From Kribbella pratensis (GTDB taxonomy: Bacteria; Actinomycetota; Actinomycetes; Propionibacteriales; Kribbellaceae): DNA of 64,000 bases. The DNA lies in assembly GCF_004365355.1 (NCBI RefSeq), contig NZ_SODP01000001.1:1619473-1683472 (forward strand), in the 5' to 3' direction. The position numbers and the translations under genes are program-made. Of this stretch, positions 1-64,000 are shown in pieces (the stretch's first letter is position 1; each line of letters starts with the position of its first letter). Under the pieces are notes generated by a model. It was not told the DNA's origin. It worked only from the letters and a program-made list of their open reading frames with translations, and ran no database searches.

Positions 1-1
1 C

Positions 2-607
2 CCGCAGCCGCCGCCTAGTGGGCACTCGATCCGTCGGGACCTGTCGGCCGGGTTCGGTTACCTGCGGCGGGAAGAGGCGGCGCGCACGCTGGTGATCGCG
101 TTCTTCGGGCTGAACCTGTGCGTCGGTCCGGTGCTGTCCGTCGGCCTGGTGCAGCGGGTCCACCTCGACGGATGGGGTCCGGCTGCGCTCGGCTGGTTCC
201 AGGCGTGCTCGGGCGTCTGCGCCGCGGCCGGAGCGATCGTGGCGATGCGCTGGAAGCCGCGCCGACCCGCACGGGCCGGGCTGCTCCTGCTGATCGTCCA
301 GGCGGTCGGCTGCGTGATGATCGGCTCGGTTCCGCGGTTGGCGGTGTTCGTCGCGATGGGCATGATCGGCGCCACGGCCGGTCTCGCGTCGGCTCTGCTG
401 TCCGGCGCGTTCCAGCAGACGATCGATCCGCCCTTCCTCGGCCGGACCTCGAGCATCGTCAGCCTCTCCGACGAAGCCCTCATGCCGCTCGCGATGACCG
501 GCTTCGGCGCGCTGATCTCGCTGACCAGCGTCCCGGCCGCCTGTGCGTTGCTCGGTGCGGGCTTCGCGGCGCTGATGGTGTGGTCGGCGTCGCGCTTGCG
601 CACCTGA
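2..607 (+). CDS. MFS transporter, C-terminal part
   Basis: The reading frame is open from the window edge, so the N-terminal half lies upstream. The visible 201 or so residues alternate hydrophobic membrane segments with short charged loops; a basic loop with WKPRRPARA separates two of them, as between helices of major facilitator transporters. The segment near residues 120-150 (GMIGATAGLASALLSGAFQQ) is typical of MFS helix 10 or 11. The likely role is drug or metabolite export across the cytoplasmic membrane, but the substrate cannot be judged from this half. The product ends in SRLRT just before the promoter region of the next gene. Confidence 0.7.
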   Translation, partial: PQPPPSGHSIRRDLSAGFGYLRREEAARTLVIAFFGLNLCVGPVLSVGLVQRVHLDGWGPAALGWFQACSGVCAAAGAIVAMRWKPRRPARAGLLLLIVQAVGCVMIGSVPRLAVFVAMGMIGATAGLASALLSGAFQQTIDPPFLGRTSSIVSLSDEALMPLAMTGFGALISLTSVPAACALLGAGFAALMVWSASRLRT

Positions 608-651
608 AACCTGTACTCCGGCGTCGCCGTGCGCTACCGTCCGATCAACAA

Positions 652-666
652 TAGGAAACTTTCCTA
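652..666. promoter_or_regulatory. palindromic operator upstream of GH9 gene
   Basis: TAGGAAACTTTCCTA is a perfect 15-bp palindrome centred on one C, 25 bp before the start codon. Palindromes of the GGAAA-N-TTTCC type precede many secreted glycosidase genes in actinomycetes, where ROK- or LacI-type repressors bind them. The regulator here is not identified. Confidence 0.6.
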
Positions 667-690
667 ACGATTGGTCGGAGGGAGACAATC

Positions 691-2475
691 GTGAGGTCCT
701 GGCGTCGGTTCATCGCCGCGGTGGCGGCAGCGGGGTTGGTGGTGGGGCCGGTGACTGCAGCGGATGCCGCGGCCGGTGGCGCGGTGCGGGTCAATCAGCT
801 CGGGTACGGCGCCTTCGACAGCAAGGCGGCGTACGTTCTGAGTCGCGGGGTCGCGACTCGTTTCGCCGTCGTGGACCGGTACGGGCGGCGGGTGTTGAGC
901 GGCTCGGTCGGCAAGGACGTGGGGGAGTGGAACGCGACGTACCCGCACGTCTATCAACTGGATCTGTCGGCACTGAAGGTCCCGGGCCACTACCGGGTCG
1001 AGGTGCCCGGGGTCGCGTCCGCCGGGTTCGACGTGCGGGCTTCATCGGGCCCCCTCCGGGCGAGCGCCAAGGACAAGGTCGTGCAGTTCTTCACGGCTCA
1101 GCGCGACAACGCCCATCGCAACGATGCGAAAGCGCTCGTCTACCAGATCCCCGAGTTCGTCGATCCGGACAGCGACCAGACGGTCGGCGAACTCAAGCGC
1201 ATCGGCGGTCCGGTCGACGTCACCGGCGGTTGGTACGACGCCGGCGACTACCTGAAGTTCACCCACATCGCGGCGTACTCGGAATCGTTGCTGTGGGCAT
1301 CGGTTCGGGACCGGCCGGACGCCAAGGTGCTGGCGGAGGCGCGGCACGGGCTGGGTTGGCTGGACAAGATGTGGGACCAGCGGACGCGCACGCTGTACAT
1401 CCAGGTCGGCGTCGGCGCGGGCAACGACACCGAGACCTACATCGGCGACCACGACATCTGGCGGTTGCCCGGTGTCGACGACCACCTGACCGATCCGTCC
1501 GAGCGCTTCCTGCGCAACCGGCCCGTATTCCGGGCCGCCGCGCCGGGCAAGCCGATCAGCCCCAACCTGGCCGGACGTACGGCGGCCGCGTTCGCGCTGG
1601 CCGCACAGGTCGAGCCGAACCGTGCGGACGCGCGCCGGCATCTCGAGACGGCCGCGCAGATCTTCGCGCAGGCCAAGACGACGAACGTCGGGCAGCTGGT
1701 GACGTCGTTGCCGTTCGCGTTCTATCCGGAGACGGCGTGGCGCGACGACCTCGAGCTGGGCGCGACCGAGTTGGCCTTGGCTGCCAAGCGGTTGGGCGAT
1801 CCGCGCGCCGGAGCGTGGCTGAAGCAGGCGGCGTACTGGGCTTCGCAGTACCTCGCTCATGAGGCCGGCGGGGACACGTTGAACCTGTACGACGTGAGTG
1901 CGTTGGCGCACGCGGATCTGATCCGGGCTGCGCGGACCGATCGGCCGCTGGTCCGCGAGTTGGCCGGTGACCTGCGGGCCCAGTTGGAGATCGGGGTCTC
2001 GCGTTCGGCGGCGGATCCGTTCCGCGCCGGGGCGCAGTACGCCGAGTTCGACGCCGTACCGCACACCTTCGGGTTGGCTACTACCGCGCGGCTCTACCGC
2101 AAGGTGACGGGTGACCGTCGGTATGACGCCTTCGGTCAACGGCAACTCGACTGGGCCTTCGGCGCGAACGCCTGGGGCGTCTCGTTCGTCATCGGCGTAG
2201 GGCAGACCTTCGAGCGCTGCCCGCACCACCAGATCGCGAACATCACCGGTCGGCAGTTGACCGGCGCGGTCGTCAACGGTCCCAACTCCGCCGATCTCTT
2301 CACGGACGGGCTCGACGACTACCTCGACGGGATGACCCATTGCCCGGCGGACGCGTCCGACCCGTATGCGCAGTACACCGGTCACGACTCGCGGTATGTG
2401 GACGACGTACGGTCCTGGCAGACAGCCGAACCTGCGGACGACTTCGCGGCGATCGCGGTCTATGCGCTGACGTAA
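691..2475 (+). CDS. secreted glycoside hydrolase family 9 (endoglucanase type)
   Basis: A 594-residue enzyme expected to hydrolyse beta-1,4-glucan outside the cell. An N-terminal Sec signal peptide (MRSWRRFIAAVAAAGL, cleavage near residue 27) is followed by an Ig-like CelD_N domain (about 30-115) and a GH9 (alpha/alpha)6 barrel. Catalytic signatures are GGWYDAGDY near residue 183 (catalytic base and nucleophilic water), RCPHH near 510 and DVRSWQTAEPADD near 571-582, which contains the general acid Glu. The GTG start is chosen because GGAGGGAG lies 6 bases upstream. No carbohydrate-binding module is visible after the catalytic domain. The palindrome at 652-666 suggests substrate-dependent repression. 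Confidence 0.92.
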   Translation: MRSWRRFIAAVAAAGLVVGPVTAADAAAGGAVRVNQLGYGAFDSKAAYVLSRGVATRFAVVDRYGRRVLSGSVGKDVGEWNATYPHVYQLDLSALKVPGHYRVEVPGVASAGFDVRASSGPLRASAKDKVVQFFTAQRDNAHRNDAKALVYQIPEFVDPDSDQTVGELKRIGGPVDVTGGWYDAGDYLKFTHIAAYSESLLWASVRDRPDAKVLAEARHGLGWLDKMWDQRTRTLYIQVGVGAGNDTETYIGDHDIWRLPGVDDHLTDPSERFLRNRPVFRAAAPGKPISPNLAGRTAAAFALAAQVEPNRADARRHLETAAQIFAQAKTTNVGQLVTSLPFAFYPETAWRDDLELGATELALAAKRLGDPRAGAWLKQAAYWASQYLAHEAGGDTLNLYDVSALAHADLIRAARTDRPLVRELAGDLRAQLEIGVSRSAADPFRAGAQYAEFDAVPHTFGLATTARLYRKVTGDRRYDAFGQRQLDWAFGANAWGVSFVIGVGQTFERCPHHQIANITGRQLTGAVVNGPNSADLFTDGLDDYLDGMTHCPADASDPYAQYTGHDSRYVDDVRSWQTAEPADDFAAIAVYALT

Positions 2476-2485
2476 ACTCACGCGG

Positions 2486-3082
2486 GTGGCTGGCTGGGAA
2501 GACGTCCGGGAATTCACCCTCGGCAACATCTCCCGCCCGGCCACCCGCACGCACAATCAGATCGAGTTCGGCCCGAACGCCATCCGCGCCGTCCAGGGCT
2601 CGAACGACGACCGCGAACTCGAGCCCTATGCGTACGTCGGTCCCGACCGCTCGCTCTACCTCGACGCCGACCTGACCCAGCTCCTCTGCCAAGTCGTGGC
2701 CACGGGCGAGCACTCGTGGGCCGTGCACGATGATGCGGGGGCCGTCATCGGAACCATCACCCGCCTCCCGTCGCATCGCCCGCTCCTCCGCCCCAACTGG
2801 CGCATCGACCAGCCCGGCCACCCCGCCATCACCGGCCGCACCGAATGGCTGACCGGCAGCCCTGGCCGCCTGGCCGCCAAGGCCGTCACCCGCGTCATAG
2901 CCGGCGTACTGGACGGCCTCACCGGGGTAGGCGACGAGGGCGGCGACCAGCTCACCAAGTCCCGCACTCTCGAATGGCGCACCTCCGACGAACTGGTGAT
3001 GATCTCGAACTCGTCGATCCGCATCATGGCGGATTGGCTGGATCGCCGCCTCGCCTTCGCCTACGCCCTCGTCGCCGAATGA
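2486..3082 (+). CDS. hypothetical protein, possible LURP-one/scramblase-like fold
   Basis: A 198-residue protein with no signal peptide or membrane segment. It begins at GTG ten bases after the GH9 stop and ends in an ATGA overlap with the amidase gene. The sequence alternates short strands (YAYVGPDRSLYLDADL, HSWAVHDDAGAVIGTI, LVMISNSSIRIMADWLD), which suggests a compact beta-rich barrel; a resemblance to scramblase or LURP-one-like folds is only a guess. I do not recognise a catalytic motif. Its position implies co-transcription with the amidase rather than a role in cellulose breakdown. Confidence 0.6.
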   Translation: MAGWEDVREFTLGNISRPATRTHNQIEFGPNAIRAVQGSNDDRELEPYAYVGPDRSLYLDADLTQLLCQVVATGEHSWAVHDDAGAVIGTITRLPSHRPLLRPNWRIDQPGHPAITGRTEWLTGSPGRLAAKAVTRVIAGVLDGLTGVGDEGGDQLTKSRTLEWRTSDELVMISNSSIRIMADWLDRRLAFAYALVAE

Positions 3083-4311
3083 CCGGCGACCGCCGTTCGG
3101 CGCGCGCGATTGCGGCTGACGTCAGGTCCGGCGCTGTGACTGCGGTCGAGGTTGTCGAGAACGCGATTGCCGCGGCTGAGCGGCTCGATCCGGTGCTGCA
3201 TTTCCTGGACGAACTGGATGCTGCGGCCGCGCGGGCTGTGGCGGAGCAGTTGGAGCCGACGGGTCTGCTGGCCGGCGTACCGTTCCTGATCAAGTCGCGT
3301 ACGCCGCCGGACGCGCCGATCATCGGCCGGCTGGTTGCCGCCGGCGCGATCCCGATCGGCTGGTCGACCCGGGCCCGGCCCGGCGCGATCTCGCAGACCT
3401 TCGGCTGGAACGGCCACGACTACACCCGGAACCCGTGGGACCTCTCCCGCTCACCAGGTGGTTCGACCGCAGGTGGTGCTGCGGCTGTCGCGGCGGGCGT
3501 CGTACCTCTGGCAACGGGCGGAGACAGCGGTGGCTCGCTCCGCATCCCGGCCTCGTTCTCCGGCGTCATCGGTTTCAAAGGCACCCACGGCCGCATCCCG
3601 CGCCCAGGCGGGCGTCCCCTCGGCGGTTTGACCACCGCCGGCGTGATCGGCTTCAACCTCGACGACGTCATCCTCGCGACCAGCATCGCTTCCGGCCCCC
3701 ACCGCCTCGACCCGACCGCCCTTCCACGTTGGCCGGTTCGCGTCCTTGAGCACCGGCCAACCATCGCCGACGGCGATTCGTGGTTGGTGGGTGCTCAAAG
3801 TCGTCGGTGGCGGGTTGCTTATCGGTCGACGCTTGGGGCGTGTGCGGCTGAACCGGGTGTCGATCGGGTTGTGCGGGAGCGGATTGGGGCGGTTGACGTC
3901 GAACTGGTCGACGTACCGCTGGAGCTCGCGCCCACGGAGGAAGCGTGGAGAGTGTTGTCCGACTTGGACAACGGGCGCGGGGTGGAGGCGTCCGCGGCGC
4001 GGCGGGCTCGGGAGGTCCGGGACTTCAACAACACTGCGCTTGCTGATCTGTTCGCCGAGGTGGATGCACTCGTCACGCCGACCACGTTGACTGTTGCCCA
4101 CGGCTACGATCAGCATGAGCAGAGCATCGTGACCGGTGATCCGTGCTGGGTGTTCAACGTGACCGGCCATCCCGCGGTGAGCGTCCCGGTCGGAAAGTCG
4201 CAGGGACTGCCGGTGGGCGCGCAGGTGGTTGCGCCGCATGGGGCGGACGAGGTTGCGCTGGCGGTGGCTCGCCTGCTCCTGGTCGACCTTCCCCTCCCGC
4301 CGGTCCACTGA
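3079..4311 (+). CDS. amidase signature family protein
   Basis: A 410-residue amidase of the Ser-cisSer-Lys class, hydrolysing carboxamide bonds in the cytoplasm. The catalytic Lys is in PFLIKSR near residue 76, the cis-Ser region is SPGGSTAGGAAA near 130 and the nucleophilic Ser sits in GGDSGGSLRIP near 155. The usual GGSSGG is GGSTAGG here, and the protein is shorter than the common 450-490 residues, with a reduced central region. The ATG overlaps the stop of the preceding gene (ATGA), so the two are probably translationally coupled. The last 158 bp overlap the 3' end of the opposing gene. The substrate is unknown; a GatA role is unlikely because no gatB or gatC is nearby. Confidence 0.85.
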   Translation: MTGDRRSARAIAADVRSGAVTAVEVVENAIAAAERLDPVLHFLDELDAAAARAVAEQLEPTGLLAGVPFLIKSRTPPDAPIIGRLVAAGAIPIGWSTRARPGAISQTFGWNGHDYTRNPWDLSRSPGGSTAGGAAAVAAGVVPLATGGDSGGSLRIPASFSGVIGFKGTHGRIPRPGGRPLGGLTTAGVIGFNLDDVILATSIASGPHRLDPTALPRWPVRVLEHRPTIADGDSWLVGAQSRRWRVAYRSTLGACAAEPGVDRVVRERIGAVDVELVDVPLELAPTEEAWRVLSDLDNGRGVEASAARRAREVRDFNNTALADLFAEVDALVTPTTLTVAHGYDQHEQSIVTGDPCWVFNVTGHPAVSVPVGKSQGLPVGAQVVAPHGADEVALAVARLLLVDLPLPPVH

Positions 4312-5254
4312 CCGGACGCGCCCTCGCCGAGCCGTCGGTGACCGGCGGCGGAAGAGCCTTTGCCACGGCGTCGATTGCCGACGCTTGCTTGCGGTCGGGT
4401 GTGGTCTCGCCGCGTGCGGTGGGGGAGCGGAGGGGCTCGGGCTTCGTGAAGTCGGAGATTGCGGCGACGACCGGGGGTGTGTAGGGGTGCTCGCGTACGG
4501 CGGTGGTCTGCATGGGGGAGGGTGTTGGAGGGTGGATGGCTTCCTTCAGTTCAGTGCGGAAGAACTTGACGAGTTCCTTTGCGCGGAGGACTCGGCTGCG
4601 GCGGAGGACGTGCTGTTCGCCGGACAGTGACGCTTTCTCGCGCCAGCTGACGTCGAACATGATCCGGCCGAGTCGAAAGCCGGCGTTCGTCTCGCCGCCG
4701 GGGTAGCCCCGTGCACCTCCGTCGGTGAAGAACTCACTGTAGAAGGCGCCCTCGTCCTCGAACTTCAGCACGTTCCAGGCCCGGAACTGGTCGGTCGGCA
4801 GCTCGCCCCGCACCCACGCCTCATCCATCAACGCATGCGACTCGGCGTTCAGCGGCCGGTGCCCGACATACCGGTACTGCGGACGCTCGCCCCGCCGGCG
4901 GCGTTCGTACTCCGTGATGATCTGCGGCCATTCATCCGCGGAGATCGCCCGGGCCAGCCGCGACGCCAACGACGTACGTGCCCGCAGCTCGGCCCGCGAG
5001 GTCACCGGGTGATCGGTCCGACCGGTCATCGTCTCGAGCTTGTCCATCACGAACGTCTCGCCTATCGGCCCGACCCGCTCCCACTGGGTGACCTTCAGCG
5101 AAGGGCGATTCGGCCCGCCGGTCAGCGTGTTGAGCGCACGCAGCGCGGCGATTCCCAACCGGTAGAGCGGTACGCGCCGGCGCATGATGCGCGTCTCCCA
5201 GCGAGTCCGCTCGTCGCTGTCCAACCACGCAGTACCGACCAGATCGCGGCTCAT
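4154..5254 (-). CDS. hypothetical protein, partner of MarR regulator
   Basis: The frame gives 366 residues from an ATG that overlaps the stop of the MarR-type gene (ATGA), so the two form an operon. The first 250 residues look like a real soluble protein rich in charged helices (YERRRRGERPQYRYVGHRPL, GGARGYPGGETNAGF). The last 90 are Pro/Ala/Gly-rich and run 158 bp into the 3' end of the amidase on the other strand. That tail reads like antisense amidase codons, so the true product may end earlier in related strains. I recognise no domain; coupling to the regulator suggests an accessory or ligand-handling role. Confidence 0.6.
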   Translation of the reverse strand: MSRDLVGTAWLDSDERTRWETRIMRRRVPLYRLGIAALRALNTLTGGPNRPSLKVTQWERVGPIGETFVMDKLETMTGRTDHPVTSRAELRARTSLASRLARAISADEWPQIITEYERRRRGERPQYRYVGHRPLNAESHALMDEAWVRGELPTDQFRAWNVLKFEDEGAFYSEFFTDGGARGYPGGETNAGFRLGRIMFDVSWREKASLSGEQHVLRRSRVLRAKELVKFFRTELKEAIHPPTPSPMQTTAVREHPYTPPVVAAISDFTKPEPLRSPTARGETTPDRKQASAIDAVAKALPPPVTDGSARARPVSGPAGGEGRPGAGEPPPAQPRPPHAAQPPARPPAVPATFRPGRSPRDGRSR

Positions 5255-5721
5255 CCCGGGTGGTCCGCGCGCCAGTTCTTGATCAGCTGTTCCATGTCGG
5301 TGTGGATGAAGGCGAAGAAGTCCGCGGCCTCGGTCAGCCGGCGGGCGACGGGGGAGTCGGCCGGGAAGAGACCGGCGCCGGAGCGGCTGGTCGCCTCCCA
5401 CTCGCTCAGCGCGAGGTTGCGGCGCTCGAGGATCGCGGCGAAGACGTCTTCGCGAATCCGGTAGTGATCCTTGCGTGAACCGGGCAGCCGCTCGCGCGAG
5501 ATGAACGACACCTGCAACAACTGCCGTACGGCGCCGGACACCGCCGGCTGGCTGATCTTCAACGACTCGGCCAGCTCGGCTGCCGTCATCGTGCCGGTCG
5601 GGCTGACCAGCATCGCGCCCATCACCCGAGCCGACATCGTCGGTACGCCGCTGTTCGCCAGCACGCCAGCGAACCGCTCGACGAACTGGCTCACGGCTTC
5701 CCGGCTCGGTTCCTCCGCCAT
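5251..5721 (-). CDS. MarR/GbsR-family transcriptional regulator
   Basis: A 156-residue winged-helix regulator. The DNA-binding core is TMTAAELAESLKISQPAVSGAVRQL (about residues 43-68), followed by a wing containing SRERLPGSRKDHYRI and a helical dimerisation region. It is divergent from an MFS exporter with only 62 bp between the starts, which carry a symmetrical 29-bp dyad. By family precedent it represses the exporter and itself until a ligand (antibiotic or phenolic) releases it. Its stop codon overlaps the start of the downstream hypothetical gene. Confidence 0.85.
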   Translation of the reverse strand: MAEEPSREAVSQFVERFAGVLANSGVPTMSARVMGAMLVSPTGTMTAAELAESLKISQPAVSGAVRQLLQVSFISRERLPGSRKDHYRIREDVFAAILERRNLALSEWEATSRSGAGLFPADSPVARRLTEAADFFAFIHTDMEQLIKNWRADHPG

Positions 5722-5745
5722 GGTTGAAGCTTACGGTAATTTGAT

Positions 5746-5774
5746 TTATCGCAACTATCACAAAGTTCTGATAA
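5746..5774. promoter_or_regulatory. dyad operator between MarR and MFS genes
   Basis: TTATC-nn-AACT and AGTT-nn-GATAA face each other symmetrically about base 5760, giving a 29-bp interrupted palindrome in an unusually A+T-rich 62-bp spacer. TAATTTGA is also repeated directly at 5737-5744 and 5772-5779. The second copy contains TAATTT at -12 to -7 of the MFS ATG, so operator and promoter overlap and the mRNA is probably leaderless. Confidence 0.65.
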
Positions 5775-5783
5775 TTTGAATCC

Positions 5784-7337
5784 ATGACCTCGACCACCGA
5801 CGCCCCGGCCCCGACGCTCACCGGCGCCCGCCGCTTCGGCGTACTCATCGCACTCTGTCTCGCCGTCCTCGTGCTCGGCCTCGACACGACCGTGCTCAAC
5901 GTCGCGCTGCCGACGCTCGCCAAGGACCTGGACGCGTCGACCAGCCAGCTGCAATGGATGGCGAACAGCTACAACCTCGTCCTCGCCGCGCTGCTGCTGC
6001 CGGCCGGCCTGCTCGGCGACCGGTATGGGCGGCGCAAGATCATCGCGATCGCGCTCACCCTGTTCGGCCTCGCGTCGTTGGCCTGTGCGCTGTCCGACTC
6101 CGCGGGTCAACTGATCGCGGCGCGCGCGTTCCTCGGGATCGGGGCGGCGATGATCGTTCCCGTCGCGCTGTCGCTGATCACCGTGCTGTTCCGCACCGAG
6201 CAGGACCGGAAGAAGGCGATCGGGTTCTTCGTCGTTGCCAACAGCATCGGTATGCCGCTCGGCCCGATCGTGGGCGGTCTGCTCCTCGATCACGCCGGCT
6301 GGCAGTGGATCTTCCTGATGAACGTGCCGATCGCGTTCATCGCGGCCCTAGCGGTCACATTGCTCGTCCCCGAGACCCGCAGCTCGAACCGGCCGGCGAT
6401 CGACTGGCTCGGCATCGTGTTGTCGAGCACCGGTCTCGCGGCGCTCGTGTACGGCGTGACCAAGGCCGGCGAATCGTCCTGGACCGACGGTGTCACGATC
6501 ATGTTCCTCGGACTGGCCGTCGTGCTGATCGCCGGGTTCCTGGTCTGGCAGCGGCGCAACCGTGAGCCGCTGATCGAGCTCCGGTTGTTCAGCGAGCGGG
6601 TGTTCACCGGTGGCGCCGTACTGCTGACGGTGTCGGTGTTCGCGATCTTCGGGCTGCTCTTCACGATGCCGCAGTACTTCCAGGGCATCAACGGATCGGA
6701 TGCGCTGCACACCGGGCTGAAGTTGCTGCCGTTCATCGGCGGGATGACGATCGGCGCGAAGCTGGCCGAGCCGGTGGAGGCTCGCATCGGCACGCGTCTG
6801 GTGGTGATGACCGGGTTCGTGGTGATGGCGGTCGGGTTCGCGCTCGGCGCCTTCACCGATCTCGGGACCGGGTACGGGTACACGGCGAGCTGGTTCGTGG
6901 TGGTCGGATTCGGACTCGGCTGCTCGATGCCGCAGGCAATGAACGCGGCGCTCGGCGTACTCGATCCGGAACGGGCCGGGACCGGATCCGGTCTGCTGCA
7001 GGCGTTCCGCCAGGTTGGCGGCACGGTCGGCGTCGCCGTACTCGGGACCGTGCTCAACTCGGTCTACCGCCACGACCTCGACACGACCGGGCTGCCCGCG
7101 CAGGTCGCCGACACGGTCAAGAAGAGCCTGGGCGGCGGACTGGCGGTCGCCGCCCAGGCGGCCTCGCCGGAGCTGCTCGCCAACGTCCGCGACGCCTTCA
7201 TGAGCAGCCTGAACACCACGATGTGGGTGTCGGCAGCCATCGCCGCCGTCGGCGCGATCCTCGCCGCAGTCCTGATGCCGAAGCGAGCCGCAAAGGCCTC
7301 GCAGGACGCGCTGATGGGTGTCCAGCAGGACGCCTGA
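5784..7337 (+). CDS. DHA2-family MFS drug exporter (14 TM)
   Basis: A 517-residue proton-coupled exporter of the EmrB/QacA type in the cytoplasmic membrane. The family helix-1 motif LDTTVLNVALPTL is at residues 32-44, motif A is GLLGDRYGRRK near 75-85, and QWIFLMNVPIAF near 172 is characteristic. The length and segment count fit 14 helices. No Shine-Dalgarno sequence precedes the ATG; TAATTT at -12 to -7 suggests a leaderless transcript starting at the initiator A. Control by the divergent MarR-type protein is the simplest reading. The substrate is unknown. Confidence 0.9.
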   Translation: MTSTTDAPAPTLTGARRFGVLIALCLAVLVLGLDTTVLNVALPTLAKDLDASTSQLQWMANSYNLVLAALLLPAGLLGDRYGRRKIIAIALTLFGLASLACALSDSAGQLIAARAFLGIGAAMIVPVALSLITVLFRTEQDRKKAIGFFVVANSIGMPLGPIVGGLLLDHAGWQWIFLMNVPIAFIAALAVTLLVPETRSSNRPAIDWLGIVLSSTGLAALVYGVTKAGESSWTDGVTIMFLGLAVVLIAGFLVWQRRNREPLIELRLFSERVFTGGAVLLTVSVFAIFGLLFTMPQYFQGINGSDALHTGLKLLPFIGGMTIGAKLAEPVEARIGTRLVVMTGFVVMAVGFALGAFTDLGTGYGYTASWFVVVGFGLGCSMPQAMNAALGVLDPERAGTGSGLLQAFRQVGGTVGVAVLGTVLNSVYRHDLDTTGLPAQVADTVKKSLGGGLAVAAQAASPELLANVRDAFMSSLNTTMWVSAAIAAVGAILAAVLMPKRAAKASQDALMGVQQDA

Positions 7338-7348
7338 CCGCAGACGAA

Positions 7349-7377
7349 AGCGCCCGCTCCAGAAGGGAGCGGGCGCT
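7349..7377. terminator. bidirectional terminator hairpin
   Basis: AGCGCCCGCTCC and GGAGCGGGCGCT form a perfect 12-bp stem with a 5-base loop between the convergent MFS and glyA genes, serving both directions. Confidence 0.85.
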
Positions 7378-7385
7378 GTTCTACG

Positions 7386-8852
7386 TCAGTTGAGCACGAG
7401 GCCCGGGTAGAGCGGGTGCTTGTCGAGGATCTCGGCCGAGGCGGCGCGGGTCTTGTCGGCGACACCGTCGGCGAGGACGTACTTCGCCTTGGACGGGGCG
7501 CCCGCCGACGTGGTCGTCGGGGTGGTCGAGGACAGCACGTCCACGATCAGCTCGGCGACCCGGTCGAACTCGTCGGCGCCGAATCCGCGCGTGGTGAGCG
7601 CCGGCGTACCGATCCGGACACCCGAGGTGTACCAGGCGCCGTTCGGGTCGCGCGGTACGGCGTTCCGGTTGGTGACGATGCCGGCATCGAGCAGCGCCGA
7701 CTCGGCCTGCCGGCCGGTGATGCCGTACGACGACACGTCGAGCAGCACCAGGTGGTTCTCGGTGCCGTCCGTCACGAGCTTCACGCCACGCTTCATCAGG
7801 CCCTCGGCCAGTACGACGGCGTTGTCCGCGACAGCCTGCGCGTACTGACGGAACGACGGCTGCCGCGCCTCGGCCAGAGCGACTGCCTTCGCGGCCATCG
7901 TCTGGCTCAGCGGACCGCCCAGCACCATCGGGCAGCCGCGGTCGACGGACTCGGCGTACTCCGGCTGGCACAGCACCATGCCGCCGCGCGGACCACGCAG
8001 CGACTTGTGCGTCGTGGTCGTGGTGACGTGCGCGTGCGGGATCGGGTCGAAGTCGCCGGTGAAGACCTTGCCCGCGACCAGACCGGCGAAGTGCGCCATG
8101 TCGACCATCAGCGTCGCGCCGACCTCGTCGGCGATCTCACGCATCTTGGCGAAGTTCACCTTGCGCGGGTACGCCGAGTAGCCGGCGATCAGGATCAGCG
8201 GCTTGAACTCGCGGGCCTTGCGGGCGACCTCGTCGTAGTCGAGCAGGCCGGTCCCCGGGTCGGTGCCGTAGGAGTGCTGGTTGAACATCTTGCCGGAGAT
8301 GTTCGGCCGGAAGCCGTGGGTCAGGTGACCGCCGGCGTCCAGCGACATCCCGAGCATCTTCTGGTCGCCGAGCGCCTTGCGGAGCTTGGTCCAGTCGTCC
8401 TCGGACAGGTCGTTGACGTGCTTCGCGCCTGCCTCGGCCAGCGCCGGGGACTCGATCCGTTGCGCGAGGATCGCCCAGAACGCGACCAGGTTCGCGTCGA
8501 TGCCCGAGTGCGGCTGGACGTAGGCGTGCGGGGCGTCGAACAGCGCCCGCGCGTGGTCGGCGGCGGCCTGCTCGACGGTGTCGACGTTCTGGCAGCCGGC
8601 GTAGAAGCGGTGACCGATCGTGCCCTCGGCGTACTTGTCGGACAGCCAGTTGCCCATCGTCAGCAGGGTGGCGGGGGAGGCGTAGTTCTCGCTCGCGATC
8701 AGCTTCAGCGAGGACCGCTGGTCGGCCAGCTCGGCCTTGATCGCGCCGGCGATCGTCGGTTCGACCGCGGCGATCACCTGCAGCGCGTTGTTGTACGCGG
8801 CCGACGCGGCGGCGGCATCGAACGGTGCGGTGTTGTCGGTGGGTTGAGGCAT
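7386..8852 (-). CDS. glyA: serine hydroxymethyltransferase
   Basis: A 488-residue PLP enzyme interconverting serine and glycine while charging tetrahydrofolate with a one-carbon unit in the cytosol. Family landmarks are LIASENYAS near residue 50, [13 protein letters not shown] near 75-88, [12 protein letters not shown] near 255 and the PLP lysine in [14 protein letters not shown] near 281. It is longer than the usual 410-430 residues, carrying an insert near 145-175 seen in a longer actinobacterial form. AGGAG precedes the ATG. The leader carries a ZTP riboswitch, tying expression to one-carbon status. It lies directly downstream of aidB on the same strand. Confidence 0.95.
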
Positions 8853-8884
8853 CGTTGTCTCTCCTGCGGTTGCAGTGGGTCGAA

Positions 8885-8959
8885 GGCACCCAGGCGCACG
8901 GTGCCGACGGGTTTCGCTCCCCGGTGGTTCTCCACCTTCAGCGCGCCAGTCGCGACGCC
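8885..8959 (-). ncRNA. ZTP (pfl) riboswitch in the glyA leader
   Basis: Read on the minus strand, the leader contains GCGACTGGCG, then AAGGTGGAGAACCACCGGGG followed by AGCG, then a variable stretch and GTGCGCCTGGGTGCC. These are, in order, the conserved blocks of the pfl motif that senses ZTP (ZMP triphosphate), known upstream of glyA, folD and purine genes. AGGAG and the start codon follow within 30 bases, which suggests translational control. The aptamer begins 2 bases after the aidB stop codon. Confidence 0.88.
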
Positions 8960-8961
8960 GC

Positions 8962-10644
8962 TCACCCTACCGCGCGCTCGAGGATCAGTGGGAACGGTGT
9001 GGTCCTCGGCAGGGTCCCGAAAACACCGCCCCAGTCGTTCGCCAACCGGGACGCCACGAACGCGTCCGCAACCGCCGGTGTCGAGTACCTGATCAGCAAC
9101 GAACCCTGCAGGCACAGGGCCATCAGCGCAGCCAGCCTCCGCGCACCTGCCTCGGCGTTCTCGATATCAGCAAGCGCTTGCAGTACGTCGTTCACCGCGG
9201 CATCGAGCCTGGCGTCGGCGCCTTGTACGGCGGCCATCTCGGTCAGCCAGGCGTCGAGCGACTCGGGCCTTCTCAGGGCTCGCAGTACGTCGAGCGCGTT
9301 GACGTTCCCCGACCCTTCCCAGATCGAGTTCAACGGCGACTCGCGGTAGAGCAGCGGCAGCCCGGACTCCTCGACATACCCGTTCCCGCCCAGACACTCC
9401 AACGCTTCCGCCACCATGAACGGCGTCCGCTTACAAACCCAAAACTTGGCCAACGGCAGAGCGATCCGCCGAAACGCCGCTTCCTGCTCCGCGCTCCGCC
9501 CGGCGCCCGGCACCTCCCCGTTCCCCGCGCCGCCGCCCCCTCTGGGGCCGGCGGCGCGGGATGTATCTACTGCTGCCGCCAGGCGCATGGCTAGGGCTGT
9601 GGCCGCTTCGCTCTCGATGGCCAAGTCGGCGAGGACGTTCTGCATTGCCGGCTTGTCGGCGAGCAACCCGCCGAAGGCATTCCGGTGCCTGGTATGCCAG
9701 ATGGCCTCGACGAGCGCTCGTCGCTGGAGTGCCGCCGAGCCCAGCACGCAGTCCAGGCGGGTCGCCGCCACCATCTCGATGATCGTGCGGACCCCGGCGC
9801 CTTCCTCACCCAGCCGGTATCCGATCGTGCCGTGGAACTCGACCTCGGACGAGGCGTTCGACCGGTTGCCGAGCTTGTCCTTCAGCCGCTGCAGCGCGAA
9901 CGGGTTCCGGTTGCCATCAGCAAGCACCCGCGGTACGACGAAGCAGCTCAGCCCGTCCGGCGCCTGCGCCAGCACCAGGAACACATCGACCTGCGGCGCC
10001 GAGCAGAACCACTTGTGCCCGTTCAGCTGGTACTCACCGTCGCCCACGGGCGTCGCGGTGGTGAGGTTCGCCCGTACGTCGGACCCGCCCTGCTTCTCGG
10101 TCATCCCCATCCCGGCGAGGACACCGCTCTTCTGGGCGACCGGCAGCCGGCGTACGTCGTACTCCGTCGACGCCAGCTGCGGGACCCACTCCTTCGCGAG
10201 ACCCTCGTCCGCGCGCAGCGCCGGCACCGCGGCGTACGTCATCGAGATCGGGCACCCGTGCCCCGGCTCCACCTGGGACCACAGATAGAACCCGGCCGCC
10301 CGGGTCAGGTGCGGCGACGGGCGATCGCTGGTCCACGGCGCGGCCTGCAGCCCGAAGCCGACGGCCTGCTCCATCAGCCAGTGCCACGACGGGTGGAACT
10401 CGACCTCGTCGATGCGGTTCCCGTAGCGGTCGTGCGTGCGCAGTACCGGCGGGTTCTGGTTCGCCGGGAGGGCGTGTGCGCGGGCCTCCTCCGAACCCGC
10501 CAGCTCGCCGATCCGGTGGAGACCGGGGTCGTCCGCCAGGCCGGCGTACGGACGCAGAGCGTCACCGAGCGCCGCATCCTGGGTGAAGAAGTTCACGCCC
10601 CGCAGTGGGGGAGCCTGATTCGTTACCGCGAATGGGTCCGCCAT
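8962..10644 (-). CDS. aidB: AidB-type acyl-CoA dehydrogenase
   Basis: A 560-residue flavoprotein closely resembling E. coli AidB, an adaptive-response protein that binds DNA and protects it from alkylation. Shared landmarks are [15 protein letters not shown] at the N terminus, [13 protein letters not shown] (FAD/substrate loop, near 180), [17 protein letters not shown] (near 255-272) and [15 protein letters not shown] near 425. An extra Gly/Pro-rich linker ([17 protein letters not shown], near 375) is absent from E. coli AidB as I recall it. Its start is only 18 bp from the divergent yihY-type gene, so their promoters overlap. glyA follows on the same strand. Confidence 0.9.
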
Positions 10645-10662
10645 GTCAGTACGGTAAGCGGT

Positions 10663-11847
10663 ATGGCACGTATCGGGGCAGGACCCACTGGTGGGAGCTC
10701 CCTCTCATTGGCATGGGTCCGCCGCATCCCCGCGACGACCTGGAGTCTGCTCACGCAGACCGTCGGGGTGTGTCTGCGCTACCGCGTCACCGGGCTGGCG
10801 GCCGAGGGTGCGTTCTACGCCATCCTCTCGCTGCCGCCGCTGATCTTCGGACTCGCCGGGTCGCTCGGTTACATCGCGAGCAAGTGGTTCGAGGTCGAGA
10901 CGATCAACGAGGTCAAGCAGCAGATCGTCGATCTGGCCGCGCGGGCGCTGACCGACGACTCGATCAGGAACGTCATCGAGCCGACCCTGGACCAGGTGCT
11001 GAACGGCGGCCGGCCGGACGTCATCTCGATCGGATTCGTCCTGGCGCTATGGTCCGGCAGCCGAGCGCTGAACGTGTTCGTCGACACCATCACGATCATG
11101 TACGGGATGGGCGGCAAGCGCGGCATCGTCCGGACCCGCGCGCTGTCCTTCAGCCTGTACTGCGCGGCGCTCATCATCGGCGTGATCGTCCTGCCGCTGG
11201 TGCTGGCCGGTCCGGACGCGGTCGACGCGCTCCTCCCGCACAACCTGGACTTCCTGAACCAGCTGTACTGGCCGGTCGTCACGATCCTGTCCGCGGGCTT
11301 CTTGAACACCCTGTACCACCTATCCGTGCCGATCCGGACGCCATGGGTCTCCGACCTGCCCGGGTCGTTCCTGGCGCTGTCGATCTGGATCCTGGGCAGC
11401 TTCGTCCTGCGGTGGATCCTGCAGAGCACCGTCGGCGGTACGTCGATCTACGGCCCGCTGGCCGCGCCGATCGCAGTACTGATGTGGCTGTATATGACTG
11501 CCATCGCGGTGCTGATAGGTGCGGCGCTGAATGCTGTCGTGGACCGGCTGTGGCCGCACAAGCAGCATGTCGCCGAGGTGAAGTCGCAGGCCGCCGAGGA
11601 GGACGAGGTCGAGCCGGTGATGAAGGCGGAGGCCGAGCCGCACCATGAGCACACGCTGACCCCGCTGGAGTCCGAGCGCCCGGAGGTCGAGGCGGCGCGC
11701 AAGGTCGAGGGGTTGGCCGCGCGACCGCCGAAGTCTGCGCCCGCGCCGGAGAAGCCTGTGTCCGAGAAGCCTGCTGCTGAGGCTGTGCGGAAGCCTGCGT
11801 CGGTCGGAAAATCCGGTGCGCAGGGTGACACCGACGACCTAGTCTGA
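10663..11847 (+). CDS. YihY/BrkB-family membrane protein
   Basis: A 394-residue protein with about six membrane helices: AEGAFYAILSLPPLIFGLAG (near 46-65), SIGFVLALWSGSRALNVFVD, LYCAALIIGVIVLPLVLAG and VLMWLYMTAIAVLIGAALN are the clearest. The family is widespread and often mislabelled ribonuclease BN; function is unknown. A long acidic then Ala/Pro/Lys-rich cytoplasmic tail (from about 300) follows. The ATG at 10663 is chosen because the longer upstream frame is antisense to aidB. There is no Shine-Dalgarno sequence, and TACGGT at -13 to -8 suggests a leaderless message. Confidence 0.8.
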   Translation: MARIGAGPTGGSSLSLAWVRRIPATTWSLLTQTVGVCLRYRVTGLAAEGAFYAILSLPPLIFGLAGSLGYIASKWFEVETINEVKQQIVDLAARALTDDSIRNVIEPTLDQVLNGGRPDVISIGFVLALWSGSRALNVFVDTITIMYGMGGKRGIVRTRALSFSLYCAALIIGVIVLPLVLAGPDAVDALLPHNLDFLNQLYWPVVTILSAGFLNTLYHLSVPIRTPWVSDLPGSFLALSIWILGSFVLRWILQSTVGGTSIYGPLAAPIAVLMWLYMTAIAVLIGAALNAVVDRLWPHKQHVAEVKSQAAEEDEVEPVMKAEAEPHHEHTLTPLESERPEVEAARKVEGLAARPPKSAPAPEKPVSEKPAAEAVRKPASVGKSGAQGDTDDLV

Positions 11848-11877
11848 CCACATCAGACGGTCCCTGGCTCGGGACCG
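11842..11877. promoter_or_regulatory. two tandem perfect dyads after the YihY gene
   Basis: GTCTGA-ccaca-TCAGAC (11842-11858) is followed immediately by CGGTCCC-tggctc-GGGACCG (11858-11877). They overlap the YihY stop codon and precede the short leader ORF. They could be a terminator or attenuator stems, or the first could be a regulator site. Confidence 0.45.
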
Positions 11878-11902
11878 ACCGGACCGGAGGGAGGCAGCCG
11901 CC

Positions 11903-11962
11903 ATGAGCTACTACCAGGCCCAACGGCCTGCTGTCTCCGACACTGTCCGTCCGCTGAGCTGA
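11903..11962 (+). CDS. short leader ORF (19 aa) before rsgA
   Basis: ATG at 11903 follows GGAGGGAGG at an ideal 8-base spacing, one of the best ribosome-binding sites in the window, and opens a 19-codon frame (MSYYQAQRPAVSDTVRPLS) ending in TGA. It lies 33 bases before rsgA and after a pair of hairpins. The peptide matches nothing I recognise; it could be a regulatory leader or a small protein. Its reality rests on the ribosome-binding site. Confidence 0.45.
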   Translation: MSYYQAQRPAVSDTVRPLS

Positions 11963-11995
11963 GCTCGCGGCCGGACCCTCTGAAAGGTTCGCCGC

Positions 11996-13063
11996 ATGTC
12001 AGCCACACTCCAGGCCCTGGGACTCGACAGTTCCACGGCCGACTTCCTGCAATCCGTTCCGGAAGAGCTGGTCCCGGGACGCGTCGCCCGCGTCGACAAG
12101 GGCCTGGCGACGGTCTTCACGGCGGACGGCCCGGTCCGCGCGAGCTGGTCCGGCGCTTTGCTGACCGCGATCGCCTCCGACGTTCACGCCGGCCCGTGCA
12201 CGGGAGATTGGGTCGTACTGCGCTTCTGGCCGGACGACCGCATCACCGTCGAGTCGGTGCTTCCACGCCGTACTGCGATCGTCCGGGCGGAGGTCGGCGG
12301 GTCGTCCCGCGGGCAGATGCTCGCGTCGAACGTCGATGTGATCGCCATCGTCGTCGGACTGGTCCCCGAGCCGAACATCGTGCGTATCGAGCGCTTCATG
12401 GCGCTGGCGTGGGAGAGCGGCGCGCGGCCGGTCGTCGTACTCACCAAGTCTGACCTGGTCGGTGACGCCGACTCAGTGGCTGAGGACGTGGCGCTGGCTG
12501 CGCCGGGTGCCGACGTACTGGTGTGCAGCGCGACGACTGGCGCGGGGCTGGACGACGTACGCGCACTGCTGGAGGGGGACGCCACTCTGGCGTTACTGGG
12601 GTCCAGTGGGGCGGGCAAGTCGTCACTGGTGAACGCACTGGCCGGCGTGGAACTGCTGGACGTGCAGGACATCCGCGAGGACGGCAAGGGGCGTCACACG
12701 TCGGTACGGCGCGAGCTGATCGTGCTGCCGAGCGGTGGGGTCGTCATCGACACGCCTGGGCTGCGGGGGATCGGTCTGCAGGAGTCAGGGGAGGGGCTGG
12801 CGGCCGCGTTCCCGGACATCACGGCGCTGGCCGGGCAGTGCAAGTTCAAGGACTGCTCGCACGTGATGGAGCCCGACTGCGCAGTGCGAGCCGCTCTGGA
12901 CGACGGGTCGTTGCCGTACCGCCGGTACGACAGCTGGGTGAAGCTGCAGCGCGAGGCGGCGTACATGGCGCGTCGTGCGGACATCCGGCTCCGCAACGAG
13001 GCGAAGAAGGAGTGGGTGCGCGCCAGCAAGTCGTACCGCCGCGACCACAAGCCCCGGCCCTGA
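11996..13063 (+). CDS. rsgA: ribosome small-subunit GTPase A
   Basis: A 355-residue circularly permuted GTPase that checks 30S maturation. An N-terminal OB fold (about 25-95) precedes the GTPase domain, whose motifs occur in permuted order: G4 LTKSDL near 146, G1 GSSGAGKSSLV near 202 and G3 DTPG near 246. The C-terminal zinc finger is CKFKDCSHVMEPDC near 282-295. AAAGG lies upstream of the ATG. It may be controlled with the 19-codon leader ORF just before it. Confidence 0.93.
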   Translation: MSATLQALGLDSSTADFLQSVPEELVPGRVARVDKGLATVFTADGPVRASWSGALLTAIASDVHAGPCTGDWVVLRFWPDDRITVESVLPRRTAIVRAEVGGSSRGQMLASNVDVIAIVVGLVPEPNIVRIERFMALAWESGARPVVVLTKSDLVGDADSVAEDVALAAPGADVLVCSATTGAGLDDVRALLEGDATLALLGSSGAGKSSLVNALAGVELLDVQDIREDGKGRHTSVRRELIVLPSGGVVIDTPGLRGIGLQESGEGLAAAFPDITALAGQCKFKDCSHVMEPDCAVRAALDDGSLPYRRYDSWVKLQREAAYMARRADIRLRNEAKKEWVRASKSYRRDHKPRP

Positions 13064-13109
13064 GACCCCTTCCACCCGTTGCTGGCTGAGCGGTGAAAAG
13101 ATCGTCTGC

Positions 13110-13853
13110 ATGAACCGATCAGTGCTGGTGACAGGAGCATCCCGGGGGATCGGAGCAGCAACAGCCCGCGCCTTCGCCGCCGCGGGCGACCGAGTAGCAG
13201 TCCATTACAGTGCCTCAGCGGACGCCGCGGTCCAGCTCCTGAAGGAGCTGCCAGGCAGCGGGCACGTCATGGTGCAGGCAGACCTGGCAGATCCGGCTGC
13301 CATCGAATCGATGGTCGACGACGCGGCACACGCCTTGGGCGCCATCGACGTACTCGTCAACAACGCCGGGCTCTACGTGCCGCACCGGATCCGCGAGACG
13401 ACGTACGCCGAGTGGCAGCAGGCCTGGACCGACACCCTCGCGGTGAACCTCATCGGCCCGGCCAATGTGACGTGGTGCGCGGTCCGCCACATGTCCCGCG
13501 GTGGCCGCATCATCAACGTCTCCTCCCGAGGCGCCTTCCGAGGCGAACCCAACCAACCCGCCTACGGCGCCTCGAAGGCCGCCATCGTCTCCTTCACCCA
13601 GTCCCTGGCCCGAGCCCTGGGCCCCGAAGGCATAGCCGTAACTGCCATAGCCCCCGGCTGGACGGAAACCGACATGGCCGCGGTCAACCTAGCCGGCGAA
13701 GGCTACAACCGCCGCAGCCAGGAAAGCCCCCTGGAACGAGTCGCCGACCCCTCAGAGGTAGCAGCCGCAATCATCTATCTGGCCTCTCCCGAAGCCGAAT
13801 TCGCCACCGGCACAGTCCTAGACTTCAACGGCGCCTCCCACCTAAGGATGTGA
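13110..13853 (+). CDS. SDR family oxidoreductase
   Basis: A 247-residue classical short-chain dehydrogenase. Cofactor motif TGASRGIG is at residues 8-15, NNAG near 87 and the catalytic Ser-Tyr-Lys as NVSS then YGASK near 155. Closing signatures APGWTETDM and the FNGASHLRM tail fit the FabG-like group. The substrate is not predictable. It is the last plus-strand gene before the tRNA cluster, and its stop abuts the repeat tract. Confidence 0.85.
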   Translation: MNRSVLVTGASRGIGAATARAFAAAGDRVAVHYSASADAAVQLLKELPGSGHVMVQADLADPAAIESMVDDAAHALGAIDVLVNNAGLYVPHRIRETTYAEWQQAWTDTLAVNLIGPANVTWCAVRHMSRGGRIINVSSRGAFRGEPNQPAYGASKAAIVSFTQSLARALGPEGIAVTAIAPGWTETDMAAVNLAGEGYNRRSQESPLERVADPSEVAAAIIYLASPEAEFATGTVLDFNGASHLRM

Positions 13854-13854
13854 C

Positions 13855-14090
13855 CCACCCCACGCCGGTGACCGAACTGCCCAACCCGACCGAAGGTGGT
13901 ACGCGAACCACCTGCCCAACCCACGCGGGTGACCGAACCGCCCGAGTCAACCCAAGGTGGTACGCGAACCGCCCCGCCCAACCGACGCGGGTGACCGACC
14001 GCGGAACCCAACCCAAGCTGGTGAGCGAACTGCGCAACCCAGCCACGGAGCCGAGCGAAGCGAAGGCCCAAGGGGGTGCGGGTGGCGGAG
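13855..14090. repeat. degenerate ~30-bp repeat tract trailing a tRNA-Val gene (copy A)
   Basis: Imperfect units built around AACCCAAGGTGGTACGCGAAC or ACGCGGGTGACCGAACC recur every 30-36 bp with no sustained coding signal. In the direction of tRNA transcription they read GGTTGGGCGGTTCGGTCACC. The same unit type follows the tRNA-Val genes at 22.1 kb and 37.6 kb. The stretch 13854-14184 holds only this tract, a G+C block and the tRNA terminator. Confidence 0.8.
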
Positions 14091-14134
14091 CCCCCGCTTG
14101 CGGCAAGCGAAGCGCAGCCGCACAAAACGACGAA

Positions 14135-14182
14135 GGCGACCCGGTCCGCGCTTTCCGCGGACACGAGTCGCCTATCGCCTTC
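14135..14182 (-). terminator. tRNA-Val cluster terminator (copy A)
   Basis: On the minus strand, GGCGAC-tcgt-GTCCGC-ggaaagc-GCGGAC-cgg-GTCGCC folds as a two-part stem directly after the tRNA. The same structure, with compensatory changes in the inner stem, follows the other tRNA-Val loci. Confidence 0.7.
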
Positions 14183-14184
14183 GT

Positions 14185-14255
14185 GGACGATACTGGGATC
14201 GAACCAGTGACCTCTTCCGTGTCAGGGAAGCGCGCTACCGCTGCGCCAATCGTCC
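14185..14255 (-). tRNA. tRNA-Val (GAC)
   Basis: The 71-nt cloverleaf has acceptor GGACGAT/ATCGTCC, anticodon loop CTGACAC with anticodon GAC and T-arm GGTTCGATCC. No CCA is encoded. It is the last of a Gly-Cys-Val cluster. Confidence 0.95.
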
Positions 14256-14282
14256 GGGAAACTCAAGACTACTGAGGTTCGA

Positions 14283-14352
14283 GGTGGAGACGGGATTCGA
14301 ACCCGTGTAAACGGCTTTGCAGGCCGCTGCCTCGCCTCTCGGCCACTCCACC
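14283..14352 (-). tRNA. tRNA-Cys (GCA)
   Basis: Acceptor GGTGGAG/CTCCACC, anticodon GCA in CTGCAAA, T-arm GGGTTCGAATCC. It is the middle gene of the Gly-Cys-Val cluster. Confidence 0.95.
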
Positions 14353-14382
14353 ACTGAGAAAGCTGGGCCGAACCCTCTCCGA

Positions 14383-14454
14383 GCGGACGACCGGGTTCGA
14401 ACCGGCGACCTCAACCTTGGCAAGGTTGCGCTCTACCAACTGAGCTACGTCCGC
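14383..14454 (-). tRNA. tRNA-Gly (GCC)
   Basis: Acceptor GCGGACG/CGTCCGC, anticodon GCC in TTGCCAA, D-arm TAGCTCAGTTGGTAGAGC. It is the first gene of the cluster; the promoter should lie in 14455-14630, which contains no gene. Confidence 0.95.
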
Positions 14455-14632
14455 ATCACCCCGAGCAGTTTCCCTCGGTGCGAGAGCAGAACAGTAGCGC
14501 ACTTTCCGCCCGGACAAAAACCGGATTCCACCCCGGATTTCACGCTGTCGTCATTCGGGTACTGCCAGCGTGAATCGCACCCCATCCGTCACACGAGTCA
14601 CACCGAATCTGTCCACTCGCCACGCCGTCCGA

Positions 14633-15508
14633 TCACGCCTTCAACGACACCAGATCGACCGTTCGCAGGTAGTCGGCATCGCCCCGGAGATCGATCGTCG
14701 CGACACGCCCCTCGACCACCGTGAAAGAGAACACAACGACCGGTTCGCCGCGCTGCATCCACACCAGCCCGGGCATCCCGTCGACAAGCATGAGTTTCGC
14801 CGCCTGCGCCCGCCCCGAGAACGCGGCGGCGACCCGGTCGTGCCCGGTGATGCTCGCAGCGATGCCGCGTTCGGAGGCGCCGGCGTCTGCCCGTACGACG
14901 ATCTCGGGGTCGAGTACCTCTAGCAACGCGGAGAAGTCCGCGTTGCGTGCGGCGGCCAGGAACACGCTGACGACTTCCTGCTGCCGGACCACGTCCACGC
15001 TGGACGGTTCCGGCGTACCGCGGACCCGGCGCCGCGCGCGGCTCGCGATCTGCCGCGCGGCCGCCGGCGACTTGCCGATGATCGGGGCGATGTCTTCGAA
15101 CGGTACGGCGAACAGGTCGTGCAGTACGAAGGCCAACCGCTCCGCAGGCGACAGCGTCTCGAGTACGACGAGCAGCGCGAGCCCGACCGAGTCCGCCTGC
15201 ACGGCTTCGAGCTCGGGATCGGGTACGACGTCGTCCGCGAGCACGGGGGAGTGGTCGCTGACGGGCAGCTCGGGCCGACCGCGGCGGGTGCGGAGCATGT
15301 CGAGGCAGATCCGTCCGACGACCGTGGTCAGCCAGCCGCCCAGGTTGTCGATCGTCGCGGTGTCGCTGCGGCTGAGCCGGATCCACGTCTCCTGTACTGC
15401 GTCCTCCGCCTCGGGCTCAGAGCCTAGGATCCGGTACGCGACGGCGCGCAGGCGGTCCCGGTTCTGCTCGAACCGCGTCGCGAGCCAGTCGTCCCCATCC
15501 ATGTCCAT
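14633..15508 (-). CDS. ECF41-type RNA polymerase sigma factor with SnoaL-like domain
   Basis: A 291-residue extracytoplasmic-function sigma factor. Region 2 (AYRILGSEPEAEDAVQETWIRL, about 20-45) and region 4 (LSPAERLAFVLHDLFAVPFEDIAPIIGKS, about 112-140) are followed by a 120-residue SnoaL-like extension, the fused regulatory domain typical of ECF41. The ATG at 15508 sits 5 bases after GGTGGAG. The shared 96-bp spacer with the divergent oxidoreductase contains a TGTCACA-N16-CGTC promoter in each direction, so it probably drives itself and its neighbour. No anti-sigma factor is present, as expected for this group. Confidence 0.88.
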   Translation of the reverse strand: MDMDGDDWLATRFEQNRDRLRAVAYRILGSEPEAEDAVQETWIRLSRSDTATIDNLGGWLTTVVGRICLDMLRTRRGRPELPVSDHSPVLADDVVPDPELEAVQADSVGLALLVVLETLSPAERLAFVLHDLFAVPFEDIAPIIGKSPAAARQIASRARRRVRGTPEPSSVDVVRQQEVVSVFLAAARNADFSALLEVLDPEIVVRADAGASERGIAASITGHDRVAAAFSGRAQAAKLMLVDGMPGLVWMQRGEPVVVFSFTVVEGRVATIDLRGDADYLRTVDLVSLKA

Positions 15509-15520
15509 CACCACTCCACC

Positions 15521-15547
15521 TGTCACACCAGCCGGCCCTGCGCCGTC
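15521..15547 (+). promoter_or_regulatory. ECF41-type promoter for the PPOX gene
   Basis: TGTCACA (15521-15527), 16 bases, then CGTC (15544-15547), pointing at the gene starting at 15605. This matches the ECF41 promoter consensus as I recall it from the literature. Confidence 0.75.
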
Positions 15548-15555
15548 ACCCCGAT

Positions 15556-15582
15556 GACGTAGCGCTGGGACCACATGTGACA
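15556..15582 (-). promoter_or_regulatory. ECF41-type autoregulatory promoter
   Basis: On the minus strand TGTCACA (15582-15576), 16 bases, then CGTC (15559-15556), pointing at the sigma factor gene itself. Confidence 0.75.
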
Positions 15583-15604
15583 TCAGAACGAAGAGGAGCA
15601 CGCC

Positions 15605-16045
15605 ATGACGGAACCACCCCGCCCGCTGCCCGTACGCAAGCAGGACATGCTGCGCCGCTTCGAGCAGGACATCGACGCCTGGGTGGCGACAGCGTCGCTC
15701 GATGGCACGCCGTACCTGATGCCCCTGTCGTTCCTGTGGTCCAACGACACCCTGCTGCTGTCCACAACCGTCACCAATCCCACCGCCCGCAACCTGCAGA
15801 CCAACCCGAAGGTGCAGTTGACGATCGGCCAGGTCCGCGACGTCATCCACATCACCGGCACCGCAGCGATCACAGACGTCACCGCCACCGAAGGCGAGTC
15901 CTTCGCCACGAAGGCCGGCTTCGACCCCCGCCCCCTACCGAACTACCCCTTCTTCCGCGTCACTCCCACCAAGATCCAAGCCTGGCGCGAGGTCAACGAA
16001 CTCAAGGACCGCACCTTGATGGACAAGGGCACCTGGCTCATCTGA
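15605..16045 (+). CDS. pyridoxamine 5'-phosphate oxidase-like (PPOX) flavin protein
   Basis: A 146-residue split-barrel protein of the PPOX/F420-or-FMN oxidoreductase superfamily. Typical stretches are IDAWVATASLDGTPYLMPLSF (about 22-42), ARNLQTNPKVQLTIGQ (near 60-75) and a C-terminal VTPTKIQAWR that ends the barrel. Cofactor choice between F420 and FMN cannot be decided. AGGAG precedes the ATG. Divergent placement from an ECF41 sigma factor with a matching promoter suggests it is the sigma factor's target, as oxidoreductases often are for this group. Confidence 0.82.
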   Translation: MTEPPRPLPVRKQDMLRRFEQDIDAWVATASLDGTPYLMPLSFLWSNDTLLLSTTVTNPTARNLQTNPKVQLTIGQVRDVIHITGTAAITDVTATEGESFATKAGFDPRPLPNYPFFRVTPTKIQAWREVNELKDRTLMDKGTWLI

Positions 16046-16046
16046 C

Positions 16047-16970
16047 TCACCAAAGCAACGTCAACTCCGCCAAGGTGACATGCGGTCGGTTGGCCAACCA
16101 CGTGTCGAGGCAGCCCCGCAGGTCGGCTTCTGACCCAGCCAGGCCAAGTACTACGGCGTCCGTCGCCACAGGTGCGTGCTGGTGCGCTTCCGGTGACCCG
16201 TGGGAGCACTCCGAACACATCAACCGAATGCCGGACCACTCATCGACCCCGAGCCCCGCAGGGCCAGCCAGGTCGGCCAGAACTTCCTTGTCGTCGGCAT
16301 TGGCCCCCACCACCTGCGCCTGCCAGGTCGGCAGACCGGACTCCTCCAGTCGTGCGAGTTCGTCGAACACCGGTACGTCGTTCCGCTGCCCCTTCGGCTC
16401 GCCGTCGTGCAGTACTACGTCCCTGAACCGGTGACCGCTCTCCGGCAACGGCACGTTCGAGATCACCGCGTGCGCCGGGCTACGCCGCCAGCACCAGACG
16501 ACCTCGGTATCGCCGTACGCCGGAACGACCTGGTGCGTCAGACTCGGCCGGTCCGGATTCAGCCGGATCGGTGTCAGCCCGAAGTGTTGGTCGATCGGTT
16601 CGACGCCGGGCTCGATCGTGCTGATGCCGTACTCCGCCCAGGCCCAGCGAGCGGTCGCCCAATCGCCGAGCGCGGTCGCGGCGATCCCAAGGTTCCAGGC
16701 GGCCGGGTTGGCGCCGCCGAACTCGCGCCGCTCCGCGTCGGAGATCAGCTCCGCCGCCCGCCGATTCCGCGCGGCCGAGTCCGCCCACTGCTGGCGCGCC
16801 TTCGAGTACATGCCAGCCTCGAACCAGGCACCGAAAGAGTCCGGCAGCACCTCGGTCAACTCCTGTGCCAGCCGACCGGCCCGTTCGGCGTCCCCGGGCT
16901 GTACGGCCTCGGCAAACTCCTGTGCCGCCTGACGAGGCTCACGCCCGTTGCCCCGCTTGAAGATCTTCAC
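16047..16970 (-). CDS. hypothetical protein with TPR-like helices
   Basis: About 307 residues from a GTG start (MKIFKRGNGREPRQ); an upstream ATG at 17045 is possible but would run into the divergent gene. The first half is helical with tetratricopeptide-like pairs (GDAERAGRLAQELTEVLPDSFGAW; WADSAARNRRAAELISDAE). The second half is a mixed domain with WCWRRSPAHAVI and a pair of cysteines in LMCSECSHG. I do not recognise the family. It is convergent with the PPOX gene with one base between them. The start is uncertain. Confidence 0.6.
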   Translation of the reverse strand: MKIFKRGNGREPRQAAQEFAEAVQPGDAERAGRLAQELTEVLPDSFGAWFEAGMYSKARQQWADSAARNRRAAELISDAERREFGGANPAAWNLGIAATALGDWATARWAWAEYGISTIEPGVEPIDQHFGLTPIRLNPDRPSLTHQVVPAYGDTEVVWCWRRSPAHAVISNVPLPESGHRFRDVVLHDGEPKGQRNDVPVFDELARLEESGLPTWQAQVVGANADDKEVLADLAGPAGLGVDEWSGIRLMCSECSHGSPEAHQHAPVATDAVVLGLAGSEADLRGCLDTWLANRPHVTLAELTLLW

Positions 16971-17030
16971 CGCGACATTGTGCCGTGCGGCTTGACTTCG
17001 AGTGCGCTCCAGGAGGGAAGGTGGAGGGCA

Positions 17031-17995
17031 TGTTGTTTCGGACACTTGGGAATGGACGGAATGTCAGCGCGCTCTGCCTCGGCGCGATGAACTTCGGTAC
17101 GTCGACGCCGACCGACACTGCGATCGCGATTCTTGATCGGTTTGTGGAGGCGGGTGGGACGTTCATCGACACGTCGAACAACTACAACCAGTGGCACGGG
17201 CACGGCGGTGACAGTGAGGAGCTGCTCGGGCGCTGGATGCGGGAGCGCGGCAACCGGGACGAGTTGTTCATCGCCACGAAGTGCGGTGCGCGGACAACGG
17301 TGCCCGGCGATCCCGACGACGCGCACTGGGAGGGGCTCAGCTCATCGGCGATAGATGCGGCGGTCAAGGGCAGTCTCAGTAGGCTCGGTGTCGAGCAGAT
17401 CGACTTGTAGTACGCGCACATCGACGACCGCAGTACGCCGCTTGACGAGACGGTTGCCGCATTCGGGCGACTGGCCGCGGATGGAGTCGTCGACTCGATT
17501 GGCTGCAGCAACACGGCCGCCTGGCGGCTCGACCGCGCTCGGCAAACCGCAGCTGCGCAAGGCGTTGCGCAGTACGCCGTAATCCAGCAACACTCGAGCT
17601 ACCTCTGGCCGAACCCGCCGACTCTGCAGGGCCAGCGTCGTCACGGCACTCCGCACTATCAGCACGCCGGTGTCGAGCACTTCGACTACCTGTCGGAGCA
17701 CCCGGACATGACGTTGGTGGCGTACCAGCCTCTCCTCACTGGTTCGTACACACGTCCGGACCGACCGTTCGAGCGGCGCTACGCCCACCCGACGGCGTAC
17801 GTGCGCTATGAGGCGCTCCGCGGGGCTGCGCGCGACCTCGGCGTGACGCCGAACCAGGTGGTACTGGCGTGGTTGCTGCACCACAACGTCATCCCGCTGT
17901 TCGGCGCGTCCTCGCTCGAGCAGTTGGAGGAGGCGCTGGCAGCGGTCGAGCTCCAGCTCGACGCCGATCTGGTCGATCAGCTGGACAACGCCTGA
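17031..17995 (+). pseudogene. aldo/keto reductase interrupted by one nonsense codon
   Basis: The frame reads as a complete NADPH-dependent aldo/keto reductase: LGNGRNVSALCLGAMNFGT at the start, FIDTSNNYNQWHGHGGDSE with the catalytic Asp and Tyr (near 45-60), ATKCGAR with the catalytic Lys (near 85), then IDL, and later AYQPLLTGSY and NQVVLAWLLHHNVIPLFGAS. A single TAG at 17408-17410 falls where the family has IDLYYAHID, consistent with TAC to TAG. Downstream codons stay open in the same frame to 17995. The gene is otherwise undamaged, so the inactivation is recent or a strain-specific or sequencing difference. Its 3' end overlaps the AraC gene by 19 bp. Confidence 0.85.
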
Positions 17996-18894
17996 TCGCG
18001 GACGCGGTAGCGGTACCGCAGCGGCGACTCGCCGACCTCGCGTTTGAACGCGGTGCTGAACGCGCTCTCCGACGCGTACCCGAGCTCGGTCGCCAGTGAT
18101 CCCACGCTGACGTCGGCGTCGCGGAGTGCGCGTTGGGCGAGCATCATCCGCCAGCGGTTGAGGTACGCGCGCGGCGGCATGCCGGCTACGTCGCGGAACC
18201 GCTCCGCGAACGACGTACGCGACATGGCTGTTGCCTGCGCGAGCTCGTTCAGGCCCCAGAGCTTGTCGGGCTGCGAGTGCATGAGCGTGAGCGCGGGGCG
18301 GAGGCGTTCGTCGGTCAGCACACGCAGCCATCCTGGCGGCAGGTCGGCTTGTTCGACGTACGCCCGGAGTACTTCGAGGAGCATCAACTGCGCGTGCTGC
18401 CGGATCGCGAAGGCCGAGCAGATGCGGTTGCCGGCCACCTCGTCGAACAGCCGATGGATGCTGCCGCGCAGATTGGCGCCGGTGGTGGGGGAGGCGCGGA
18501 CGTGCGCAACCGGTGGCAGCGCCTCGAGGAGCAGCAGGCGGCCGGCCTCGTTGAGGTCGATCCGGCCGCCGAGGATGACGTCGTTCGCGGTGCTCGCGAG
18601 AGATAGGCCGGTCTCGACGGGAACGACCTCGCGAACCGGCCCGTCGCCGGTGCCGCCGGCGAGCTCCATTCGAGACCGATTGTTGAGGATCGCGACGTCG
18701 CCGGGGAGGAGTTCGATCGGCGCGTCGATCCCGTCCGTGCTCAGACGGGCCCGTCCGCTGACCATCGCGACGAACTTGAACGACTCGACCAGGTCGGCTC
18801 GCGACACCCACCGTCCGCTCACGGTGAACCCGCCGGACACCAACCCGCGCACCTCGACGAGCTCGAACACTTCGGACAGCTGATCGTCGACCAT
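17977..18894 (-). CDS. AraC-family transcriptional regulator with cupin domain
   Basis: A 305-residue regulator. The N-terminal half is a cupin-type ligand domain (about 10-175; GRWVSRADLVESFKFVAMVSG, LLPGDVAILNN), and the C-terminal 100 residues hold two helix-turn-helix motifs: WGLNELAQATAMSRTSFAERF (near 212) and SVGSLATELGYASESAFSTAFKRE (near 260). The family controls small-molecule metabolism. It is divergent from an SDR gene, with 74 bp between, which is its likely target. It is convergent with the broken aldo/keto reductase. Confidence 0.88.
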   Translation of the reverse strand: MVDDQLSEVFELVEVRGLVSGGFTVSGRWVSRADLVESFKFVAMVSGRARLSTDGIDAPIELLPGDVAILNNRSRMELAGGTGDGPVREVVPVETGLSLASTANDVILGGRIDLNEAGRLLLLEALPPVAHVRASPTTGANLRGSIHRLFDEVAGNRICSAFAIRQHAQLMLLEVLRAYVEQADLPPGWLRVLTDERLRPALTLMHSQPDKLWGLNELAQATAMSRTSFAERFRDVAGMPPRAYLNRWRMMLAQRALRDADVSVGSLATELGYASESAFSTAFKREVGESPLRYRYRVRDQALSS

Positions 18895-18968
18895 GCTCCG
18901 GACTCTCGCGAAGAAAATATGGACTGATACTTATTCAGAGTACGCCGTTCGCGCAGCAGAGTGGAGGC

Positions 18969-19997
18969 ATGACTCCCTTTGACGTGGTGGCAGAGAAGCA
19001 GCACCCGATCGGCACCGGATTCACCGCGGCGGCGACCGCTGACGACGTACTGACAGGCATCGACCTGACCGGCAAGAACGCGATCGTCACCGGCGGGCAC
19101 CGCGGCCTCGGCCTCGAAACCACCCGTGCCCTCAGCAAGGCCGGCGCCAGCGTGACAGTTGCCGTACGCAACCCCGCGAGCGCGGCTGCGGCCCTTGAGG
19201 GGATTGACCGCGTCGAGACCAGCGAGCTCGATCTGCTCGACCCGAAGTCCGTCGACGCGTTCGTCGAGCGCTACCTCGCGACCGGACACCCGCTCCATAT
19301 CCTCATCAACAATGCCGGCATCATGGCCGGCCCGCTCGTTCGCGACGCTCGTGGCTACGAATCGCAGTTCGCGACCAACCACCTCGGCCATTTCCAGTTG
19401 ACCCTCGGCCTGCTCCCCGCCCTTCAGGCGGCCCACGGCGCCCGCGTCGTCAACGTCACGTCCGGCGGTCACCGTCTCTCCGACATCCGTTGGGACGACC
19501 CGCATTTCACCCACGACTACGACCCGCTCGTCGCGTACGGCCAGTCCAAGACGGCGAACGTGCTGTTCGCCGTGGAGCTCGAGCGCCGGTGGTCGCAGTA
19601 CGGCATCCACGCGTACGCCGTACATCCCGGCATCGTGGTCACCACGAACCTCGGCCCGCACCTGCCCGAAGGCGAGACCCGCACCCCCTGGCTGACTACG
19701 GGAGACCTACAGGCCATGGACCTGGTAGATGCCGCTGGCAATCAAATCGTCGACCCCGCTCGCGAACGCAAAACGCCGTCGCAGGGCGCCAGCACAACCG
19801 TCTTCGCCGCGACCAACCCTCAGCTGGAGTCGCACGGCGGCACCTACCTGAAGGACAACGAGATCTCCCGGCTCGACCAGCCCACTCCCATCGACTTCAC
19901 CGACCACGACGTTTCCTCGTACGTCGTCCCGCATGCGCTGGACCCGCAGTCCGCCGATCGCCTGTGGACGCTCAGCGAGGAGCTGATCAAGCACTGA
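18969..19997 (+). CDS. SDR family oxidoreductase (retinol-dehydrogenase-like)
   Basis: A 342-residue extended-type SDR. The cofactor motif is TGGHRGLG near residue 41, then LINNAGIMAGP near 115, FATNHLGHFQLT near 135 and the active site SGG...YGQSKTANVLF near 185-197. The tail VFAATNPQLESHGGTYLKDNE is typical of the family that includes WWOX-like and retinol dehydrogenase-like enzymes. GGAGG precedes the ATG. It is likely controlled by the divergent AraC protein. The substrate is unknown. Confidence 0.87.
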   Translation: MTPFDVVAEKQHPIGTGFTAAATADDVLTGIDLTGKNAIVTGGHRGLGLETTRALSKAGASVTVAVRNPASAAAALEGIDRVETSELDLLDPKSVDAFVERYLATGHPLHILINNAGIMAGPLVRDARGYESQFATNHLGHFQLTLGLLPALQAAHGARVVNVTSGGHRLSDIRWDDPHFTHDYDPLVAYGQSKTANVLFAVELERRWSQYGIHAYAVHPGIVVTTNLGPHLPEGETRTPWLTTGDLQAMDLVDAAGNQIVDPARERKTPSQGASTTVFAATNPQLESHGGTYLKDNEISRLDQPTPIDFTDHDVSSYVVPHALDPQSADRLWTLSEELIKH

Positions 19998-20000
19998 CGA

Positions 20001-21487
20001 CTAGGCGACGGCCTGTGGGGCTGCGGCCGGGCTCCGGTTCCCGTTGCGATCGACGGCGCGGATGCCCATCTGCACGTTGTCCTTGGAGATGTCGAGCGTC
20101 ACGGTGGTGACGTTCCCGACGGGAATCGCGCTGGTCCAGTCGGCTCCGTGGTCTCGCGCAACACCACCTCGTACCCGGTCAGGTTCGTTTCGGGGTTGGG
20201 ATCCCACGACAGCGTGGTGAGGTTGGTGCCGGAGAGCGTGCCGGGCGGCGTCGTGTGGATCTGCGCGTTCTTCGGCGTACCAGGGGAGGTCGCAAGCGCC
20301 CACAGCGCCGCGGCGTTCACCCTCGTCACTCGAGCGATGTAGTCGAAGTCGACGAACTCGATGAGGTCGCCGAACTGCACGCCGTCGACCACCTGGACGT
20401 TCTGGTGCTCGTGATTGAAGTTCTCCCGGGGCTCGGTGAACCTGGCGGCCGGGGAGCCCAGGCTCTGGAACGAGACGTGATCGCTGGCGCGAAGGAACCG
20501 GTCGCGCCGCCATACCAGCCGGATGTTCATCCCGGTCAGGCTGCGCGGCGCGACCGAGTGCACGAAGCGGCCGAGCTGGCGAGCTTTCCCGTCGTTCTCA
20601 CCGCCGGCCGACTGCAACAGCGAGATCTGTGCAGCGGTCACGTTGCTCGGGATCCCCTCGAGGAACATCCGCACGGTGAACGGGTCAGGTTTGTGGCCGT
20701 CGAACGACCGGCTGGCCCCGATGATGTCGTTGCTGAACACGCCCTGTACGTCGTTGCCGGCCGCGGCCATCTGCGCCGCCATGAACGCGGAGCCGTACAG
20801 CCCTTGTTCCTCGCCGGCGACGGTGGCGAACACGATCGTGCCGGGGAACTGGTGCGCCGCGAAGACCCGAGCGAGTTCGAGCACACACGCAACACCAGAC
20901 CCGTCGTCGTCGGCACCCGGCGCGTCACTGGTGAAGTCCATAACGTCGGTCACCCGCGAGTCGAGGTGGCCGGTGACGACGTAGAAGCGCTCTGGCGACG
21001 CCGTCCCCTTCAGCGTGGCGATGACGTTGGTGATCCTCGTCGGCACAGGGATCCGGCTCGAAACCGGCTGGATGAACGACTGCCGCTGCACCGTCATCCT
21101 GCCGCCCGACGTCGCAGCAATAGCCTCCATCTGCCCCGCGACCCAGTCCGTAGCCGCCCCAATCCCACGCACCGGATCGTCCTGACTCGACAACGTATGC
21201 CGAGTCCCAAACTCCGTTAGCCGCTGAATAGTCGCCCCGATCCGCTTCGGATCAACGTCCCGCAACAACTCCCGCAAGTCCGGATCAAACTTGGACGGCC
21301 CACTCAGTGCCACGGCGGCCTCAGCATGCGCTTCCCCCGCGGCCCCAACCAGCACCGCCCCGACGGCCCCCGCCGCCACAGCTCCAGACCCAGCCAAGAA
21401 CACCCGCCGACTAGACCCCACCGTAGAAGCCGATTCCGATGAACCTGACGTCAAAGACGAATACCGAGACGAACGGGAGCCAGACAT
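20001..21487 (-). pseudogene. Tat-exported M28 aminopeptidase with frameshifted Fn3 tail
   Basis: A Tat signal (SSRRVFLAGSGAVAAG near residues 24-39) leads into an M28 zinc metallopeptidase. Zinc and catalytic residues are seen in VTGHLDSR (near 187), GADDDGSGVA (near 203) and AGEEQGLYGS (near 240). A C-terminal fibronectin type III domain begins near 410. Inside it, near 20140-20146, one base is missing: GYEVVLRETTEP must shift frame to continue as DWTSAIPVGNVTTVTLD. Without the shift the product ends at 20099, about 30 residues early. The peptidase domain is intact, so activity may survive. The ATG at 21487 follows GGAGG. Confidence 0.85.
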
Positions 21488-21639
21488 GGCGCCTCCAGAG
21501 TGAGCGGACAAATACGCCTCGCCCCTCACTCTGACACCCCCCAACCCTGCCGTCAGCCACTCACCAAAAGAGGTTTTCCCTACCCTTCCCGCCCCCACCA
21601 CAAGCCGATTCCCCAACCAACCCGCGCCGCAGAACTGAC

Positions 21640-22000
21640 TCCCCACCCACCACCCCCAAGCCAGCCACCCAACCCAGCCCAACCGATGAGCTCAGCTGCC
21701 CAACCAAGCCCACAAAGCCGAGCGAACCGCCCAACCCAACCCAAGCTGGCGAGCCAACTGCACAATCCAGCCACGGAGGCGAAGTACCCAACTCAACCAA
21801 GCCGGTTGGCGGACTGCCCGACCCAGCCCAAGGTGACCGAACCGCTCAACCCAGCCGAAGGTGGTGAGCGAACTGCATAACCCGACCCAAGCTTGTACGC
21901 GAACCGCTTGCTCAACCCACACCGGTGACCGAATCGCCCGACCCAGCGCAAGCTGGTGAGCGAACTGCAAACCCAGCCACAGCCGCCGAGCGAAGCGAAG
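21640..22000. repeat. degenerate ~30-bp repeat tract trailing a tRNA-Val site (copy B)
   Basis: Units resembling CAACCCAGCCGAAGGTGGTGAGCGAACTG and ACCGGTGACCGAATCGC recur about every 33 bp. The tract lies where the 3' flank of tRNA-Val(CAC) was before the AICE separated it from the gene. No coding signal is present across 21488-22116 beyond this tract, a G+C block and a hairpin. Confidence 0.75.
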
Positions 22001-22067
22001 GCGCAGGGGGTGCGGGTGGCGGAGCCCCCGCCGGCGGCAAGCGGAGCGCAGCCGCACAAAACGACGA

Positions 22068-22110
22068 AGGCGACCCGGCCTGCGCTCTCCGCAGGCACGA
22101 GTCGCCTATC
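22068..22110 (-). terminator. displaced tRNA-Val terminator (copy B)
   Basis: On the minus strand GGCGAC-tcgt-GCCTGC-ggagagc-GCAGGC-cgg-GTCGCC. The inner stem differs from copies A and C at both sides, preserving pairing. It is now 13 kb from its tRNA because the element lies between. Confidence 0.7.
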
Positions 22111-22116
22111 GACTTC

Positions 22117-22159
22117 GTGGGCGATACTGGGTTCGAACCAGTGACCTCTTCGGTGTGAA
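22117..22159. repeat. attL, 43-bp direct repeat
   Basis: This copy is identical to 35429-35471 and corresponds to the tRNA-Val 3' half from the anticodon loop to the acceptor end. The sequence to its right diverges at once into element DNA, leaving a tRNA fragment with no 5' half. It is the displaced chromosomal 3' end. Confidence 0.93.
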
Positions 22160-22255
22160 GGCGGATCCCTCGTACCAACGAAGACGCCAAGGCGATCTGA
22201 GCTGTCGGGGGGCCCTGCGAACGCGCCTGCATCACCCGGGTCCACCATGTGCCTC

Positions 22256-22272
22256 GCTGCCTTTTCGCTGCC
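22256..22272. repeat. candidate integrase arm site, left
   Basis: GCTGCCTTTTCGCTGCC occurs here, 97 bp inside attL, and again at 35338-35354, 75 bp inside attR, in the same orientation. The right copy lies in the end of the integrase gene. Confidence 0.4.
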
Positions 22273-22316
22273 CGGGTCTCGACTAGGTCGCTTCCACTTG
22301 GTGCATGATCTTGTCC

Positions 22317-23270
22317 ATGACTGCCGACTACGAGTTTTCGCTGGAGATCAACTCCATCAGGCTCCGCCTTGAGGAAGCCATCGGCTCGCTAGGCAAACCG
22401 TCGTCGCTCCCTCGTCGCCCAGGCGCTGACCGAATCGCTACCGCCGCCAGTCATCTCAAGGAGGCGATAGGCTTCCGTGACAGTAATGGGCTACCTATCG
22501 CTGAAAAGCTTGATGTAGGCGTTGCCGAGGTCTTCGTTCAGCTGATAGAGGATTTAGCGTCAGCGGACGAGTGGGATGCGGATCGTGCCTTTGACACCGC
22601 GATTCAGCTCGAAAACTTCACAAGAGAACAAATTAGAAGGACTCCTGGGTATCGTACTCACGTCGCAGGTGGTGACGATCCTTATGATGATCTTCGGGCT
22701 CTCGACAAAGAATCAGAGTTCGCCGTTGGAAACATGGACACAGAGCGTCACCTGTTGCAGCAACGGGAGCGTGTCGACGCAATCGTTGATGACGTCCAAC
22801 AGGCGGCTGGTTCGGTGGCTGATAGCGAACTCGCCAAGGCCTTCAGTGCCTACGAGGTTGGTGAAAGGAGATCGGCGAATTACTTCCGCCTCGGCGGTCT
22901 GCTGGTTCTGCTCGGAGTCCTGGGATTCTCCATCTACACGACGATTGAGACTCCGACGACTCTGGCCTCCTCGTTGGCTCATCTCGGCATCGCTTTGTCG
23001 GGTTTGGCTGCGTTCGCATACTTAGCCCGAGAGTCATCGCAACACAGAACCGTTGCCCGCTGGGCGGCGGTCATGGCCGTGCAGCTGAAGACGCTGGCCG
23101 CATTCTCTGCAGATATGGCTCCTCCGCAAAGGGAAGAGTTGCGCTCCTTTTTTGGAAGGCGAGTATTCTCGGAGCTACCTGCTACAGAAAACCGTGAGTC
23201 TGCGAGCGAAACGGCACTGACTGCTCAATCAATAGTCGACATTATCAAGACGGCTCGCGGCGACTCCTGA
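22317..23270 (+). CDS. two-TM membrane protein, AICE cargo
   Basis: About 317 residues; the ATG at 22305 (four residues earlier) is an alternative. An N-terminal helical, charged region (1-190) with long coiled stretches (HLLQQRERVDAIVDDVQQAAG) leads to two membrane helices near 195-215 (FRLGGLLVLLGVLGFSIY) and 222-243 (LASSLAHLGIALSGLAAFAYLA). A cytosolic helical tail follows (HRTVARWAAVMAVQLKTLAAF). The layout recalls two-TM effectors of defence systems, but I recognise no named family. G+C is visibly lower than in the neighbouring chromosome. It is convergent with the ApeA-like gene. Confidence 0.7.
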   Translation: MTADYEFSLEINSIRLRLEEAIGSLGKPSSLPRRPGADRIATAASHLKEAIGFRDSNGLPIAEKLDVGVAEVFVQLIEDLASADEWDADRAFDTAIQLENFTREQIRRTPGYRTHVAGGDDPYDDLRALDKESEFAVGNMDTERHLLQQRERVDAIVDDVQQAAGSVADSELAKAFSAYEVGERRSANYFRLGGLLVLLGVLGFSIYTTIETPTTLASSLAHLGIALSGLAAFAYLARESSQHRTVARWAAVMAVQLKTLAAFSADMAPPQREELRSFFGRRVFSELPATENRESASETALTAQSIVDIIKTARGDS

Positions 23271-23401
23271 TCGACGCTGGTGTGACCAGATTTACGTTCG
23301 CGGCAGAGAGGTGCACACAGGATCGCGGGCTACTTCTCTAAACGCGTCCAGAGGAACGAATATGCTCGCGGCATCGCCCATGGCTGATCGCTAGGGCTGG
23401 A

Positions 23402-24844
23402 TCATTCGCGCTGGGCGATGCGGATCTGCTCGACGGCATGTTGAAATGGAGCTTTCTGGAGCACTCGTTCCACGACTTCCGCGAGAGGAACGCCGAGTTG
23501 GAGAAGTAGGCAAGCGCGTAAGACCCAGCTCAGGACGACGCCATGCCAGTAACGAGCCACGCTGTCCGGCCTCTCAGACGAGCTGCTGCCACCATGTGCA
23601 ACTCCCGTTCGCGCATTCGCGGCCGCCCGGGCGAAGGTTGGAGCTGCGTCAAGGATGGCGTCACCCACGGCGCCCGTGGACTTGACTAGCTCATCGATTC
23701 TGAGCCAGAGGGGTTTGTAGTTTGCTGCCTGGAGGACTCGACGCGCCCAATCGCTTATCTCCTGCGAACCGCCACTGCTGTCAATGGCTGCAATCACATC
23801 CTGCACCCGCTTCTTGTGGGTTGCCGGGTCGAGTTCGCGCGAATCGAAGCGCCTCTTGTGAAACGCCTCAGCGCTCTGGAATATCGATGCAAAGCGATTC
23901 TCGGTGTACATAAATGGCGCATAATGGGGAGCGTGAAGCAACACGAAGGTCTCCCGGAGGTCGCTCCATAACTCGAACCACTGTCGTAGCAGGTCGTCAA
24001 TTGGCAGCGGGCACCACCGTACGCTCAGGAGTGACGGCTCGGAATAGCTCCATGGCGAGTTGCGGGAAGTTGGTTTGGCATCGTCGGTTGGCTGAATCGC
24101 GTTGAGGTACGCGTCGCAGTAGCGACCATTTTCTAGTGCCGGTCGAAGCATCAGCGATGTCAACTGCACCGAACGTCCAAGGCTAAAAATCAGCAGGTCT
24201 TGCAGAGGCCGCACACGCGTGTCGACGATGGTTCTAGCGTTGGCGGGCTGTCCCATCTCTATAGCAAATGCTGAGAATTGGTCGAAATGGATTGACTGAC
24301 TGCTGCGCGAGCCCTGGACGCCGGTCTCTAGCCGTAGCGAGTCGCCGTTGATGTTCGCATGCGCCAAGGTCAGTGGTTCGAGGCGAACACTAGCGGCGAT
24401 CCTGTTGGTGATTTGACTTTCATCTGGCTCATTGGACGATGGATTTATGATTATCGACGGCGCGTCCGACCAGCTATTTAGCTGGTCAAACTCGATCATC
24501 GCGCCTGAGAAGTCGTCGGCGGGCGCGTGGCATCCAATAAGGGCGAGGGTTACGCGATAGCTCTCTCTGGTTTCACCGGGTACAGGCCCGGCATAATTCG
24601 CGCCATTGGCCTCAAAAACGGTGACATCTTTCCAGTCTCGAGTCCTGCCATGGATTAGCGGAGTAACCGTCCACTCTGGTGGGCCATATGCGACGACCTC
24701 GTTATCGGCGGGCATCGGATATTCCCGCAGTTGCCCATGCAAGACCAATTCCAGGCCGTCGGCGGTGTGGCTTAGGGTCCCGCTGACACGGTGATTCTCG
24801 CTCTCTGGTAGCCACCAGTCACCTTCTACGGAAAAGTGCTCCAC
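23402..24844 (-). CDS. ApeA-like HEPN anti-phage protein
   Basis: A 480-residue protein whose N terminus (VEGDWWLPES...VSGTLSHTADGLELVLHG) matches the style of the ApeA N-terminal domain and whose C-terminal third is HEPN-like, with R-x4-H in NARTGVAHGG (about 412-417), the RNase motif of HEPN domains. The middle contains LRQWFELWSDLRETFVLL and FMYTENRFASIFQSAEAFHKRRF, typical of the same group. ApeA is an established single-gene anti-phage system in E. coli. The start is GTG at 24844. It lies 33 bp downstream of the flavoprotein gene on the same strand, so XRE, flavoprotein and ApeA could share one transcript. Low G+C marks it as cargo. Confidence 0.8.
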   Translation of the reverse strand: MEHFSVEGDWWLPESENHRVSGTLSHTADGLELVLHGQLREYPMPADNEVVAYGPPEWTVTPLIHGRTRDWKDVTVFEANGANYAGPVPGETRESYRVTLALIGCHAPADDFSGAMIEFDQLNSWSDAPSIIINPSSNEPDESQITNRIAASVRLEPLTLAHANINGDSLRLETGVQGSRSSQSIHFDQFSAFAIEMGQPANARTIVDTRVRPLQDLLIFSLGRSVQLTSLMLRPALENGRYCDAYLNAIQPTDDAKPTSRNSPWSYSEPSLLSVRWCPLPIDDLLRQWFELWSDLRETFVLLHAPHYAPFMYTENRFASIFQSAEAFHKRRFDSRELDPATHKKRVQDVIAAIDSSGGSQEISDWARRVLQAANYKPLWLRIDELVKSTGAVGDAILDAAPTFARAAANARTGVAHGGSSSSERPDSVARYWHGVVLSWVLRACLLLQLGVPLAEVVERVLQKAPFQHAVEQIRIAQRE

Positions 24845-24877
24845 CGCGACAGGATGCCACGTGTGTACTCGTTCGAG

Positions 24878-25405
24878 TCACAGTTGGTGAAAGATCCACT
24901 CCCACTGGAATACTTCCGTGACATCGTCACCGGTGCCGGACGCCACCGGTTCCAGCGCCCGTGTTGAGCCGTCATGTGGATCGACGATTGTCACGCCCGC
25001 GTAGCGGAGAACTGCTAGGGAGGCGAGCCACGCAGGATGGCCGGCCAGGTCGTGTTTGGCGAAAGGAGTTGCGACGATCGGCGTGCGAGCGCCTAGAGCC
25101 GCAGAGAGGATTGTCAGCGGGTAGGTGTTGGCGTTTCCGTTGGCCAAGGCGTTGAGAGTGTTGAAGGTCATCGGTACGACGACGACGGCGTCGGCCGGCG
25201 GGGTGCGCTTTGGCTGGTCTGGGGTGCGGTTGCCGGTGATGACGGGGGCACCTCCTAGGTCCTGGTCCGCCAGCCAGGGCATGGCCGCGTCGGTGGGGAT
25301 GACGTGAGGGTCCCAGCCATTGGCCCGGGCGGCTTTGACGCCGTCGCCAGCTCGTGCAGCGAGGGGAGCGCCACAGACGACGATGTAGAGGGTGCGGTTG
25401 GTCAC
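24878..25405 (-). CDS. flavoprotein (Dfp/LanD-like fold)
   Basis: A 175-residue Rossmann-like flavin-binding protein. Landmarks are LYIVVCGAPLAA at the start, ADAVVVVPMTFNTLNALANG (near 73-92), the central flavoprotein signature with the Asn-rich loop, and PIVATPFAKHDLAGHPAW near 110. It is related to phosphopantothenoylcysteine decarboxylases but too short for that role. The GTG start overlaps the stop of the XRE regulator (GTGA). XRE-flavoprotein pairs recur in actinobacterial AICEs and are thought to be regulatory; the mechanism is unknown. Confidence 0.83.
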   Translation of the reverse strand: MTNRTLYIVVCGAPLAARAGDGVKAARANGWDPHVIPTDAAMPWLADQDLGGAPVITGNRTPDQPKRTPPADAVVVVPMTFNTLNALANGNANTYPLTILSAALGARTPIVATPFAKHDLAGHPAWLASLAVLRYAGVTIVDPHDGSTRALEPVASGTGDDVTEVFQWEWIFHQL

Positions 25406-26601
25406 GCGAGGACTCCTGCGCGGGTGGCGATAGCGGTCAGGGATGGGCTGGGCTTGCGGGAGCGGCGTAGGAGTTCGCGGACCAGCTCGCGGGCGATGGT
25501 GTGGTATTTGATCGACTCGGGCGCTACGCGCTCGGCTGCCTGGAGATGGAGGATCGCTTCCGTGTCGTTCTTGGCTTGGGTTTGCGCCCATGCCAGGTCG
25601 ATGTGGAGGCGGGATCGTCGGCCTTGGAGTCCGGCCGGCATAGCGTCCAGGTCGATTTCCGTGGCTACTCGCAGCACGTTGGACGGCTCGCCGAACTCCG
25701 CTGCGACTGACGCGCGGTGGATCAGGACGTTGGTCGGCCCGAACGCGGTCCACCAGTGGTTCCCGTCGTGCGCCAGGAAGTCTCCGAGCTGTCCGGCTGC
25801 CGTCAGCCGTTCGGTTGCCGTCGCGCGGTCTGACCGACGCGCAGCGATAACCGACGAGATGAGCCAGAGGGAACCGGCGAGCGACACCGCGTCCGGTGCG
25901 TCTGAGCCGGTCATCGACATGAGACCTTCGGCCGATCGGACCGCGATCCGTTCCGCGTCGTCGGTGCGCTCGCTGCGGAGCAGGGCACAGACGACCTGGT
26001 AGGCCGCGAGGCCCTGCGCGGCCTTGGACTCGGCGGCCATGGCGGCGTGAGTGGCGCGGTCGGCAGCGAGCCAGCCGAGCTGGTGCTCGCCGACCTTCGT
26101 GAGGAGCTTGGCGGCGGCCGAGTAGACCGAGCACCGGGCAAGGTGCGTCTCCCGGCCGTCGCGGCCCTGGTAGGCGTCGTACGCGTCCGCGGCCCGGATG
26201 AGGTCTGGGAGCATCGTCGTGGCCGTGTGGTACTTGGCAGCCTGGTATGCCTGGTGGACCTGCACAGCGCCGTTCCGGAGCTGGGGGAGCGGCCATGGCA
26301 TCGCCTGCTCGCCCAGTAGGTGGTGGTAGCCCGCGAGTTGACTTCGTACGGCGTCGACGGCCGTCACGTGCTCTGGCGCATCGGGTGCGAGCACCCAGTC
26401 CCGGCCGATCAGGTCGGCGACGTCGATGCGCAGGACGGTTGCTAGGTCGTTCAGGGTGGACAGTCGATCGACACCACGAATGCCGCGCTCGACCTGCGAC
26501 AGCCAGGAGCGCGACATTCCGATGAGTCCCGCCAGGGCGTCTTGCGACATACCGCGTCGCTTGCGGTAGGCCCCGATGCGCTCACCTACGTGCATCTGCA
26601 C
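25402..26601 (-). CDS. XRE-family regulator with TPR-like domain
   Basis: A 399-residue protein. The N-terminal helix-turn-helix is RIGAYRKRRGMSQDALAGLIGMSRSWLSQVERG (about 8-40); the remainder is helical repeat, the usual sensor half of this actinobacterial family (related to RRNPP-type or BldD-like regulators in layout only). ATG at 26601 or 26595 is possible; GAGGGGA lies upstream. It heads the XRE-flavoprotein-ApeA string. Two TGCGCA sites spaced 12 bp apart (26654, 26666) in its upstream region are candidate operators, suggesting autoregulation and control of element functions. Confidence 0.85.
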   Translation of the reverse strand: MQMHVGERIGAYRKRRGMSQDALAGLIGMSRSWLSQVERGIRGVDRLSTLNDLATVLRIDVADLIGRDWVLAPDAPEHVTAVDAVRSQLAGYHHLLGEQAMPWPLPQLRNGAVQVHQAYQAAKYHTATTMLPDLIRAADAYDAYQGRDGRETHLARCSVYSAAAKLLTKVGEHQLGWLAADRATHAAMAAESKAAQGLAAYQVVCALLRSERTDDAERIAVRSAEGLMSMTGSDAPDAVSLAGSLWLISSVIAARRSDRATATERLTAAGQLGDFLAHDGNHWWTAFGPTNVLIHRASVAAEFGEPSNVLRVATEIDLDAMPAGLQGRRSRLHIDLAWAQTQAKNDTEAILHLQAAERVAPESIKYHTIARELVRELLRRSRKPSPSLTAIATRAGVLA

Positions 26602-26653
26602 TTCCCCTCGGTTGATCTGGTCCCACTAGTGAACCGGCTAGCAGCCCGAACAA

Positions 26654-26671
26654 TGCGCAAAAAAGTGCGCA
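26654..26671. promoter_or_regulatory. paired TGCGCA sites upstream of the XRE gene
   Basis: TGCGCA, itself palindromic, occurs at 26654-26659 and 26666-26671, 12 bp apart. Two more intergenic copies lie at 26998-27003 and 27028-27033, in front of the oppositely oriented small genes. Confidence 0.45.
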
Positions 26672-26736
26672 GCGTCCCGAGTGCACATCAATCGATCGTT
26701 TCGCCTCGACGCTGGAGGCATGAACGAGCCGACCAC

Positions 26737-26973
26737 TCAGGAGCTCACCCGCTTCGGGCCTGGTGCCGCTGGCGGGACGCCTTCTGCGCGGGCAACCCTC
26801 CGGATGTACGCCGCCGTGAACGGCGACAACCGCTCGACCTCGGTAGGCGGCACACCGCCTCGGAGCGCAGCCAGCACAGCCGCCAGCATCTCGGTCCGGG
26901 ATTGCTCGTGCGCAGTCTCGGTCTCGCGGTATCGACGGGTCGCTGCGGTCAACTCTTCGCGTAGATCACTCAC
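26737..26973 (-). CDS. small helical protein, probable DNA-binding
   Basis: A 78-residue protein from GTG at 26973 (SDLREELTAATRRYRETETAHEQSRTEM in the first part, given in two helices). The C-terminal half AALRGGVPPTEVERLSPFTAAYIRRVAR has a helix-turn-helix layout like small AICE regulators. TACCCT stands exactly at -12 to -7 of the GTG, and there is no Shine-Dalgarno, indicating a leaderless message. It sits between two pairs of TGCGCA sites, so it is probably under the same control as the XRE gene. Family not recognised. Confidence 0.65.
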   Translation of the reverse strand: MSDLREELTAATRRYRETETAHEQSRTEMLAAVLAALRGGVPPTEVERLSPFTAAYIRRVARAEGVPPAAPGPKRVSS

Positions 26974-26997
26974 CCATCCAGGGTATCGCACCTCGCT

Positions 26998-27033
26998 TGC
27001 GCAACCATTGGCCAAGCGCTACCGTGGTGCGCA
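26998..27033. promoter_or_regulatory. second pair of TGCGCA sites
   Basis: TTGCGCAA at 26997-27004 and GGTGCGCACC at 27026-27035 are both palindromic and contain TGCGCA. They lie between the divergent small genes at 26973 and 27146. Confidence 0.4.
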
Positions 27034-27145
27034 CCTTAGTTTCGCTTCATGTTCTGGTCAGGCACCAAACAGCGACGCCCCGGCGGTTGCACCCGCCGAG
27101 GCGTCCGGGCCGGTCCAGTCCCTTCACGAACAGGAGCACAACCCA

Positions 27146-27394
27146 ATGAGCATCATCCACCTGTCGGCCGTCGCTAGCCAGGAACCATCGGCTGCGGACC
27201 TGGCCGGTATCGAGCAGGAGTGGCCGCTGATCGCGGCTGAGCTGGACCTATTGGACGCGCAGATCGCCTTCATCAACGCGGGTCCGTACGCGTCGGTTCT
27301 GGATCGTCGCCGCGTTCGCCGTGCCGAGCGTCGAGTCCTGGACCTGAGCCGCGACCTGGCCGACCAGGAGACCGCCGAGGACGGTGCCGCATGA
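27146..27394 (+). CDS. DUF6284-type small AICE protein
   Basis: An 82-residue acidic helical protein (PSAADLAGIEQEWPLIAAEL then a basic RRRVRRAERRVLDL segment). Small proteins of this composition sit at the head of the transfer operon in many Streptomyces AICEs and are catalogued as DUF6284 as I recall; function is unknown. AGGAG precedes the ATG. It overlaps the next gene by ATGA and opens the string that leads to the FtsK-like translocase. Confidence 0.7.
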   Translation: MSIIHLSAVASQEPSAADLAGIEQEWPLIAAELDLLDAQIAFINAGPYASVLDRRRVRRAERRVLDLSRDLADQETAEDGAA

Positions 27395-27633
27395 GCCGCC
27401 GACGCATGGTCACGCTGGAACAGAGCTGGGCTGACCGGCTGGGTGTTGAGTCCCCGGCTGACATTCACCGCGAGCTGGACGCTCGGCTCGCCGCCCTCGT
27501 GACCGCTGTGCGCGGTGACGTTCCACCGACTGGTTCGGCTGAGCACGCCGTGCGCTATGGCGACCTGCTGGAGCTGGCTGCGTTCCTCACCGACGCCCGC
27601 ACTGTCCTGCTGGGCAAGGAGGTTCAGCGATGA
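27391..27633 (+). CDS. small hypothetical AICE protein
   Basis: An 80-residue soluble helical protein (LEQSWADRLGVESPADIHRE, LLELAAFLTDARTVLLG). It overlaps both neighbours by ATGA, so it is translationally coupled within the transfer operon. No family recognised and no catalytic residues evident. Confidence 0.65.
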   Translation: MSRRRMVTLEQSWADRLGVESPADIHRELDARLAALVTAVRGDVPPTGSAEHAVRYGDLLELAAFLTDARTVLLGKEVQR

Positions 27634-28412
27634 GCACCCCGCTTCGTACGACGTACCCGGTGCCGGTGGAAGACCTGATCCCGGCTGCCCGCAAGCTTGC
27701 TGACGAGCTGGGTTCGGTGCCGTCGCGGAACCGGATCATGAAGGAGTTCCGGATCGGCGCGGACAAGGCCCGCTCGGTCCTCGACGCCCTCACCGCAGAA
27801 CCGCACCTGCACGCGGTGCCCGATCAGGCCGCCCCTGGGCATGGCGTGGGTGCGGTGGAGATGCCCCCCGCGCCGGAGGAGGGGGCATCTCCGCAGGTCA
27901 CGCCGCCTGTAGACCCGGCTCCGACCGCTCAGGCCGCGCCCTCTGAGGTTGTTCCCGCGGCTTCGGCCGAGGAGGTCAAGCCGGTCCGATCCTGGCCGGT
28001 CCTCCTGCTCGCGTTGCCCGCGTTTGTGGCGGTCTGGTCCGGCTGGGTCGGACTCGGGGAGCTGACCGGGTTCGGGGTGGTACACCCGCTACCGGGGATC
28101 GCGGACGGGTTCACCATCAACTCTGCAATCACGCTGCCGATCGGAGTTGAGACCTACGCCGCCTTCGCGCTGCGGGTGTGGCTGTCCGGCCGCGTCCCGG
28201 CCCGGGCTCGCCGGTTCGCCAAGTGGTCGGCGCTGTCCGCGCTCGGTCTGGGTGCGCTGGGGCAGGTCGCCTATCACCTGCTGGAGGCCGCTGGGGTCAC
28301 CCGCGCGCCGTGGCAGATCACCACCGTCGTTGCCTGCCTGCCGGTCGCTGTGCTCGGCATGGGCGCCGCCCTGGCCCACCTGATCCACACTCGCGAGAAC
28401 GGGGAGAAGTGA
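27630..28412 (+). CDS. DUF2637-like spread membrane protein
   Basis: A 260-residue protein. A winged-helix-like N-terminal segment (YPVPVEDLIPAARKLADELGSVPSRNRIMKEF, about 9-40) is followed by a Pro/Ala-rich linker and four membrane helices (about 117-138, 155-178, 190-212, 222-242). Similar proteins, often annotated DUF2637 or Spd, accompany the FtsK-like translocase of AICEs and Streptomyces plasmids and help intramycelial spread. The N-terminal DNA-binding-like part is unusual for a spread protein and may link DNA to the membrane. Two bases separate it from the next gene. Confidence 0.7.
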   Translation: MSTPLRTTYPVPVEDLIPAARKLADELGSVPSRNRIMKEFRIGADKARSVLDALTAEPHLHAVPDQAAPGHGVGAVEMPPAPEEGASPQVTPPVDPAPTAQAAPSEVVPAASAEEVKPVRSWPVLLLALPAFVAVWSGWVGLGELTGFGVVHPLPGIADGFTINSAITLPIGVETYAAFALRVWLSGRVPARARRFAKWSALSALGLGALGQVAYHLLEAAGVTRAPWQITTVVACLPVAVLGMGAALAHLIHTRENGEK

Positions 28413-28413
28413 C

Positions 28414-30618
28414 ATGACTGAGCCGATGAACAACGAGCTGCCCAAGCCGATCGACCTGGACGCGCGCCGCGCTCGCCGCGATGACACGCAGGCTCCGGAC
28501 GAGTTGGCCGGCGCGATGGTGCCACTGTCGCCGTCCGAGGTGGAGCGGATGGACACCGCCTACGAGATCGCCCTGGACGACGCCGACGACGACCCGGCCA
28601 CCGGGAACGTGCTGGTGCCGGTGGACACGCCGGGACTGGCGCTGCCGGTGCAGGAGGGCGCGCGGATCCCGATCATCCCGGTGCACCTGCGGCCGGGGAA
28701 CCTGCGCGGCACGATCCGCCGCGCGCTCGCGAGGACCGGGCATGTGGCCGCCTTCCACGCGGTCCGCTCGCCTTGGTACACAGCCAAGTTCGGCTGGTTC
28801 GCCGGTCGCGGCCTGGGCCGCCTGGTCGGCAACCAACTGCGGTGGTGGTGGGTGCCGAACTCCTATCTGCTGGAGCAGAAGGCCGCCGACGCGGGCGAGC
28901 TGAAGGAGTGGGAGAAGATCCACCGCCAGCTCAAGGCAACCCGGATGTGGCGCGGTGGCGTGCTGGCCGTGCAGAACCTGGGCCTGCTGATCGGTGCGCC
29001 GATCCTCTACAGCTCGGCACCTGGTGCTGCCCTGGTCGCCGCTGGCGCACTCGCGACGGCGGGTCTGGCGCACTACGGCCGCCCGGCCGGGCAGACGATC
29101 GTGGGCACGGCCGTGGTCGCGCCCCGGTACCGCAAGCTCACCGCAGACATCGTCCTGCGCGCCTACTACGCGGCCGGTCTCGGCAACCCCGACCGCCAAG
29201 ACCAGCAGGTCACGTTCGGGTCGATCATGTCGCGCGACAGCTCCGACACCGGAACGCAGGTGATCATCGATCTGCCGTGGGGCAAGTCCTGGTCGGACGT
29301 GTTGAAGTCGCGGGAGAAGATCGCCTCCGGCCTGGACGTGCACATGCGGCAGGTGTTCCTGACCGAGGACGACTCCTCGTCTCGCCGGCACGTGCTGTTC
29401 GTCGCCGACCGCGACCCCCTCGCCATCCCGGCCGGTCGCACGGACATGCTCGACGGTAAGCCGCGTTCGATCTGGGAGCCGATGCGACTCGGCAAGGACG
29501 AGCGAGACCGCCTGGTCGAGCTGTCGCTGATGTGGTTCTCGGTCCTGGTCGGCGCGCAGCCGCGCAAGGGCAAGACGTTCACCGCGCGCCTGGTCGCGCT
29601 GCACGCCGCGCTGGACCCGTGGGTGAAGCTGATCGTTGTCGACGGCAAGAAGTCGCCGGACTGGCTCGGGTTCCGCAAGGTCGCGCACCGGATGGTGTTC
29701 GGCGAGCTGCCGAACCCGCTGGACGACGACCCGATCGGGCACCTGCTGGCCGTCCTGGACGAGGTGCTCGACCACATCGACAAGGTCAACGCCAAGCTCA
29801 CGTCGCTGCCGGTGGATGAGTGCCCGGACGGCAAGCTCACGCCGCAGCTGGCCCGTGACCGGCGCTATCCGGAGCTGCGGGTGATGGTGTTGGTGATGGA
29901 GGAGTTTCAGGTGTACTTCGAGACCGCGAGCCAGGAGGTGAACAAGCAGGTCGCGGACAAGCTGTCCAAGATCCTGGCGATCGGCCCGAGTGCTGGCGTG
30001 ATCTTGGTGTCCAGCTCGCAGAAGCCGTCCGGTGTCGGCGCGGGTGACGTGCAGCGGCTGTTCAACCGGTTCCGCGACAACCACACCATCCGGTTCGCGC
30101 TCAAGTGCGGCAACCGGGACGTGTCGATGGCCGTGCTCGGTGGCGACGCCTACGCCGAAGGCTACGACGCGTCCTCGCTGCCGGTCGGGGACAAGTTCCG
30201 GGGCGTCGGCTACCTGTACGGCGCGAGCGACCACACGCCGACCGTGCGCGGGTTCCTTGCCGACGGCAAGGACGCGGACAAGATCCTCGACGCCGCCCGC
30301 AAGCACCGCGAACGACTCGGCACCCTGTCCGGCGCGGCCGTGGGCGAGGAGCTGGAGCGCGCCAGCCGCGACGTGCTGGCCGACGTCCTGACCGTGCTCG
30401 GTGCCGACACCGCCGCGCACTGGGAGGCGATCGCCGGACGGCTGGCCGAGCAGATGCCCGAGCAGTACGACGGCACCACCCCGGACGCGGTCAGCGCGCA
30501 GGCCCGCGCGCTGCACGTGCCGAGCCGCGACGTGAAGCGCGACGGCGTGAACCGTAAGGGCTGCCGCGCAGACGACATCCGCGCCGCGATCGACCGGAGA
30601 GAGACCGCCGGCCACTGA
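28414..30618 (+). CDS. FtsK/SpoIIIE-like conjugative DNA translocase (TraSA/TraB type)
   Basis: A 734-residue ATPase expected to move double-stranded element DNA between mycelial cells. A cytoplasmic N-terminal region is followed by a membrane segment pair near 185-225 (VQNLGLLIGAPILYSS, GAALVAAGALATAGLAHYG), then the motor. Walker A is GAQPRKGKT near 385 and Walker B MVLVMEEF near 495. The C terminus (QARALHVPSRDVKRDGVNRKG) resembles the winged-helix gamma domain that reads DNA. Translocases of this class recognise clustered short repeats (TRS/clt); the GTAGCG cluster starts about 50 bp after its stop. Confidence 0.9.
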   Translation: MTEPMNNELPKPIDLDARRARRDDTQAPDELAGAMVPLSPSEVERMDTAYEIALDDADDDPATGNVLVPVDTPGLALPVQEGARIPIIPVHLRPGNLRGTIRRALARTGHVAAFHAVRSPWYTAKFGWFAGRGLGRLVGNQLRWWWVPNSYLLEQKAADAGELKEWEKIHRQLKATRMWRGGVLAVQNLGLLIGAPILYSSAPGAALVAAGALATAGLAHYGRPAGQTIVGTAVVAPRYRKLTADIVLRAYYAAGLGNPDRQDQQVTFGSIMSRDSSDTGTQVIIDLPWGKSWSDVLKSREKIASGLDVHMRQVFLTEDDSSSRRHVLFVADRDPLAIPAGRTDMLDGKPRSIWEPMRLGKDERDRLVELSLMWFSVLVGAQPRKGKTFTARLVALHAALDPWVKLIVVDGKKSPDWLGFRKVAHRMVFGELPNPLDDDPIGHLLAVLDEVLDHIDKVNAKLTSLPVDECPDGKLTPQLARDRRYPELRVMVLVMEEFQVYFETASQEVNKQVADKLSKILAIGPSAGVILVSSSQKPSGVGAGDVQRLFNRFRDNHTIRFALKCGNRDVSMAVLGGDAYAEGYDASSLPVGDKFRGVGYLYGASDHTPTVRGFLADGKDADKILDAARKHRERLGTLSGAAVGEELERASRDVLADVLTVLGADTAAHWEAIAGRLAEQMPEQYDGTTPDAVSAQARALHVPSRDVKRDGVNRKGCRADDIRAAIDRRETAGH

Positions 30619-30671
30619 GCCGCGTGGCAACAGAGAGTAACCAATCTGGCTAGGGGTGCGGGACGGTCGAA

Positions 30672-30867
30672 GTAGCGGCCGGACCGCTACCGGTAGCGCC
30701 GTCGCTACCCGTCCCGCTACCCCGCGACCTCACCCTGACCAGGCCGTATCTCCGCAGGTAGCGAGTAGCGGCCACGGTCCCTCACGCCCAAAAAAAGCCC
30801 CTCTGGAGGCTTCCAGTGCTGAACACCGCCGCTACCTCTACCCTCACCGCCGCTACCCACGGTAGCG
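30672..30867. repeat. GTAGCG repeat cluster, candidate clt or origin
   Basis: Ten copies of the hexamer GTAGCG or its complement CGCTAC lie in 196 bp: 30672, 30685, 30693, 30703, 30715, 30758, 30765, 30830, 30851 and 30862 (start positions), in both orientations. They fill the gap after the translocase gene and run into the next ORF. About 0.1 would be expected by chance. Confidence 0.7.
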
Positions 30868-31151
30868 ACCTTGCCGCCACCGCGCACACGGCCGGACAGG
30901 TCGCCACGGTGGCACTCATCGTGACCGTCGCCCTCGGTCTCTACCTGCTCGGCTGCCTTTTCTGGCCGTTCGGCAAGTGCCGCCGCTGCAAGGGCGCGGG
31001 CAAGTTCAAGTCCCCGCTCGGCCGTGCGTATCGCTACTGCGGACGCTGCCAGGGCTCCGGGCTGCGGGTCCGGCTCGGACGCCACGTCATCAACCACATC
31101 CGCGCCGTCCACGGCGCCGGGGACAACTCGACCAGCAAGGGCAAGCGCTGA
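30816..31151 (+). CDS. membrane-anchored zinc-ribbon protein
   Basis: A 111-residue protein with one membrane helix (VATVALIVTVALGLYLLGCLF, about 29-50; given as 21 residues in the protein, core VALIVTVALGLYLL) and a cytoplasmic DnaJ-like zinc ribbon formed by CRRCKGAG and CGRCQGSG (near 55-76). GGAGG precedes the GTG start. It overlaps the next gene (TGATG). A role in the transfer apparatus at the membrane is plausible but not shown. Part of the GTAGCG cluster lies in its first codons. Confidence 0.7.
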   Translation: MLNTAATSTLTAATHGSDLAATAHTAGQVATVALIVTVALGLYLLGCLFWPFGKCRRCKGAGKFKSPLGRAYRYCGRCQGSGLRVRLGRHVINHIRAVHGAGDNSTSKGKR

Positions 31152-31564
31152 TGGCCGCCCCGATCGACCGCGCCACGTTGCACCCGGCTGCGTCGCGCTG
31201 GATCGAGCTATGGAACGGCCAACAGGCTCTCGGCTGGAACCTGCACGGCACGCCGGTCTTCCGATTCCGGTGGGCGCCCGCAGGGCTCGCTACCCGCCGC
31301 CAGCTCCGGGCGATGCGGATGTGTCCGGGCGGGCAGGAGCCGTACGCGCTGCTGGTCTGGCGAGGCGGGAAACGCTGGGCCTGGCTGTACCGGCTCGACC
31401 TCGCCCGCCCGTCCCGCGTGGCGTCACCCGCGCAGCTCAACGCCCTGGACAAGGCCATGCAGGCACGCCGCACCTGCCAGCTCTGCGGGGACGTCACCGA
31501 CTACTGCATCCCGACCTCAGACGGCCGCTGCAACGACTGCATGACGAGCCATGCGGCGGCCTGA
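31151..31564 (+). CDS. RRQRL-motif zinc-binding AICE protein
   Basis: A 137-residue protein with RRQLRAMRMCPGGQEPYALLVW near 51-72 (the RRQxLR hallmark) and a C-terminal four-cysteine zinc site in CQLCGDVTDYC and CNDC. Proteins of this RRQRL group are confined to actinobacterial mobile elements and have no known function. The start overlaps the stop of the zinc-ribbon gene. The following 141 bases to 31705 contain no feature I can support. Confidence 0.75.
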   Translation: MAAPIDRATLHPAASRWIELWNGQQALGWNLHGTPVFRFRWAPAGLATRRQLRAMRMCPGGQEPYALLVWRGGKRWAWLYRLDLARPSRVASPAQLNALDKAMQARRTCQLCGDVTDYCIPTSDGRCNDCMTSHAAA

Positions 31565-31705
31565 CGAGACAGCTCCGGCGCTGTGTGCTTCAACGCCGGA
31601 ACCTGGCGAGTCGTGGGTACGGCCGCACCCGCGTTCGCGTACCGCACAGGTACCCGACGCAGACCCCACCAACCAGCCCCGATCGCCCTCGAGGAGGACA
31701 ACCCG

Positions 31706-32575
31706 ATGAATGACCTGCTGACCGCCGCCCTGGACGCTGCCGAACGTGGCTGGCCGGTGTTCATGCTCGGTCGCTCCAAGCGCCCAGTTGCCAACTGCCA
31801 GCTCTGCCGCGACGAGCCGCACGACCCAGAGAGCTGCTGGCACCTGACCTGCCACGGCTTCTACGCCGCCAGCACTGACCCGGCCCGCGTCGCCGCGATC
31901 GTCGCGGCTGTACCGGCCGGACAGCTCGCCGTCCGTACCGGTGCCGTCTCCGGGCTGCTGGTGGTCGACATAGATCCCGATCACGGAGGCAACGGCAGCT
32001 TCGCGACCCTGATCGCCCGCCGATGGGTGCCGCGCACCCTGAACGTTCGGACCGGTTCATGGGGAACGCACCTGTACTACCGCCACCCCGGCCAGCACGT
32101 GCCGTCGCGGCCGATGCCGGGATTCAAGGGGATCGACATCAAGGCAGACGGCGGGTACGTCGTCCTCCCGCCGTCGACCCATCACCGCACCGGCCGCCCG
32201 TACCGGTGGGACGAGTACGGGCCGACCGAACCGGCTGAGATGCCCCCCGCTCTCGTCACCGCTTGCCTGCCTCCACCGGCCACCCCCGTGCCATGCGCCG
32301 GCCAAATCGCCACCGAGCAGGGCGGGGGCATCTCCCACCCTGACCGGCTGCTGAGCGCGCACCTGGACGCTGTCCGGAACGCACCCGAAGGCAAGCGCCG
32401 TACGACGCTCTACGGCGCCGCGAGGGGCGTTGCGCGGATGGTCGCGGCCGGTGCGATCAAGCACGCCGACGCGATCGCCGCGTTGACCGACGTAGGGCAG
32501 CAAGCCGAGCAGACCACCCGCGACATTCGAGCCGCCATTGCCGGTGGCTTCCGTGACGAAGGGATTGCCGCATGA
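31706..32575 (+). CDS. bifunctional DNA primase/polymerase (replication initiator part)
   Basis: A 289-residue prim-pol domain protein that primes element replication. Active-site motifs are LLVVDIDPDHGG near 86 (metal-binding Asp pair), GSWGTHLYYRH near 117 and GIDIKADGGYVVLPPS near 140. The Cys/His-containing N-terminal part (CQLCRDEPHDPESCWH) is usual in AICE versions. GGAGG lies before the ATG at 31706. It overlaps the DUF3631 gene by ATGA, so the primase and ATPase halves of the Rep function are separate but coupled polypeptides. Confidence 0.9.
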   Translation: MNDLLTAALDAAERGWPVFMLGRSKRPVANCQLCRDEPHDPESCWHLTCHGFYAASTDPARVAAIVAAVPAGQLAVRTGAVSGLLVVDIDPDHGGNGSFATLIARRWVPRTLNVRTGSWGTHLYYRHPGQHVPSRPMPGFKGIDIKADGGYVVLPPSTHHRTGRPYRWDEYGPTEPAEMPPALVTACLPPPATPVPCAGQIATEQGGGISHPDRLLSAHLDAVRNAPEGKRRTTLYGAARGVARMVAAGAIKHADAIAALTDVGQQAEQTTRDIRAAIAGGFRDEGIAA

Positions 32576-33867
32576 CCACCCCGACCGACACCACGCCCGA
32601 GCAGATCGACGGTGCCGAGCTGCTGGACGACGTGGCCGACACCATCGCGCGATACGTCGTCCTGCCGAGCACGTCCGCCGCGATCGCCGTCGTGCTGTGG
32701 ATCGCCGCCACGCACGCCGTACCGGCTTGGAACTGCGCGCCCCGCTTGGTCATCCGGGCACCCGAACGACGCTGCGGAAAGTCCCGGCTACTCGACATGG
32801 TGGAAGGTATGAGCCACCGGCCGTTGATGACTGTCAACGCCAGCCCGTCAGCGGTCTACCGATCCATCGGGGTCGCGCCGAACGATCCGCCGACGCTGCT
32901 GATCGATGAAGCCGACACGATCTTTGGCCCGAAGGCGGGGGAGAACGAGGACCTACGCGGCCTGCTCAATGCCGGTCACCAGCGCGGCCGTCCAGCCCTG
33001 CGGTACGACGCAGGAAGCCGGTCGGTGGAGAAGATCGCCACGTTCGCTATGGCTGCCCTGGCAGGGATCGGCGCGATGCCGGACACCATCGAGGACCGCG
33101 CCGCCGTCATCCGCATGCGCCGTCGCGCACCCGGCGAGAAGGTTGCCCCCTACCGCGTCGGCCGCGATGGTCCCGAGCTGGACGAGCTGCGTCAACGACT
33201 CAACCAGTGGCTCACCTGCCACATCAAGATCCTGCGGGCCGCGACGCCGGACATGCCGCTGGAAGACCGGGCCGCTGACACCTGGGAGCCGATGATCGCC
33301 GTTGCCGACCTGGCAGGCGGGCAGTGGCCCCGAGCCGCCAGGAAGGCCGCTGTAGCGCTCACCAGCGACCGTGACGCGGGCGACGAGGGTTCGATCCCGA
33401 CCCGGCTGCTGGCTGACTGCCGGACCGCGTTCCAGGACGCCGACGCGCTGCCGACACAGATCCTGTTGGACCGGCTCCGCAGCGATGCGGAAGCGCCCTG
33501 GGCAACGATGGGCGCGGCCGGACTCACGGCGATGCGGATGGGCAACCTGCTGCGCGAGTTCGAGATCCGCAGCGACACCATCCGGTTCCCGACCGGGCAA
33601 GCGAAGGGCTACCACCGCAGCGATTTCGCCGACGCGTGGAACCGCTACTGCCCCGAGCCAAAACCGGCCGGTGGGGAAGCCGTACCAGCCGTACCAGACG
33701 TAACACTGCAGGTCAGCCCCGGTACGGCTTCCATCCCTGGTACGGCTCAAGCCGTACCAACCACCCAAGCCTCATCGACCCTGACCAGCGAAAACGAGGC
33801 TGGTACGGCTGGTACGCCTTGGCCCCTCCGAGCTGTCAGCGCCGACTCGACCTCTGGAGCCGCATGA
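32572..33867 (+). CDS. DUF3631 ATPase/helicase-like replication protein
   Basis: A 431-residue protein paired with the prim-pol. A P-loop variant APERRCGKSRLL lies near 62-72 and Walker B TLLIDEADTIFG near 106, with the DUF3631 domain continuing to about 365. It probably unwinds DNA at the element origin. The C-terminal 65 residues are a low-complexity linker of repeated AVP and GTA triplets, encoded by a cluster of GGTACGGCT repeats that looks like an iteron array. The stop overlaps the excisionase start. Confidence 0.88.
   Translation: MTTPTDTTPEQIDGAELLDDVADTIARYVVLPSTSAAIAVVLWIAATHAVPAWNCAPRLVIRAPERRCGKSRLLDMVEGMSHRPLMTVNASPSAVYRSIGVAPNDPPTLLIDEADTIFGPKAGENEDLRGLLNAGHQRGRPALRYDAGSRSVEKIATFAMAALAGIGAMPDTIEDRAAVIRMRRRAPGEKVAPYRVGRDGPELDELRQRLNQWLTCHIKILRAATPDMPLEDRAADTWEPMIAVADLAGGQWPRAARKAAVALTSDRDAGDEGSIPTRLLADCRTAFQDADALPTQILLDRLRSDAEAPWATMGAAGLTAMRMGNLLREFEIRSDTIRFPTGQAKGYHRSDFADAWNRYCPEPKPAGGEAVPAVPDVTLQVSPGTASIPGTAQAVPTTQASSTLTSENEAGTAGTPWPLRAVSADSTSGAA
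33678..33818. repeat. GGTACGGCT iteron-like cluster
   Basis: Six copies of GGTACGGCT or its complement AGCCGTACC (33678, 33687, 33721, 33739, 33750 and 33802) and a variant GGTACGCCT (33811) occupy 140 bp inside the 3' end of the DUF3631 gene, in both orientations. The spacing includes two adjacent direct copies 9 bp apart. Confidence 0.6.
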
Positions 33868-34148
33868 AAGGCCAAGCACCCGTGCCGCACCTGATCCCGG
33901 TTCCGGACGACGAATCGACGGCGACCGTTCACGACTTCCGCGCCCTGGTCTACACGGTGCCTGAAGTCGCCCGACTGCTGGCCGTCTCGCGCAACACCGC
34001 CTACCTCATGGTCCGCACCGGACAGATTCCCGCGCGCCGACTCGGTACCCGCTGGGTCGTACCGCGCCGCGCATTCCACACCTGGCTGGACGCCACCCCG
34101 ATCCCTGACGACACCGCAACCCTCGCTACCGCGTCGAACTGGAGCTGA
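33864..34148 (+). CDS. xis: excisionase (MerR/Xis-type helix-turn-helix)
   Basis: A 94-residue DNA-binding protein. The helix-turn-helix VYTVPEVARLLAVSRNTAYLMVRTGQIPARRLG (about 29-61) followed by RWVVPRRAFHTWL is the standard excisionase-type fold. It ends 7 bp before the integrase gene and its start overlaps the DUF3631 stop. It should bind attP and drive excision together with the integrase. Confidence 0.88.
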   Translation: MKGQAPVPHLIPVPDDESTATVHDFRALVYTVPEVARLLAVSRNTAYLMVRTGQIPARRLGTRWVVPRRAFHTWLDATPIPDDTATLATASNWS

Positions 34149-34155
34149 CACCGAG

Positions 34156-35367
34156 ATGGGCTACGTCCGAAAGACCCCCGCTGGAAGCTGGAAAGCCTGC
34201 TGGCGTGATGCGACCGGCCGCCAACCGTCGAAGACCTTCCCGACTCGCCGGGAGGCGTCCGCCTTCCTGGCCACGATCGAATCAACCAAGCACACCGGTA
34301 CGTACGTCGATCCGCACGCTGCACGACGCATCAAGTTCAGCACCTACGCCGCGCAGTGGATTGAGTCGCACAACGTCGAGCTGACGACGCGGGCACGTGA
34401 TCTGTCCTTGCTCAAGAACCACGTGGTCGCGCACTGGGCTAACGCTCCGCTATCTGCGATCGACCATTCGTCGGCACAGAAGTGGATCACCAGCCTTTCC
34501 CGTCAGCTATCGCCGTCAACCGTTGGTGAGTGCAACCGTCTGTTCAGTGCTGTCCTGAAGACTGCTGTCCGCGATCGGCTGATCGCAGTGAACCCCGCCA
34601 AGGACGTACGACTACCGAAGAAGCGGCAGCAGGCGGGGGACAGGCAGACGATCAGTCGGGAGGAGTTCACCACCCAACTCCTCCCGGCCGTGCCCGAGCG
34701 GCACCGTGCGATCGTTGCCCTTGCTGGCGGAACTGGTCTGCGGTGGGGCGAGTGCGTCGGACTCCGGTGGGAGTCGGTCGACCTAATGGCCGGCACTCTG
34801 CGAGTCGAGCGCGTGGCGGTTGAGGTCAACGGTCACGTGACCCCGAAGCCCTACCCAAAGTCGCGAGCCGGGAGGCGCGTCGTACCGGTCCCGCCGATGG
34901 TGGGTCGACTCCTGGAGGAGTACCGCGAGCTGTACGGAACCGGTCAGGCGGGGGAGGTGTTCATCAACGAGGCGGGCACCCCATTGCGTCGGACACTCTT
35001 CCGGTCGCGGATCTGGCGGCCGTCGCTCGTGCGGGCCGGACTGCTGGGCTGGGTCGTGCAGGAGGGTGAGAAGTTCCGGGGCACCTGGCCGACACCGGCT
35101 GGGGATGAGACCGAGCTGTTCAAGACGAAGGCACAGGCTGTGAAGGCGGTCTCGCGCCACGCGGAAGGTGGACTGCGGTTCCACGACCTCCGGCACTCGT
35201 ACGCGTCATGGCTGATCACCTCGGGCGTGCCGGTTCCCGACGTACAGCGGGTCATGGGGCACGAGCGGCCGACGACGACGCTGGCCATCTACACACACGT
35301 CCAGGGAGGCTCCCAAGAGCGGGTCCTAGGGGCTCTTGCTGCCTTTTCGCTGCCTGACGAGGGCTGA
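34156..35367 (+). CDS. int: tyrosine-type integrase
   Basis: A 403-residue site-specific recombinase. An N-terminal arm-binding domain (WKACWRDATGRQPSKTFPTRREA) and a SAM-like core-binding domain (about 60-150) precede the catalytic domain. Catalytic residues are Arg in GGTGLRWGE (near 197), HDLRHSYASW (near 339-348), the second His in MGHERPTT (near 366) and the Tyr nucleophile in LAIYTHV (near 377). It lies 61 bp from attR, as in pSAM2-type elements. The insert near 300-325 (WPTPAGDETELFKTKAQAV) is unusual in length. Confidence 0.93.
   Translation: MGYVRKTPAGSWKACWRDATGRQPSKTFPTRREASAFLATIESTKHTGTYVDPHAARRIKFSTYAAQWIESHNVELTTRARDLSLLKNHVVAHWANAPLSAIDHSSAQKWITSLSRQLSPSTVGECNRLFSAVLKTAVRDRLIAVNPAKDVRLPKKRQQAGDRQTISREEFTTQLLPAVPERHRAIVALAGGTGLRWGECVGLRWESVDLMAGTLRVERVAVEVNGHVTPKPYPKSRAGRRVVPVPPMVGRLLEEYRELYGTGQAGEVFINEAGTPLRRTLFRSRIWRPSLVRAGLLGWVVQEGEKFRGTWPTPAGDETELFKTKAQAVKAVSRHAEGGLRFHDLRHSYASWLITSGVPVPDVQRVMGHERPTTTLAIYTHVQGGSQERVLGALAAFSLPDEG
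35338..35354. repeat. candidate integrase arm site, right
   Basis: The second copy of GCTGCCTTTTCGCTGCC lies within the last codons of int. See the left copy at 22256-22272. Confidence 0.4.
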
Positions 35368-35374
35368 AACGACG

Positions 35375-35410
35375 AGAGCGGGGACTCGGCTGGTGCCGGG
35401 TTCCCGCTCT
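35375..35410 (+). terminator. terminator hairpin after int
   Basis: AGAGCGGG (35375-35382) and CCCGCTCT (35403-35410) pair around a 20-base loop, 7 bp after the integrase stop and before attR. Confidence 0.6.
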
Positions 35411-35428
35411 GACCTGCGTGTTCTTCGG

Positions 35429-35471
35429 GTGGGCGATACTGGGTTCGAACCAGTGACCTCTTCGGTGTGAA
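35429..35471. repeat. attR, 43-bp direct repeat
   Basis: Identical to 22117-22159. It forms the 3' half of the complete tRNA-Val gene, so the element restores the tRNA on integration. Confidence 0.93.
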
Positions 35472-35501
35472 CGAAGCGCGCTACCACTGCGCCAATCGCC
35501 C
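35431..35501 (-). tRNA. tRNA-Val (CAC), integration target
   Basis: The 71-nt cloverleaf has acceptor GGGCGAT/ATCGCCC, anticodon loop TTCACAC with CAC and T-arm GGTTCGAACC. Its 5' half is chromosomal and its 3' half is supplied by attR. Confidence 0.95.
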
Positions 35502-35631
35502 GGATGGTGGTGCTGGTGTTTCTTGTGGGGTGGTGCGGGTGAAACCTTAGCGCATCAATGCAGCGACGATCTAATCGGGCCGGGCTACTCTTGCTGCAGG
35601 ACGGAGATCCCGTCGCGTTGGAGACGTGATT

Positions 35632-36192
35632 GTGACTTTCTCGCACGACACCGAGCAGGCGCTCGGGACGCTGGTCCGGCTCGTCAACACCATGCCCGGA
35701 CCGAACAGCCAGGTCGACTCGCTGGAGACCCTCGAGGAACTGGAGAAGTTCGTCCAGGAGCGGGAGTTCAGCGCGGTCGACACGTTGACGGAGACGGACC
35801 TGGCCGAGGTCCGCGATCTGCGGCCGCTGTTCGCGCCGGTCTTCACCACGGATTCCGACGCGTCGGCGGCGACGATGATCAACGCGATCATCGCGCGCGG
35901 TACGTCGACTCCGCGGCTGACCAACCACGACGGGCATCCGTGGCACATCCACTATTCCCGCGCGGGCGCGTCGCTGGCCTGCCGGATCACGGTGGAGTGC
36001 GGGATCGCGCTTGCCCAGGTGATCTCCGCCGGCGAACGCGAACGCCTCCGCCGCTGCGAGGCGCCGGATTGCGACGACGCCCTCATCGACCTGTCACGGA
36101 ACCGCTCTAAGCGGTACTGCGACGCCCGCACCTGCGGCAACCGTTTGCACGTAGCCGCCTACCGCGAACGCCGCAAAGCCTCCGGCGAGTAG
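35632..36192 (+). CDS. CGNR zinc-finger (ABATE) regulator
   Basis: A 186-residue protein. An N-terminal ABATE-type helical domain (LGTLVRLVNTMPG) leads to a C-terminal CGNR zinc finger: RCEAPDCDDALIDLSRNRSKRYCDARTCGNRLHVAAYRERR, with cysteines near 144, 149, 165 and 170. Such proteins are stress-linked transcription regulators in actinomycetes. GTG at 35632 is preferred over 35626 because GGAG then stands 8 bases upstream. The finger starts like a DNA-binding module and ends with the basic YRERRKA tail. Confidence 0.85.
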   Translation: MTFSHDTEQALGTLVRLVNTMPGPNSQVDSLETLEELEKFVQEREFSAVDTLTETDLAEVRDLRPLFAPVFTTDSDASAATMINAIIARGTSTPRLTNHDGHPWHIHYSRAGASLACRITVECGIALAQVISAGERERLRRCEAPDCDDALIDLSRNRSKRYCDARTCGNRLHVAAYRERRKASGE

Positions 36193-36241
36193 CCGCTGGC
36201 CAACGCACATCCGGAGACCTCCGCCCGACTCCAGTGCGGGC

Positions 36242-36262
36242 GGGGATCCGGCGCGGATCCCC
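36242..36262. terminator. hairpin GGGGATCC/GGATCCCC
   Basis: A perfect 8-bp stem with a 5-base loop, between two convergent genes. Confidence 0.6.
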
Positions 36263-36323
36263 AGGCCATCACAACTGTGGCGCCGGCGCGCCCGCACACC
36301 TGGCGGTGACCCAATTCGCGGAT

Positions 36324-36353
36324 TGTGATGGCGTGGAGATCCACGCCATCACA
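36324..36353. terminator. hairpin with 13-bp perfect stem
   Basis: TGTGATGGCGTGG, loop AGAT, then CCACGCCATCACA. It stands 12 bp before the stop end of the convergent aminodeoxychorismate lyase gene. A partial copy of one arm (GCCATCACA) lies at about 36264-36272. Confidence 0.65.
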
Positions 36354-36365
36354 GCGGGGCCTGAC

Positions 36366-37178
36366 TTACGGGTTGGGTTCGGCGGCGGAACGTTCGGCGA
36401 AGATCTTCGCGACCTGGGCCGTGATCGTGCCCGGGGCGGGGAGTTCTCGGTCGTCGACTCGATGGATCCCTTGTACGTCGCGTGTCGTGGATGTGAGGAA
36501 GATCTCCTCGGCCTGGAACAGCTGCTCCAGCGGTACGTCGCGTTCGACGCCGCCGAACCATTCGAGGATCAGGCCGCGCGTCACACCCGCGAGCGCGCCG
36601 GAGTCGAGCGTCGGCGTGACCAGCTCACCGTCGTACACGCAGAAGATGTTCGCGCCGGTGCCCTCGGCAAGGTTGCCGATCGTGTTGGCGAAGATCGCCT
36701 CGCTGCCGCCACGCTCCTTCGCGTAGGCGAGCGCGCGCACGTTCTCGGCGTACGACGTGGTCTTCAGGCCGGCGACAGCGCTGCGTTCGTTGCGGACCCA
36801 CGGGACCGTGACGATCGCGGAGGTCGCGGACGGCCGCTCGATCTCCTGGGTCGCGATGAGGATCGTCGGGCCGGACGTACCGCGATCGGACGACAGCGGT
36901 GAGACACCACCCGTATAGGTGATCCGCAACCGCGCGAACTGCATCCCCGGCTCGACCACGGCCTCGATGCCGGACTCGATCGCCGCGACGTCGGGGGCCG
37001 GCAGGCCGAGTCCGACCGCGGAGCGGACGAGCCGCTCGAGATGCCGCCGTACTGCGAACGGGCGGCCGTTCTCGACCTTGATCGTCTCGAAGACGCCGTC
37101 GCCGGTGGTCAGCCCGTGGTCGAGCGGCGAGACCGTTGCCTCGTCGTCCAGCAACGCGCCGTTGAGCCAGATACGCAT
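36366..37178 (-). CDS. pabC: aminodeoxychorismate lyase / class IV aminotransferase
   Basis: A 270-residue PLP fold-type IV enzyme. LDHGLTTGDGVFETIKV (near 19-35) is the family signature, the PLP lysine is in GLKTTSYAENV (near 138), and NLAEGTGANIFCV plus LAGVTRGLILE complete the fold. In PabC the reaction is aminodeoxychorismate to p-aminobenzoate plus pyruvate for folate synthesis; related branched-chain or D-amino-acid aminotransferases share these motifs. Assignment to PabC rests on length and the GDGVFET start. It is monocistronic. Confidence 0.82.
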   Translation of the reverse strand: MRIWLNGALLDDEATVSPLDHGLTTGDGVFETIKVENGRPFAVRRHLERLVRSAVGLGLPAPDVAAIESGIEAVVEPGMQFARLRITYTGGVSPLSSDRGTSGPTILIATQEIERPSATSAIVTVPWVRNERSAVAGLKTTSYAENVRALAYAKERGGSEAIFANTIGNLAEGTGANIFCVYDGELVTPTLDSGALAGVTRGLILEWFGGVERDVPLEQLFQAEEIFLTSTTRDVQGIHRVDDRELPAPGTITAQVAKIFAERSAAEPNP

Positions 37179-37344
37179 GTGGTGCTCCTTCCGCGCAACA
37201 CCTTAGTGCGCAGGGGATCCGGTACTGCGAGGTGACCAGCTGATGACGGTACGTCGACCTGCCGGCGGACCCCGATTTTTGAAGTCGGCCCGGGATGGGC
37301 TAATGTTCTTTTCGCGCCGGGGGACACTGGAACCCGGTCGCACT

Positions 37345-37416
37345 GCGGACGTAGCTCAGTTGGTAGAGCGCAACCTTGCCAAGGTTGAGGTCGCCGGTTC
37401 GAACCCGGTCGTCCGC
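37345..37416 (+). tRNA. tRNA-Gly (GCC), second copy
   Basis: The sequence is identical over its length to the copy at 14383-14454 (opposite strand), anticodon GCC. Confidence 0.95.
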
Positions 37417-37478
37417 TCGGAGAGGGTTCGGCGGGCCTACTTCTCAGTGCCAGCTTTCTCAATGCCAGCTTACTCAGT

Positions 37479-37548
37479 GGTGGAGTGGCCGAGAGGCGAG
37501 GCAACGGCCTGCAAAGCCGTGTACACGGGTTCGAATCCCGTCTCCACC
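37479..37548 (+). tRNA. tRNA-Cys (GCA), second copy
   Basis: Near-identical to 14283-14352 (one arm change, GCAACGGCC against GCAGCGGCC, and GTGTAC against GTTTAC). Anticodon GCA. Confidence 0.95.
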
Positions 37549-37555
37549 TCGAGAA

Positions 37556-37582
37556 CCTCAGGTCAAACTGAGGGGTTTCTTT
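37556..37582 (+). terminator. hairpin between tRNA-Cys and tRNA-Val
   Basis: CCTCAG-gtcaaa-CTGAGG followed by GGTTTCTTT has the form of an intrinsic terminator inside the tRNA cluster. The copy at 14 kb lacks it. Confidence 0.55.
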
Positions 37583-37653
37583 GGACGATTGGCGCAGCGG
37601 TAGCGCGCTTCCCTGACACGGAAGAGGTCACTGGTTCGATCCCAGTATCGTCC
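37583..37653 (+). tRNA. tRNA-Val (GAC), second copy
   Basis: Identical to the minus-strand copy at 14185-14255, anticodon GAC. Confidence 0.95.
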
Positions 37654-37655
37654 AC

Positions 37656-37704
37656 GAAGGCGATAGGCGACTCGTGTCCGCGGAAAGCGCGGACCGGGTC
37701 GCCT
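37656..37704 (+). terminator. tRNA-Val cluster terminator (copy C)
   Basis: GGCGAC-tcgt-GTCCGC-ggaaagc-GCGGAC-cgg-GTCGCC, the same structure as copies A and B, directly after the tRNA. Confidence 0.7.
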
Positions 37705-37777
37705 TCGTTGTGTTGTGCGGCTGCGCTTCGCTTGCCGCCGGCGGGGGCTCCGCCACCCGCACCCCCTGCGCCTTCGC

Positions 37778-38060
37778 TTCGCTCGGCGGCTTGGGACGGG
37801 TTGGGCGAGCGGCTCACCGGCTTGGGTTGGGTTCGGCGGTCAGTTCACCAGTGTGGGCTGGGTCGAGCCGTTCGCTCGGCGGTTTGGGTTGGGTTGGGCG
37901 GGCGGCTCACCGGCTTGGGCTGGGCTCGGCGGTCAGTTCACCAGTGTGGGCCGGGTGGAGCAGTTCGTTCGGCGGTTTGGCTTGGGTTGGGCGGGGCGGC
38001 TCAGCGGCTCGGGCTGGGCTCGGCCAGTTCACCAGTTTGGCGTGGGTGTTGACCCAGTCG
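37778..38060. repeat. tandem ~96-bp repeat tract trailing tRNA-Val (copy C)
   Basis: Two and a half copies of a 96-bp unit run head to tail, each made of three degenerate sub-units of the GGTTGGG...GTTCGCTCACC type (landmarks GGCTCACCGGCTTGGG, GTCAGTTCACCAGTGTGGG, GTTCGCTCGGCGGTTTGGG). It belongs to the same family as tracts A and B but is more regular. There is no coding gene across 37654-38028. Confidence 0.8.
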
Positions 38061-38190
38061 CGGACGCCTTGGGGTCTCGCTGGCGGTAGTCGTCCATGAA
38101 GCGGGCGACGCGCGAGTCGGTCCAGAGGGTGCACAGGGCGGGGTAGTCGGACTGGACCGGCCAACGGAGTGCGAGGCGGTCGGTCAGCAC
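38029..38190 (-). pseudogene. N-terminal fragment of a GNAT acetyltransferase
   Basis: From GTG at 38190 the frame reads LTDRLALRWPVQSDYPALCTLWTDSRVARFMDDYR, the beginning of RimJ/RimL-type GNAT N-acetyltransferases, then loses similarity and ends at 38029 inside the repeat tract. The rest of the domain is absent, so the gene appears truncated by the repeat expansion or a deletion. Confidence 0.5.
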
Positions 38191-38421
38191 GGCTAGCTCA
38201 ACTGGCTGTGCGAACGCCACGGATCGTCTATCTCGGCAGCGGCGCTCTCGGCGGCCTGGCTCGGGAGTCGGCGCTGGCAGGGGTATCGCACAACTCCTGG
38301 TGCTCGGAGGCTCCCCGGAAGTTACCGGACATTGGCCGGCTTGCATTGGTCAACCAGGTTGTACGACTGGCGTCAAACAGATGTACGATGCCGATCTAAC
38401 AACTGGGAGGGGTGGTGGGTT

Positions 38422-39369
38422 GTGCGCGCATTGGAGCAGCCTTCGGCGGGTGGGCCAGGAGACATGCGCCTGGTCGACGTAGAGGTGCCAACAGCTGCGG
38501 CGGGAGAAGTGTTGGTGCGGGTGGGGGCTGCGGGGGTGAACTTTGCTGATGTGATGCGGGCGCGGGGGACGTACGACGGTGGGCCGCGGCCGCCGTATCT
38601 GGCTGGGTTCGAGGCGGCGGGTGACGTTGTTGCTGTGGGAGATGGCGTCACCGGTGCGAGCGTGGGGGAGCACGTGATCGGGACCGGGTACGGGGCGTTT
38701 GCGGAGTACATGGTGATGGCCGAGTTCGTGCCGGTGCCAGCGGGGTGGACGGATGAAGAAGCGCTCGGTCTGGTGTTGAACTGGGCGACGGCGTTGGCTG
38801 CGCTCCGCCACTTAGGGCAACTGGCGACCGGCGACACGGTCCTCATCCACGCGGCTGCGGGTGGCGTTGGTCAGGCGGCGGTGCGGATCGCCAAGTATTA
38901 CGGGGCAACGGTGATCGCGACAGCGTCTGCGTCGAAGCATGACGTCGTACGGCGGCTTGGCGCGGATCGGGTGATCGAGATCGGGCAGCTGAAGGCCGAG
39001 GTGAGCGACGGCAGCGTCGACGTCGTTCTCGAATCGGTGGGTGGTGAAACGTTCCGGCGCAGTATCGAGGTTGCGCGGCGGGTGACGGGAAAGGTCATCG
39101 TGATCGGTGCTGCCACGGGGGAGTCCTCGATCAGCAACTGGGAGTTGAACTTCAAGCATCCGGTGCAGGTGATCGGGCATCACCTCACCACGTTCATCCA
39201 GCAAGCGCCGGAGTTGTTCGCCGACGTGATGGCCGAGCTGGGCCGGCTCATCGACGCCGGTGTGTACCCGCCCGGCAAGCCGACTGTCTACGACCTGGCG
39301 GACGGCCCGAAGGTACTCGCGGAGCTCGAGGCGGGCGTCACGGTTGGCAAACTCGCCCTCAAGCCGTGA
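38422..39369 (+). CDS. NADPH:quinone oxidoreductase-like zinc-independent MDR protein
   Basis: A 315-residue medium-chain reductase. The GTG at 38422 (MRALEQPSAGGPGDMRLVDV) is chosen over the internal ATG because it restores the usual family N terminus and has GGGAGGGG upstream. GVNFADVMRARGTY (near 40) and the nucleotide motif HAAAGGVGQAAVRIAK (near 143) are typical of quinone oxidoreductases; zinc ligands are absent. It reduces quinones or enones with NADPH in the cytosol. The two TGTACGA copies upstream (38360, 38382) may be a regulator site. Confidence 0.85.
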   Translation: MRALEQPSAGGPGDMRLVDVEVPTAAAGEVLVRVGAAGVNFADVMRARGTYDGGPRPPYLAGFEAAGDVVAVGDGVTGASVGEHVIGTGYGAFAEYMVMAEFVPVPAGWTDEEALGLVLNWATALAALRHLGQLATGDTVLIHAAAGGVGQAAVRIAKYYGATVIATASASKHDVVRRLGADRVIEIGQLKAEVSDGSVDVVLESVGGETFRRSIEVARRVTGKVIVIGAATGESSISNWELNFKHPVQVIGHHLTTFIQQAPELFADVMAELGRLIDAGVYPPGKPTVYDLADGPKVLAELEAGVTVGKLALKP

Positions 39370-39964
39370 CAACGGACTGCGCGACCCGAAACCCGAGATC
39401 CTCGATCGCGAAGGTCGGGTGGGAGCGGCGGCGGACTGTTGAGCCGACGGAGCGTTCCGGGTCGGCGAAGCCGGCGCCGCGGAAGATTCGGTAGGAGCCG
39501 TAGGTGTCGGGGTCGTACAGATCCCAGCACCACTCCCACACGTTGCCGAGTATGTCGTGCAGACCCCAGGCGTTCGCGGCCTTTCCGCCGACGGCATGGG
39601 CCCGCCCGTCGGAGTTCTCGGAGTACCACGCGATCTCGTCAAGCTCCCCATAGCGGTACGCCGGTACGCCCGCCGTGCAGGCCCATTGCCATTCCGCCTC
39701 GGTCGGCAACCGATAGCCCGCGGAAGTCCAATCACAGTTCACCTCCGAGCCAGAGATCTCGTAGGCGACCGGCAGCCCCGCGTCCACAGACATTTGGTTG
39801 CACAGGGCAACTGCGTCGTACCAGCTGACGCCTGTGAGCGGTACGTCGGCTGCCGTCACGGGACAACGCCCCAGCCGGAACGCGGGCAGGTCGACGTGCC
39901 AGCGCCGGCCGACGCGATCGTCGCGGAGGAAGATCAGGCCGGCAGGAATGTCCACCAGATCCAT
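39359..39964 (-). CDS. SUMF1/FGE-domain protein lacking FGE cysteines
   Basis: A 201-residue formylglycine-generating-enzyme-like domain: PLTGVSWYDAVALCNQMS, YRLPTEAEWQWACTAG and NAWGLHDILGNVWEWCWD are its core signatures, ending in RRRSHPTFAIEDLGFRVA. The copper-binding cysteine pair expected near the end of true FGE is missing (the region reads GAGFADPERSVGSTVRRR), so it probably is not a sulfatase activator. The start ATG at 39964 overlaps the stop of the GT39 gene by one base, suggesting coupling. Confidence 0.82.
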   Translation of the reverse strand: MDLVDIPAGLIFLRDDRVGRRWHVDLPAFRLGRCPVTAADVPLTGVSWYDAVALCNQMSVDAGLPVAYEISGSEVNCDWTSAGYRLPTEAEWQWACTAGVPAYRYGELDEIAWYSENSDGRAHAVGGKAANAWGLHDILGNVWEWCWDLYDPDTYGSYRIFRGAGFADPERSVGSTVRRRSHPTFAIEDLGFRVAQSVVTA

Positions 39965-41469
39965 CAGTAGAACTGCCGGAGCTTCGGCCACAGCACCGAC
40001 CACGGCTCCGCCGGCGCATCGCACAGGACCAGCGCGGTCCCGTCCTCGTCGTTGGAGACGATCGCGTCCACAGTGCCGACCTGCTTGCAGTCCCGGAAAT
40101 TCGCCTCGAAGACCGGCGTCCGCTGGATCTCTACGAGCAGGACCGGCCCGGTGTTCGTGTCCGGCGGCCGTTCCCAGTCGGCGAAGCTCATGTGCCCGGA
40201 GTACGCCGTGGGCAGGCCGTGCGACGGTCCGTAGCGTCGCAGGGCGCCGGCTTCGCCGTAGTTGCCGGTGAAGATGGTTGCCGTCGACCGCTCCGCCGGC
40301 GGGATCTGCCCCCACGCAATCGCGACCGACTCGGTGAAGGCCGGCCAGCCGATCTGCTCGCCTTGCTCCTTGTTCACCGGGATGACGAGGTCGGCGGCTG
40401 ATGCGGGCAGCACCGGCAACGTGAAGACGGCCGAGGTCAGTGCCGTGAGCGCCACAGCGATGACGGCCTGGATCCGATGCTTATCTACCCATCGCAGAGT
40501 CGGCTCGGCTCCGGCTGCGACGAGGACGAGCAGCAGTGGCAGGGCGTAGTACGACTTCCCGCCGGCGAGCAGGACTGCCACGCACAGCACGGGGTAGGCG
40601 AGCGCGATGGAGCGCGCCCATTGCAGCTTCCGCCACAGCCGGAGGAACCCTGCCACCCAGATCGGGACCAGGAACGGCGACAGCTGCAGGATCTGCAGCG
40701 GGATGAACATGATGCGGTTCTCGGTGCCGTCGTCCTCACTGATCCCGCCGGCGACCGTGAGCTGCGGCCAGCCGTGCTGGAACTGCCACACTACGTTGGG
40801 CAGTGCGACCAGCCCGGCCACGGCGACGCCCGCGAGCAGCCACCACGAGCGCAGCACGCTGCGGGGTCCGACGATGAGCAGCGCCACGAGCAGCGCGGCG
40901 ACCGGTAGCACCACGAGGTACTTGTTCTCCAAGGCGATCCCAGCCGTCAGCCCGAGCGCGAGCCACCAGCGGCCGTCGCGCGTGCGCAGCAGCTTCACCG
41001 CGAACAGGGCGATCAGCATCCAGGCGAGCAGGTCGTACGTCGCTGTGGACACCATGTGGCCGACGCCGAGCACGAATCCGGACACGGCGGCACAGATCGC
41101 GGCGAGCACCTGGCCGCGCCGAGCACTGCCGAACTCGCGGGCGAGCAGCGCGACCACGATGATCGTCGCGACGCAACTCAGCGTCGACAGCACCCGCAGA
41201 CCCATCACGGTGTCGCCGAAGATCGTGGTCGAGATGCGGGCGATCAGCGGGGTCAGCGGCGGCTGGTCGATGTACCCCCAGCTGAGGTGCTGGCCCGCGA
41301 CCATGAAGTAGAGCTCGTCGCGGTGGTAGCCGTAGCGCCCGGACAGCGCGGTCAGTACGACACCGACGAGCACCGCGACGGCCACCACGGGCCGCACGGC
41401 AAACGGATGCACCCGCTGACGGGTTGTGGCGTCCGGTGTCTGAGTCGCGGTGGCCGGAGGGCGGTTCAT
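39964..41469 (-). CDS. GT39/ArnT-like membrane glycosyltransferase
   Basis: A 501-residue polytopic protein with about 11-12 membrane helices. The first periplasmic loop contains GYHRDELYFMVAGQHLSWGYIDQPP (near 47-70), where DE is the catalytic acidic pair of the polyprenyl-phosphate sugar transferases. A C-terminal soluble domain follows (from about 360). The family transfers sugars from lipid-linked donors to lipids, proteins or wall polymers outside the membrane; the acceptor is unknown. It is coupled to the SUMF1-domain gene. Confidence 0.85.
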   Translation of the reverse strand: MNRPPATATQTPDATTRQRVHPFAVRPVVAVAVLVGVVLTALSGRYGYHRDELYFMVAGQHLSWGYIDQPPLTPLIARISTTIFGDTVMGLRVLSTLSCVATIIVVALLAREFGSARRGQVLAAICAAVSGFVLGVGHMVSTATYDLLAWMLIALFAVKLLRTRDGRWWLALGLTAGIALENKYLVVLPVAALLVALLIVGPRSVLRSWWLLAGVAVAGLVALPNVVWQFQHGWPQLTVAGGISEDDGTENRIMFIPLQILQLSPFLVPIWVAGFLRLWRKLQWARSIALAYPVLCVAVLLAGGKSYYALPLLLVLVAAGAEPTLRWVDKHRIQAVIAVALTALTSAVFTLPVLPASAADLVIPVNKEQGEQIGWPAFTESVAIAWGQIPPAERSTATIFTGNYGEAGALRRYGPSHGLPTAYSGHMSFADWERPPDTNTGPVLLVEIQRTPVFEANFRDCKQVGTVDAIVSNDEDGTALVLCDAPAEPWSVLWPKLRQFY

Positions 41470-41481
41470 GGGCGCATGTTG

Positions 41482-42204
41482 TCAGTCGGAGGGGGTCGCC
41501 GCTAGTAATTCTGGATCGGCGGCGCGGTTCAGCAAGAGGACGCGGCCGGCAAGGGTCTCGTCCTCGACGAAGCGGACCACTCCGTCGGTCACTGCCTCGA
41601 GCGGAACCAAGGCCGGTCCGCGCTCCGATGCGGGGAGCGCCTCGCGCTCGCGCACGCCGCGTTCGGTCGCCACCCAGTCCGGCACGACGCAGTTGACCCG
41701 CACTCCGTCGAGCGGCGCCAGTGTCGCCGTCAGCCGGATCAGAGCCGCCTTGGCCGCGCTGTACTCCGGTGACACGTGCGGCCCGAATCCCAACCCAGCA
41801 GTCGATCCGACGTTCACCACCGCGCCGCCACCGGCCGCCCGCATCCCTGGTAGGGCCAGCTGAGTCGTCAGCATCGGCGCCCTGAGATTCACCAGCAGCG
41901 AATCGGTCCACCGCTCGACCGACACCTCCGGGAAGCACGGTCTGAGCACAGCGCCACCGCCGGCGTTGTTGACCAGGATCTGCGGTTGGCATGCCATCAG
42001 CTCGCCGACCGCGTCGTCGTCCCGCATGTCCACCTGCACGAATCGCGCGGACGGTCCGATCAGCTCTGCCGTCCGCTCGCCGCCAGAAGCGTCGATGTCA
42101 GCGACCACCACCGACGCGCCCGCCGCGGCGAGGCGTCGAGCGATCGCGCGGCCGATGCCGACCGCGGCTCCGGTAACTATTGCGACCTTTCCGGTGATGT
42201 CCAT
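41482..42204 (-). CDS. SDR family oxidoreductase
   Basis: A 240-residue short-chain dehydrogenase: TGAAVGIGRAIA at 11-22, DIDASGG near 36, NNAGG near 79 and the active site NVGSTAGLG...YSAAKAAL near 131-150. The C terminus is short. It is divergent from a GntR/LacI hybrid regulator with 79 bp between, where TGTC-aacca-GACA (42251-42263) could be an operator. Probably a sugar or polyol dehydrogenase by context, but this is inference. Confidence 0.83.
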   Translation of the reverse strand: MDITGKVAIVTGAAVGIGRAIARRLAAAGASVVVADIDASGGERTAELIGPSARFVQVDMRDDDAVGELMACQPQILVNNAGGGAVLRPCFPEVSVERWTDSLLVNLRAPMLTTQLALPGMRAAGGGAVVNVGSTAGLGFGPHVSPEYSAAKAALIRLTATLAPLDGVRVNCVVPDWVATERGVREREALPASERGPALVPLEAVTDGVVRFVEDETLAGRVLLLNRAADPELLAATPSD

Positions 42205-42283
42205 GCCCGAAGACTGCCACCGGCCACCGACAGTCCGGGATGATTGGATATGTCAACCAGACAACGGGCGAGGGGACACGCAG

Positions 42284-43366
42284 GTGGCACTGCTGTACGA
42301 GCGGATCTGCGCTCACGTCCTGGAGCAACTCCGGCGCGGCGCCCTCCGGCCGGGGGACCGGGTGCCGTCGGAGATGGAGCTGGCGGCCCAGTTCGGGGTC
42401 AGCCGGATCACCTCCAAGCGCGCCCTTGAGGTACTGCGTGAGGCCGGTCTGGTGGAGCGCATCCGCGGCAAGGGCACCTTCGTCGTACGCCGGCTGCCGG
42501 ACCTCACCGACCTGACCATCCCGCTCCGTCCGACGCCACGGCGGGAGGCCCGCTCGATCGCGCTCATCGTCCCGGACATGTCCGAGGCGTACGGGCTGGA
42601 CCTGCTCAACGCGATCGAGGAGCGCTGTGCGGAGTACAACGCCCACCTGGTCGTACGGCGAACCCACGGGCGCCAGTCCGACGAGGAGAAGGCGGTCGAC
42701 TCGCTCGTAGCCACTGTGGACGGCCTGATCGTGTTCCCGGTGCACGGCGACTTCTACAACGCCAGTCTGCTCCGGCAGGTCCTGGACGGGTTCCCAGTGG
42801 TCCTTGTCGACCGGCACCTGGCCGGAATCCCGGTAGCCGCCGTACACACGGACAATGTGGCGGCTGCCCGCGCACTAACCACCCGCCTGCTGGACCAGGG
42901 CCATGAACACATCGCCTTCGTCTCGCCACCGCCGGTGAACACATCCTCCATTGAGGACCGTCTGGAAGGCTTTCGCGCAGCCTTTACAGGTCGCGGCCAC
43001 GCGTACGAGCTGACCGACCTCCGCAGCACCTTGCCGGGCTCGACGACCACCGAAAGCGTGCGGGCGGACCTGGACGTCATCCGTGCGTTCCGCGACCGCA
43101 TGCCCCAGGTGACGGCGTACTTCGCGTGTGAGTACAACCTGGCCCGCATGGTCGACCGGGTCCTCGGCGACCGGGTCGTCGCGTGTTTCGACTCGCCCGG
43201 CGACTCCATCGGCGGACCGCCGTACCTGCACATCCGGCAGAACCAGACCGAGATGGGGCGTCGTGCCGTCGACCTCCTGCTCGCCCAGCTCCGCGGGGAG
43301 GCGGTGCCGAACCTCTCGCTGGTCCCGTTCGAGATTGTCGAGGCAGCACCTGACTTTCGGCAGTAG
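42284..43366 (+). CDS. GntR-type regulator with LacI-like ligand domain
   Basis: A 360-residue regulator. The GntR winged helix is LYERICAHVLEQLRRGALRPGDRVPSEMELAAQFGVSRITSKRALEVL (about 4-51), followed by a periplasmic-binding-protein-like effector domain (ARSIALIVPDMSEAYGLDLLNAI onward) as in AraR. Such hybrids control sugar catabolism. GAGGGG stands 10 bases before the GTG. The divergent SDR is a likely target. Confidence 0.86.
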   Translation: MALLYERICAHVLEQLRRGALRPGDRVPSEMELAAQFGVSRITSKRALEVLREAGLVERIRGKGTFVVRRLPDLTDLTIPLRPTPRREARSIALIVPDMSEAYGLDLLNAIEERCAEYNAHLVVRRTHGRQSDEEKAVDSLVATVDGLIVFPVHGDFYNASLLRQVLDGFPVVLVDRHLAGIPVAAVHTDNVAAARALTTRLLDQGHEHIAFVSPPPVNTSSIEDRLEGFRAAFTGRGHAYELTDLRSTLPGSTTTESVRADLDVIRAFRDRMPQVTAYFACEYNLARMVDRVLGDRVVACFDSPGDSIGGPPYLHIRQNQTEMGRRAVDLLLAQLRGEAVPNLSLVPFEIVEAAPDFRQ

Positions 43367-43400
43367 GGCGACCTTCTCGCGACTGTGTAGCGTCTACCGC

Positions 43401-44957
43401 ATGAAGTGGCGGCGCCTGGGGGACGTGGGTCTGTGGGCCGCGTTCAGCTTCCTCGTGCTCGCCGAAAGCGGCGCACGCCACGATCCGTACTGGTTCCGAG
43501 CAGCGTGCATCGCAGTACTGGCGTTTGCTATCCACGGCCGGCGCAGATGGCCGCTGGCAGCCCTGGCCGCAGTGGCCTGGGCGGAGATCGTCATCCTGGC
43601 CCTCGCCCTTGGTACGACGAACGGCGTGCAGATCGCACTGGTACCGGCGATCAGCCTGCTGAGCTACCTGGCCGGTCGGCGCGAGACGCAGCTCAAGCAC
43701 TTCGTCTTGCTGTGCAGCTGGTCGCTGCTGGGCATGCTGATTCTCGCTCTGACCGTACGCCGGGGTGCGCAGGCGACCGAAGCCGTTCTGACGTGGCTGT
43801 TGATGCTCCTGCTCGCTCTGCTGCTCGTCGTACTGCCCTGGCTGATCGGGCGGTACCGCGCTCAGCAAGCGCTGCTGGCCACGGCTGGCTGGGAGCGGGC
43901 CGAGCGGATCGAGCGCGAACAGCAGATGGAGATCGACCAGGAGCGGCTGCGTGAGCGGTCGCGGATCGCCGAGGACATGCACGATTCGGTCGGCCACGAG
44001 CTCAGCCTGATCGCACTGCGCGCTGCAGCGCTCGAGCTCGACCCGTCGCTGCCCGACGCACACCGGCGGGCGGCGGGGGAGTTGCGGGAGTCGGCAGCCA
44101 CCGCGACCGAACGGCTCGGCGAGATCGTCGGCGTACTGCGTGATCAGGACGCACCGACGATGCCGCACGACGAAACCGTGCGGGCGATGGTAGAGCGTGC
44201 CGCAGCCTCCGGACTGTCAGTCCGGCTGACCGGGGACCTCGACGGTGAGCTGTCGCCGATGGTGGACCGTGCAGTGCACCGCGTGGTCCAGGAGTCGCTG
44301 ACGAACGCGAGCAAACACGCACCCGGCGCATCCGTGACAGTCAACGTGTCCACCGAAGACGACGACGTACGCGTGGAGGTCGTCGACACCGGAGCTGCCA
44401 GGCCGGTGGCTGCGCCATCGGGCGGACGAGGACTGGACGGCCTGCGAGAGCGGGTCCGCCTCGCTGGCGGCTCACTGGCAGCTGGTCCGCGACCAGCTGG
44501 CGGCTTCGCAGTCAGAGCGACAATGCCTCGAGCCGGCGGTCGTCCTGAACCCCCGACAGCCGCAGTAGAGCGAGCCACGGTACGACGGAGTGCACAGCGC
44601 GGGCTGATCACTGCCATCGCCGCACCGCTGCTGCTCGGTGCAGTAGTAGGTGCGGTGGCCCTTGGCTACTACCTCGTCGCGGGCTACAGCGCGATCCTGC
44701 GACCCGCGCAGTACGACCAACTCAGCGTCGGGCAGTCCGAGGCAGACGTAGCGAAGGTGCTGCCACGGATGCAGATGATCGATGCGCCGTCGGAGGGATA
44801 CAGCCCACCGGCCGGCTGGAGCTGCCGGTACTACCGTCCGGCCGCCCCCTTCTCCAGCAACTACGTGTACCGCCTCTGCTTCGCCGACGGCGCACTGGTC
44901 GCCAAAGCGGTCGTGGCGAGCGGATCCGTCGCACCAACTCCGGAGGGGAACGGATGA
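43401..44957 (+). CDS. NarL-type sensor histidine kinase with C-terminal membrane-anchored extension
   Basis: A 518-residue kinase. Four or five membrane helices (1-150) lead to a HisKA_3 domain with the phospho-acceptor in RIAEDMHDSVGHELSLIALR (near 192-211) and a HATPase with QESLTNASKHAPG and GGRGLDGLRERV. After about 380 a further membrane helix (ITAIAAPLLLGAVVGAVALGYYL) and an 85-residue outside domain (YDQLSVGQSEADVAKVLPRMQM, cysteines in WSCRYYRP and YRLCF) follow, resembling SmpA/BamE-like folds. TAGCGT at -13 to -8 suggests a leaderless start. It overlaps the regulator gene by ATGA. Confidence 0.88.
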   Translation: MKWRRLGDVGLWAAFSFLVLAESGARHDPYWFRAACIAVLAFAIHGRRRWPLAALAAVAWAEIVILALALGTTNGVQIALVPAISLLSYLAGRRETQLKHFVLLCSWSLLGMLILALTVRRGAQATEAVLTWLLMLLLALLLVVLPWLIGRYRAQQALLATAGWERAERIEREQQMEIDQERLRERSRIAEDMHDSVGHELSLIALRAAALELDPSLPDAHRRAAGELRESAATATERLGEIVGVLRDQDAPTMPHDETVRAMVERAAASGLSVRLTGDLDGELSPMVDRAVHRVVQESLTNASKHAPGASVTVNVSTEDDDVRVEVVDTGAARPVAAPSGGRGLDGLRERVRLAGGSLAAGPRPAGGFAVRATMPRAGGRPEPPTAAVERATVRRSAQRGLITAIAAPLLLGAVVGAVALGYYLVAGYSAILRPAQYDQLSVGQSEADVAKVLPRMQMIDAPSEGYSPPAGWSCRYYRPAAPFSSNYVYRLCFADGALVAKAVVASGSVAPTPEGNG

Positions 44958-45619
44958 TCAGGGTGATGCTCGCCGACGACGAGGCCATGGTGCGGGCCGG
45001 AGTCCGAGCGATTCTCGGCACCGACGACGAGATCGAAGTAGTTGCCGAGGCAGCCGATGGTGTCGAGGCCGTCGAAGCGGTACGCCGGCATCGGCCGGAC
45101 GTCGCCGTACTGGACATCCGGATGCCGCGGATGGACGGCCTCGCTGCGGGCGCCGAGATCCGGAAGGCTGTGCCGGAGACCGCGGTCGTCATCCTCACCA
45201 CGTTCTCGGAGGACGCGTACATCGCCCGTGCGCTGGGTGACGGCGCGAGCGGCTTCCTGCTCAAGTCAGGAGACCCCCGCGAGCTCATCGCCGGACTGAA
45301 GGCGGTGGCCGACGGCGCCGCCTACCTGTCGCCCAAGGTGGCGCAGCGGGTAATCGCCGAGCTGAGCGCCGGATCGGGAGGCGGCGCGATGGCGCGGGCG
45401 GCTGCCGCGAAGGAGCAGGTCGCCGTACTGAGCCCGCGAGAGCTGGACGTGCTCGGACTGGTCGGTGCGGGGCTCTCGAACGCCGAGATCGCGGCCCGCC
45501 TTTACCTGGTCGAGGGGACCGTGAAGGCCTACGTCAGCGCCGTACTGGTGCGGCTCGGCGTGAAGAACCGGGTCCAGGCCGCGATCGTCGCCCACGAGGC
45601 CGGACTGGTCACCTCCTGA
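44954..45619 (+). CDS. LuxR/NarL-family response regulator
   Basis: A 221-residue regulator: receiver domain with acidic pair LADDEA (7-12), phospho-acceptor in VAVLDIRMPRMDG near 55, then LSPRELDVLGLVGAGLSNAEIAARLYLVEGTVKAYVSAVLVRLGVKNR, the LuxR helix-turn-helix (near 160-206). It is translationally coupled to the preceding kinase and forms with it a two-component system of the envelope-stress type. Target unknown. Confidence 0.92.
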   Translation: MIRVMLADDEAMVRAGVRAILGTDDEIEVVAEAADGVEAVEAVRRHRPDVAVLDIRMPRMDGLAAGAEIRKAVPETAVVILTTFSEDAYIARALGDGASGFLLKSGDPRELIAGLKAVADGAAYLSPKVAQRVIAELSAGSGGGAMARAAAAKEQVAVLSPRELDVLGLVGAGLSNAEIAARLYLVEGTVKAYVSAVLVRLGVKNRVQAAIVAHEAGLVTS

Positions 45620-45808
45620 CCTCTTCGCGTCAGGCCGATGCATGCCCCTCGCCACTCGGGATACTGGTCACGGAACGCTCCGGGTGGTGACGTGGTGAGG
45701 ACACCCGGTCATGGGATAGTGGTGCCTCCCGGAGCCCTCACCCTCCGGACAACCCAGCAAGCCCTCCAGGGGCCACCCGCCCCCTTCACAGAATCGGGGA
45801 TCCAGGTC

Positions 45809-47371
45809 GTGACCGACTCGCACAACTCCGGACAGCACAAGGACCGGGAAGCGGCGGCGGCCGAGGTCCGGAGAATGTGGCAGCCGACCCCCTCCTGGAC
45901 CCAGCCGGACCCTAACGACACCGAGCCGGCCGAGGAGAAGGACGAGCAGCAGCCCGCTCTGTCCAAGGAGTTCCCAGCCGACTCCTGGTCGACGCCGGCC
46001 GCCGGCCAGCCGGTCGACCAGCCCGCGCCGTGGACCCAGCCGCAGGCCACCCCGCCGGCGCCGTCCTGGACCCAGCCGGTGGCCGAGTCCGCCGCAGCGT
46101 CGTGGACGCAGCCGGAGGACTTCGACGAGGAGCCGGTCGAGCCGCAGCCGGCCGACGCGTCCGAGTCGGCAGCTGAGCACCCGGACCAGACTCCGGCGGC
46201 CCCGAACAGCCCGGTCTTCGGCGGTTCCTCGTTCCACGGCTCGGGTAGCGGACTCGGCCCGGAGCAGGGCCCCGTCGGCCAGCCCCAGCCCGGCCAGCCC
46301 GGCCAGCCCCAGGCGGGTCAGCCCGGTCAACCCGGCCAGGGCGGACCGCAGCGTGGTCAGGGCGGTCAGCCGCTGTCCCCGGCGGCGCAGCACTTCTTCC
46401 CGCAGGGCATCCCCGGCCAGCAGCCCCAGCCGCAGAACCTCTCCTTCCGCACCGACGACCTGATCCAGGCTCTGCCGTTGCCGCGGGAGGCTCCGGCCGA
46501 GCGTGGTGTCCGCAGCATGCTGAAGCTTCGTCCGGGCAGCGCCGAGCGGTCCGAGCGGATCGCGCGGGCGACCGCTGCGACAGCTTTCCGGCGTCCGGTG
46601 ACGATCGTTGTGGCCAACCCGAAGGGCGGCTCCGGCAAGACGCCGACCACACTGCTGCTGTCGGGTGCGCTCGGCCAGGCCCGTGGCGGCGGTGTCGTCG
46701 CGTGGGACAACAACGAGCTGCGCGGCAACATGCACCTGCGCACCCACGACACGAACTCCCGGTCCACCGTGACGGACATGCTGCAGGCGATGCCGATGCT
46801 GACCCAGCCGGATGCCCGGCTCGGTGACGTCGCGGCGTACCTGCGGCACCAGGTGTCGGGTCAGTACGACGTGCTGACGTCGGCGACCACGACGTACGCC
46901 CAGATCGAGGCGAACGACTTCGATCTGATCCACCGCTTGCTGAGCCGGTTCTACAAGGTGCTCGTGATCGACACCGGGAACAACGAGGGCTCCAGCAACT
47001 GGCGTGAGGCGATGAAGGCGGCCGACGCCCTCGTGATCCCGATCAAGTGGAAGAGCCTGTCCTGCGCGGCCGCCGTGCAGATGCTCGAGGAGCTCGACAA
47101 CCAGGGCCCCGAGGCGCAGCGGCTGATCCGCCGCGCGGTGATCGCGGTGTCGAACGGTCCGGGTGACGTCAACAAGGAGGTCGAGAAGCAGCTCCGGCCG
47201 TACTTCGAGTCGCGCGCTGCCGCCGTCGTCGACATCCCGATGGACATGCACATCGCCGCCGAGGGCCCGCTCGACCACTCCGCGCTGCAGCCCGCCACCC
47301 GGCGCGCTGCGTTGGAGCTGGCCGCCCGGGTGTCCGAGCAGGTGACGATCGCCCTCAACGCTCCGCGCTGA
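45809..47371 (+). CDS. MinD/ParA-like ATPase with long Pro/Gln-rich N terminus
   Basis: A 520-residue protein from GTG at 45809 (MTDSHNSGQHK). The first 240 residues are disordered, with four WTQP elements (for example PSWTQPDPND, APWTQPQ) and a run of GQPGQP repeats. The C-terminal 260 are a deviant Walker ATPase: ANPKGGSGKTPTTLLL (near 270), with VLVIDTGNNEGSSNW where ParA family members have the switch. Proteins of this shape accompany type VII secretion or polar localisation in actinobacteria. No esx genes are seen nearby, so the link is inference. Confidence 0.82.
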   Translation: MTDSHNSGQHKDREAAAAEVRRMWQPTPSWTQPDPNDTEPAEEKDEQQPALSKEFPADSWSTPAAGQPVDQPAPWTQPQATPPAPSWTQPVAESAAASWTQPEDFDEEPVEPQPADASESAAEHPDQTPAAPNSPVFGGSSFHGSGSGLGPEQGPVGQPQPGQPGQPQAGQPGQPGQGGPQRGQGGQPLSPAAQHFFPQGIPGQQPQPQNLSFRTDDLIQALPLPREAPAERGVRSMLKLRPGSAERSERIARATAATAFRRPVTIVVANPKGGSGKTPTTLLLSGALGQARGGGVVAWDNNELRGNMHLRTHDTNSRSTVTDMLQAMPMLTQPDARLGDVAAYLRHQVSGQYDVLTSATTTYAQIEANDFDLIHRLLSRFYKVLVIDTGNNEGSSNWREAMKAADALVIPIKWKSLSCAAAVQMLEELDNQGPEAQRLIRRAVIAVSNGPGDVNKEVEKQLRPYFESRAAAVVDIPMDMHIAAEGPLDHSALQPATRRAALELAARVSEQVTIALNAPR

Positions 47372-48221
47372 GCACCGCAAGACTCAACCGGCTGAGGCGG
47401 TCCGGATCGCCAACCACGTCGTACGACGTGATCCGGTCCGCCTCGCCGGCAAAGGTGAAGGTGATGGCGAGCAGTAGCTTGCCGTGAGGGGCGAGCACCA
47501 CGCCGACCTCGCCGTTCACCAGCGCGAGCTCGGCCAGCTGGGAACGTGCGGCCAGCGCCGCCGTGCCTTCCGCGACTGCCCGCGCGCCGCGTAGCTCGGC
47601 GGACATGCCGGGAGACAGCACCGTGGCGTCGACCCGCCGGATGACGTCCGGGTCCAGCACCGCCAGGATCGCGTGGAGATCGCCTGCGCGGGCTGCTTCG
47701 AGGAACGCGGAGACCACGCGACGCTGCCGGGCCAACTCGGCTGCGGGGACCGACGGCGTGCCCTGGACCTTCTGGCGTGCCCGGCTGGCCAGCTTCTTCG
47801 TGGTGACCGGGTTCCGCTCGACGATAGGGGCGATCTGCGCGAACGGTACGGCGAACATGTCGTGCAGCACGAACGCGATCCGCTCGGCCGGCTCGAGCGT
47901 GTCCAGTACGACGAGCAGCGCCCGGCTGACCGAGTCCGCGACCAGGGCCTCGTCCTCCGGCGTACGCCGTACCGTCGGCACCTGCTCCAGCTCGTCGGGA
48001 TCCTCCGGCGGGGCTTTGCGACCACGCAGCATGTCCAGGCAGATCCGCGTCCCCACCGTGCGGAGCCAGCCGCCCAGATTGTCGATGCCGTCCGTGCGGT
48101 CGAGCCGGATCCAGGCCTCCTGCACCGCGTCCTCGGCCTCACTGTGCGAGCCCAGCAGGCGGTACGCGACCGCTTCCAGCTTGCTGCGCTCGGCTTCGAA
48201 GGCCTCGGTCAGCTCGTCCAC
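47355..48221 (-). CDS. ECF41-type RNA polymerase sigma factor, second copy
   Basis: A 288-residue sigma factor of the same layout as the one at 14.6 kb: region 2 in AYRLLGSHSEAEDAVQEAWIRL, region 4 in LEPAERIAFVLHDMFAVPFAQIAPIVERNP and a SnoaL-like tail with GDPDRLSRL near the C terminus, the ECF41 NPDKL-type motif. The GTG start follows GGAAAGG. Its promoter and that of the divergent azoreductase both read GGTCACC-N16-CGTC, against TGTCACA-N16-CGTC at the other module, so it may have its own promoter specificity. Confidence 0.88.
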   Translation of the reverse strand: MDELTEAFEAERSKLEAVAYRLLGSHSEAEDAVQEAWIRLDRTDGIDNLGGWLRTVGTRICLDMLRGRKAPPEDPDELEQVPTVRRTPEDEALVADSVSRALLVVLDTLEPAERIAFVLHDMFAVPFAQIAPIVERNPVTTKKLASRARQKVQGTPSVPAAELARQRRVVSAFLEAARAGDLHAILAVLDPDVIRRVDATVLSPGMSAELRGARAVAEGTAALAARSQLAELALVNGEVGVVLAPHGKLLLAITFTFAGEADRITSYDVVGDPDRLSRLSLAVLSAER

Positions 48222-48223
48222 CT

Positions 48224-48250
48224 GGTCACCTTTCCGCGCTACCCGCCGTC
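48224..48250 (+). promoter_or_regulatory. ECF41-type promoter with GGTCACC -35
   Basis: GGTCACC (48224-48230), 16 bases, CGTC (48247-48250), pointing at the azoreductase gene at 48287. Confidence 0.7.
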
Positions 48251-48259
48251 ACCCAGTCT

Positions 48260-48286
48260 GACGACCACGAGACGACGAAGGTGACC
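48260..48286 (-). promoter_or_regulatory. ECF41-type autoregulatory promoter with GGTCACC -35
   Basis: On the minus strand GGTCACC (48286-48280), 16 bases, CGTC (48263-48260), pointing at the sigma factor gene. Its -35 lies between the ribosome-binding site and start codon of the opposite gene. Confidence 0.7.
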
Positions 48287-48949
48287 ATGCTGTTGCATCT
48301 GGATTCCAGTGCCAATCGCTCCGACGAGTCGGTGACCAGGAGGCTGACCAGACTGTTCGCGGACCGCTGGCGGTCCGACCACGACTCGACCGAGTACCGG
48401 TACCGCGACCTCGCCGCGGACCCGGTGCCGCCCATCGACACGGCGTACTGTCAGCTCGGCCGGCGTTCCGAGCGGGAGGGCGTGGTGCCGCTCGAGCTGG
48501 TCGGCGCCCTGGTCGAGAACGCCGCCGAAGCTGATGCCTGGGCACTGACCGAGCCGCTGATCACCGAGGTGCTGGCGAGCAGCACGATCCTGATCGGAGC
48601 GCCGCTGTACAACTTCTCGCTGCCCGCCGCGCTCAAGGCCTGGATCGACCGCATCACCTTTCCGGGCGTGCTGGCACTGGGAGACACCGAGGTAGTGGTG
48701 ATCACCAGCCGCGGCGGTGCCTACGGTCCAGGGACGCGGCGGGAGGGCTGGGACTACGAGGTGCCCTACCTGCGCGCGTACTTCACCAACTACGGCGTCC
48801 GAGACGACAACATCCGGTTCATCACGGCAGAGCTCAGTCTGGCCGGGCTGGTCCCGCGCCTCGCGCACCTGCGTCCGTTGGCGGAGCAATCCCTGGCGGA
48901 CGCGATCTCAAGCATCGCGACGGGTCAGCACGCGACTGCCGAGCGCTAG
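48287..48949 (+). CDS. FMN-dependent NADH-azoreductase-like protein
   Basis: About 220 residues with a flavodoxin-like fold: LHLDSSANRSDESVTRRLT at the start (phosphate loop SSxxxxxS), GAPLYNFSLPAALKAWIDRI near 104-123, and VVVITSRGGAYGPGTRREGWDYEVPYLRAYF near 132. These are signatures of AzoR. It reduces quinones or azo dyes with NADH via FMN. ATG at 48287 follows GAAGG; a GTG two codons earlier is possible. It is the probable target of the divergent ECF41 factor. Its end overlaps the permease gene by 42 bp. Confidence 0.86.
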   Translation: MLLHLDSSANRSDESVTRRLTRLFADRWRSDHDSTEYRYRDLAADPVPPIDTAYCQLGRRSEREGVVPLELVGALVENAAEADAWALTEPLITEVLASSTILIGAPLYNFSLPAALKAWIDRITFPGVLALGDTEVVVITSRGGAYGPGTRREGWDYEVPYLRAYFTNYGVRDDNIRFITAELSLAGLVPRLAHLRPLAEQSLADAISSIATGQHATAER

Positions 48950-49651
48950 ACCGCCCAAGGCCCAGAGGACCAGGACGATCGCGCTCAGGGTGGGGGAGAG
49001 CGGGTCTGTGGTGCCGGTCAGATAGTTCTGGCCGGCACCACCGGGCAGCAGCGCAACGACCCAGACCAGCGCGCGGAGTGAGCTCTGGCTGAGCATGAGC
49101 GGGACGACCAGGAGCAGCAGGAAGGCAACGGTCAGCGTGCCCGCCGTACTGCGGACCACCCAGGCGATCCCGGCGACGAACAAGCCGGCCACGGTCGCAT
49201 AGAAGCCGACCGACAGCAGGTCGACGACGAGACCGCCCGCGTCCCACTCAGCCCAGGAGCCCGCGGCCAGACCTCCTGTGACGGAAGCGATCGCGGCCAC
49301 CACTAGTCCGTAGCAGAACAGGACCGGTGCCAATACGGCGGCTTTCGCCAGCACGACGTTCCGGCGTACCGGAGTCCACTGCAGGGTCGAGCGGATGCTG
49401 CCGGTGGCGTACTCCGATGTCACGCTCAGCAGTGCGAAGGCGGCAACGACCACCTGCACGATCAGGATCACCGAGGCGCCGAACTCGCCGACCGGCTGCG
49501 ACTCGGCGTACGCGCGATGGGAGTTGTCGTACGCGAGGCTGAACCCGTACTGCACACCGAGCAGCGCTGTCAGCAAGACGGCCCCCACGATGTTCAGCCA
49601 GCTCGACCGAACCGTCCACAGCTTCGTCCACTCCGACCGGACCGCGTTCAT
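48908..49651 (-). CDS. ABC transporter permease (ABC-2 type)
   Basis: A 247-residue integral membrane protein with six helices, beginning MNAVRSEWTKLWTVRSSWL, the usual start of actinobacterial ABC-2 permeases of lantibiotic or multidrug type. It pairs with the ATPase gene 640 bp upstream on the same strand; a dedA gene separates them, with ATGA overlaps at both junctions. Confidence 0.85.
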   Translation of the reverse strand: MNAVRSEWTKLWTVRSSWLNIVGAVLLTALLGVQYGFSLAYDNSHRAYAESQPVGEFGASVILIVQVVVAAFALLSVTSEYATGSIRSTLQWTPVRRNVVLAKAAVLAPVLFCYGLVVAAIASVTGGLAAGSWAEWDAGGLVVDLLSVGFYATVAGLFVAGIAWVVRSTAGTLTVAFLLLLVVPLMLSQSSLRALVWVVALLPGGAGQNYLTGTTDPLSPTLSAIVLVLWALGGLALGSRVLTRRDA

Positions 49652-50295
49652 CGCCTGCCTGCTTCCACGGGTTGAGGGTCTACTTGAGCTTGAGGCTTGC
49701 GCTTGCGCAGCCGATGGCGGACCAGTTCGACGACCAGCGTGACCAGGAGTGCGAGGCCGATGCCGAGGACGACGCCCTTGAGCGGGTTGTCCTCGAAGGC
49801 CTTACCGCCGATGAAGCCCACCAACGTGCAGTACGCGCCCCAACTGACCGCGGCGAGCGCGGCGAACGGCGTGAAGCTCCGGAGCGGGAAGCGGACGGAG
49901 CCCATGGTCAGCGTGACCGCAGTACGGCCGCCGGGCACGTAGCGAGCGACGACCAGGACCAGACCGCCGCGCTCCTCCAGCGAGCGCCGGGCCCATTGGA
50001 CGGCGGTGTGCCTCTTGGTCCCCGGCTTGACCCGGTCGAGTAGCCGCCCACCGGCGCCGCGGCCGAGGGCGTACGAGAGGTGGTCGCCGATGAACGCACC
50101 GAGCGCCGCGACCACGATCACGGCGTACAGGTTGGGCTCACCGGTCGACGCGGCGAACACACCGGCGGTGACGACCAGCGTCTCGCTCGGGATCGCCGGG
50201 AAGAAGCCGTCCAGCGCCGCGAAGCCCCACAGCGCCAGGTAGATCCACCACGAGGACATCAGCTCGTCGGCGAAGTGGAGGATCGCGTCGCTCAC
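49648..50295 (-). CDS. DedA-family membrane protein
   Basis: A 215-residue protein with the VTT/DedA features FFPAIPSETLVVTAGVFA (near 31-48), GDHLSYALGRGAGGRLLDR and the conserved Arg-rich block ARYVPGGRTAVTLTMGSVR (near 117-135). DedA proteins are lipid flippase-like (undecaprenyl phosphate or phosphatidylethanolamine) or proton-coupled. Its placement inside an ABC transporter operon, with 4-base overlaps on both sides, is unusual and suggests a shared function in envelope handling. Confidence 0.88.
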   Translation of the reverse strand: MSDAILHFADELMSSWWIYLALWGFAALDGFFPAIPSETLVVTAGVFAASTGEPNLYAVIVVAALGAFIGDHLSYALGRGAGGRLLDRVKPGTKRHTAVQWARRSLEERGGLVLVVARYVPGGRTAVTLTMGSVRFPLRSFTPFAALAAVSWGAYCTLVGFIGGKAFEDNPLKGVVLGIGLALLVTLVVELVRHRLRKRKPQAQVDPQPVEAGRR

Positions 50296-51203
50296 GATGC
50301 CACCCCGTACTCCACGCTGTCGGCTGTCAGCTCCATGTAGGCCTCCTCGAGCGACGCATGCTCGGTGTGCAGCTCATGCAGCCGTACGCCGAGCTCGTGC
50401 GCGAGATCACCGACCCGCTCCACCGGTAGACCGGTCACGATCAGCCGTTCGTCGACGGAGTCCACCCGCTCCGCCTCGGCCGTCAGCCGCTCCCGCAGTA
50501 CTGCGTGCTGCCGGAGATCGGGGACGCGGACGGCGACCGTACTGCGAGACGAGCCCGCGATCACCTCCGCGACCGGTGCGTCGGCGATCAGCCGGCCGCG
50601 CCCGATCACGACCAGCTGGTCGGCGGTCAGCTGCATCTCGCTCATCAAGTGACTGGAGACGAAGACCGTCCGGCCCTCGGCTGCGAGCGAACGCATCAGC
50701 TCACGCACCCAGCGGACGCCGTCCGGGTCAAGGCCGTTGACCGGCTCGTCGAACATCAGCACCTCGGGATCCCCGAGCAGCGCGCCGGCGATCCCGAGGC
50801 GCTGACCCATGCCGAGCGAGAACTGCCCGGCCCGCTTCCGGGTGACCGGATCCAGGCCGACGATCGACAACACGGCGTCGACCCGGCTGACCGGGATGCC
50901 GTTGCTGTGCGCCATCGCGATCAGGTGGTTCCGCGCGGTCCGCCGCGGGTGCAGCGCCTTGGCGTCGAGCAGGGCGCCGATCTTGGTCAGCGGCGACGGC
51001 CAGTCGGCGTACGGGCGGCCGTCCACGAGCGCGACGCCGTCGGTCGGGGCGTCGAGGCCGAGGATCATCCGCATCGTGGTCGACTTGCCGGCGCCGTTCG
51101 GGCCGAGGAAGCCGGTCACCCGGCCGGGCGAGACGGTGAGGTCGAGCGAGTCCACGGCGCGGGTGGCGCCGTAGGTCTTGGTGAGTCCTTCAAGGGTGAT
51201 CAC
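50292..51203 (-). CDS. ABC transporter ATP-binding protein
   Basis: A 303-residue ATPase: Walker A GPNGAGKST near 38-46, signature SLGMGQRLGIAGAL near 135 (Q-loop and signature slightly altered from LSGGQ), Walker B EVLMFDEPVNGLDPDG near 154. A C-terminal 80-residue domain follows, as in lantibiotic-immunity or multidrug exporters. The GTG at 51203 is used; TAGTTT about 13 bases upstream suggests a leaderless message. It starts the ATPase-dedA-permease operon. Confidence 0.9.
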   Translation of the reverse strand: MITLEGLTKTYGATRAVDSLDLTVSPGRVTGFLGPNGAGKSTTMRMILGLDAPTDGVALVDGRPYADWPSPLTKIGALLDAKALHPRRTARNHLIAMAHSNGIPVSRVDAVLSIVGLDPVTRKRAGQFSLGMGQRLGIAGALLGDPEVLMFDEPVNGLDPDGVRWVRELMRSLAAEGRTVFVSSHLMSEMQLTADQLVVIGRGRLIADAPVAEVIAGSSRSTVAVRVPDLRQHAVLRERLTAEAERVDSVDERLIVTGLPVERVGDLAHELGVRLHELHTEHASLEEAYMELTADSVEYGVAS

Positions 51204-51381
51204 GCTGTCGAAACTACGAATCCGGGCACCCCCGGCACATCGCACCAACGGCTGGCCCGACCCCCGACTTTCGTCAGGTACGGCGGGCCTGTGGATACGC
51301 CGTCGGGTCGGCGTCGCGATGTCGATACCATCTGTGGCGTGACCGGCAATCGGCCGGGAACCCGCAACCAAGGAGTGCACT

Positions 51382-53403
51382 GTGTCGGAAGTCAAGGTCC
51401 ATCTGGTCGGCGTCGAGGGCGAGGCTGAGCGGAGTGTGACCGAGACGACGACGATCGGGGAGCTGTTCGCCGAGATCTTCGGCCAGGACCGCTCCGCCAT
51501 CGCCGCCCGCGTCAACGGTGAGCTGCGCGACCTGTCCCGGGTCGTCGCCGACGGCGACGAGATCGAGCCGGTCAAGGCAGCCTCCGAGGACGGCCGCGCG
51601 ATCATCCGGCACTCGACCGCGCACGTGCTCGCGCAGGCGGTGCAGGACCTGTTCCCGGAGGCCAAGCTCGGCATCGGCCCGCCGGTGGAGAACGGGTTCT
51701 ACTACGACTTCGACGTGCCGACGCCGTTCACGCCGGAAGACCTGACCAAGCTCGAGAAGAAGATGCAGCAGATCATCAAGGAGCGGCAGCGGTTCAGCCG
51801 CCGGGTGGTCAGCGACGACGACGCCCGCGAAGAGCTCGCCTCCGAGCCGTACAAGCTCGAGCTGATCGGCATCAAGGGCTCGGCGGCCGACGCGGCCGAG
51901 GGCGCGAGTGTCGAGGTCGGCGGCGGCGAGCTGACGATCTACGACAACGTCCAGCGCGACGACAGCGTCGCGTGGAAGGACCTGTGCCGCGGCCCGCACG
52001 TCCCGGCCACGGGATACCTCGGCAACTTCAAGCTGATGCGGACCGCGGCGGCGTACTGGCGGGGCAGCGAGAAGAACCCGCAGCTCCAGCGCATCTACGG
52101 CACGGCGTGGGAGTCCCGCGACGAGCTGAAGGCCTACCTGAACCGGCTGGAGGAGGCCGCCAAGCGCGACCACCGCAAGCTCGGCACGGAGCTCGACCTG
52201 TTCAGCTTCCCGGACGAGATCGGCTCGGGGCTCGCGGTGTTCCACCCCAAGGGCGGCGTCCTGCGGAAGGTGATGGAGGACTACTCCCGCCAGCGGCACG
52301 TCGAGGACGACTACGAGTTCGTCTACTCGCCGCACATCACCAAGGGGCAGCTGTTCGAGACCTCGGGCCACCTCGACTGGTACGCCGACGGCATGTATCC
52401 GCCCATGCACCTGGACGAGGAGCGTGGCGCGGACGGGCAGATCCGCAAGCAGGGCCAGGACTACTACCTGAAGCCGATGAACTGCCCGATGCACAACCTG
52501 ATCTTCGCGGCCCGCGGCCGGTCGTACCGCGAGCTGCCGCTGCGGCTGTTCGAGTTCGGCACGGTGTACCGGCTGGAGAAGTCCGGTGTCGTGCACGGCA
52601 TGACCCGCGCCCGCGGCTTCACCCAGGACGACGCGCACATCTACTGCACCCGTGAGCAGATGCGCGACGAGCTGCGCAACCTGCTGACCTTCGTGCTCGG
52701 CCTGCTCGCCGACTACGGCCTGGACGACTTCTACCTCGAGCTCTCCACCAAGAACCCGGACAAGTTCGTCGGCTCCGACGAGGTCTGGGAAGAGGCCACC
52801 GCGACGCTGCGGGAAGTTGCCGAGGGCTCCGGTCTCGAGCTGGTCCCGGATCCGGGCGGCGCGGCGTTCTACGGCCCGAAGATCTCGGTCCAGGCCAAGG
52901 ACGCGATCGGCCGGACCTGGCAGATGTCGACGATCCAGCTGGACTTCAACCTGCCCGAGCGGTTCGAGCTCGAGTACACCGCGCCGGACGGCTCGCGGCA
53001 ACGGCCGGTGATGATCCACCGGGCGCTGTTCGGCTCGATCGAGCGGTTCGTCGCGGTGCTGACCGAGCACTACGCGGGCGCCTTCCCTCCGTGGCTCGCC
53101 CCGGTCCAGGTCATCGGCATCCCGATCACCGACGGGCATGTCGACTACCTGTTCGAGGTCGCAAAGCAGTTGAAGGCGCAGGGCATCCGGGTCGAGGTCG
53201 ACGCGTCCGACGACCGGATGCAGAAGAAGATCCGCAACGCGCAGAAGTCCAAGGTGCCGTACATGCTGATCGCCGGCGACGACGACATGGCGGCCGGCTC
53301 GGTGTCGTTCCGGTACCGCAACGGCGAGCAGAAGAACGGCGTGCCGATCGCGGACGCGGTGACCGAGATCGTCGAGGCCGTCAAGAAGCGCGTCCAAGTA
53401 TGA
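51382..53403 (+). CDS. thrS: threonine--tRNA ligase
   Basis: A 673-residue class II synthetase that charges tRNA-Thr. The N-terminal TGS domain (1-65) and editing domain with [11 protein letters not shown] (near 75-85) precede the catalytic core: [22 protein letters not shown] (motif near 370, zinc Cys), FRYRLEKSG-like [14 protein letters not shown] and [13 protein letters not shown], then the anticodon domain with [16 protein letters not shown]-like sequence. GTG start follows AAGGAG. No T-box leader is visible in the 178-bp upstream gap. It begins the conserved thrS-HIT-pgsA order. Confidence 0.97.
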
Positions 53404-53972
53404 CAAGGGACCACCCGGACTCGCCGTACCAGCCGGAGGAGCTGGTGCGGCAGGACGGGGTCGGGGAGCCTGACGAGTTCATGCGGCTGTGGACGCCGCA
53501 CCGGATGGCCTACATCGAGGGCGAGAACAAGCCGGTCAGCTCCGAGGCCGGCTCGGGCTGCCCGTTCTGCCGGTTGCCCGGTCTGCCCGACACGGACGCG
53601 CTGATCGTGCACCGCGGCGACGCGGCCTACGCCGTCCTCAACCTGTACCCGTACAACCCGGGTCACTTGATGGTCGTGCCCTACCGGCACGTGGCCGACT
53701 ACACCGAGCTGACTGCCGCCGAGGTCACCGACGTCGCCGAGCTGACGCGCCAGGCGATGCAGGCAGTCCGCACGGTGTCGGGCGCACAGGGCTTCAACAT
53801 CGGTATGAACCAGGGCGACATCGCCGGTGCAGGCATCGCCGCGCACCTGCACCAGCACGTTGTCCCGAGATGGGCAGGCGACATGAACTTCATGCCCGTG
53901 ATCGCCGGCACCAAGGTCCTCCCACAGCTCCTGGCTGACACCAGAGCTCTACTCGCCAAATCCTGGCCCTAG
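53400..53972 (+). CDS. HIT-domain protein, Ap4A phosphorylase type
   Basis: A 190-residue histidine-triad hydrolase: CPFCRLPG zinc-like start near 51, [20 protein letters not shown] near 78-97 and the triad [10 protein letters not shown] near 145. It acts on dinucleoside polyphosphates or adenylated intermediates. The ATG overlaps the thrS stop (ATGA). The same pair is next to thrS in Mycobacterium (Rv2613c). The stop overlaps the 3' end of a convergent secreted-protein gene by 4 bases. Confidence 0.88.
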
Positions 53973-54889
53973 TCGCCGGCCAGCCGCTCGCCGCTGAAGA
54001 GCTGCCAGTGGAAGTAGACCGGGTCGCCGATGGTTCCCGGCACCTTGCGGATCATTCTGATCGTGGTGGCAGTCCCGTTCGCGTGCCCCACCGAATACAG
54101 GTAGGCGGACTTGGTGTCCTTGTCGATGCCGAGCAGCAGGACCCCGTTCCCGCACGCCGCCGCTACCAGCGATTCGAACCCCTGCCAGGTCGAGCCCCGC
54201 ACCTGCTTCACCACACCCGGGATGATCTGCCCGCCCGCCAACGGCAGGCGCGCCGTGTAGAGCTTGCCCGACGTCAGCGTCATCAGGAACGTGTCGTACG
54301 TCGCCGTTTGGCTGATCAGCGTCATCGCCTTCACACCCCGGTAGCCGGACTGCCACCCGGTGACCTGCCGGCTCGGCACGCCGTTCTTGTATGTCACGTT
54401 GCGGCGATAGAGCGTGCCGTCGGTGCGCAGCGAGTACTCGGTCTCACGCTGGTAAGTGGCAGTGACGTACGTCGAGCTGTCGAGACTGCGGTAGACCTGC
54501 CAGCCGGGTCCGACCCGCGTGACCTGCTTCTGCGTTACCCCTCCGCCGCCGTTCGCCGTGATGTAGCTGGTGTCGTACATCGTCGAACCCATGATGACCG
54601 GGCCCCGATGAGCCATGCCACCGACTTCGGCAGCGCCGTACCGAACCGTCGCGCTCAGCCTGACCTGTCCGTCCGGATAGAGGTCCTTGGCAACGATCCG
54701 GTCGTCGACCAGCGCGCCTTCGGCCTGGATGGTCTGCATCCGGTGATCCCCGCCGGCGGTCACCGAGCCGAGATTCAGCAGGCACTCACTCGGCGTGCTG
54801 CTCGGCTGTGCTGCCGCCGTCCCGGTCCCCAGCATCGCGGCGACGAGAGCTCCGGCGGTCAGAACGCCGTACCCGGTCCACTTGATCAT
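53969..54889 (-). CDS. secreted protein of unknown function
   Basis: A 306-residue protein with a Sec signal peptide (MIKWTGYGVLTAGALVAAML, cleavage after about residue 27 in AAAQ). The mature part is rich in beta-strands with repeated Tyr/Thr/Ser (STMYDTSYITANGGGG, YRSLDSSTYVTATYQRETEYS), perhaps a beta-propeller (WQGFESLVAAACGNGVLLLGID). I do not recognise a family. ATG at 54889 follows GGTGGAG. It is one of two minus-strand genes inserted between HIT and pgsA. Confidence 0.75.
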   Translation of the reverse strand: MIKWTGYGVLTAGALVAAMLGTGTAAAQPSSTPSECLLNLGSVTAGGDHRMQTIQAEGALVDDRIVAKDLYPDGQVRLSATVRYGAAEVGGMAHRGPVIMGSTMYDTSYITANGGGGVTQKQVTRVGPGWQVYRSLDSSTYVTATYQRETEYSLRTDGTLYRRNVTYKNGVPSRQVTGWQSGYRGVKAMTLISQTATYDTFLMTLTSGKLYTARLPLAGGQIIPGVVKQVRGSTWQGFESLVAAACGNGVLLLGIDKDTKSAYLYSVGHANGTATTIRMIRKVPGTIGDPVYFHWQLFSGERLAGD

Positions 54890-54959
54890 GAACTCCACCC
54901 CCAATGGTGATTGATGGTGGTGAGACGCTGGACTGGACCGGAAAGTTTTCAGCCATCTT

Positions 54960-55901
54960 TCAACGCAGGAACAGCGGCAGCATCGGATCGACGATGGTGG
55001 TCAGAGCGTCGAGCGTGACCTCGCGGGGCGGGCTCGTCAGCGCGGAGACGCGGACCACGCGGCGGCCTTGCCGGAACACGAGTTCGCCGGCCTCGGGAAG
55101 GTAGTACCCGGGCTGGCCGATCGGCGCGAAACGAGGCGGCGGCACCCGCTGCGACTCCGGGATCGCGGCCTGGTCGAAGGCCTCGACGATCGACACGGTC
55201 GCGTCGAACGTCCCCCAGATGCACGTCAACGCGCCCTTCACCCGATAGTCGCGCCGCAGCTGAACCTGCAGCCGGACGAACTGCTCCGCCTGCGGAGTCG
55301 ACAGCTGACACGTCTCGTCCGACTGCCGGGCCGGACGACGATTCTTCGGTACGGCGGCCCGCACGGCCAGCGCGATCGCAACCGCCTTCGCCCGGTCGAT
55401 CCCGTCCGCGTTGCTGCGATCGATCCCACCCGCCGGCGTGATCCGCACGGCCCGGTCGCCCACGTGGAAGACCAGCCGCGAGTCGGCGATGAACGCGTCC
55501 GGTCCGAGCTCCGGCAATGCCTCGAGCGCGCCGGCCCCGTCCATCAGGCGGCTGAGTGTGTCGGGCTGACTGGGCAGAGCGCTCACGCCGACCGTCACGG
55601 CCCGGTCCTCGAGCAGCAGCGTGCACAGGTCCATCGCGGGGAGGCCGCCGTCGTTCCAGGCGTTCGGCTTCGCGGTGACCGGGACCCGGAGCTTGGCGGC
55701 CAGCGTGCGCGTGATCGCCGTACAGACCTGGGGTCCGGGCGCTCCCGCCGTACCGTCCAGGCCCTCGGGTTGCTGGGGCGCGATGACGGTCGGCACGACC
55801 GCGGTCGGAGGAACGACAGGCGGTCGCGAGTCGTTGGCGCGCTGGGCGACCGTACAGCCGCTGGCCACGAGCACAACGAGCACGCCGGCCAGCAGACGCA
55901 T
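54960..55901 (-). CDS. putative lipoprotein
   Basis: A 313-residue exported lipoprotein: MRLLAGVLVVLVASGCTVAQ carries the lipobox VASGC (cysteine near 17). A Pro/Val-rich linker is followed by a domain with paired cysteines (PQVCTAIT, MDLCTLL, DETCQLS, LTCIWGT) that resembles DUF3558-like actinobacterial lipoproteins. ATG at 55901 follows AGGAGG at 8 bases. It is anchored on the outer face of the membrane; role unknown. It diverges from pgsA, 108 bp away. Confidence 0.75.
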   Translation of the reverse strand: MRLLAGVLVVLVASGCTVAQRANDSRPPVVPPTAVVPTVIAPQQPEGLDGTAGAPGPQVCTAITRTLAAKLRVPVTAKPNAWNDGGLPAMDLCTLLLEDRAVTVGVSALPSQPDTLSRLMDGAGALEALPELGPDAFIADSRLVFHVGDRAVRITPAGGIDRSNADGIDRAKAVAIALAVRAAVPKNRRPARQSDETCQLSTPQAEQFVRLQVQLRRDYRVKGALTCIWGTFDATVSIVEAFDQAAIPESQRVPPPRFAPIGQPGYYLPEAGELVFRQGRRVVRVSALTSPPREVTLDALTTIVDPMLPLFLR

Positions 55902-56009
55902 CCCACCCACCTCCTAGCGTCCAGCATCGCGCGGATTCACCTCTCATGCAGGTGGAATCGGGTGGCATGTCACCGGACAGTGGTCCGTCTGGACTACGAT
56001 CGCGTCGCC

Positions 56010-56672
56010 ATGCTTAACAGATTCCGGCAGTTCTGGACCAAGGTGATCACGCCGATCGCCACCCTCCTGCTCAAGCTCGGCGTGACCGCCGACATGGTCA
56101 CGCTGGTGGGCACTATCGGTGTGTCCGCCGGGGCGCTGATCTTCTTCCCGCGCGGCCAGCTGTGGCTCGGCGTGGTGGTCATCACCTGTTTCGTGTTCTC
56201 CGACCTGATCGACGGCTACATGGCCCGGACGTCGGGTACGTCGTCGAAGTGGGGCTCGTTCCTCGACTCGACGCTGGACCGGATCGCCGACGGCGCGATC
56301 TACGGCGGCCTGGTGATGTACTACGCCAACTCGCACGAGGGCAACTCGACGCTGATGGCCGCGGTGACGCTGTGGGCCCTGGTGATGGGCGCGGTCACGT
56401 CGTACGCCCGGGCGAAGGCGGAGAGCCTCGGTCTGAAGGCGAGCGGCGGCCTGGCCGAGCGCGCCGACCGGCTCGTGTTCACGCTGATCCTGGCGTTCTT
56501 CTCCGATGTGTTCAACCTGCCGATCCTGCTGGAGATCGTCATCTGGTACGTCGCCGCGGCGAGCACGATCACCGTCGTCCAGCGCTCGCTCTCGGTGCGT
56601 AAGCAGGTCCTGGCCGACCCGGCGAACGCGGGCCTGGACACCCCGCCGCCGGCGGAGCCGAAGAACGACTGA
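56010..56672 (+). CDS. pgsA: CDP-alcohol phosphatidyltransferase, phosphatidylinositol phosphate synthase
   Basis: A 220-residue membrane enzyme joining CDP-diacylglycerol and myo-inositol phosphate to make phosphatidylinositol phosphate. The CDP-alcohol motif is DLIDGYMARTSGTSSKWGS then FLDSTLDRI near 66-96 (D-x2-D-G-x2-A-R with later G and two Asp). Six membrane helices. It starts the PIM operon with patA (2-bp gap) and pimA. The start has no clear Shine-Dalgarno. Confidence 0.92.
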   Translation: MLNRFRQFWTKVITPIATLLLKLGVTADMVTLVGTIGVSAGALIFFPRGQLWLGVVVITCFVFSDLIDGYMARTSGTSSKWGSFLDSTLDRIADGAIYGGLVMYYANSHEGNSTLMAAVTLWALVMGAVTSYARAKAESLGLKASGGLAERADRLVFTLILAFFSDVFNLPILLEIVIWYVAAASTITVVQRSLSVRKQVLADPANAGLDTPPPAEPKND

Positions 56673-56674
56673 CG

Positions 56675-57544
56675 ATGGAGGGTCTCAAGCAGCGGGCGGT
56701 CGACGCGGCCTTCGCGCTCGCCTGGACCCTCGTACGACGCCTCCCCGAACGCACCGTCTCGTGGCTGTTCCAGCAGGCCGCCGACCGCACGGTCCGCCGC
56801 AACGGCCGAGGCGTACGGCGCTTGCGCGGCAACCTGGCCGTCGTACGCCCGGAGGCAACCGAGGCCGAGCTGGACGCGCTCGTTCTGGCTGGAATGCGTT
56901 CGTACCTGCGCTACTGGCAGGAGACGTTCCGGCTGCCGGAGTGGTCGGACGAGGAGATCGTGAACAGCGTCCGCACAGTCAACGAGAAGCTGCTCCGCGA
57001 CGCGCACGCAGCCGGACGCGGCGTGATCTGCGCGCTCCCGCACCTCGCGAACTACGACCACGCCGGCGCCTGGGCCGGCCTGACGGGGATGCCGGTCTCG
57101 ACCGTCGCCGAACGTCTCAAGCCGGAATCGTTGTTCGACCGCTTCATCGAGTACCGCAAGAAGCTCGGCATGGAGGTCCTTCCGCTGACCGGCGGTGAGG
57201 ACGACGTGACCGCCGTACTCGCGGACCGGCTCCGGGCCGGCGGCTTCGTCTGCCTGGTCGCCGATCGGGACCTCTCCGAACGCGGTATCCCGGTCACGTT
57301 CTTCGGCCGTCCGTCGCGGATGCCCGTCGGCCCGGCCGCGCTGAGTCTGAAGACCGGCGCGCCACTCATCCCGGCGACGCTTCACTACGACGGCCCGGAC
57401 CTCGTCATCACGTTCCACGACGCGATCGAGCCCGACGGCGGCGCGGCCGCGATGACCCAGCGCTGCGCCGACGCGTTCGCGATCGGCATCGCAGCGCACC
57501 CGCAGGATTGGCACATGCTGCAGAGGATTTTCCTCGAGGGGTGA
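56675..57544 (+). CDS. patA: phosphatidylinositol mannoside acyltransferase
   Basis: A 289-residue lysophospholipid-type acyltransferase that acylates the mannose of PIMs on the cytoplasmic face. The catalytic H-x4-D is in ALPHLANYDHAG near 120, followed by VCLVADRDLSERGIPVTFFGR near 188-208. Size and motifs match LpxL/HtrB-type and PatA enzymes. Its position between pgsA and pimA, as in Mycobacterium Rv2611c, supports the assignment. Confidence 0.88.
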   Translation: MEGLKQRAVDAAFALAWTLVRRLPERTVSWLFQQAADRTVRRNGRGVRRLRGNLAVVRPEATEAELDALVLAGMRSYLRYWQETFRLPEWSDEEIVNSVRTVNEKLLRDAHAAGRGVICALPHLANYDHAGAWAGLTGMPVSTVAERLKPESLFDRFIEYRKKLGMEVLPLTGGEDDVTAVLADRLRAGGFVCLVADRDLSERGIPVTFFGRPSRMPVGPAALSLKTGAPLIPATLHYDGPDLVITFHDAIEPDGGAAAMTQRCADAFAIGIAAHPQDWHMLQRIFLEG

Positions 57545-57554
57545 GAATCGTTCC

Positions 57555-58655
57555 GTGAGGATCGGCGTGGTGTGCCCGTACTCGCTGGGCACGCCCGGCG
57601 GAGTGCAGAACCATGTCCGTGATCTCGCCGATGCGCTGCTCGCCCTCGGCCACGAGATCTCGGTCCTGGCACCGGTCGACGACTTCGACAAGGTTCCGCC
57701 GTACGTCGTCTCGTCGGGTCGCGCTGTCGGCGTGCCGTACAACGGATCCGTTGCGCGGGTGACGTTCGGCCCGCGGACGGCGGCTCGCGTGAAGGGCTGG
57801 CTCGCCGACGGGGACTTCGACGTGGTCCATGTGCACGAGCCGACCACGCCGAGCGCATCGATCATCGCGCTCTGGTCGGCTGATGGGCCGTTCGTCGCGA
57901 CGTTCCACACCTGGCAGGTCCGCTCGCGCGCGATGAGCGTCGCGTCGAGCCTGCTCCGCCCGGCGCTGGAGAAGATCGACGCCCGGATCGCGGTGTCCGA
58001 GAACGCCCGCTCGATGATGGTCCAGCACATCGGCGGTGAGGCCGTCGTCATCCCGAACGGCCTCTACACCGCCCGGTTCAAGGGCAGCCCGCGTCCGGAG
58101 TGGATGGGCCAGGACGGCACGATCAGCTTCCTCGGCCGGTTGGACGAGCCGCGCAAGGGTCTCGGCGTACTGCTGGACGCCGTACCGCTGCTGCTCGCCG
58201 AACGCCCGCATCTGAGGGTGCTCGTCGCAGGCTCGGGACAGGCAGACGAGGCCCGTCGCTCGTTGCCGCCGCGCTACCGGGAGAACGTTCTGTTTCTCGG
58301 CGCGATCGACGACGAGGCCCGCGCCGACATGCTCGCCGGCTCGGATCTGTACGTCGCGCCCCACCTCGGCGGCGAGTCCTTCGGCATCGTCCTGCTCGAG
58401 GCGATGGCCGCCGGTGCACCGGTGGTGGCGAGCGATCTGCCCGCGTTCCATCAGGTCTTGGACGGCGGCCGTCTGGGGGAGCTGTTCGAGCCGGGCAATT
58501 CCGCCGAGCTCGCTGCCCGCGTTCTGCGCTTGCTTCGCCGGCCCGACGACCGCGAACGCCTCCGCTCCGCGGGCCTCGTCGCCGTACCGCAGTACGACTG
58601 GTCGGTCCTGCTCCCGGAGCTGCTGTCCGTCTATGAGCTGGTCGCCCGCCGATAG
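57555..58655 (+). CDS. pimA: phosphatidylinositol alpha-mannosyltransferase
   Basis: A 366-residue GT4 glycosyltransferase adding the first mannose from GDP-mannose to phosphatidylinositol. Landmarks are VCPYSLGTPGGVQNHV at the start (nucleotide-binding loop), HVHEPTTPSAS near 99-109, VIPNGLYTARF near 167 and the GT4 E-x7-E signature GESFGIVLLEAMAAG near 274-288. GTG start, ten bases after patA. It is the third gene of the PIM operon; its 3' end overlaps a WYL regulator gene by 25 bases. Confidence 0.93.
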   Translation: MRIGVVCPYSLGTPGGVQNHVRDLADALLALGHEISVLAPVDDFDKVPPYVVSSGRAVGVPYNGSVARVTFGPRTAARVKGWLADGDFDVVHVHEPTTPSASIIALWSADGPFVATFHTWQVRSRAMSVASSLLRPALEKIDARIAVSENARSMMVQHIGGEAVVIPNGLYTARFKGSPRPEWMGQDGTISFLGRLDEPRKGLGVLLDAVPLLLAERPHLRVLVAGSGQADEARRSLPPRYRENVLFLGAIDDEARADMLAGSDLYVAPHLGGESFGIVLLEAMAAGAPVVASDLPAFHQVLDGGRLGELFEPGNSAELAARVLRLLRRPDDRERLRSAGLVAVPQYDWSVLLPELLSVYELVARR

Positions 58656-59593
58656 CGATCCGCAAGCCGACGGAGGTACGCCGTCAGTTCGGGTGGCCCG
58701 TCACGGACCACGAAGTCCGCATCGAGCAGGCTGAGGTGGACCGCGAGCGTCTGCACGCTGTCAGCACCGGTCCGCAACAAGGACCGCTGCGCGTCGATCG
58801 GCTCGACCGCACCCACGGCTGCGCTCAGTTGCTCAGCGAGAACAGACGCCGGTACGGCGACCTCCACCGATGCCGTGTACCGCCAGGCGGCGCGTGAGAC
58901 GCCACGCGACACGTAGGCCGACACATCACCGCCCTCGGGCAGCTCGCGTGCTGCGAACCGCGGACCGGTCGGAATGCGCGGCTGTATCCGGTCCACCCGA
59001 AACGTCCGCCAGTCATCCTTCTCGCGGTCAAAACCGACCAGGTACCAACGCCGACCCCAGTTCACCAGCCGGTGCGGCTCTATCCGCCGGAGTGTGGCTG
59101 AGCCGTCGTGGGAGAGGTAATCGAACCGCAACTGCTCCCGATCCCTGCACAGAGCCGCCAACTGACTCAGCAGCTCCGGATCAACCACCGGACCGGCGAC
59201 ATCCGCAGGCACCTGCACCGTGTAGCTGGCCAGCGTGTTGACCCGCCGGCGCAGCCGTGAGGGGAGGACCTGCTCCAGCTTGGTCAGCGCCCGCAGCGAC
59301 ATCTCCTCGACGCCTGCGATGCCCGCTGCCTTCCGTAGCCCGATCACGACGGCTACGGCCTCGTCGTCGTCCAGGAGCAACGGCGGCAGGGCCGCGCCGG
59401 CTCCGAGCCGGTAGCCGCCGACCGAACCGCGCGTGGCGTCGACCGGGTAGCCGAGCGACCGCAGTCGCTCGACGTCGGTGCGGACGGTCCGCGGACTCAC
59501 CTGCAGCTTCTCGGCGAGCTCGGCGCCGGTCCAGTCGCGGGGCGACTGCAGCAATGTCAGCAGCTTCAGGAGCCGGGTCGACGTCTCGATCAT
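58631..59593 (-). CDS. YafY-type transcriptional regulator with WYL domain
   Basis: A 320-residue regulator. An N-terminal HTH (LLKLLTLLQSPRDWTGAELAEKLQVSPRTVRTDVERLRSLGYPVDA) is followed by a WYL ligand-binding domain with LVNWGRRWYLVGFDREKDDWRTFRVDRI (near 178-205). Proteins of this group bind nucleic acids or small ligands and act as repressors or activators. It diverges from an epoxide hydrolase; CCATTAGG-N11-CCTAATGG between them is the probable operator. Confidence 0.88.
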   Translation of the reverse strand: MIETSTRLLKLLTLLQSPRDWTGAELAEKLQVSPRTVRTDVERLRSLGYPVDATRGSVGGYRLGAGAALPPLLLDDDEAVAVVIGLRKAAGIAGVEEMSLRALTKLEQVLPSRLRRRVNTLASYTVQVPADVAGPVVDPELLSQLAALCRDREQLRFDYLSHDGSATLRRIEPHRLVNWGRRWYLVGFDREKDDWRTFRVDRIQPRIPTGPRFAARELPEGGDVSAYVSRGVSRAAWRYTASVEVAVPASVLAEQLSAAVGAVEPIDAQRSLLRTGADSVQTLAVHLSLLDADFVVRDGPPELTAYLRRLADRYRRATSS

Positions 59594-59611
59594 GTCCGAA
59601 AGTCTCCCAGA

Positions 59612-59638
59612 CCATTAGGAAGCAAACCCGCCTAATGG
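59612..59638. promoter_or_regulatory. dyad operator CCATTAGG-N11-CCTAATGG
   Basis: Two perfect 8-bp half sites with an 11-bp spacer lie in the 62-bp gap between the WYL regulator and the epoxide hydrolase, 18 bp before the hydrolase ATG. Confidence 0.65.
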
Positions 59639-59655
59639 ACTTCTAGCGTGATGCC

Positions 59656-60798
59656 ATGACCAACAACACCGAGATCCGCCCCTTCCGCATCGACATTCCT
59701 CAGGCCGACCTCGACGATCTGCACGACCGCCTGGCTCGCACCCGTTGGGCCGACGAGCTCGAGCTCGACCACACCGGCGCAGTCCAGACCGGACCGCTGC
59801 CGCCCGAGTGGGAGTACGGCGTCCCGCTGTCCTACGTGAAGCGGCTCGCCGACCAGTGGTTGACGTCGTACGACTGGCGGAAGTGGGAGGAGCGGCTCAA
59901 CTCCTACCCGCAGTACGTCACCGAGATCGACGGGCAGAACGTGCACTTCTTCCACGTGCGGTCGGCCGCGCCGGACGCGATCCCGCTCATCCTCACCCAC
60001 GGATGGCCGAACACCTCGCTGGAGTACCTCGACCTGATCGAGCCGCTGACCAGCCCGAGGAACGGCGAGCAGGCGTTCCACCTGGTCATCCCGACCGTCC
60101 CCGGCTTCGGCTTCTCCGGTCACACCCGGGACCGCGGCTGGAACAGGTATCGCGTGGCGGCCGCCTGGGCCGAGCTGATGCGCCGCCTCGGCTACGAGCG
60201 GTACGGCGCTCACGGCAACGACGGCGGTTCGTACGTGTCGCCGGAGGTCGGGCGGATCGATCCGGACAACGTCATCGGCGTACACGTGACGCAGCTGTTC
60301 TCGTTCCCCAGCGGCGACCCGGCGGAGCTCGAGAACCTGACCGACGAGGAGCAGGGCTATCTGCAGTTCCTGCAGTACTTCAACGAGAACCTGGGCGCCT
60401 ACGCGAAGCTGCAGGAGCAGGCGCCCCAGAACGTGGCGCATGCCCTGGCCGACTCGCCGACCGGTCAGCTGGCGTGGATCGCTCAGCTGCTCAGCAATTG
60501 CAGCGACGAGCATGTACTGACCAACGCGACCATCTACTGGCTGACCAACACCGGCGCATCCTCGGCGCGGTTCTACTTCGAGGACAAGCACGCCGATCAC
60601 CCGAAGGAACCGACGACCACGCCGACCGGGCTGGCCAGCTTCGCGTTCGACTTCCGGCCGCTGCGGCGGTTCGCCGAGCGGGACCACGCAAACATCGTGT
60701 CCTGGCACGAGTTCGACCGCGGCAGCCACTGGGCGACCCAGGACGCCCCGGACCTGCTGGTGCAGGATCTCCGCGAGTTCTTCGGAACGCTCAGCTGA
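59656..60798 (+). CDS. epoxide hydrolase (alpha/beta hydrolase)
   Basis: A 380-residue hydrolase with the epoxide-hydrolase N-terminal domain (FRIDIPQADLDDLHDRLARTRW) and an alpha/beta core. The oxyanion loop is THGWPNTSLEY near 114, the nucleophile Asp in GAHGNDGGSYVSPEVG near 193, and the catalytic His in DRGSHWATQDAPD near 355. No Shine-Dalgarno; TAGCGT lies exactly at -12 to -7 of the ATG, indicating a leaderless transcript. Likely controlled by the divergent WYL protein. The convergent HIT gene overlaps its end by 8 bases. Confidence 0.9.
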   Translation: MTNNTEIRPFRIDIPQADLDDLHDRLARTRWADELELDHTGAVQTGPLPPEWEYGVPLSYVKRLADQWLTSYDWRKWEERLNSYPQYVTEIDGQNVHFFHVRSAAPDAIPLILTHGWPNTSLEYLDLIEPLTSPRNGEQAFHLVIPTVPGFGFSGHTRDRGWNRYRVAAAWAELMRRLGYERYGAHGNDGGSYVSPEVGRIDPDNVIGVHVTQLFSFPSGDPAELENLTDEEQGYLQFLQYFNENLGAYAKLQEQAPQNVAHALADSPTGQLAWIAQLLSNCSDEHVLTNATIYWLTNTGASSARFYFEDKHADHPKEPTTTPTGLASFAFDFRPLRRFAERDHANIVSWHEFDRGSHWATQDAPDLLVQDLREFFGTLS

Positions 60799-61195
60799 GC
60801 TTCGCGGCGGTCGCGTTGATCTCTTCCAGGTCTCCTGACGTCGGGTGCCAGGGGAGCTGGAGGGGGTCGTCCTTGTAGCGGGGGATCACGTGCAGGTGGG
60901 TGTGGAACACCGACTGCCACGCGTCCGCGCCGATGCAGCTGAGCAGGTTCGCACCGTCGGCGTCGAGACGCTCGATCACCCGGGCGACCAGCGACTGGGC
61001 GAGCAGGGTCGCAGCCGTGAGGTCCTCGGCGGACGCCTCACGCAGGTCGGTGGAGTGCGTCCGGGGGATCACCAGCAGGTGGCCGCGGGTCGCCGGGTTG
61101 ATGTCCATGAACGCGATCGCGCGGTCGTCGGACGCCACCTGGGTCGACGGGATGGTTCCGGCCACGATCCCGCAGAAGATGCAGTTCTCGCTCAT
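60791..61195 (-). CDS. HIT family hydrolase (HINT-like)
   Basis: A 134-residue histidine-triad protein: CIFCGIVAG zinc-type start, MDINPATRGHLLVIPRTH near 30-47 and the triad HTHLHVIPRYKDD near 98-110. It cleaves adenosine phosphoramidates or dinucleoside polyphosphates. ATG at 61195 is preferred over GTG at 61201 because TAGCCT stands exactly at -12 to -7, so the message is probably leaderless. Monocistronic. Confidence 0.9.
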   Translation of the reverse strand: MSENCIFCGIVAGTIPSTQVASDDRAIAFMDINPATRGHLLVIPRTHSTDLREASAEDLTAATLLAQSLVARVIERLDADGANLLSCIGADAWQSVFHTHLHVIPRYKDDPLQLPWHPTSGDLEEINATAAKLS

Positions 61196-61258
61196 CGGCA
61201 CAGGCTATACACTGCGCGAGCATCACATGGTGCGGAGCCTGTCCACCCGAGGAGCCCG

Positions 61259-61693
61259 ATGCCGGACGAACTTCTGCGCCCGACGATCGGCGCGGGTGTG
61301 GACATGTCCGTGCGCCCGTGGCGGCTGATGTCCCAGGCGTACGTCGCCTTCTTCGGCGGCGTGATCGCGTCGACGGCGGTTGCCTTCCTGAACTCGCGCC
61401 GGCTCGGTGTCGATGTGGCCAAACGCCGGCTGATCCTGCTGACCGGACTCGTCGGCCTGATCGCGGTTGTCGCCCTGTTCGTCCTGCTCGACGGCGAGAG
61501 CCTGCAGGTCAGCTCACGCGTGGTGGCAGTGCTGTGCTTCATGGTCCAGCTCCGGCTGCAACGCCCGATGGACCGCGCGTTCCAGCTCCGCGGTACGGAC
61601 TACGGCTCGCTCTGGGCCGTGGGGATCGGGCTCACGATCGGCGGGGCTGTGACGGAGGGTCTGATCCTGCTCCTGGTGACGGTGATCCGATGA
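61259..61693 (+). CDS. small membrane protein, first of a TPR/AAA operon
   Basis: A 144-residue protein with three to four membrane helices (YVAFFGGVIASTAVAFLNS, LILLTGLVGLIAVVALFVLL, LWAVGIGLTIGGAVTEGLILLL). A loop contains KRR and LRLQRPMDRAF. GGAG precedes the ATG at 61259. The stop overlaps the start of the TPR gene by ATGA. No family recognised; it probably anchors or partners the next two products. Confidence 0.72.
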   Translation: MPDELLRPTIGAGVDMSVRPWRLMSQAYVAFFGGVIASTAVAFLNSRRLGVDVAKRRLILLTGLVGLIAVVALFVLLDGESLQVSSRVVAVLCFMVQLRLQRPMDRAFQLRGTDYGSLWAVGIGLTIGGAVTEGLILLLVTVIR

Positions 61694-62565
61694 ACGAACC
61701 GAGCGAAGCGCGTCTGCAGATGGCGGCGCATTGGCTCCGGATCGGCCATCCGCAGCGCACTCTGGACGAGCTCCAGGGCCTGACCGGCGAGACAGCCCTC
61801 GACTACCGCGCGTACCTCTTCCGCGGCGCCGCTCTGCACGCTCTCGACCGGAACGCCGAGGCTGTCGACGTACTGCGTGACGGCCTGTCGCAGCACGGCC
61901 CGTTCCCGGCGTTGCTCCACGTGCTCGGCTCGGCCCTGCGCTCCGAGGGGCGGCTGCCCGAGGCCGAGGCCGCGTTCCTCCAGGGTTTGAGCCTCGACCC
62001 CAACGATCCCGATCTCCTGCTCGGCTACGCGCGGGTCTGCCTGACTGCCGGCCAAGCCGACAAGGCCGGCGCACTGGTCGAGCGCGCCGCGTCCCACGCG
62101 CCGGAGAGCGCGGCGGTGTCGGCGGCTCGTGCGCAGGTGGCGTTCGCGCTCGGGAAGGACCGCGACATGCATCGCCACAGCACCGAGGCGCTGGCGCACG
62201 ACCCCGAGGACCCGAACGCGCGGGCCTTGCACGGCACGGCCTCCATGCTGACCGGCGACTCGCGCTCCGGTTACACCTCACTCGCGTCCGCGGCCGCGTC
62301 CCAACCCGGTGACGCCGACCTGCGCGCGGCGGCCCGCCAGGCGAAGCTGATCAACCATCCGCTGATGCTTCCGCTGCGCCCGTTCTCCCGGGTGAATCCG
62401 CTGGTCGTTTGGATCTGTGTTGTCGCGATCATCTACGGCCTCCGAGCCGTCGGTCTCGCGCCTGTGTCGTTCGCGTTCGCCATGATCTGGCTGGCGTTCT
62501 GCGTGTACTCATGGGTGGTCCCACCGCTGGTCCGCCGCTGGATCAACAGGAGATGGGGTTCATGA
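61690..62565 (+). CDS. TPR protein with C-terminal membrane helices
   Basis: A 291-residue protein of about six tetratricopeptide units (DYRAYLFRGAALHALDRNAEAVDVL, ALLHVLGSALRSEGRLPEAEAAFLQGLSLDPND split over 20-residue windows). Two membrane helices near 235-277 (VNPLVVWICVVAIIYGLR, SFAFAMIWLAFCVYSWVV) end the protein, leaving the TPR stack in the cytoplasm. The ATGA overlaps on both sides place it in a tight operon with the AAA gene. Such proteins organise multiprotein complexes. Confidence 0.78.
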   Translation: MNEPSEARLQMAAHWLRIGHPQRTLDELQGLTGETALDYRAYLFRGAALHALDRNAEAVDVLRDGLSQHGPFPALLHVLGSALRSEGRLPEAEAAFLQGLSLDPNDPDLLLGYARVCLTAGQADKAGALVERAASHAPESAAVSAARAQVAFALGKDRDMHRHSTEALAHDPEDPNARALHGTASMLTGDSRSGYTSLASAAASQPGDADLRAAARQAKLINHPLMLPLRPFSRVNPLVVWICVVAIIYGLRAVGLAPVSFAFAMIWLAFCVYSWVVPPLVRRWINRRWGS

Positions 62566-63812
62566 GTAACAACCGGATCGACGCGCTGCGGAAAGCCGTC
62601 GAGGCGAGCCCGGAGGACGTCATGCTTCGGCTGCTTCTCGCCGAGTCGCTGGCCACGGCGGGCGAGCACGAGGAGGCGCTCGACCAGTACGTCGTACTGC
62701 TTGACCAGCAAGGCCTTCCCGACGACCAGTTCGTGCCGGTGGGTGAGCTGGCCGCGGCGAACGGACGGCTCGCCCTGCTGCGGAACCTGCTCGAAGCGGC
62801 CCGACAGCAAGGTGTCGTCGAGGGGACAGGTCGGCTGCAGCAGCTCGTCGACGGCATGATCGCCGAGCGCAGCGGCGTACGAATCAAGGTCGGTCCCGAG
62901 GCGGAGGCGGATTCGCTGAGCACCGAGGCGGCGAAGGAGACGACCACCTTCGACCAGGTCGGCGGGATGGACGAGATCAAGCGGGTGATCCACCGGATGG
63001 TGATCCTCCCGCTGAGCCGCCCGGAGCTGTACGAGAAGTACGGACGCAAGTCCGGCGGCGGCGTCATGCTCTACGGCCCGCCCGGCTGCGGAAAGACGCT
63101 GCTCGCACGGGCGACGGCCGGGGAGTGCGGTCTGCCGTTCATCAACGTCCGGATCGAGGACGTGATGGACCCGTACCTCGGGGTGTCCGAGCGCAATCTG
63201 CACGCTGCCTTCGAGCGCGCCCGCGCCAACGGACCGTGCGTGCTGTTCCTCGACGAGCTGGACGCGCTGGCGTTCGCGCGGCACAAGCACGGCGGATCCG
63301 AGGCGCGGCGGCTGGTCGACGTACTGCTGCAGGAGCTCGACGCGATCGGCTCCGAGAACGACGGCCTGCTCGTGCTCGCCGCGACGAACGCGCCGTGGGA
63401 CGTCGACGAGGCGATGCTCCGGCCGGGCCGCTTCGACCGGGTGATCTTCGTACCGCCGCCGGACGAGCCGGCCCGCGCGGACATCCTGACCGTGCTGACG
63501 AAAGACGTGCCGGCCGACGGCCTCGATGTGAAGGCGCTCGCCGCGCAGACGCCGATGTTCAGCGGCGCGGATCTGCGGGCGCTGATCGAGCGCGGTGTGG
63601 ACAAGGTCATCGACGAGGCGCTCACCAGCGGTGGCGAGCCGCCGTTGGACATGCGTCATCTCACCGAGGCGCTGGCCGCGGTGAAGCCGTCGACGCTCGA
63701 CTGGCTGCACCGCGTCCGCTCGTACATCGAGTTCGCCAACCAGAGCGAGCGATACGACGATGTGGCGGCGTACCTCAAATCCCGCGACGTACGCCGCCGC
63801 CTCAAGCCTTAA
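62562..63812 (+). CDS. TPR-AAA+ ATPase
   Basis: A 416-residue AAA+ protein. The N-terminal 110 residues are TPR-like, then TFDQVGGMDEIKRVI (near 127) opens the AAA core. Walker A is GPPGCGKT near 171, Walker B LFLDELDALA near 228, sensor and arginine-finger region AATNAPWDVDEAMLRPGRFDRVI near 270-290. The tail SYIEFANQSERYDDVAAYL resembles the ends of spastin/ClpX-like AAA domains. AGGAG is 9 bases before the ATG. Part of the membrane-TPR-AAA operon; substrate unknown. Confidence 0.85.
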   Translation: MSNNRIDALRKAVEASPEDVMLRLLLAESLATAGEHEEALDQYVVLLDQQGLPDDQFVPVGELAAANGRLALLRNLLEAARQQGVVEGTGRLQQLVDGMIAERSGVRIKVGPEAEADSLSTEAAKETTTFDQVGGMDEIKRVIHRMVILPLSRPELYEKYGRKSGGGVMLYGPPGCGKTLLARATAGECGLPFINVRIEDVMDPYLGVSERNLHAAFERARANGPCVLFLDELDALAFARHKHGGSEARRLVDVLLQELDAIGSENDGLLVLAATNAPWDVDEAMLRPGRFDRVIFVPPPDEPARADILTVLTKDVPADGLDVKALAAQTPMFSGADLRALIERGVDKVIDEALTSGGEPPLDMRHLTEALAAVKPSTLDWLHRVRSYIEFANQSERYDDVAAYLKSRDVRRRLKP

Positions 63813-63813
63813 C

Positions 63814-64000
63814 TCATTTCAGTTTGGCCGCGACCGCTTCCGGCATCGCCTCGTAACGGGAGAACTGACGGCTGAAGGTGGCCGCGCCGTGGGACAAGGA
63901 CCGGAGATCGATCGTGTAGCGAGTGATCTCAACCTGCGGTACTTCGGCCTTGACCAGCGTCTTGTCGTCGCCGACCTTGTCCGTGCCGAGCAGCCGCCCG
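63814..64000 (-). CDS. EF-G-like translation factor, C-terminal part
   Basis: The frame is open at the window end, so only the last 61 residues are seen. LRSLSHGAATFSRQFSRYEAMP and VPQVEITRYTID are the domain V endings of EF-G-like (FusA2-type) proteins. It probably is the paralogue of EF-G rather than the main one, but the rest is needed. It converges with the AAA gene with one base between. Confidence 0.8.
   Translation of the reverse strand, partial: GRLLGTDKVGDDKTLVKAEVPQVEITRYTIDLRSLSHGAATFSRQFSRYEAMPEAVAAKLK

Follow-up and report, generated by a model that had tools for sequence, protein, structure and literature searches.

Within a 64,000-nucleotide stretch of Kribbella pratensis DNA (the window) a gene for an ApeA-like HEPN protein lies directly behind a pair of genes for an XRE-type regulator and a flavoprotein, raising the question of whether the three genes form one regulated defence unit or whether the ApeA-like gene is a separate passenger of the mobile element around it. 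A first-pass annotation had leaned towards the former and proposed a mobile defence operon in which the XRE protein decides when the HEPN nuclease is made.

The gene, apeA, occupies 23402-24844 on the minus strand, starts with GTG and encodes 480 amino acids. Profile searches placed two domains above their Pfam cut-offs, ApeA_NTD1 (PF18862; 73.9 bits, cut-off 25.5, E = 1.9e-20) at residues 6-289 and HEPN_Apea (PF18739; 52.3 bits, cut-off 24.4, E = 1e-13) at residues 320-453, and the PADLOC family PDC-S58 matched the protein over its full length (residues 1-474, E = 2.4e-33). The R-x4-H HEPN motif reported in the annotation is present as R412-TGVA-H417. As the pattern R-x(4-6)-H occurs five times within the protein, the motif by itself proves little and was rejected as stand-alone evidence; we rather put weight on this particular copy together with E326, since R412, H417 and E326 are invariant in nine of nine diverged ApeA homologues (17-40% identity). 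An AlphaFold2 model (mean pLDDT 78.9, pTM 0.77) has a β-rich N-terminus and an all-helical C-terminus; a Foldseek search with it gave no match at a useful TM-score, and no solved structure related by sequence was found in the PDB. Judged by its sequence, 23402-24844 is the coding region of a full-length ApeA-family HEPN protein, and the genome contains only one HEPN protein of the ApeA type.

The element carrying apeA is 13.3 kb long and lies between exact 43-bp repeats (43/43 identical), one at the integrase-distal end (22117-22159, plus strand, in the 3' part of tRNA-Val) and one at the integrase-side end (35429-35471, plus strand, inside tRNA-Val(CAC) at 35428-35501). Adjoining this tRNA gene we found a tyrosine-recombinase integrase (34156-35367, plus strand), which has PDB matches to Int/XerD-type recombinases (best 3e-9) and is 91-96% identical in the sister elements L139 and L137, the latter being bounded by a corresponding 46-bp repeat. 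The backbone (27630-30618, plus strand) codes for a 260-residue protein (27630-28412) and a putative FtsK/TraB-like P-loop ATPase of 734 residues (28414-30618), in which visual inspection showed the P-loop GAQPRKGKT and a VMEEF motif. Neither Pfam nor the PDB gave a match for the latter protein and its FtsK/TraB label, resting on motifs and synteny, is putative; it is 71-97% identical in sister elements, its K. turkmenica homologue is 96% identical, and the putative translocase is common to 17 of the 38 Kribbella genomes. Putative replication genes at 31583-33867 (plus strand), for which "Rep" and "Prim" serve as labels only, are conserved in synteny with the sister AICEs. The identical repeats in tRNA-Val(CAC) and the recombinase next to one of them support the view, already taken in the annotation, that this Kribbella element is an AICE.

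Between apeA and the integrase-distal repeat lies a further cargo gene (22305-23270, plus strand) coding for 321 amino acids with two hydrophobic segments at about residues 194-241. A role as SLATT effector was rejected, the SLATT_4 match being non-significant (E = 0.14); a homologue with 45% identity is located at the outer edge of the Kribbella AICE locus L153. The backbone has a GC content of about 0.64-0.72, the interval 22500-25000 one of 0.55-0.60, and GC3 is 0.64 in apeA and 0.60 in the 22305-23270 gene as compared to 0.82 in the XRE gene and 0.75 in the flavoprotein gene, which are backbone-like (0.75-0.93 for flavoprotein, XRE and backbone together). In base composition apeA and its neighbour are thus foreign-looking.

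The XRE regulator (25402-26601, minus strand, 399 amino acids) combines an HTH_31 domain (51.3 bits, cut-off 27) with a long C-terminal region. The flavoprotein gene (24878-25405, minus strand) starts with GTG at 25405, overlapping the XRE stop codon by 4 bp, and its product has the PF02441 fold (36.7 bits, cut-off 22.7), so that the annotated pair was recovered with both domains above cut-off. The flavoprotein frame sits within a longer ORF, 24878-26296, in the program-made ORF list. We discarded the idea of a true CoaC/PPC-decarboxylase, as the CoaBC/CoaC equivalog scores 27.2 bits against a cut-off of 219.7, a likeness at the level of the fold only. Upstream of the XRE gene lies the palindrome TGCGCACTTTTTTGCGCA (26654-26671, minus strand), a candidate XRE operator, whose pattern TGCGCAC-TTTT-(G/T)TGCGCA is recognisable in all 11 aligned upstream regions of XRE and has this single match in the window (chance expectation 0.11). 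XRE and flavoprotein are probably the element's own regulatory pair, autoregulated via this candidate site. No copy of the palindrome stands before apeA in the window and loosening the pattern gave matches at chance level only, so that a second XRE operator near apeA was rejected.

As described in the annotation, apeA follows the flavoprotein gene on the same (minus) strand after 33 bp (24845-24877). Neither a terminator nor a sigma-70-like promoter was found on the minus strand of this gap; its hairpin is bulged, has 4-7 bp and lacks a T-run, and its folding is no better than that of shuffled sequences (z = -1.2), which led us to reject an attenuator or terminator. By eye, no clear Shine-Dalgarno sequence precedes the GTG of apeA. 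Since the gap contains neither promoter nor terminator, read-through from the XRE promoter into apeA is possible, and because apeA is also in line with the flavoprotein gene some degree of transcriptional coupling between the two is likely. apeA may be transcribed by such read-through or from a weak promoter of its own.

Following the annotation's proposal to look for the three-gene order in other AICEs, we sampled genomes of Kribbella (38), of the class (395) and of the phylum (396) and did not find it elsewhere. By profile, ApeA is rare, occurring in 2/38, 8/395 and 8/396 of these genomes, respectively, and at none of more than 15 loci examined was another ApeA accompanied by an XRE-flavoprotein pair. 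A peptide-pattern search of genome contigs returned no close ApeA relatives, and no ApeA was found in phages; on plasmids there were two from Streptomyces (35-36% identity), neither adjoined by an annotated flavoprotein, and one haloarchaeal partial match. The flavoprotein is widespread (123 of 395 class genomes, 78 plasmid records), and XRE orthologues 85-97% identical to that of the window, each with an adjoining flavoprotein, are present at ten other loci among the 38 Kribbella genomes. The DNA of these ten loci resembles the window only as far as the flavoprotein 3' end or to within ~120 bp of it. The nearest gene downstream has the orientation of the pair in L141, L145 and L146, as it does in the window, and is opposed to it in L136-L140, L142 and L144. 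XRE-linked ApeA does occur elsewhere with a different enzyme, as in L165, from another actinomycetote, apeA comes immediately after a small XRE gene and a gene for an ImmA/IrrE-like peptidase (PF06114, 2.6e-16). This string resembles that of the window in having an XRE and an enzyme gene immediately upstream of apeA on the same strand, but the enzyme is a peptidase instead of a flavoprotein, the XRE protein is a different and much shorter one (116 amino acids), and the ApeA is only about 23% identical to ours.

What replaces apeA behind the pair was read from about 17 Kribbella loci picked by homology, with sampling only beyond the genus. L145 contains a DUF5677 gene followed by a CBASS cyclase (6e-116) and a Cap15 effector, L140 a TrlF/Ppl-like ATPase of 928 amino acids, L137 and L139 a DEAH/ResIII helicase (1077-1078 amino acids), L141 an ATPase matching PDC-M55A (1.9e-61), and L142, of which L143 is a duplicate, an AriA/PtuA-like ATPase accompanied by a weakly RloB/AriB-like partner; DUF6119 is found in L144, unmatched proteins in L136 and L146, and ordinary chromosomal genes in L138. 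In relatives without the XRE-flavoprotein pair its position is taken by other pairs of regulator and enzyme, namely GntR with HAD (L147, L148), XRE with HD (L149, L150), a DUF5919 regulator with an inositol phosphatase (L152) and GntR with GNAT (L153-L155; outside Kribbella L127 and L132). The slot of L147 holds Pycsar (PycC 1.7e-96, PycTM 9.9e-28) and the methyl-directed nuclease mREase_II (6.6e-213), that of L148 a Thoeris-like ThsB-type protein (3.3e-63) alongside one TIR and one 2TM protein. L149 and L155, elements lacking an assigned outer end, have PDC-M34B (7e-61) and a type III restriction enzyme (7e-22), respectively, beyond the pair, and L125, sampled outside the genus, has type I restriction genes. 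No recognised defence gene was seen in the slots of L136, L146 and L150-L154.

We were able to locate att repeats in tRNA genes for eight sister elements, and compared proteins of at least 100 amino acids in the slots of the nine bounded elements with proteins outside the elements. Of the 26 proteins in slots at least 10 had a PADLOC match at E ≤ 1e-10, compared to 1 of the 53 outside (Fisher p = 3e-5), a value that is optimistic, as genes within one slot or system are not independent; given this and the choice of loci by homology, the enrichment is indicative. Counted by element, five of nine slots (the window, L137, L145, L147 and L148) contain a match.

We consider it likely, from sequence comparison, that apeA is a free-standing anti-phage gene that travels as exchangeable cargo in an accessory AICE slot, flanked by the regulator-enzyme pair on one side and the integrase-distal att site on the other. 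The observations behind this reading are the domains, the invariant HEPN residues, the element ends, the position of the slot and the other defence systems in related slots. During infection the β-rich N-terminal domain of ApeA would sense or bind a small molecule produced by the infection, whereupon the HEPN domain, which probably dimerises, would cleave RNA and halt the infected cell ahead of phage release, shielding both kin and element. According to its title, a 2026 preprint cited in PMC13405049 names deoxydinucleotides as ApeA activator, and metal-independent RNase activity has been predicted or shown for HEPN families with an R-x4-6-H-type motif (PMC3710099). We propose that tight transcriptional control or a dedicated repressor would be unnecessary, because ApeA activation would be post-translational and the enzyme could be made constantly.

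A dedicated operon would instead have the XRE protein repress xre, flavoprotein and apeA from one promoter, the flavoprotein sensing redox state or a metabolite and derepression upon infection or excision raising ApeA. We regard this as unlikely, despite the common strand, the 4-bp overlap followed by a short gap in which neither terminator nor promoter was found, the conserved palindrome suggesting autoregulation at the XRE promoter, and the parallel in L165: what follows the ten orthologous pairs is something different, in many cases on the other strand, the GC3 of apeA is unlike that of the pair, apeA has no clear Shine-Dalgarno sequence and the palindrome is absent before it. As the order was not found elsewhere, the operon was rejected as best reading and is not supported, and neither is the part of the annotation that had XRE time ApeA production, while its mobile defence, an ApeA within an AICE, stands; the annotation's other way of separating the genes, a promoter and terminator in the gap, found no counterpart in the sequence. 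Another view, which we think quite improbable, is that a plug-in control module is part of Kribbella AICEs, consisting of a DNA-binding regulator and a small metabolite-type enzyme (XRE and flavoprotein, GntR and HAD, XRE and HD, regulator and inositol phosphatase, GntR and GNAT), and that this module, placed between the conserved backbone and a swappable defence slot, would read the metabolic state and set the activity of the element and, by read-through into in-line cargo such as apeA, the level of defence.

The cargo, ApeA included, might also act against rival mobile elements such as incoming AICEs and plasmids rather than phages, or penalise loss of the element as an addiction system. Its location inside a conjugative element would fit this reading, as would restriction-type genes in sister slots, which act on any incoming DNA, and the known AICE-encoded conjugal immunity, pSAM2 Pif (PMC3218068). 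Against it stands the lack of an antitoxin gene beside apeA, the 22305-23270 gene being convergent and its L153 homologue having no adjacent ApeA. CBASS, Pycsar, Thoeris and ApeA are, moreover, established anti-phage families, and we hold this reading to be very unlikely.

ApeA and AICE-borne defence are both of known kinds, and the main interest of apeA lies in the slot to which it points. A guessed one-off operon is thereby replaced by a testable general feature, a fixed defence position in a family of actinobacterial conjugative elements, marked by a readily recognised regulator-enzyme pair, at which ApeA, CBASS, Pycsar, Thoeris-like, restriction and ATPase systems are exchanged. The slot may be used to seek new defence genes, candidates being the unmatched genes in L136, L146 and L150-L154 and the 22305-23270 gene, and it prompts one to ask why the regulators of AICEs are joined by so wide a variety of small-molecule enzymes.

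Compared with known ApeA (ApeA/BMEI1217 family, Anantharaman 2013, PMC3710099; PF18862 and PF18739), the protein of the window has the identical domain order over its whole length and conserves R-x4-H and the acidic residue, but its identity to the genome homologues found is just 17-40%, and its gene follows an XRE-flavoprotein pair within an AICE instead of belonging to a restriction operon. The PADLOC 'Cas13-ApeA' models match it weakly (5e-8) and in the HEPN part only, whereas PDC-S58, a single-gene phage defence candidate, covers its full length. To our knowledge, PDC-S58 is a candidate family with no known mechanism. The element itself resembles pSAM2 and other Streptomyces and Frankia AICEs in its tRNA site, direct repeats, tyrosine integrase, XRE or GntR regulators and variable cargo, which may include phage resistance (PMC3218068, PMC9513070); Streptomyces AICE cargo is reported to include genes for restriction, for phage resistance and for a flavoprotein (PMC9513070), and defence systems on actinobacterial mobile elements have been reported in general (PMC10482375). 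In the literature searched, which covered few subscription papers, we found no description of ApeA in an AICE or of the defence slot beside a regulator-enzyme pair seen in this Kribbella family. AICEs are reported to have regulators of the XRE and GntR types, a Nudix protein, Pif, that acts in conjugal immunity, and an mdp-nud-xre cluster (PMC3218068), and pSAM2 KorSA/Pif and mdp-nud-xre resemble the pair of the window in joining an AICE regulator with small metabolite-type enzymes; unlike these, the enzyme of the window has a flavoprotein fold and its Kribbella sisters use HAD, HD, inositol-phosphatase or GNAT proteins.

The slot genes of lowered GC content at two Kribbella loci (L136, 11985-15114; L146, 11131-14981), located between the regulator-enzyme pair and the integrase-distal att, gave no match when compared with the PADLOC defence profiles, the largest product comprising 803 aa, and the three largest of the unmatched proteins did not match any Pfam profile either. 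These genes are candidates for new defence systems. Likewise, the cargo gene at 22305-23270 (+), convergent with apeA, encodes a 321-aa protein with two TM segments that is a candidate for an unrecognised defence effector. A 45% identical homologue is encoded at the outer edge of L153, another Kribbella AICE locus.

The integrase-distal att flank of the AICE in the window is one copy of a repeat of ~370 bp, whose copies (21797-22156, 13860-14222 and 37616-37991) are 80-83% identical and lie 3' of three tRNA-Val genes or remnants. The window also contains two copies of a Gly-Cys-Val(GAC) tRNA cluster in opposed orientations (14183-14454, -; 37345-37655, +).

At the Kribbella loci L138 and L144 the AICE backbone is absent around the XRE-flavoprotein pair, showing that the pair can occur without an AICE; a cassette common to both loci, encoding proteins of about 86, 275-282 and 150 aa, adjoins it. 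In a distant actinomycetote (L165, 5702-7889) genes for XRE, an ImmA/IrrE-like peptidase and ApeA abut on a single strand. The small enzyme partner of the AICE regulator varies by branch (L127, L129, L130, L132, L147-L150, L152-L155), the enzymes paired with the regulator adjoining the AICE backbone being HAD, HD (YfbR-like), inositol phosphatase, GNAT, kinase-like and oxidoreductase-like proteins. Together, the AICE regulator and its varying small enzyme resemble a replaceable regulator-enzyme module.

Follow-up and report, generated by a model that had tools for sequence, protein, structure and literature searches.

The promoters of one paralogous regulator must not be fired by another, which raises the question of how specificity can shift without passing through a non-functional state. 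The window analysed here (the whole 64,000-nucleotide stretch of Kribbella pratensis DNA) bears on it, as it encodes two sigma factors with 50% protein identity (P0001 and P0003), each facing a divergent partner gene. The original prediction held that the second module repeats the divergent layout and the N16-CGTC of the first, with GGTCACC replacing TGTCACA, and exact sites were indeed found both ways. What emerges from the relatives is that one recognition-helix amino acid tracks one promoter base across many species, which may prevent cross-talk with the sister switch in the same genome. Since sigma factor and target adjoin each other on 63 bp, a single residue goes with a single base and closely related natural pairs exist (L294/L076, below), the question becomes experimentally tractable.

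The segment between the SigJ/ECF41-like sigma gene and the divergent flavodoxin-fold oxidoreductase gene carries GGTCACC-N16-CGTC-N9-GACG-N16-GGTGACC, a 63-bp dyad (48224-48286) that has no mismatches, occurs once in the window and comprises two full GGTCACC-N16-CGTC sites (48224-48250, plus strand; 48260-48286, minus strand). The dyad is real, exact and beyond chance expectation (shuffled windows gave 0.01 matches at up to 3 mismatches). The features of the two modules are, by window position:

47355-48221, minus strand: gene of the ECF sigma factor P0001 (288 aa, GTG start, C-terminal extension; Sigma70_r2 and r4_2 domains)
47793-47798, minus strand: the two codons for K142-K143, -35 recognition helix (the paralogue has RQ), from sequence and alignment
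48224-48230, plus strand: putative -35 GGTCACC of the promoter towards the oxidoreductase gene (motif scan, leaders of relatives)
48229-48235, minus strand: Shine-Dalgarno-like GGAAAGG of the sigma gene, overlapping bases 6-7 of the plus-strand -35
48247-48250, plus strand: putative -10 CGTC of the promoter towards the oxidoreductase gene (motif scan)
48260-48263, minus strand: putative -10 CGTC of the promoter towards the sigma gene (motif scan)
48277-48281, plus strand: Shine-Dalgarno-like GAAGG of the oxidoreductase gene, overlapping bases 6-7 of the minus-strand -35
48280-48286, minus strand: putative -35 GGTCACC of the promoter towards the sigma gene (motif scan, relatives)
48287-48949, plus strand: gene of the Flavodoxin_2-fold oxidoreductase P0002 (ATG start; PF02525, E 4.4e-27)
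14633-15508, minus strand: gene of the paralogous sigma factor P0003 (RQ helix; start at ATG 15508 or 15502)
15521-15582, both strands: comparison dyad of 62 bp, TGTCACA-N16-CGTC both ways (sites 15521-15547, plus; 15556-15582, minus)
15605-16045, plus strand: gene of P0004 (PNPOx fold, domain match), the divergent partner of P0003

The single motif is common: the genome-wide count of GGTCACC-N16-CGTC that the original prediction had called for gave 59 matches in the 8.37-Mb genome (13 with the pattern reversed), and the signal is the divergent pair with its fixed geometry, not the lone motif. Two GGTCACC matches elsewhere in the window, at 4315 (spacer 18) and 45607 (spacer 14), stand unpaired and were taken as chance. 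The outer distance of paired -35s was 62-65 in 106 of 127 pairs (62 in 79, 63 in 23, 65 in 4), and this near-fixed distance means that each -35 sits inside the 5' leader of the opposite gene. The predicted location of the -35s, in the spacer between the opposite ribosome-binding site and start codon, is right as to the spacer and incomplete, in that bases 6-7 also form the final two G of the opposite Shine-Dalgarno-like run. A possible alternative start of P0002 (in-frame GTG, 48281-48283) lies inside the minus-strand -35, and the ATG at 48287 is better placed for GAAGG. The same GTG aligns with the oxidoreductase start codon of several relatives, and the start codon itself may fall within the promoter element. 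We infer that the two sites are promoters of P0001, and the 63-bp stretch would then act as a symmetric bidirectional promoter read both ways by the product of the sigma gene to its left, with one direction serving autoregulation of the sigma gene and the other expression of the flavodoxin-fold oxidoreductase (presumably with one polymerase at a time on the unit).

Both modules had been labelled ECF41, a label that had to be weakened: the WLPEP motif between sigma2 and sigma4, a linker feature that the published description of that group (PMC3426412) treats as defining, is absent from P0001 and P0003. For this reason we term P0001 ECF41-like, and both sigma factors of the window are ECF41-like, not proven ECF41 members. 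In the alignment described below, [WY]LPEP occurs in 14 of 343 rows, every one with an RQ helix. ECF41 proteins have a SnoaL-like C-terminal extension of about 100 residues or more; that of P0001 (about 130 residues) aligns in large part with SigJ and gave no Pfam SnoaL match at E 0.001. The divergent Flavodoxin_2/FMN_red protein, conserved in the closest relatives, agrees with the neighbours typical of ECF41 (carboxymuconolactone decarboxylase, oxidoreductase or epimerase), and the ECF41 promoter TGTCACA-n16-CGTC is found at the paralogue P0003, whereas the P0001 module departs from it at bases 1 and 7. Against the SigJ model NF007214, P0001 scored 205.8 bits and P0003 238.5 bits, both under the curated cut-off of 271; residues 7-244 of P0001 align with residues 11-260 of M. 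tuberculosis SigJ (5xe7, E 6.1e-34). SigJ-like sigma factors bearing WLPEP (L013-L017, L019-L022) coexist with WLPEP-less ones in the window's genome, and L015 (RQ helix) has TGTCACC towards itself and TGTCACA in the other direction.

Loci were gathered from a public-genome scan (80 loci), the window's genus, another genus of the class, and the class and phylum. From 354 loci, 11 duplicates were removed (343 distinct) and then 13 aberrant-helix rows, leaving 330 ECF41-like rows; as best matches to three queries, partly hand-picked (19, 40 and 80 stretches), they yield counts that do not represent a random sample. Sites were called over the 330 loci with a strict motif (exact GTCAC-N16-CGTC); a looser scan used NGTNANN-N16-CGTC. 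The 288 alignment columns were ranked by normalised mutual information, redundancy-weighted, which corrects only partly for kinship, many rows being closely related.

Column 142 came out first for base 7 (-30) and column 143 second among the 288, whether sites were sigma-directed, opposite or pooled. The recognition helix reads KKLASRAR in the P0001 clade and RQLASRAR in the TGTCACA clade. By the strict motif, sigma-directed sites have A7 in 120 of 130 cases with R142 and in 1 of 67 with K142; opposite sites have it in 62 of 68 and 0 of 76, respectively. The looser scan resolved the helix pairs: RQ had 192 sites (A7 173, G7 15, C7 3, T7 1), RK 9 (A7 in 7), KK 130 (C7 105, T7 14, G7 8, A7 3) and KQ 11 (C7 10, G7 1). 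Residue 143 was rejected as the determinant of base 7, given that RK keeps A7 (7/9), KQ has C or G (11/11) and the independent pairs for 143 are mixed in direction. Exceptions are the RQ sites with G7, C7 or T7, the K142 protein L034 with TGTCACA, and L279 (R142-M143) with C7 in the site CGTTACC. A site is also missing from many loci, 91 of the 217 RQ loci having no strict sigma-directed one. Among the 80 scanned loci, 12 keep the divergent flavodoxin-fold partner; their partner-directed -35 reads GGTCACC in 10 and GGTCCCC in 2, and their sigma-directed -35 TGTCACC or TGTCACT in 7 and GGTCACC in 3.

Comparison across the loci establishes the dyad, its fixed geometry and the association of residue 142 with base 7, which holds for either direction and also outside ribosome-binding sites (where the partner gene has a separate Shine-Dalgarno, K142 sites have C 10, T 12, G 3 and A 0, n = 25, and R142 sites A 34, C 2 and G 1). 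In these alignments the A to C change at base 7 is a clade signature that tracks residue 142: the P0001 clade is an ECF41-like group in which K142-K143 replaces R142-Q143 and whose promoters have C (sometimes T or G) for A. Residue 142 probably sets the preference at -31/-30, R mostly for a purine at -30 and K mostly for a pyrimidine.

For base 1, column 142 ranks at 171-227 of 288 (143 is first in opposite-direction sites). T1 occurs with R142 in 98 of 130 sigma-directed and 27 of 68 opposite sites, and with K142 in 26 of 67 and 2 of 76, so that base 1 varies with direction as much as with protein; nor is G1 in both arms family-wide, because 7 of the 12 close relatives read TGTCACC or TGTCACT towards the sigma gene. 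In K142 loci an abutting Shine-Dalgarno goes with T1 at the sigma-directed site (17 of 22) and its absence with G1 (32 of 47), and G1 predominates where the sigma start is 1 nt away (59/60 K142, 31/48 R142). From these patterns, base 1 behaves as a translation-linked position that appears to follow the translation signals across from it, the opposite gene's ribosome-binding site and start codon; as a specificity base it is ruled out by the T1 counts, the column ranks and this dependence. G1 would thus be a separate effect of a -35 packed against those signals. The original prediction, which merged the two changes, is supported in its sigma-promoter coevolution at base 7 (A to C) and not at base 1; likewise, the change is shared in both directions at base 7 across the clade, and at base 1 only in close relatives and some others.

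How far could translation alone have shaped GGTCACC? GGTGACC would prolong the opposite Shine-Dalgarno run before the start codon and so give both C7 and G1, which suits the overlap of both window -35s with GGAAAGG and GAAGG, the sigma leaders of the K clade (GAAAGGTGACCgATG) and the G1 counts next to a sigma start. Yet RQ relatives with the same geometry have GGGAATGTGACCgATG in their sigma leaders, so the overlap is compatible with the lack of C7; the squeeze between -35 and start codon is common to both clades and therefore does not demand C7. Considering also that K142 sites with the Shine-Dalgarno placed beyond the -35 still lack A7 (0 of 25), we hold translation alone to be quite improbable and, for base 7, largely refuted; the possibility raised with the original prediction, that GGTCACC serves translation only, is rejected there and borne out at base 1. 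A binding site (operator) for a dimeric repressor or activator, in place of a promoter pair, would account for an inverted repeat of nearly fixed length, but it appears very improbable, as the spacer of 16 and the CGTC match the published ECF41 promoter (PMC3426412) and unpaired sites are common (the 217 RQ loci have 126 strict sigma-directed and only 64 opposite sites).

It is also unlikely that one old clade fixed K142-K143 and C7 together without a functional link, even though most K142 rows fall in one clade. An 84-row tree, built without columns 142-143, contains a supported 12-row clade in which 3 R142-K143 proteins have GGTCACA and 9 K142-K143 proteins C7 or G7; residue 142 is the only region 4 column that separates the two groups (outside region 4, columns 75, 83, 157, 165, 201 and 202 also do). 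In the same tree L101 (K142-Q143, C7) groups with L050 (R142-Q143, A7). L195 (K142, C7) and L230 (R142, A7) are 71% identical, and L294 and L076 79%, with 7 region 4 differences including R142K, GGTCACA in both promoters of L294 and GGTCACC in both of L076. The independent pairs of the 84-row tree (3 on well supported branches, 9 on all branches, 0 contrary) are not numerous enough for the sign test to reach significance, which leaves room for shared ancestry; against it, the separate switches (the 12-row clade, L101/L050, and L195 against its R142 relatives) are concordant, column 142 outranks all columns of the same ancestry, and the T142 and M143 lines alter other -35 bases. Because the well supported independent switches are few (3), we infer, and do not observe, that residue 142 causes the preference. 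Taken as a whole, the account that we prefer (a bidirectional promoter of P0001, covariation of residue 142 with base 7, and a separate G1 effect) seems quite likely.

P0001 has 20 matches in its genome at E 1e-8 (itself included). P0003 and a third close paralogue, L011 (TGTCACA site towards its sigma gene), are about 48-50% identical to P0001, both with RQ. The change at residue 142 and base 7 would plausibly insulate paralogous sigma factors: the -35 code could keep the KK module apart from P0003 and L011, but not P0003 from L011, because both combine RQ with TGTCACA. A wider regulon was not visible, as KGTCACY-N16-CGTCA matches the window's genome 5 times, the dyad accounting for 2, and among 38 genomes of the genus the 7 with the orthologue have 3, 5, 6, 6, 6, 8 and 14, mostly within the 2-12 of the other 31. 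Since only those 7 of the 38 genomes carry a close orthologue of this KK protein, the module is distributed patchily, through either loss or transfer.

Other helix variants extend the pattern in the looser scan: K142-M143 has 8 sites, all GTTACC, and T142-Q143 6 sigma-directed sites, all GTCAG. The former was noted as NGTTACC-N16-CGTC in L251, L258, L290, L296, L334 and L358, and the latter as NGTCAGN-N16-CGTC in L289, L295, L304, L305, L312 and L337; six opposite-direction 'GGTCATG' matches of T142 loci are the reversed sigma start codon and were set aside. Residue 143 is the top-ranked column for base 4 when opposite-direction or pooled sites are used, and the third-ranked with sigma-directed sites. 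Residue 142 fully predicts base 6 in sigma-directed sites and has no link to it in opposite-direction sites (rank 194). We give about an even chance to a two-residue code in which 142 sets bases 6-7 (R GTCACA, K GTCACC, T GTCAG) and 143 base 4 (M GTTACC), with repeated R/K switches matched in both arms and paralogues insulated in one cell.

Residue 142 is presumably the counterpart of SigW K170 and sigmaE R171 (we equate them through an alignment with SigE chains and the sigmaE sequence). A change at base 6 with T142 fits a contact at G'-31, and the effect of 142 on base 7 may be indirect. In the published account of the SigW/-35 and sigmaE/-35 structures, K170 and R171 bond G'-31, the guanine opposite base 6, whereas the base at -30 (base 7) is contacted there through the backbone alone (PMC6713349), so that a direct readout of base 7 by residue 142 is hypothetical.

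Among the papers covered, none has both ECF41 and GGTCAC, and literature searches over titles and abstract openings found none that describes this switch; novelty is unproven, Lane and Darst 2006, Todor 2020 and Casas-Pastor 2021 lying outside the comparison. The ECF41 group, as set out by Wecke et al. 2012 (PMC3426412), where TGTCACA-n16-CGTC was ECF41-dependent in two species, resembles the present module in its two-gene arrangement with an oxidoreductase, its C-terminal extension, its promoter type and its divergent genes, often with the motif before both; unlike that description, here WLPEP is missing, the -35 begins with G and ends with C, and the partner is flavodoxin-fold. M. tuberculosis SigJ (5xe7) differs from P0001 in its helix (RQLASRAR) and in having an LPEP linker stretch. 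Finally, the general ECF promoter code of Todor et al. 2020 (as described in PMC8103513, our sole basis of comparison) likewise matches sigma residues, of sigma2 and sigma4 in autoregulated ECFs, to promoter bases, whereas the present case concerns one close family, two adjacent residues with bases 4, 6 and 7, and paralogues within one genome.
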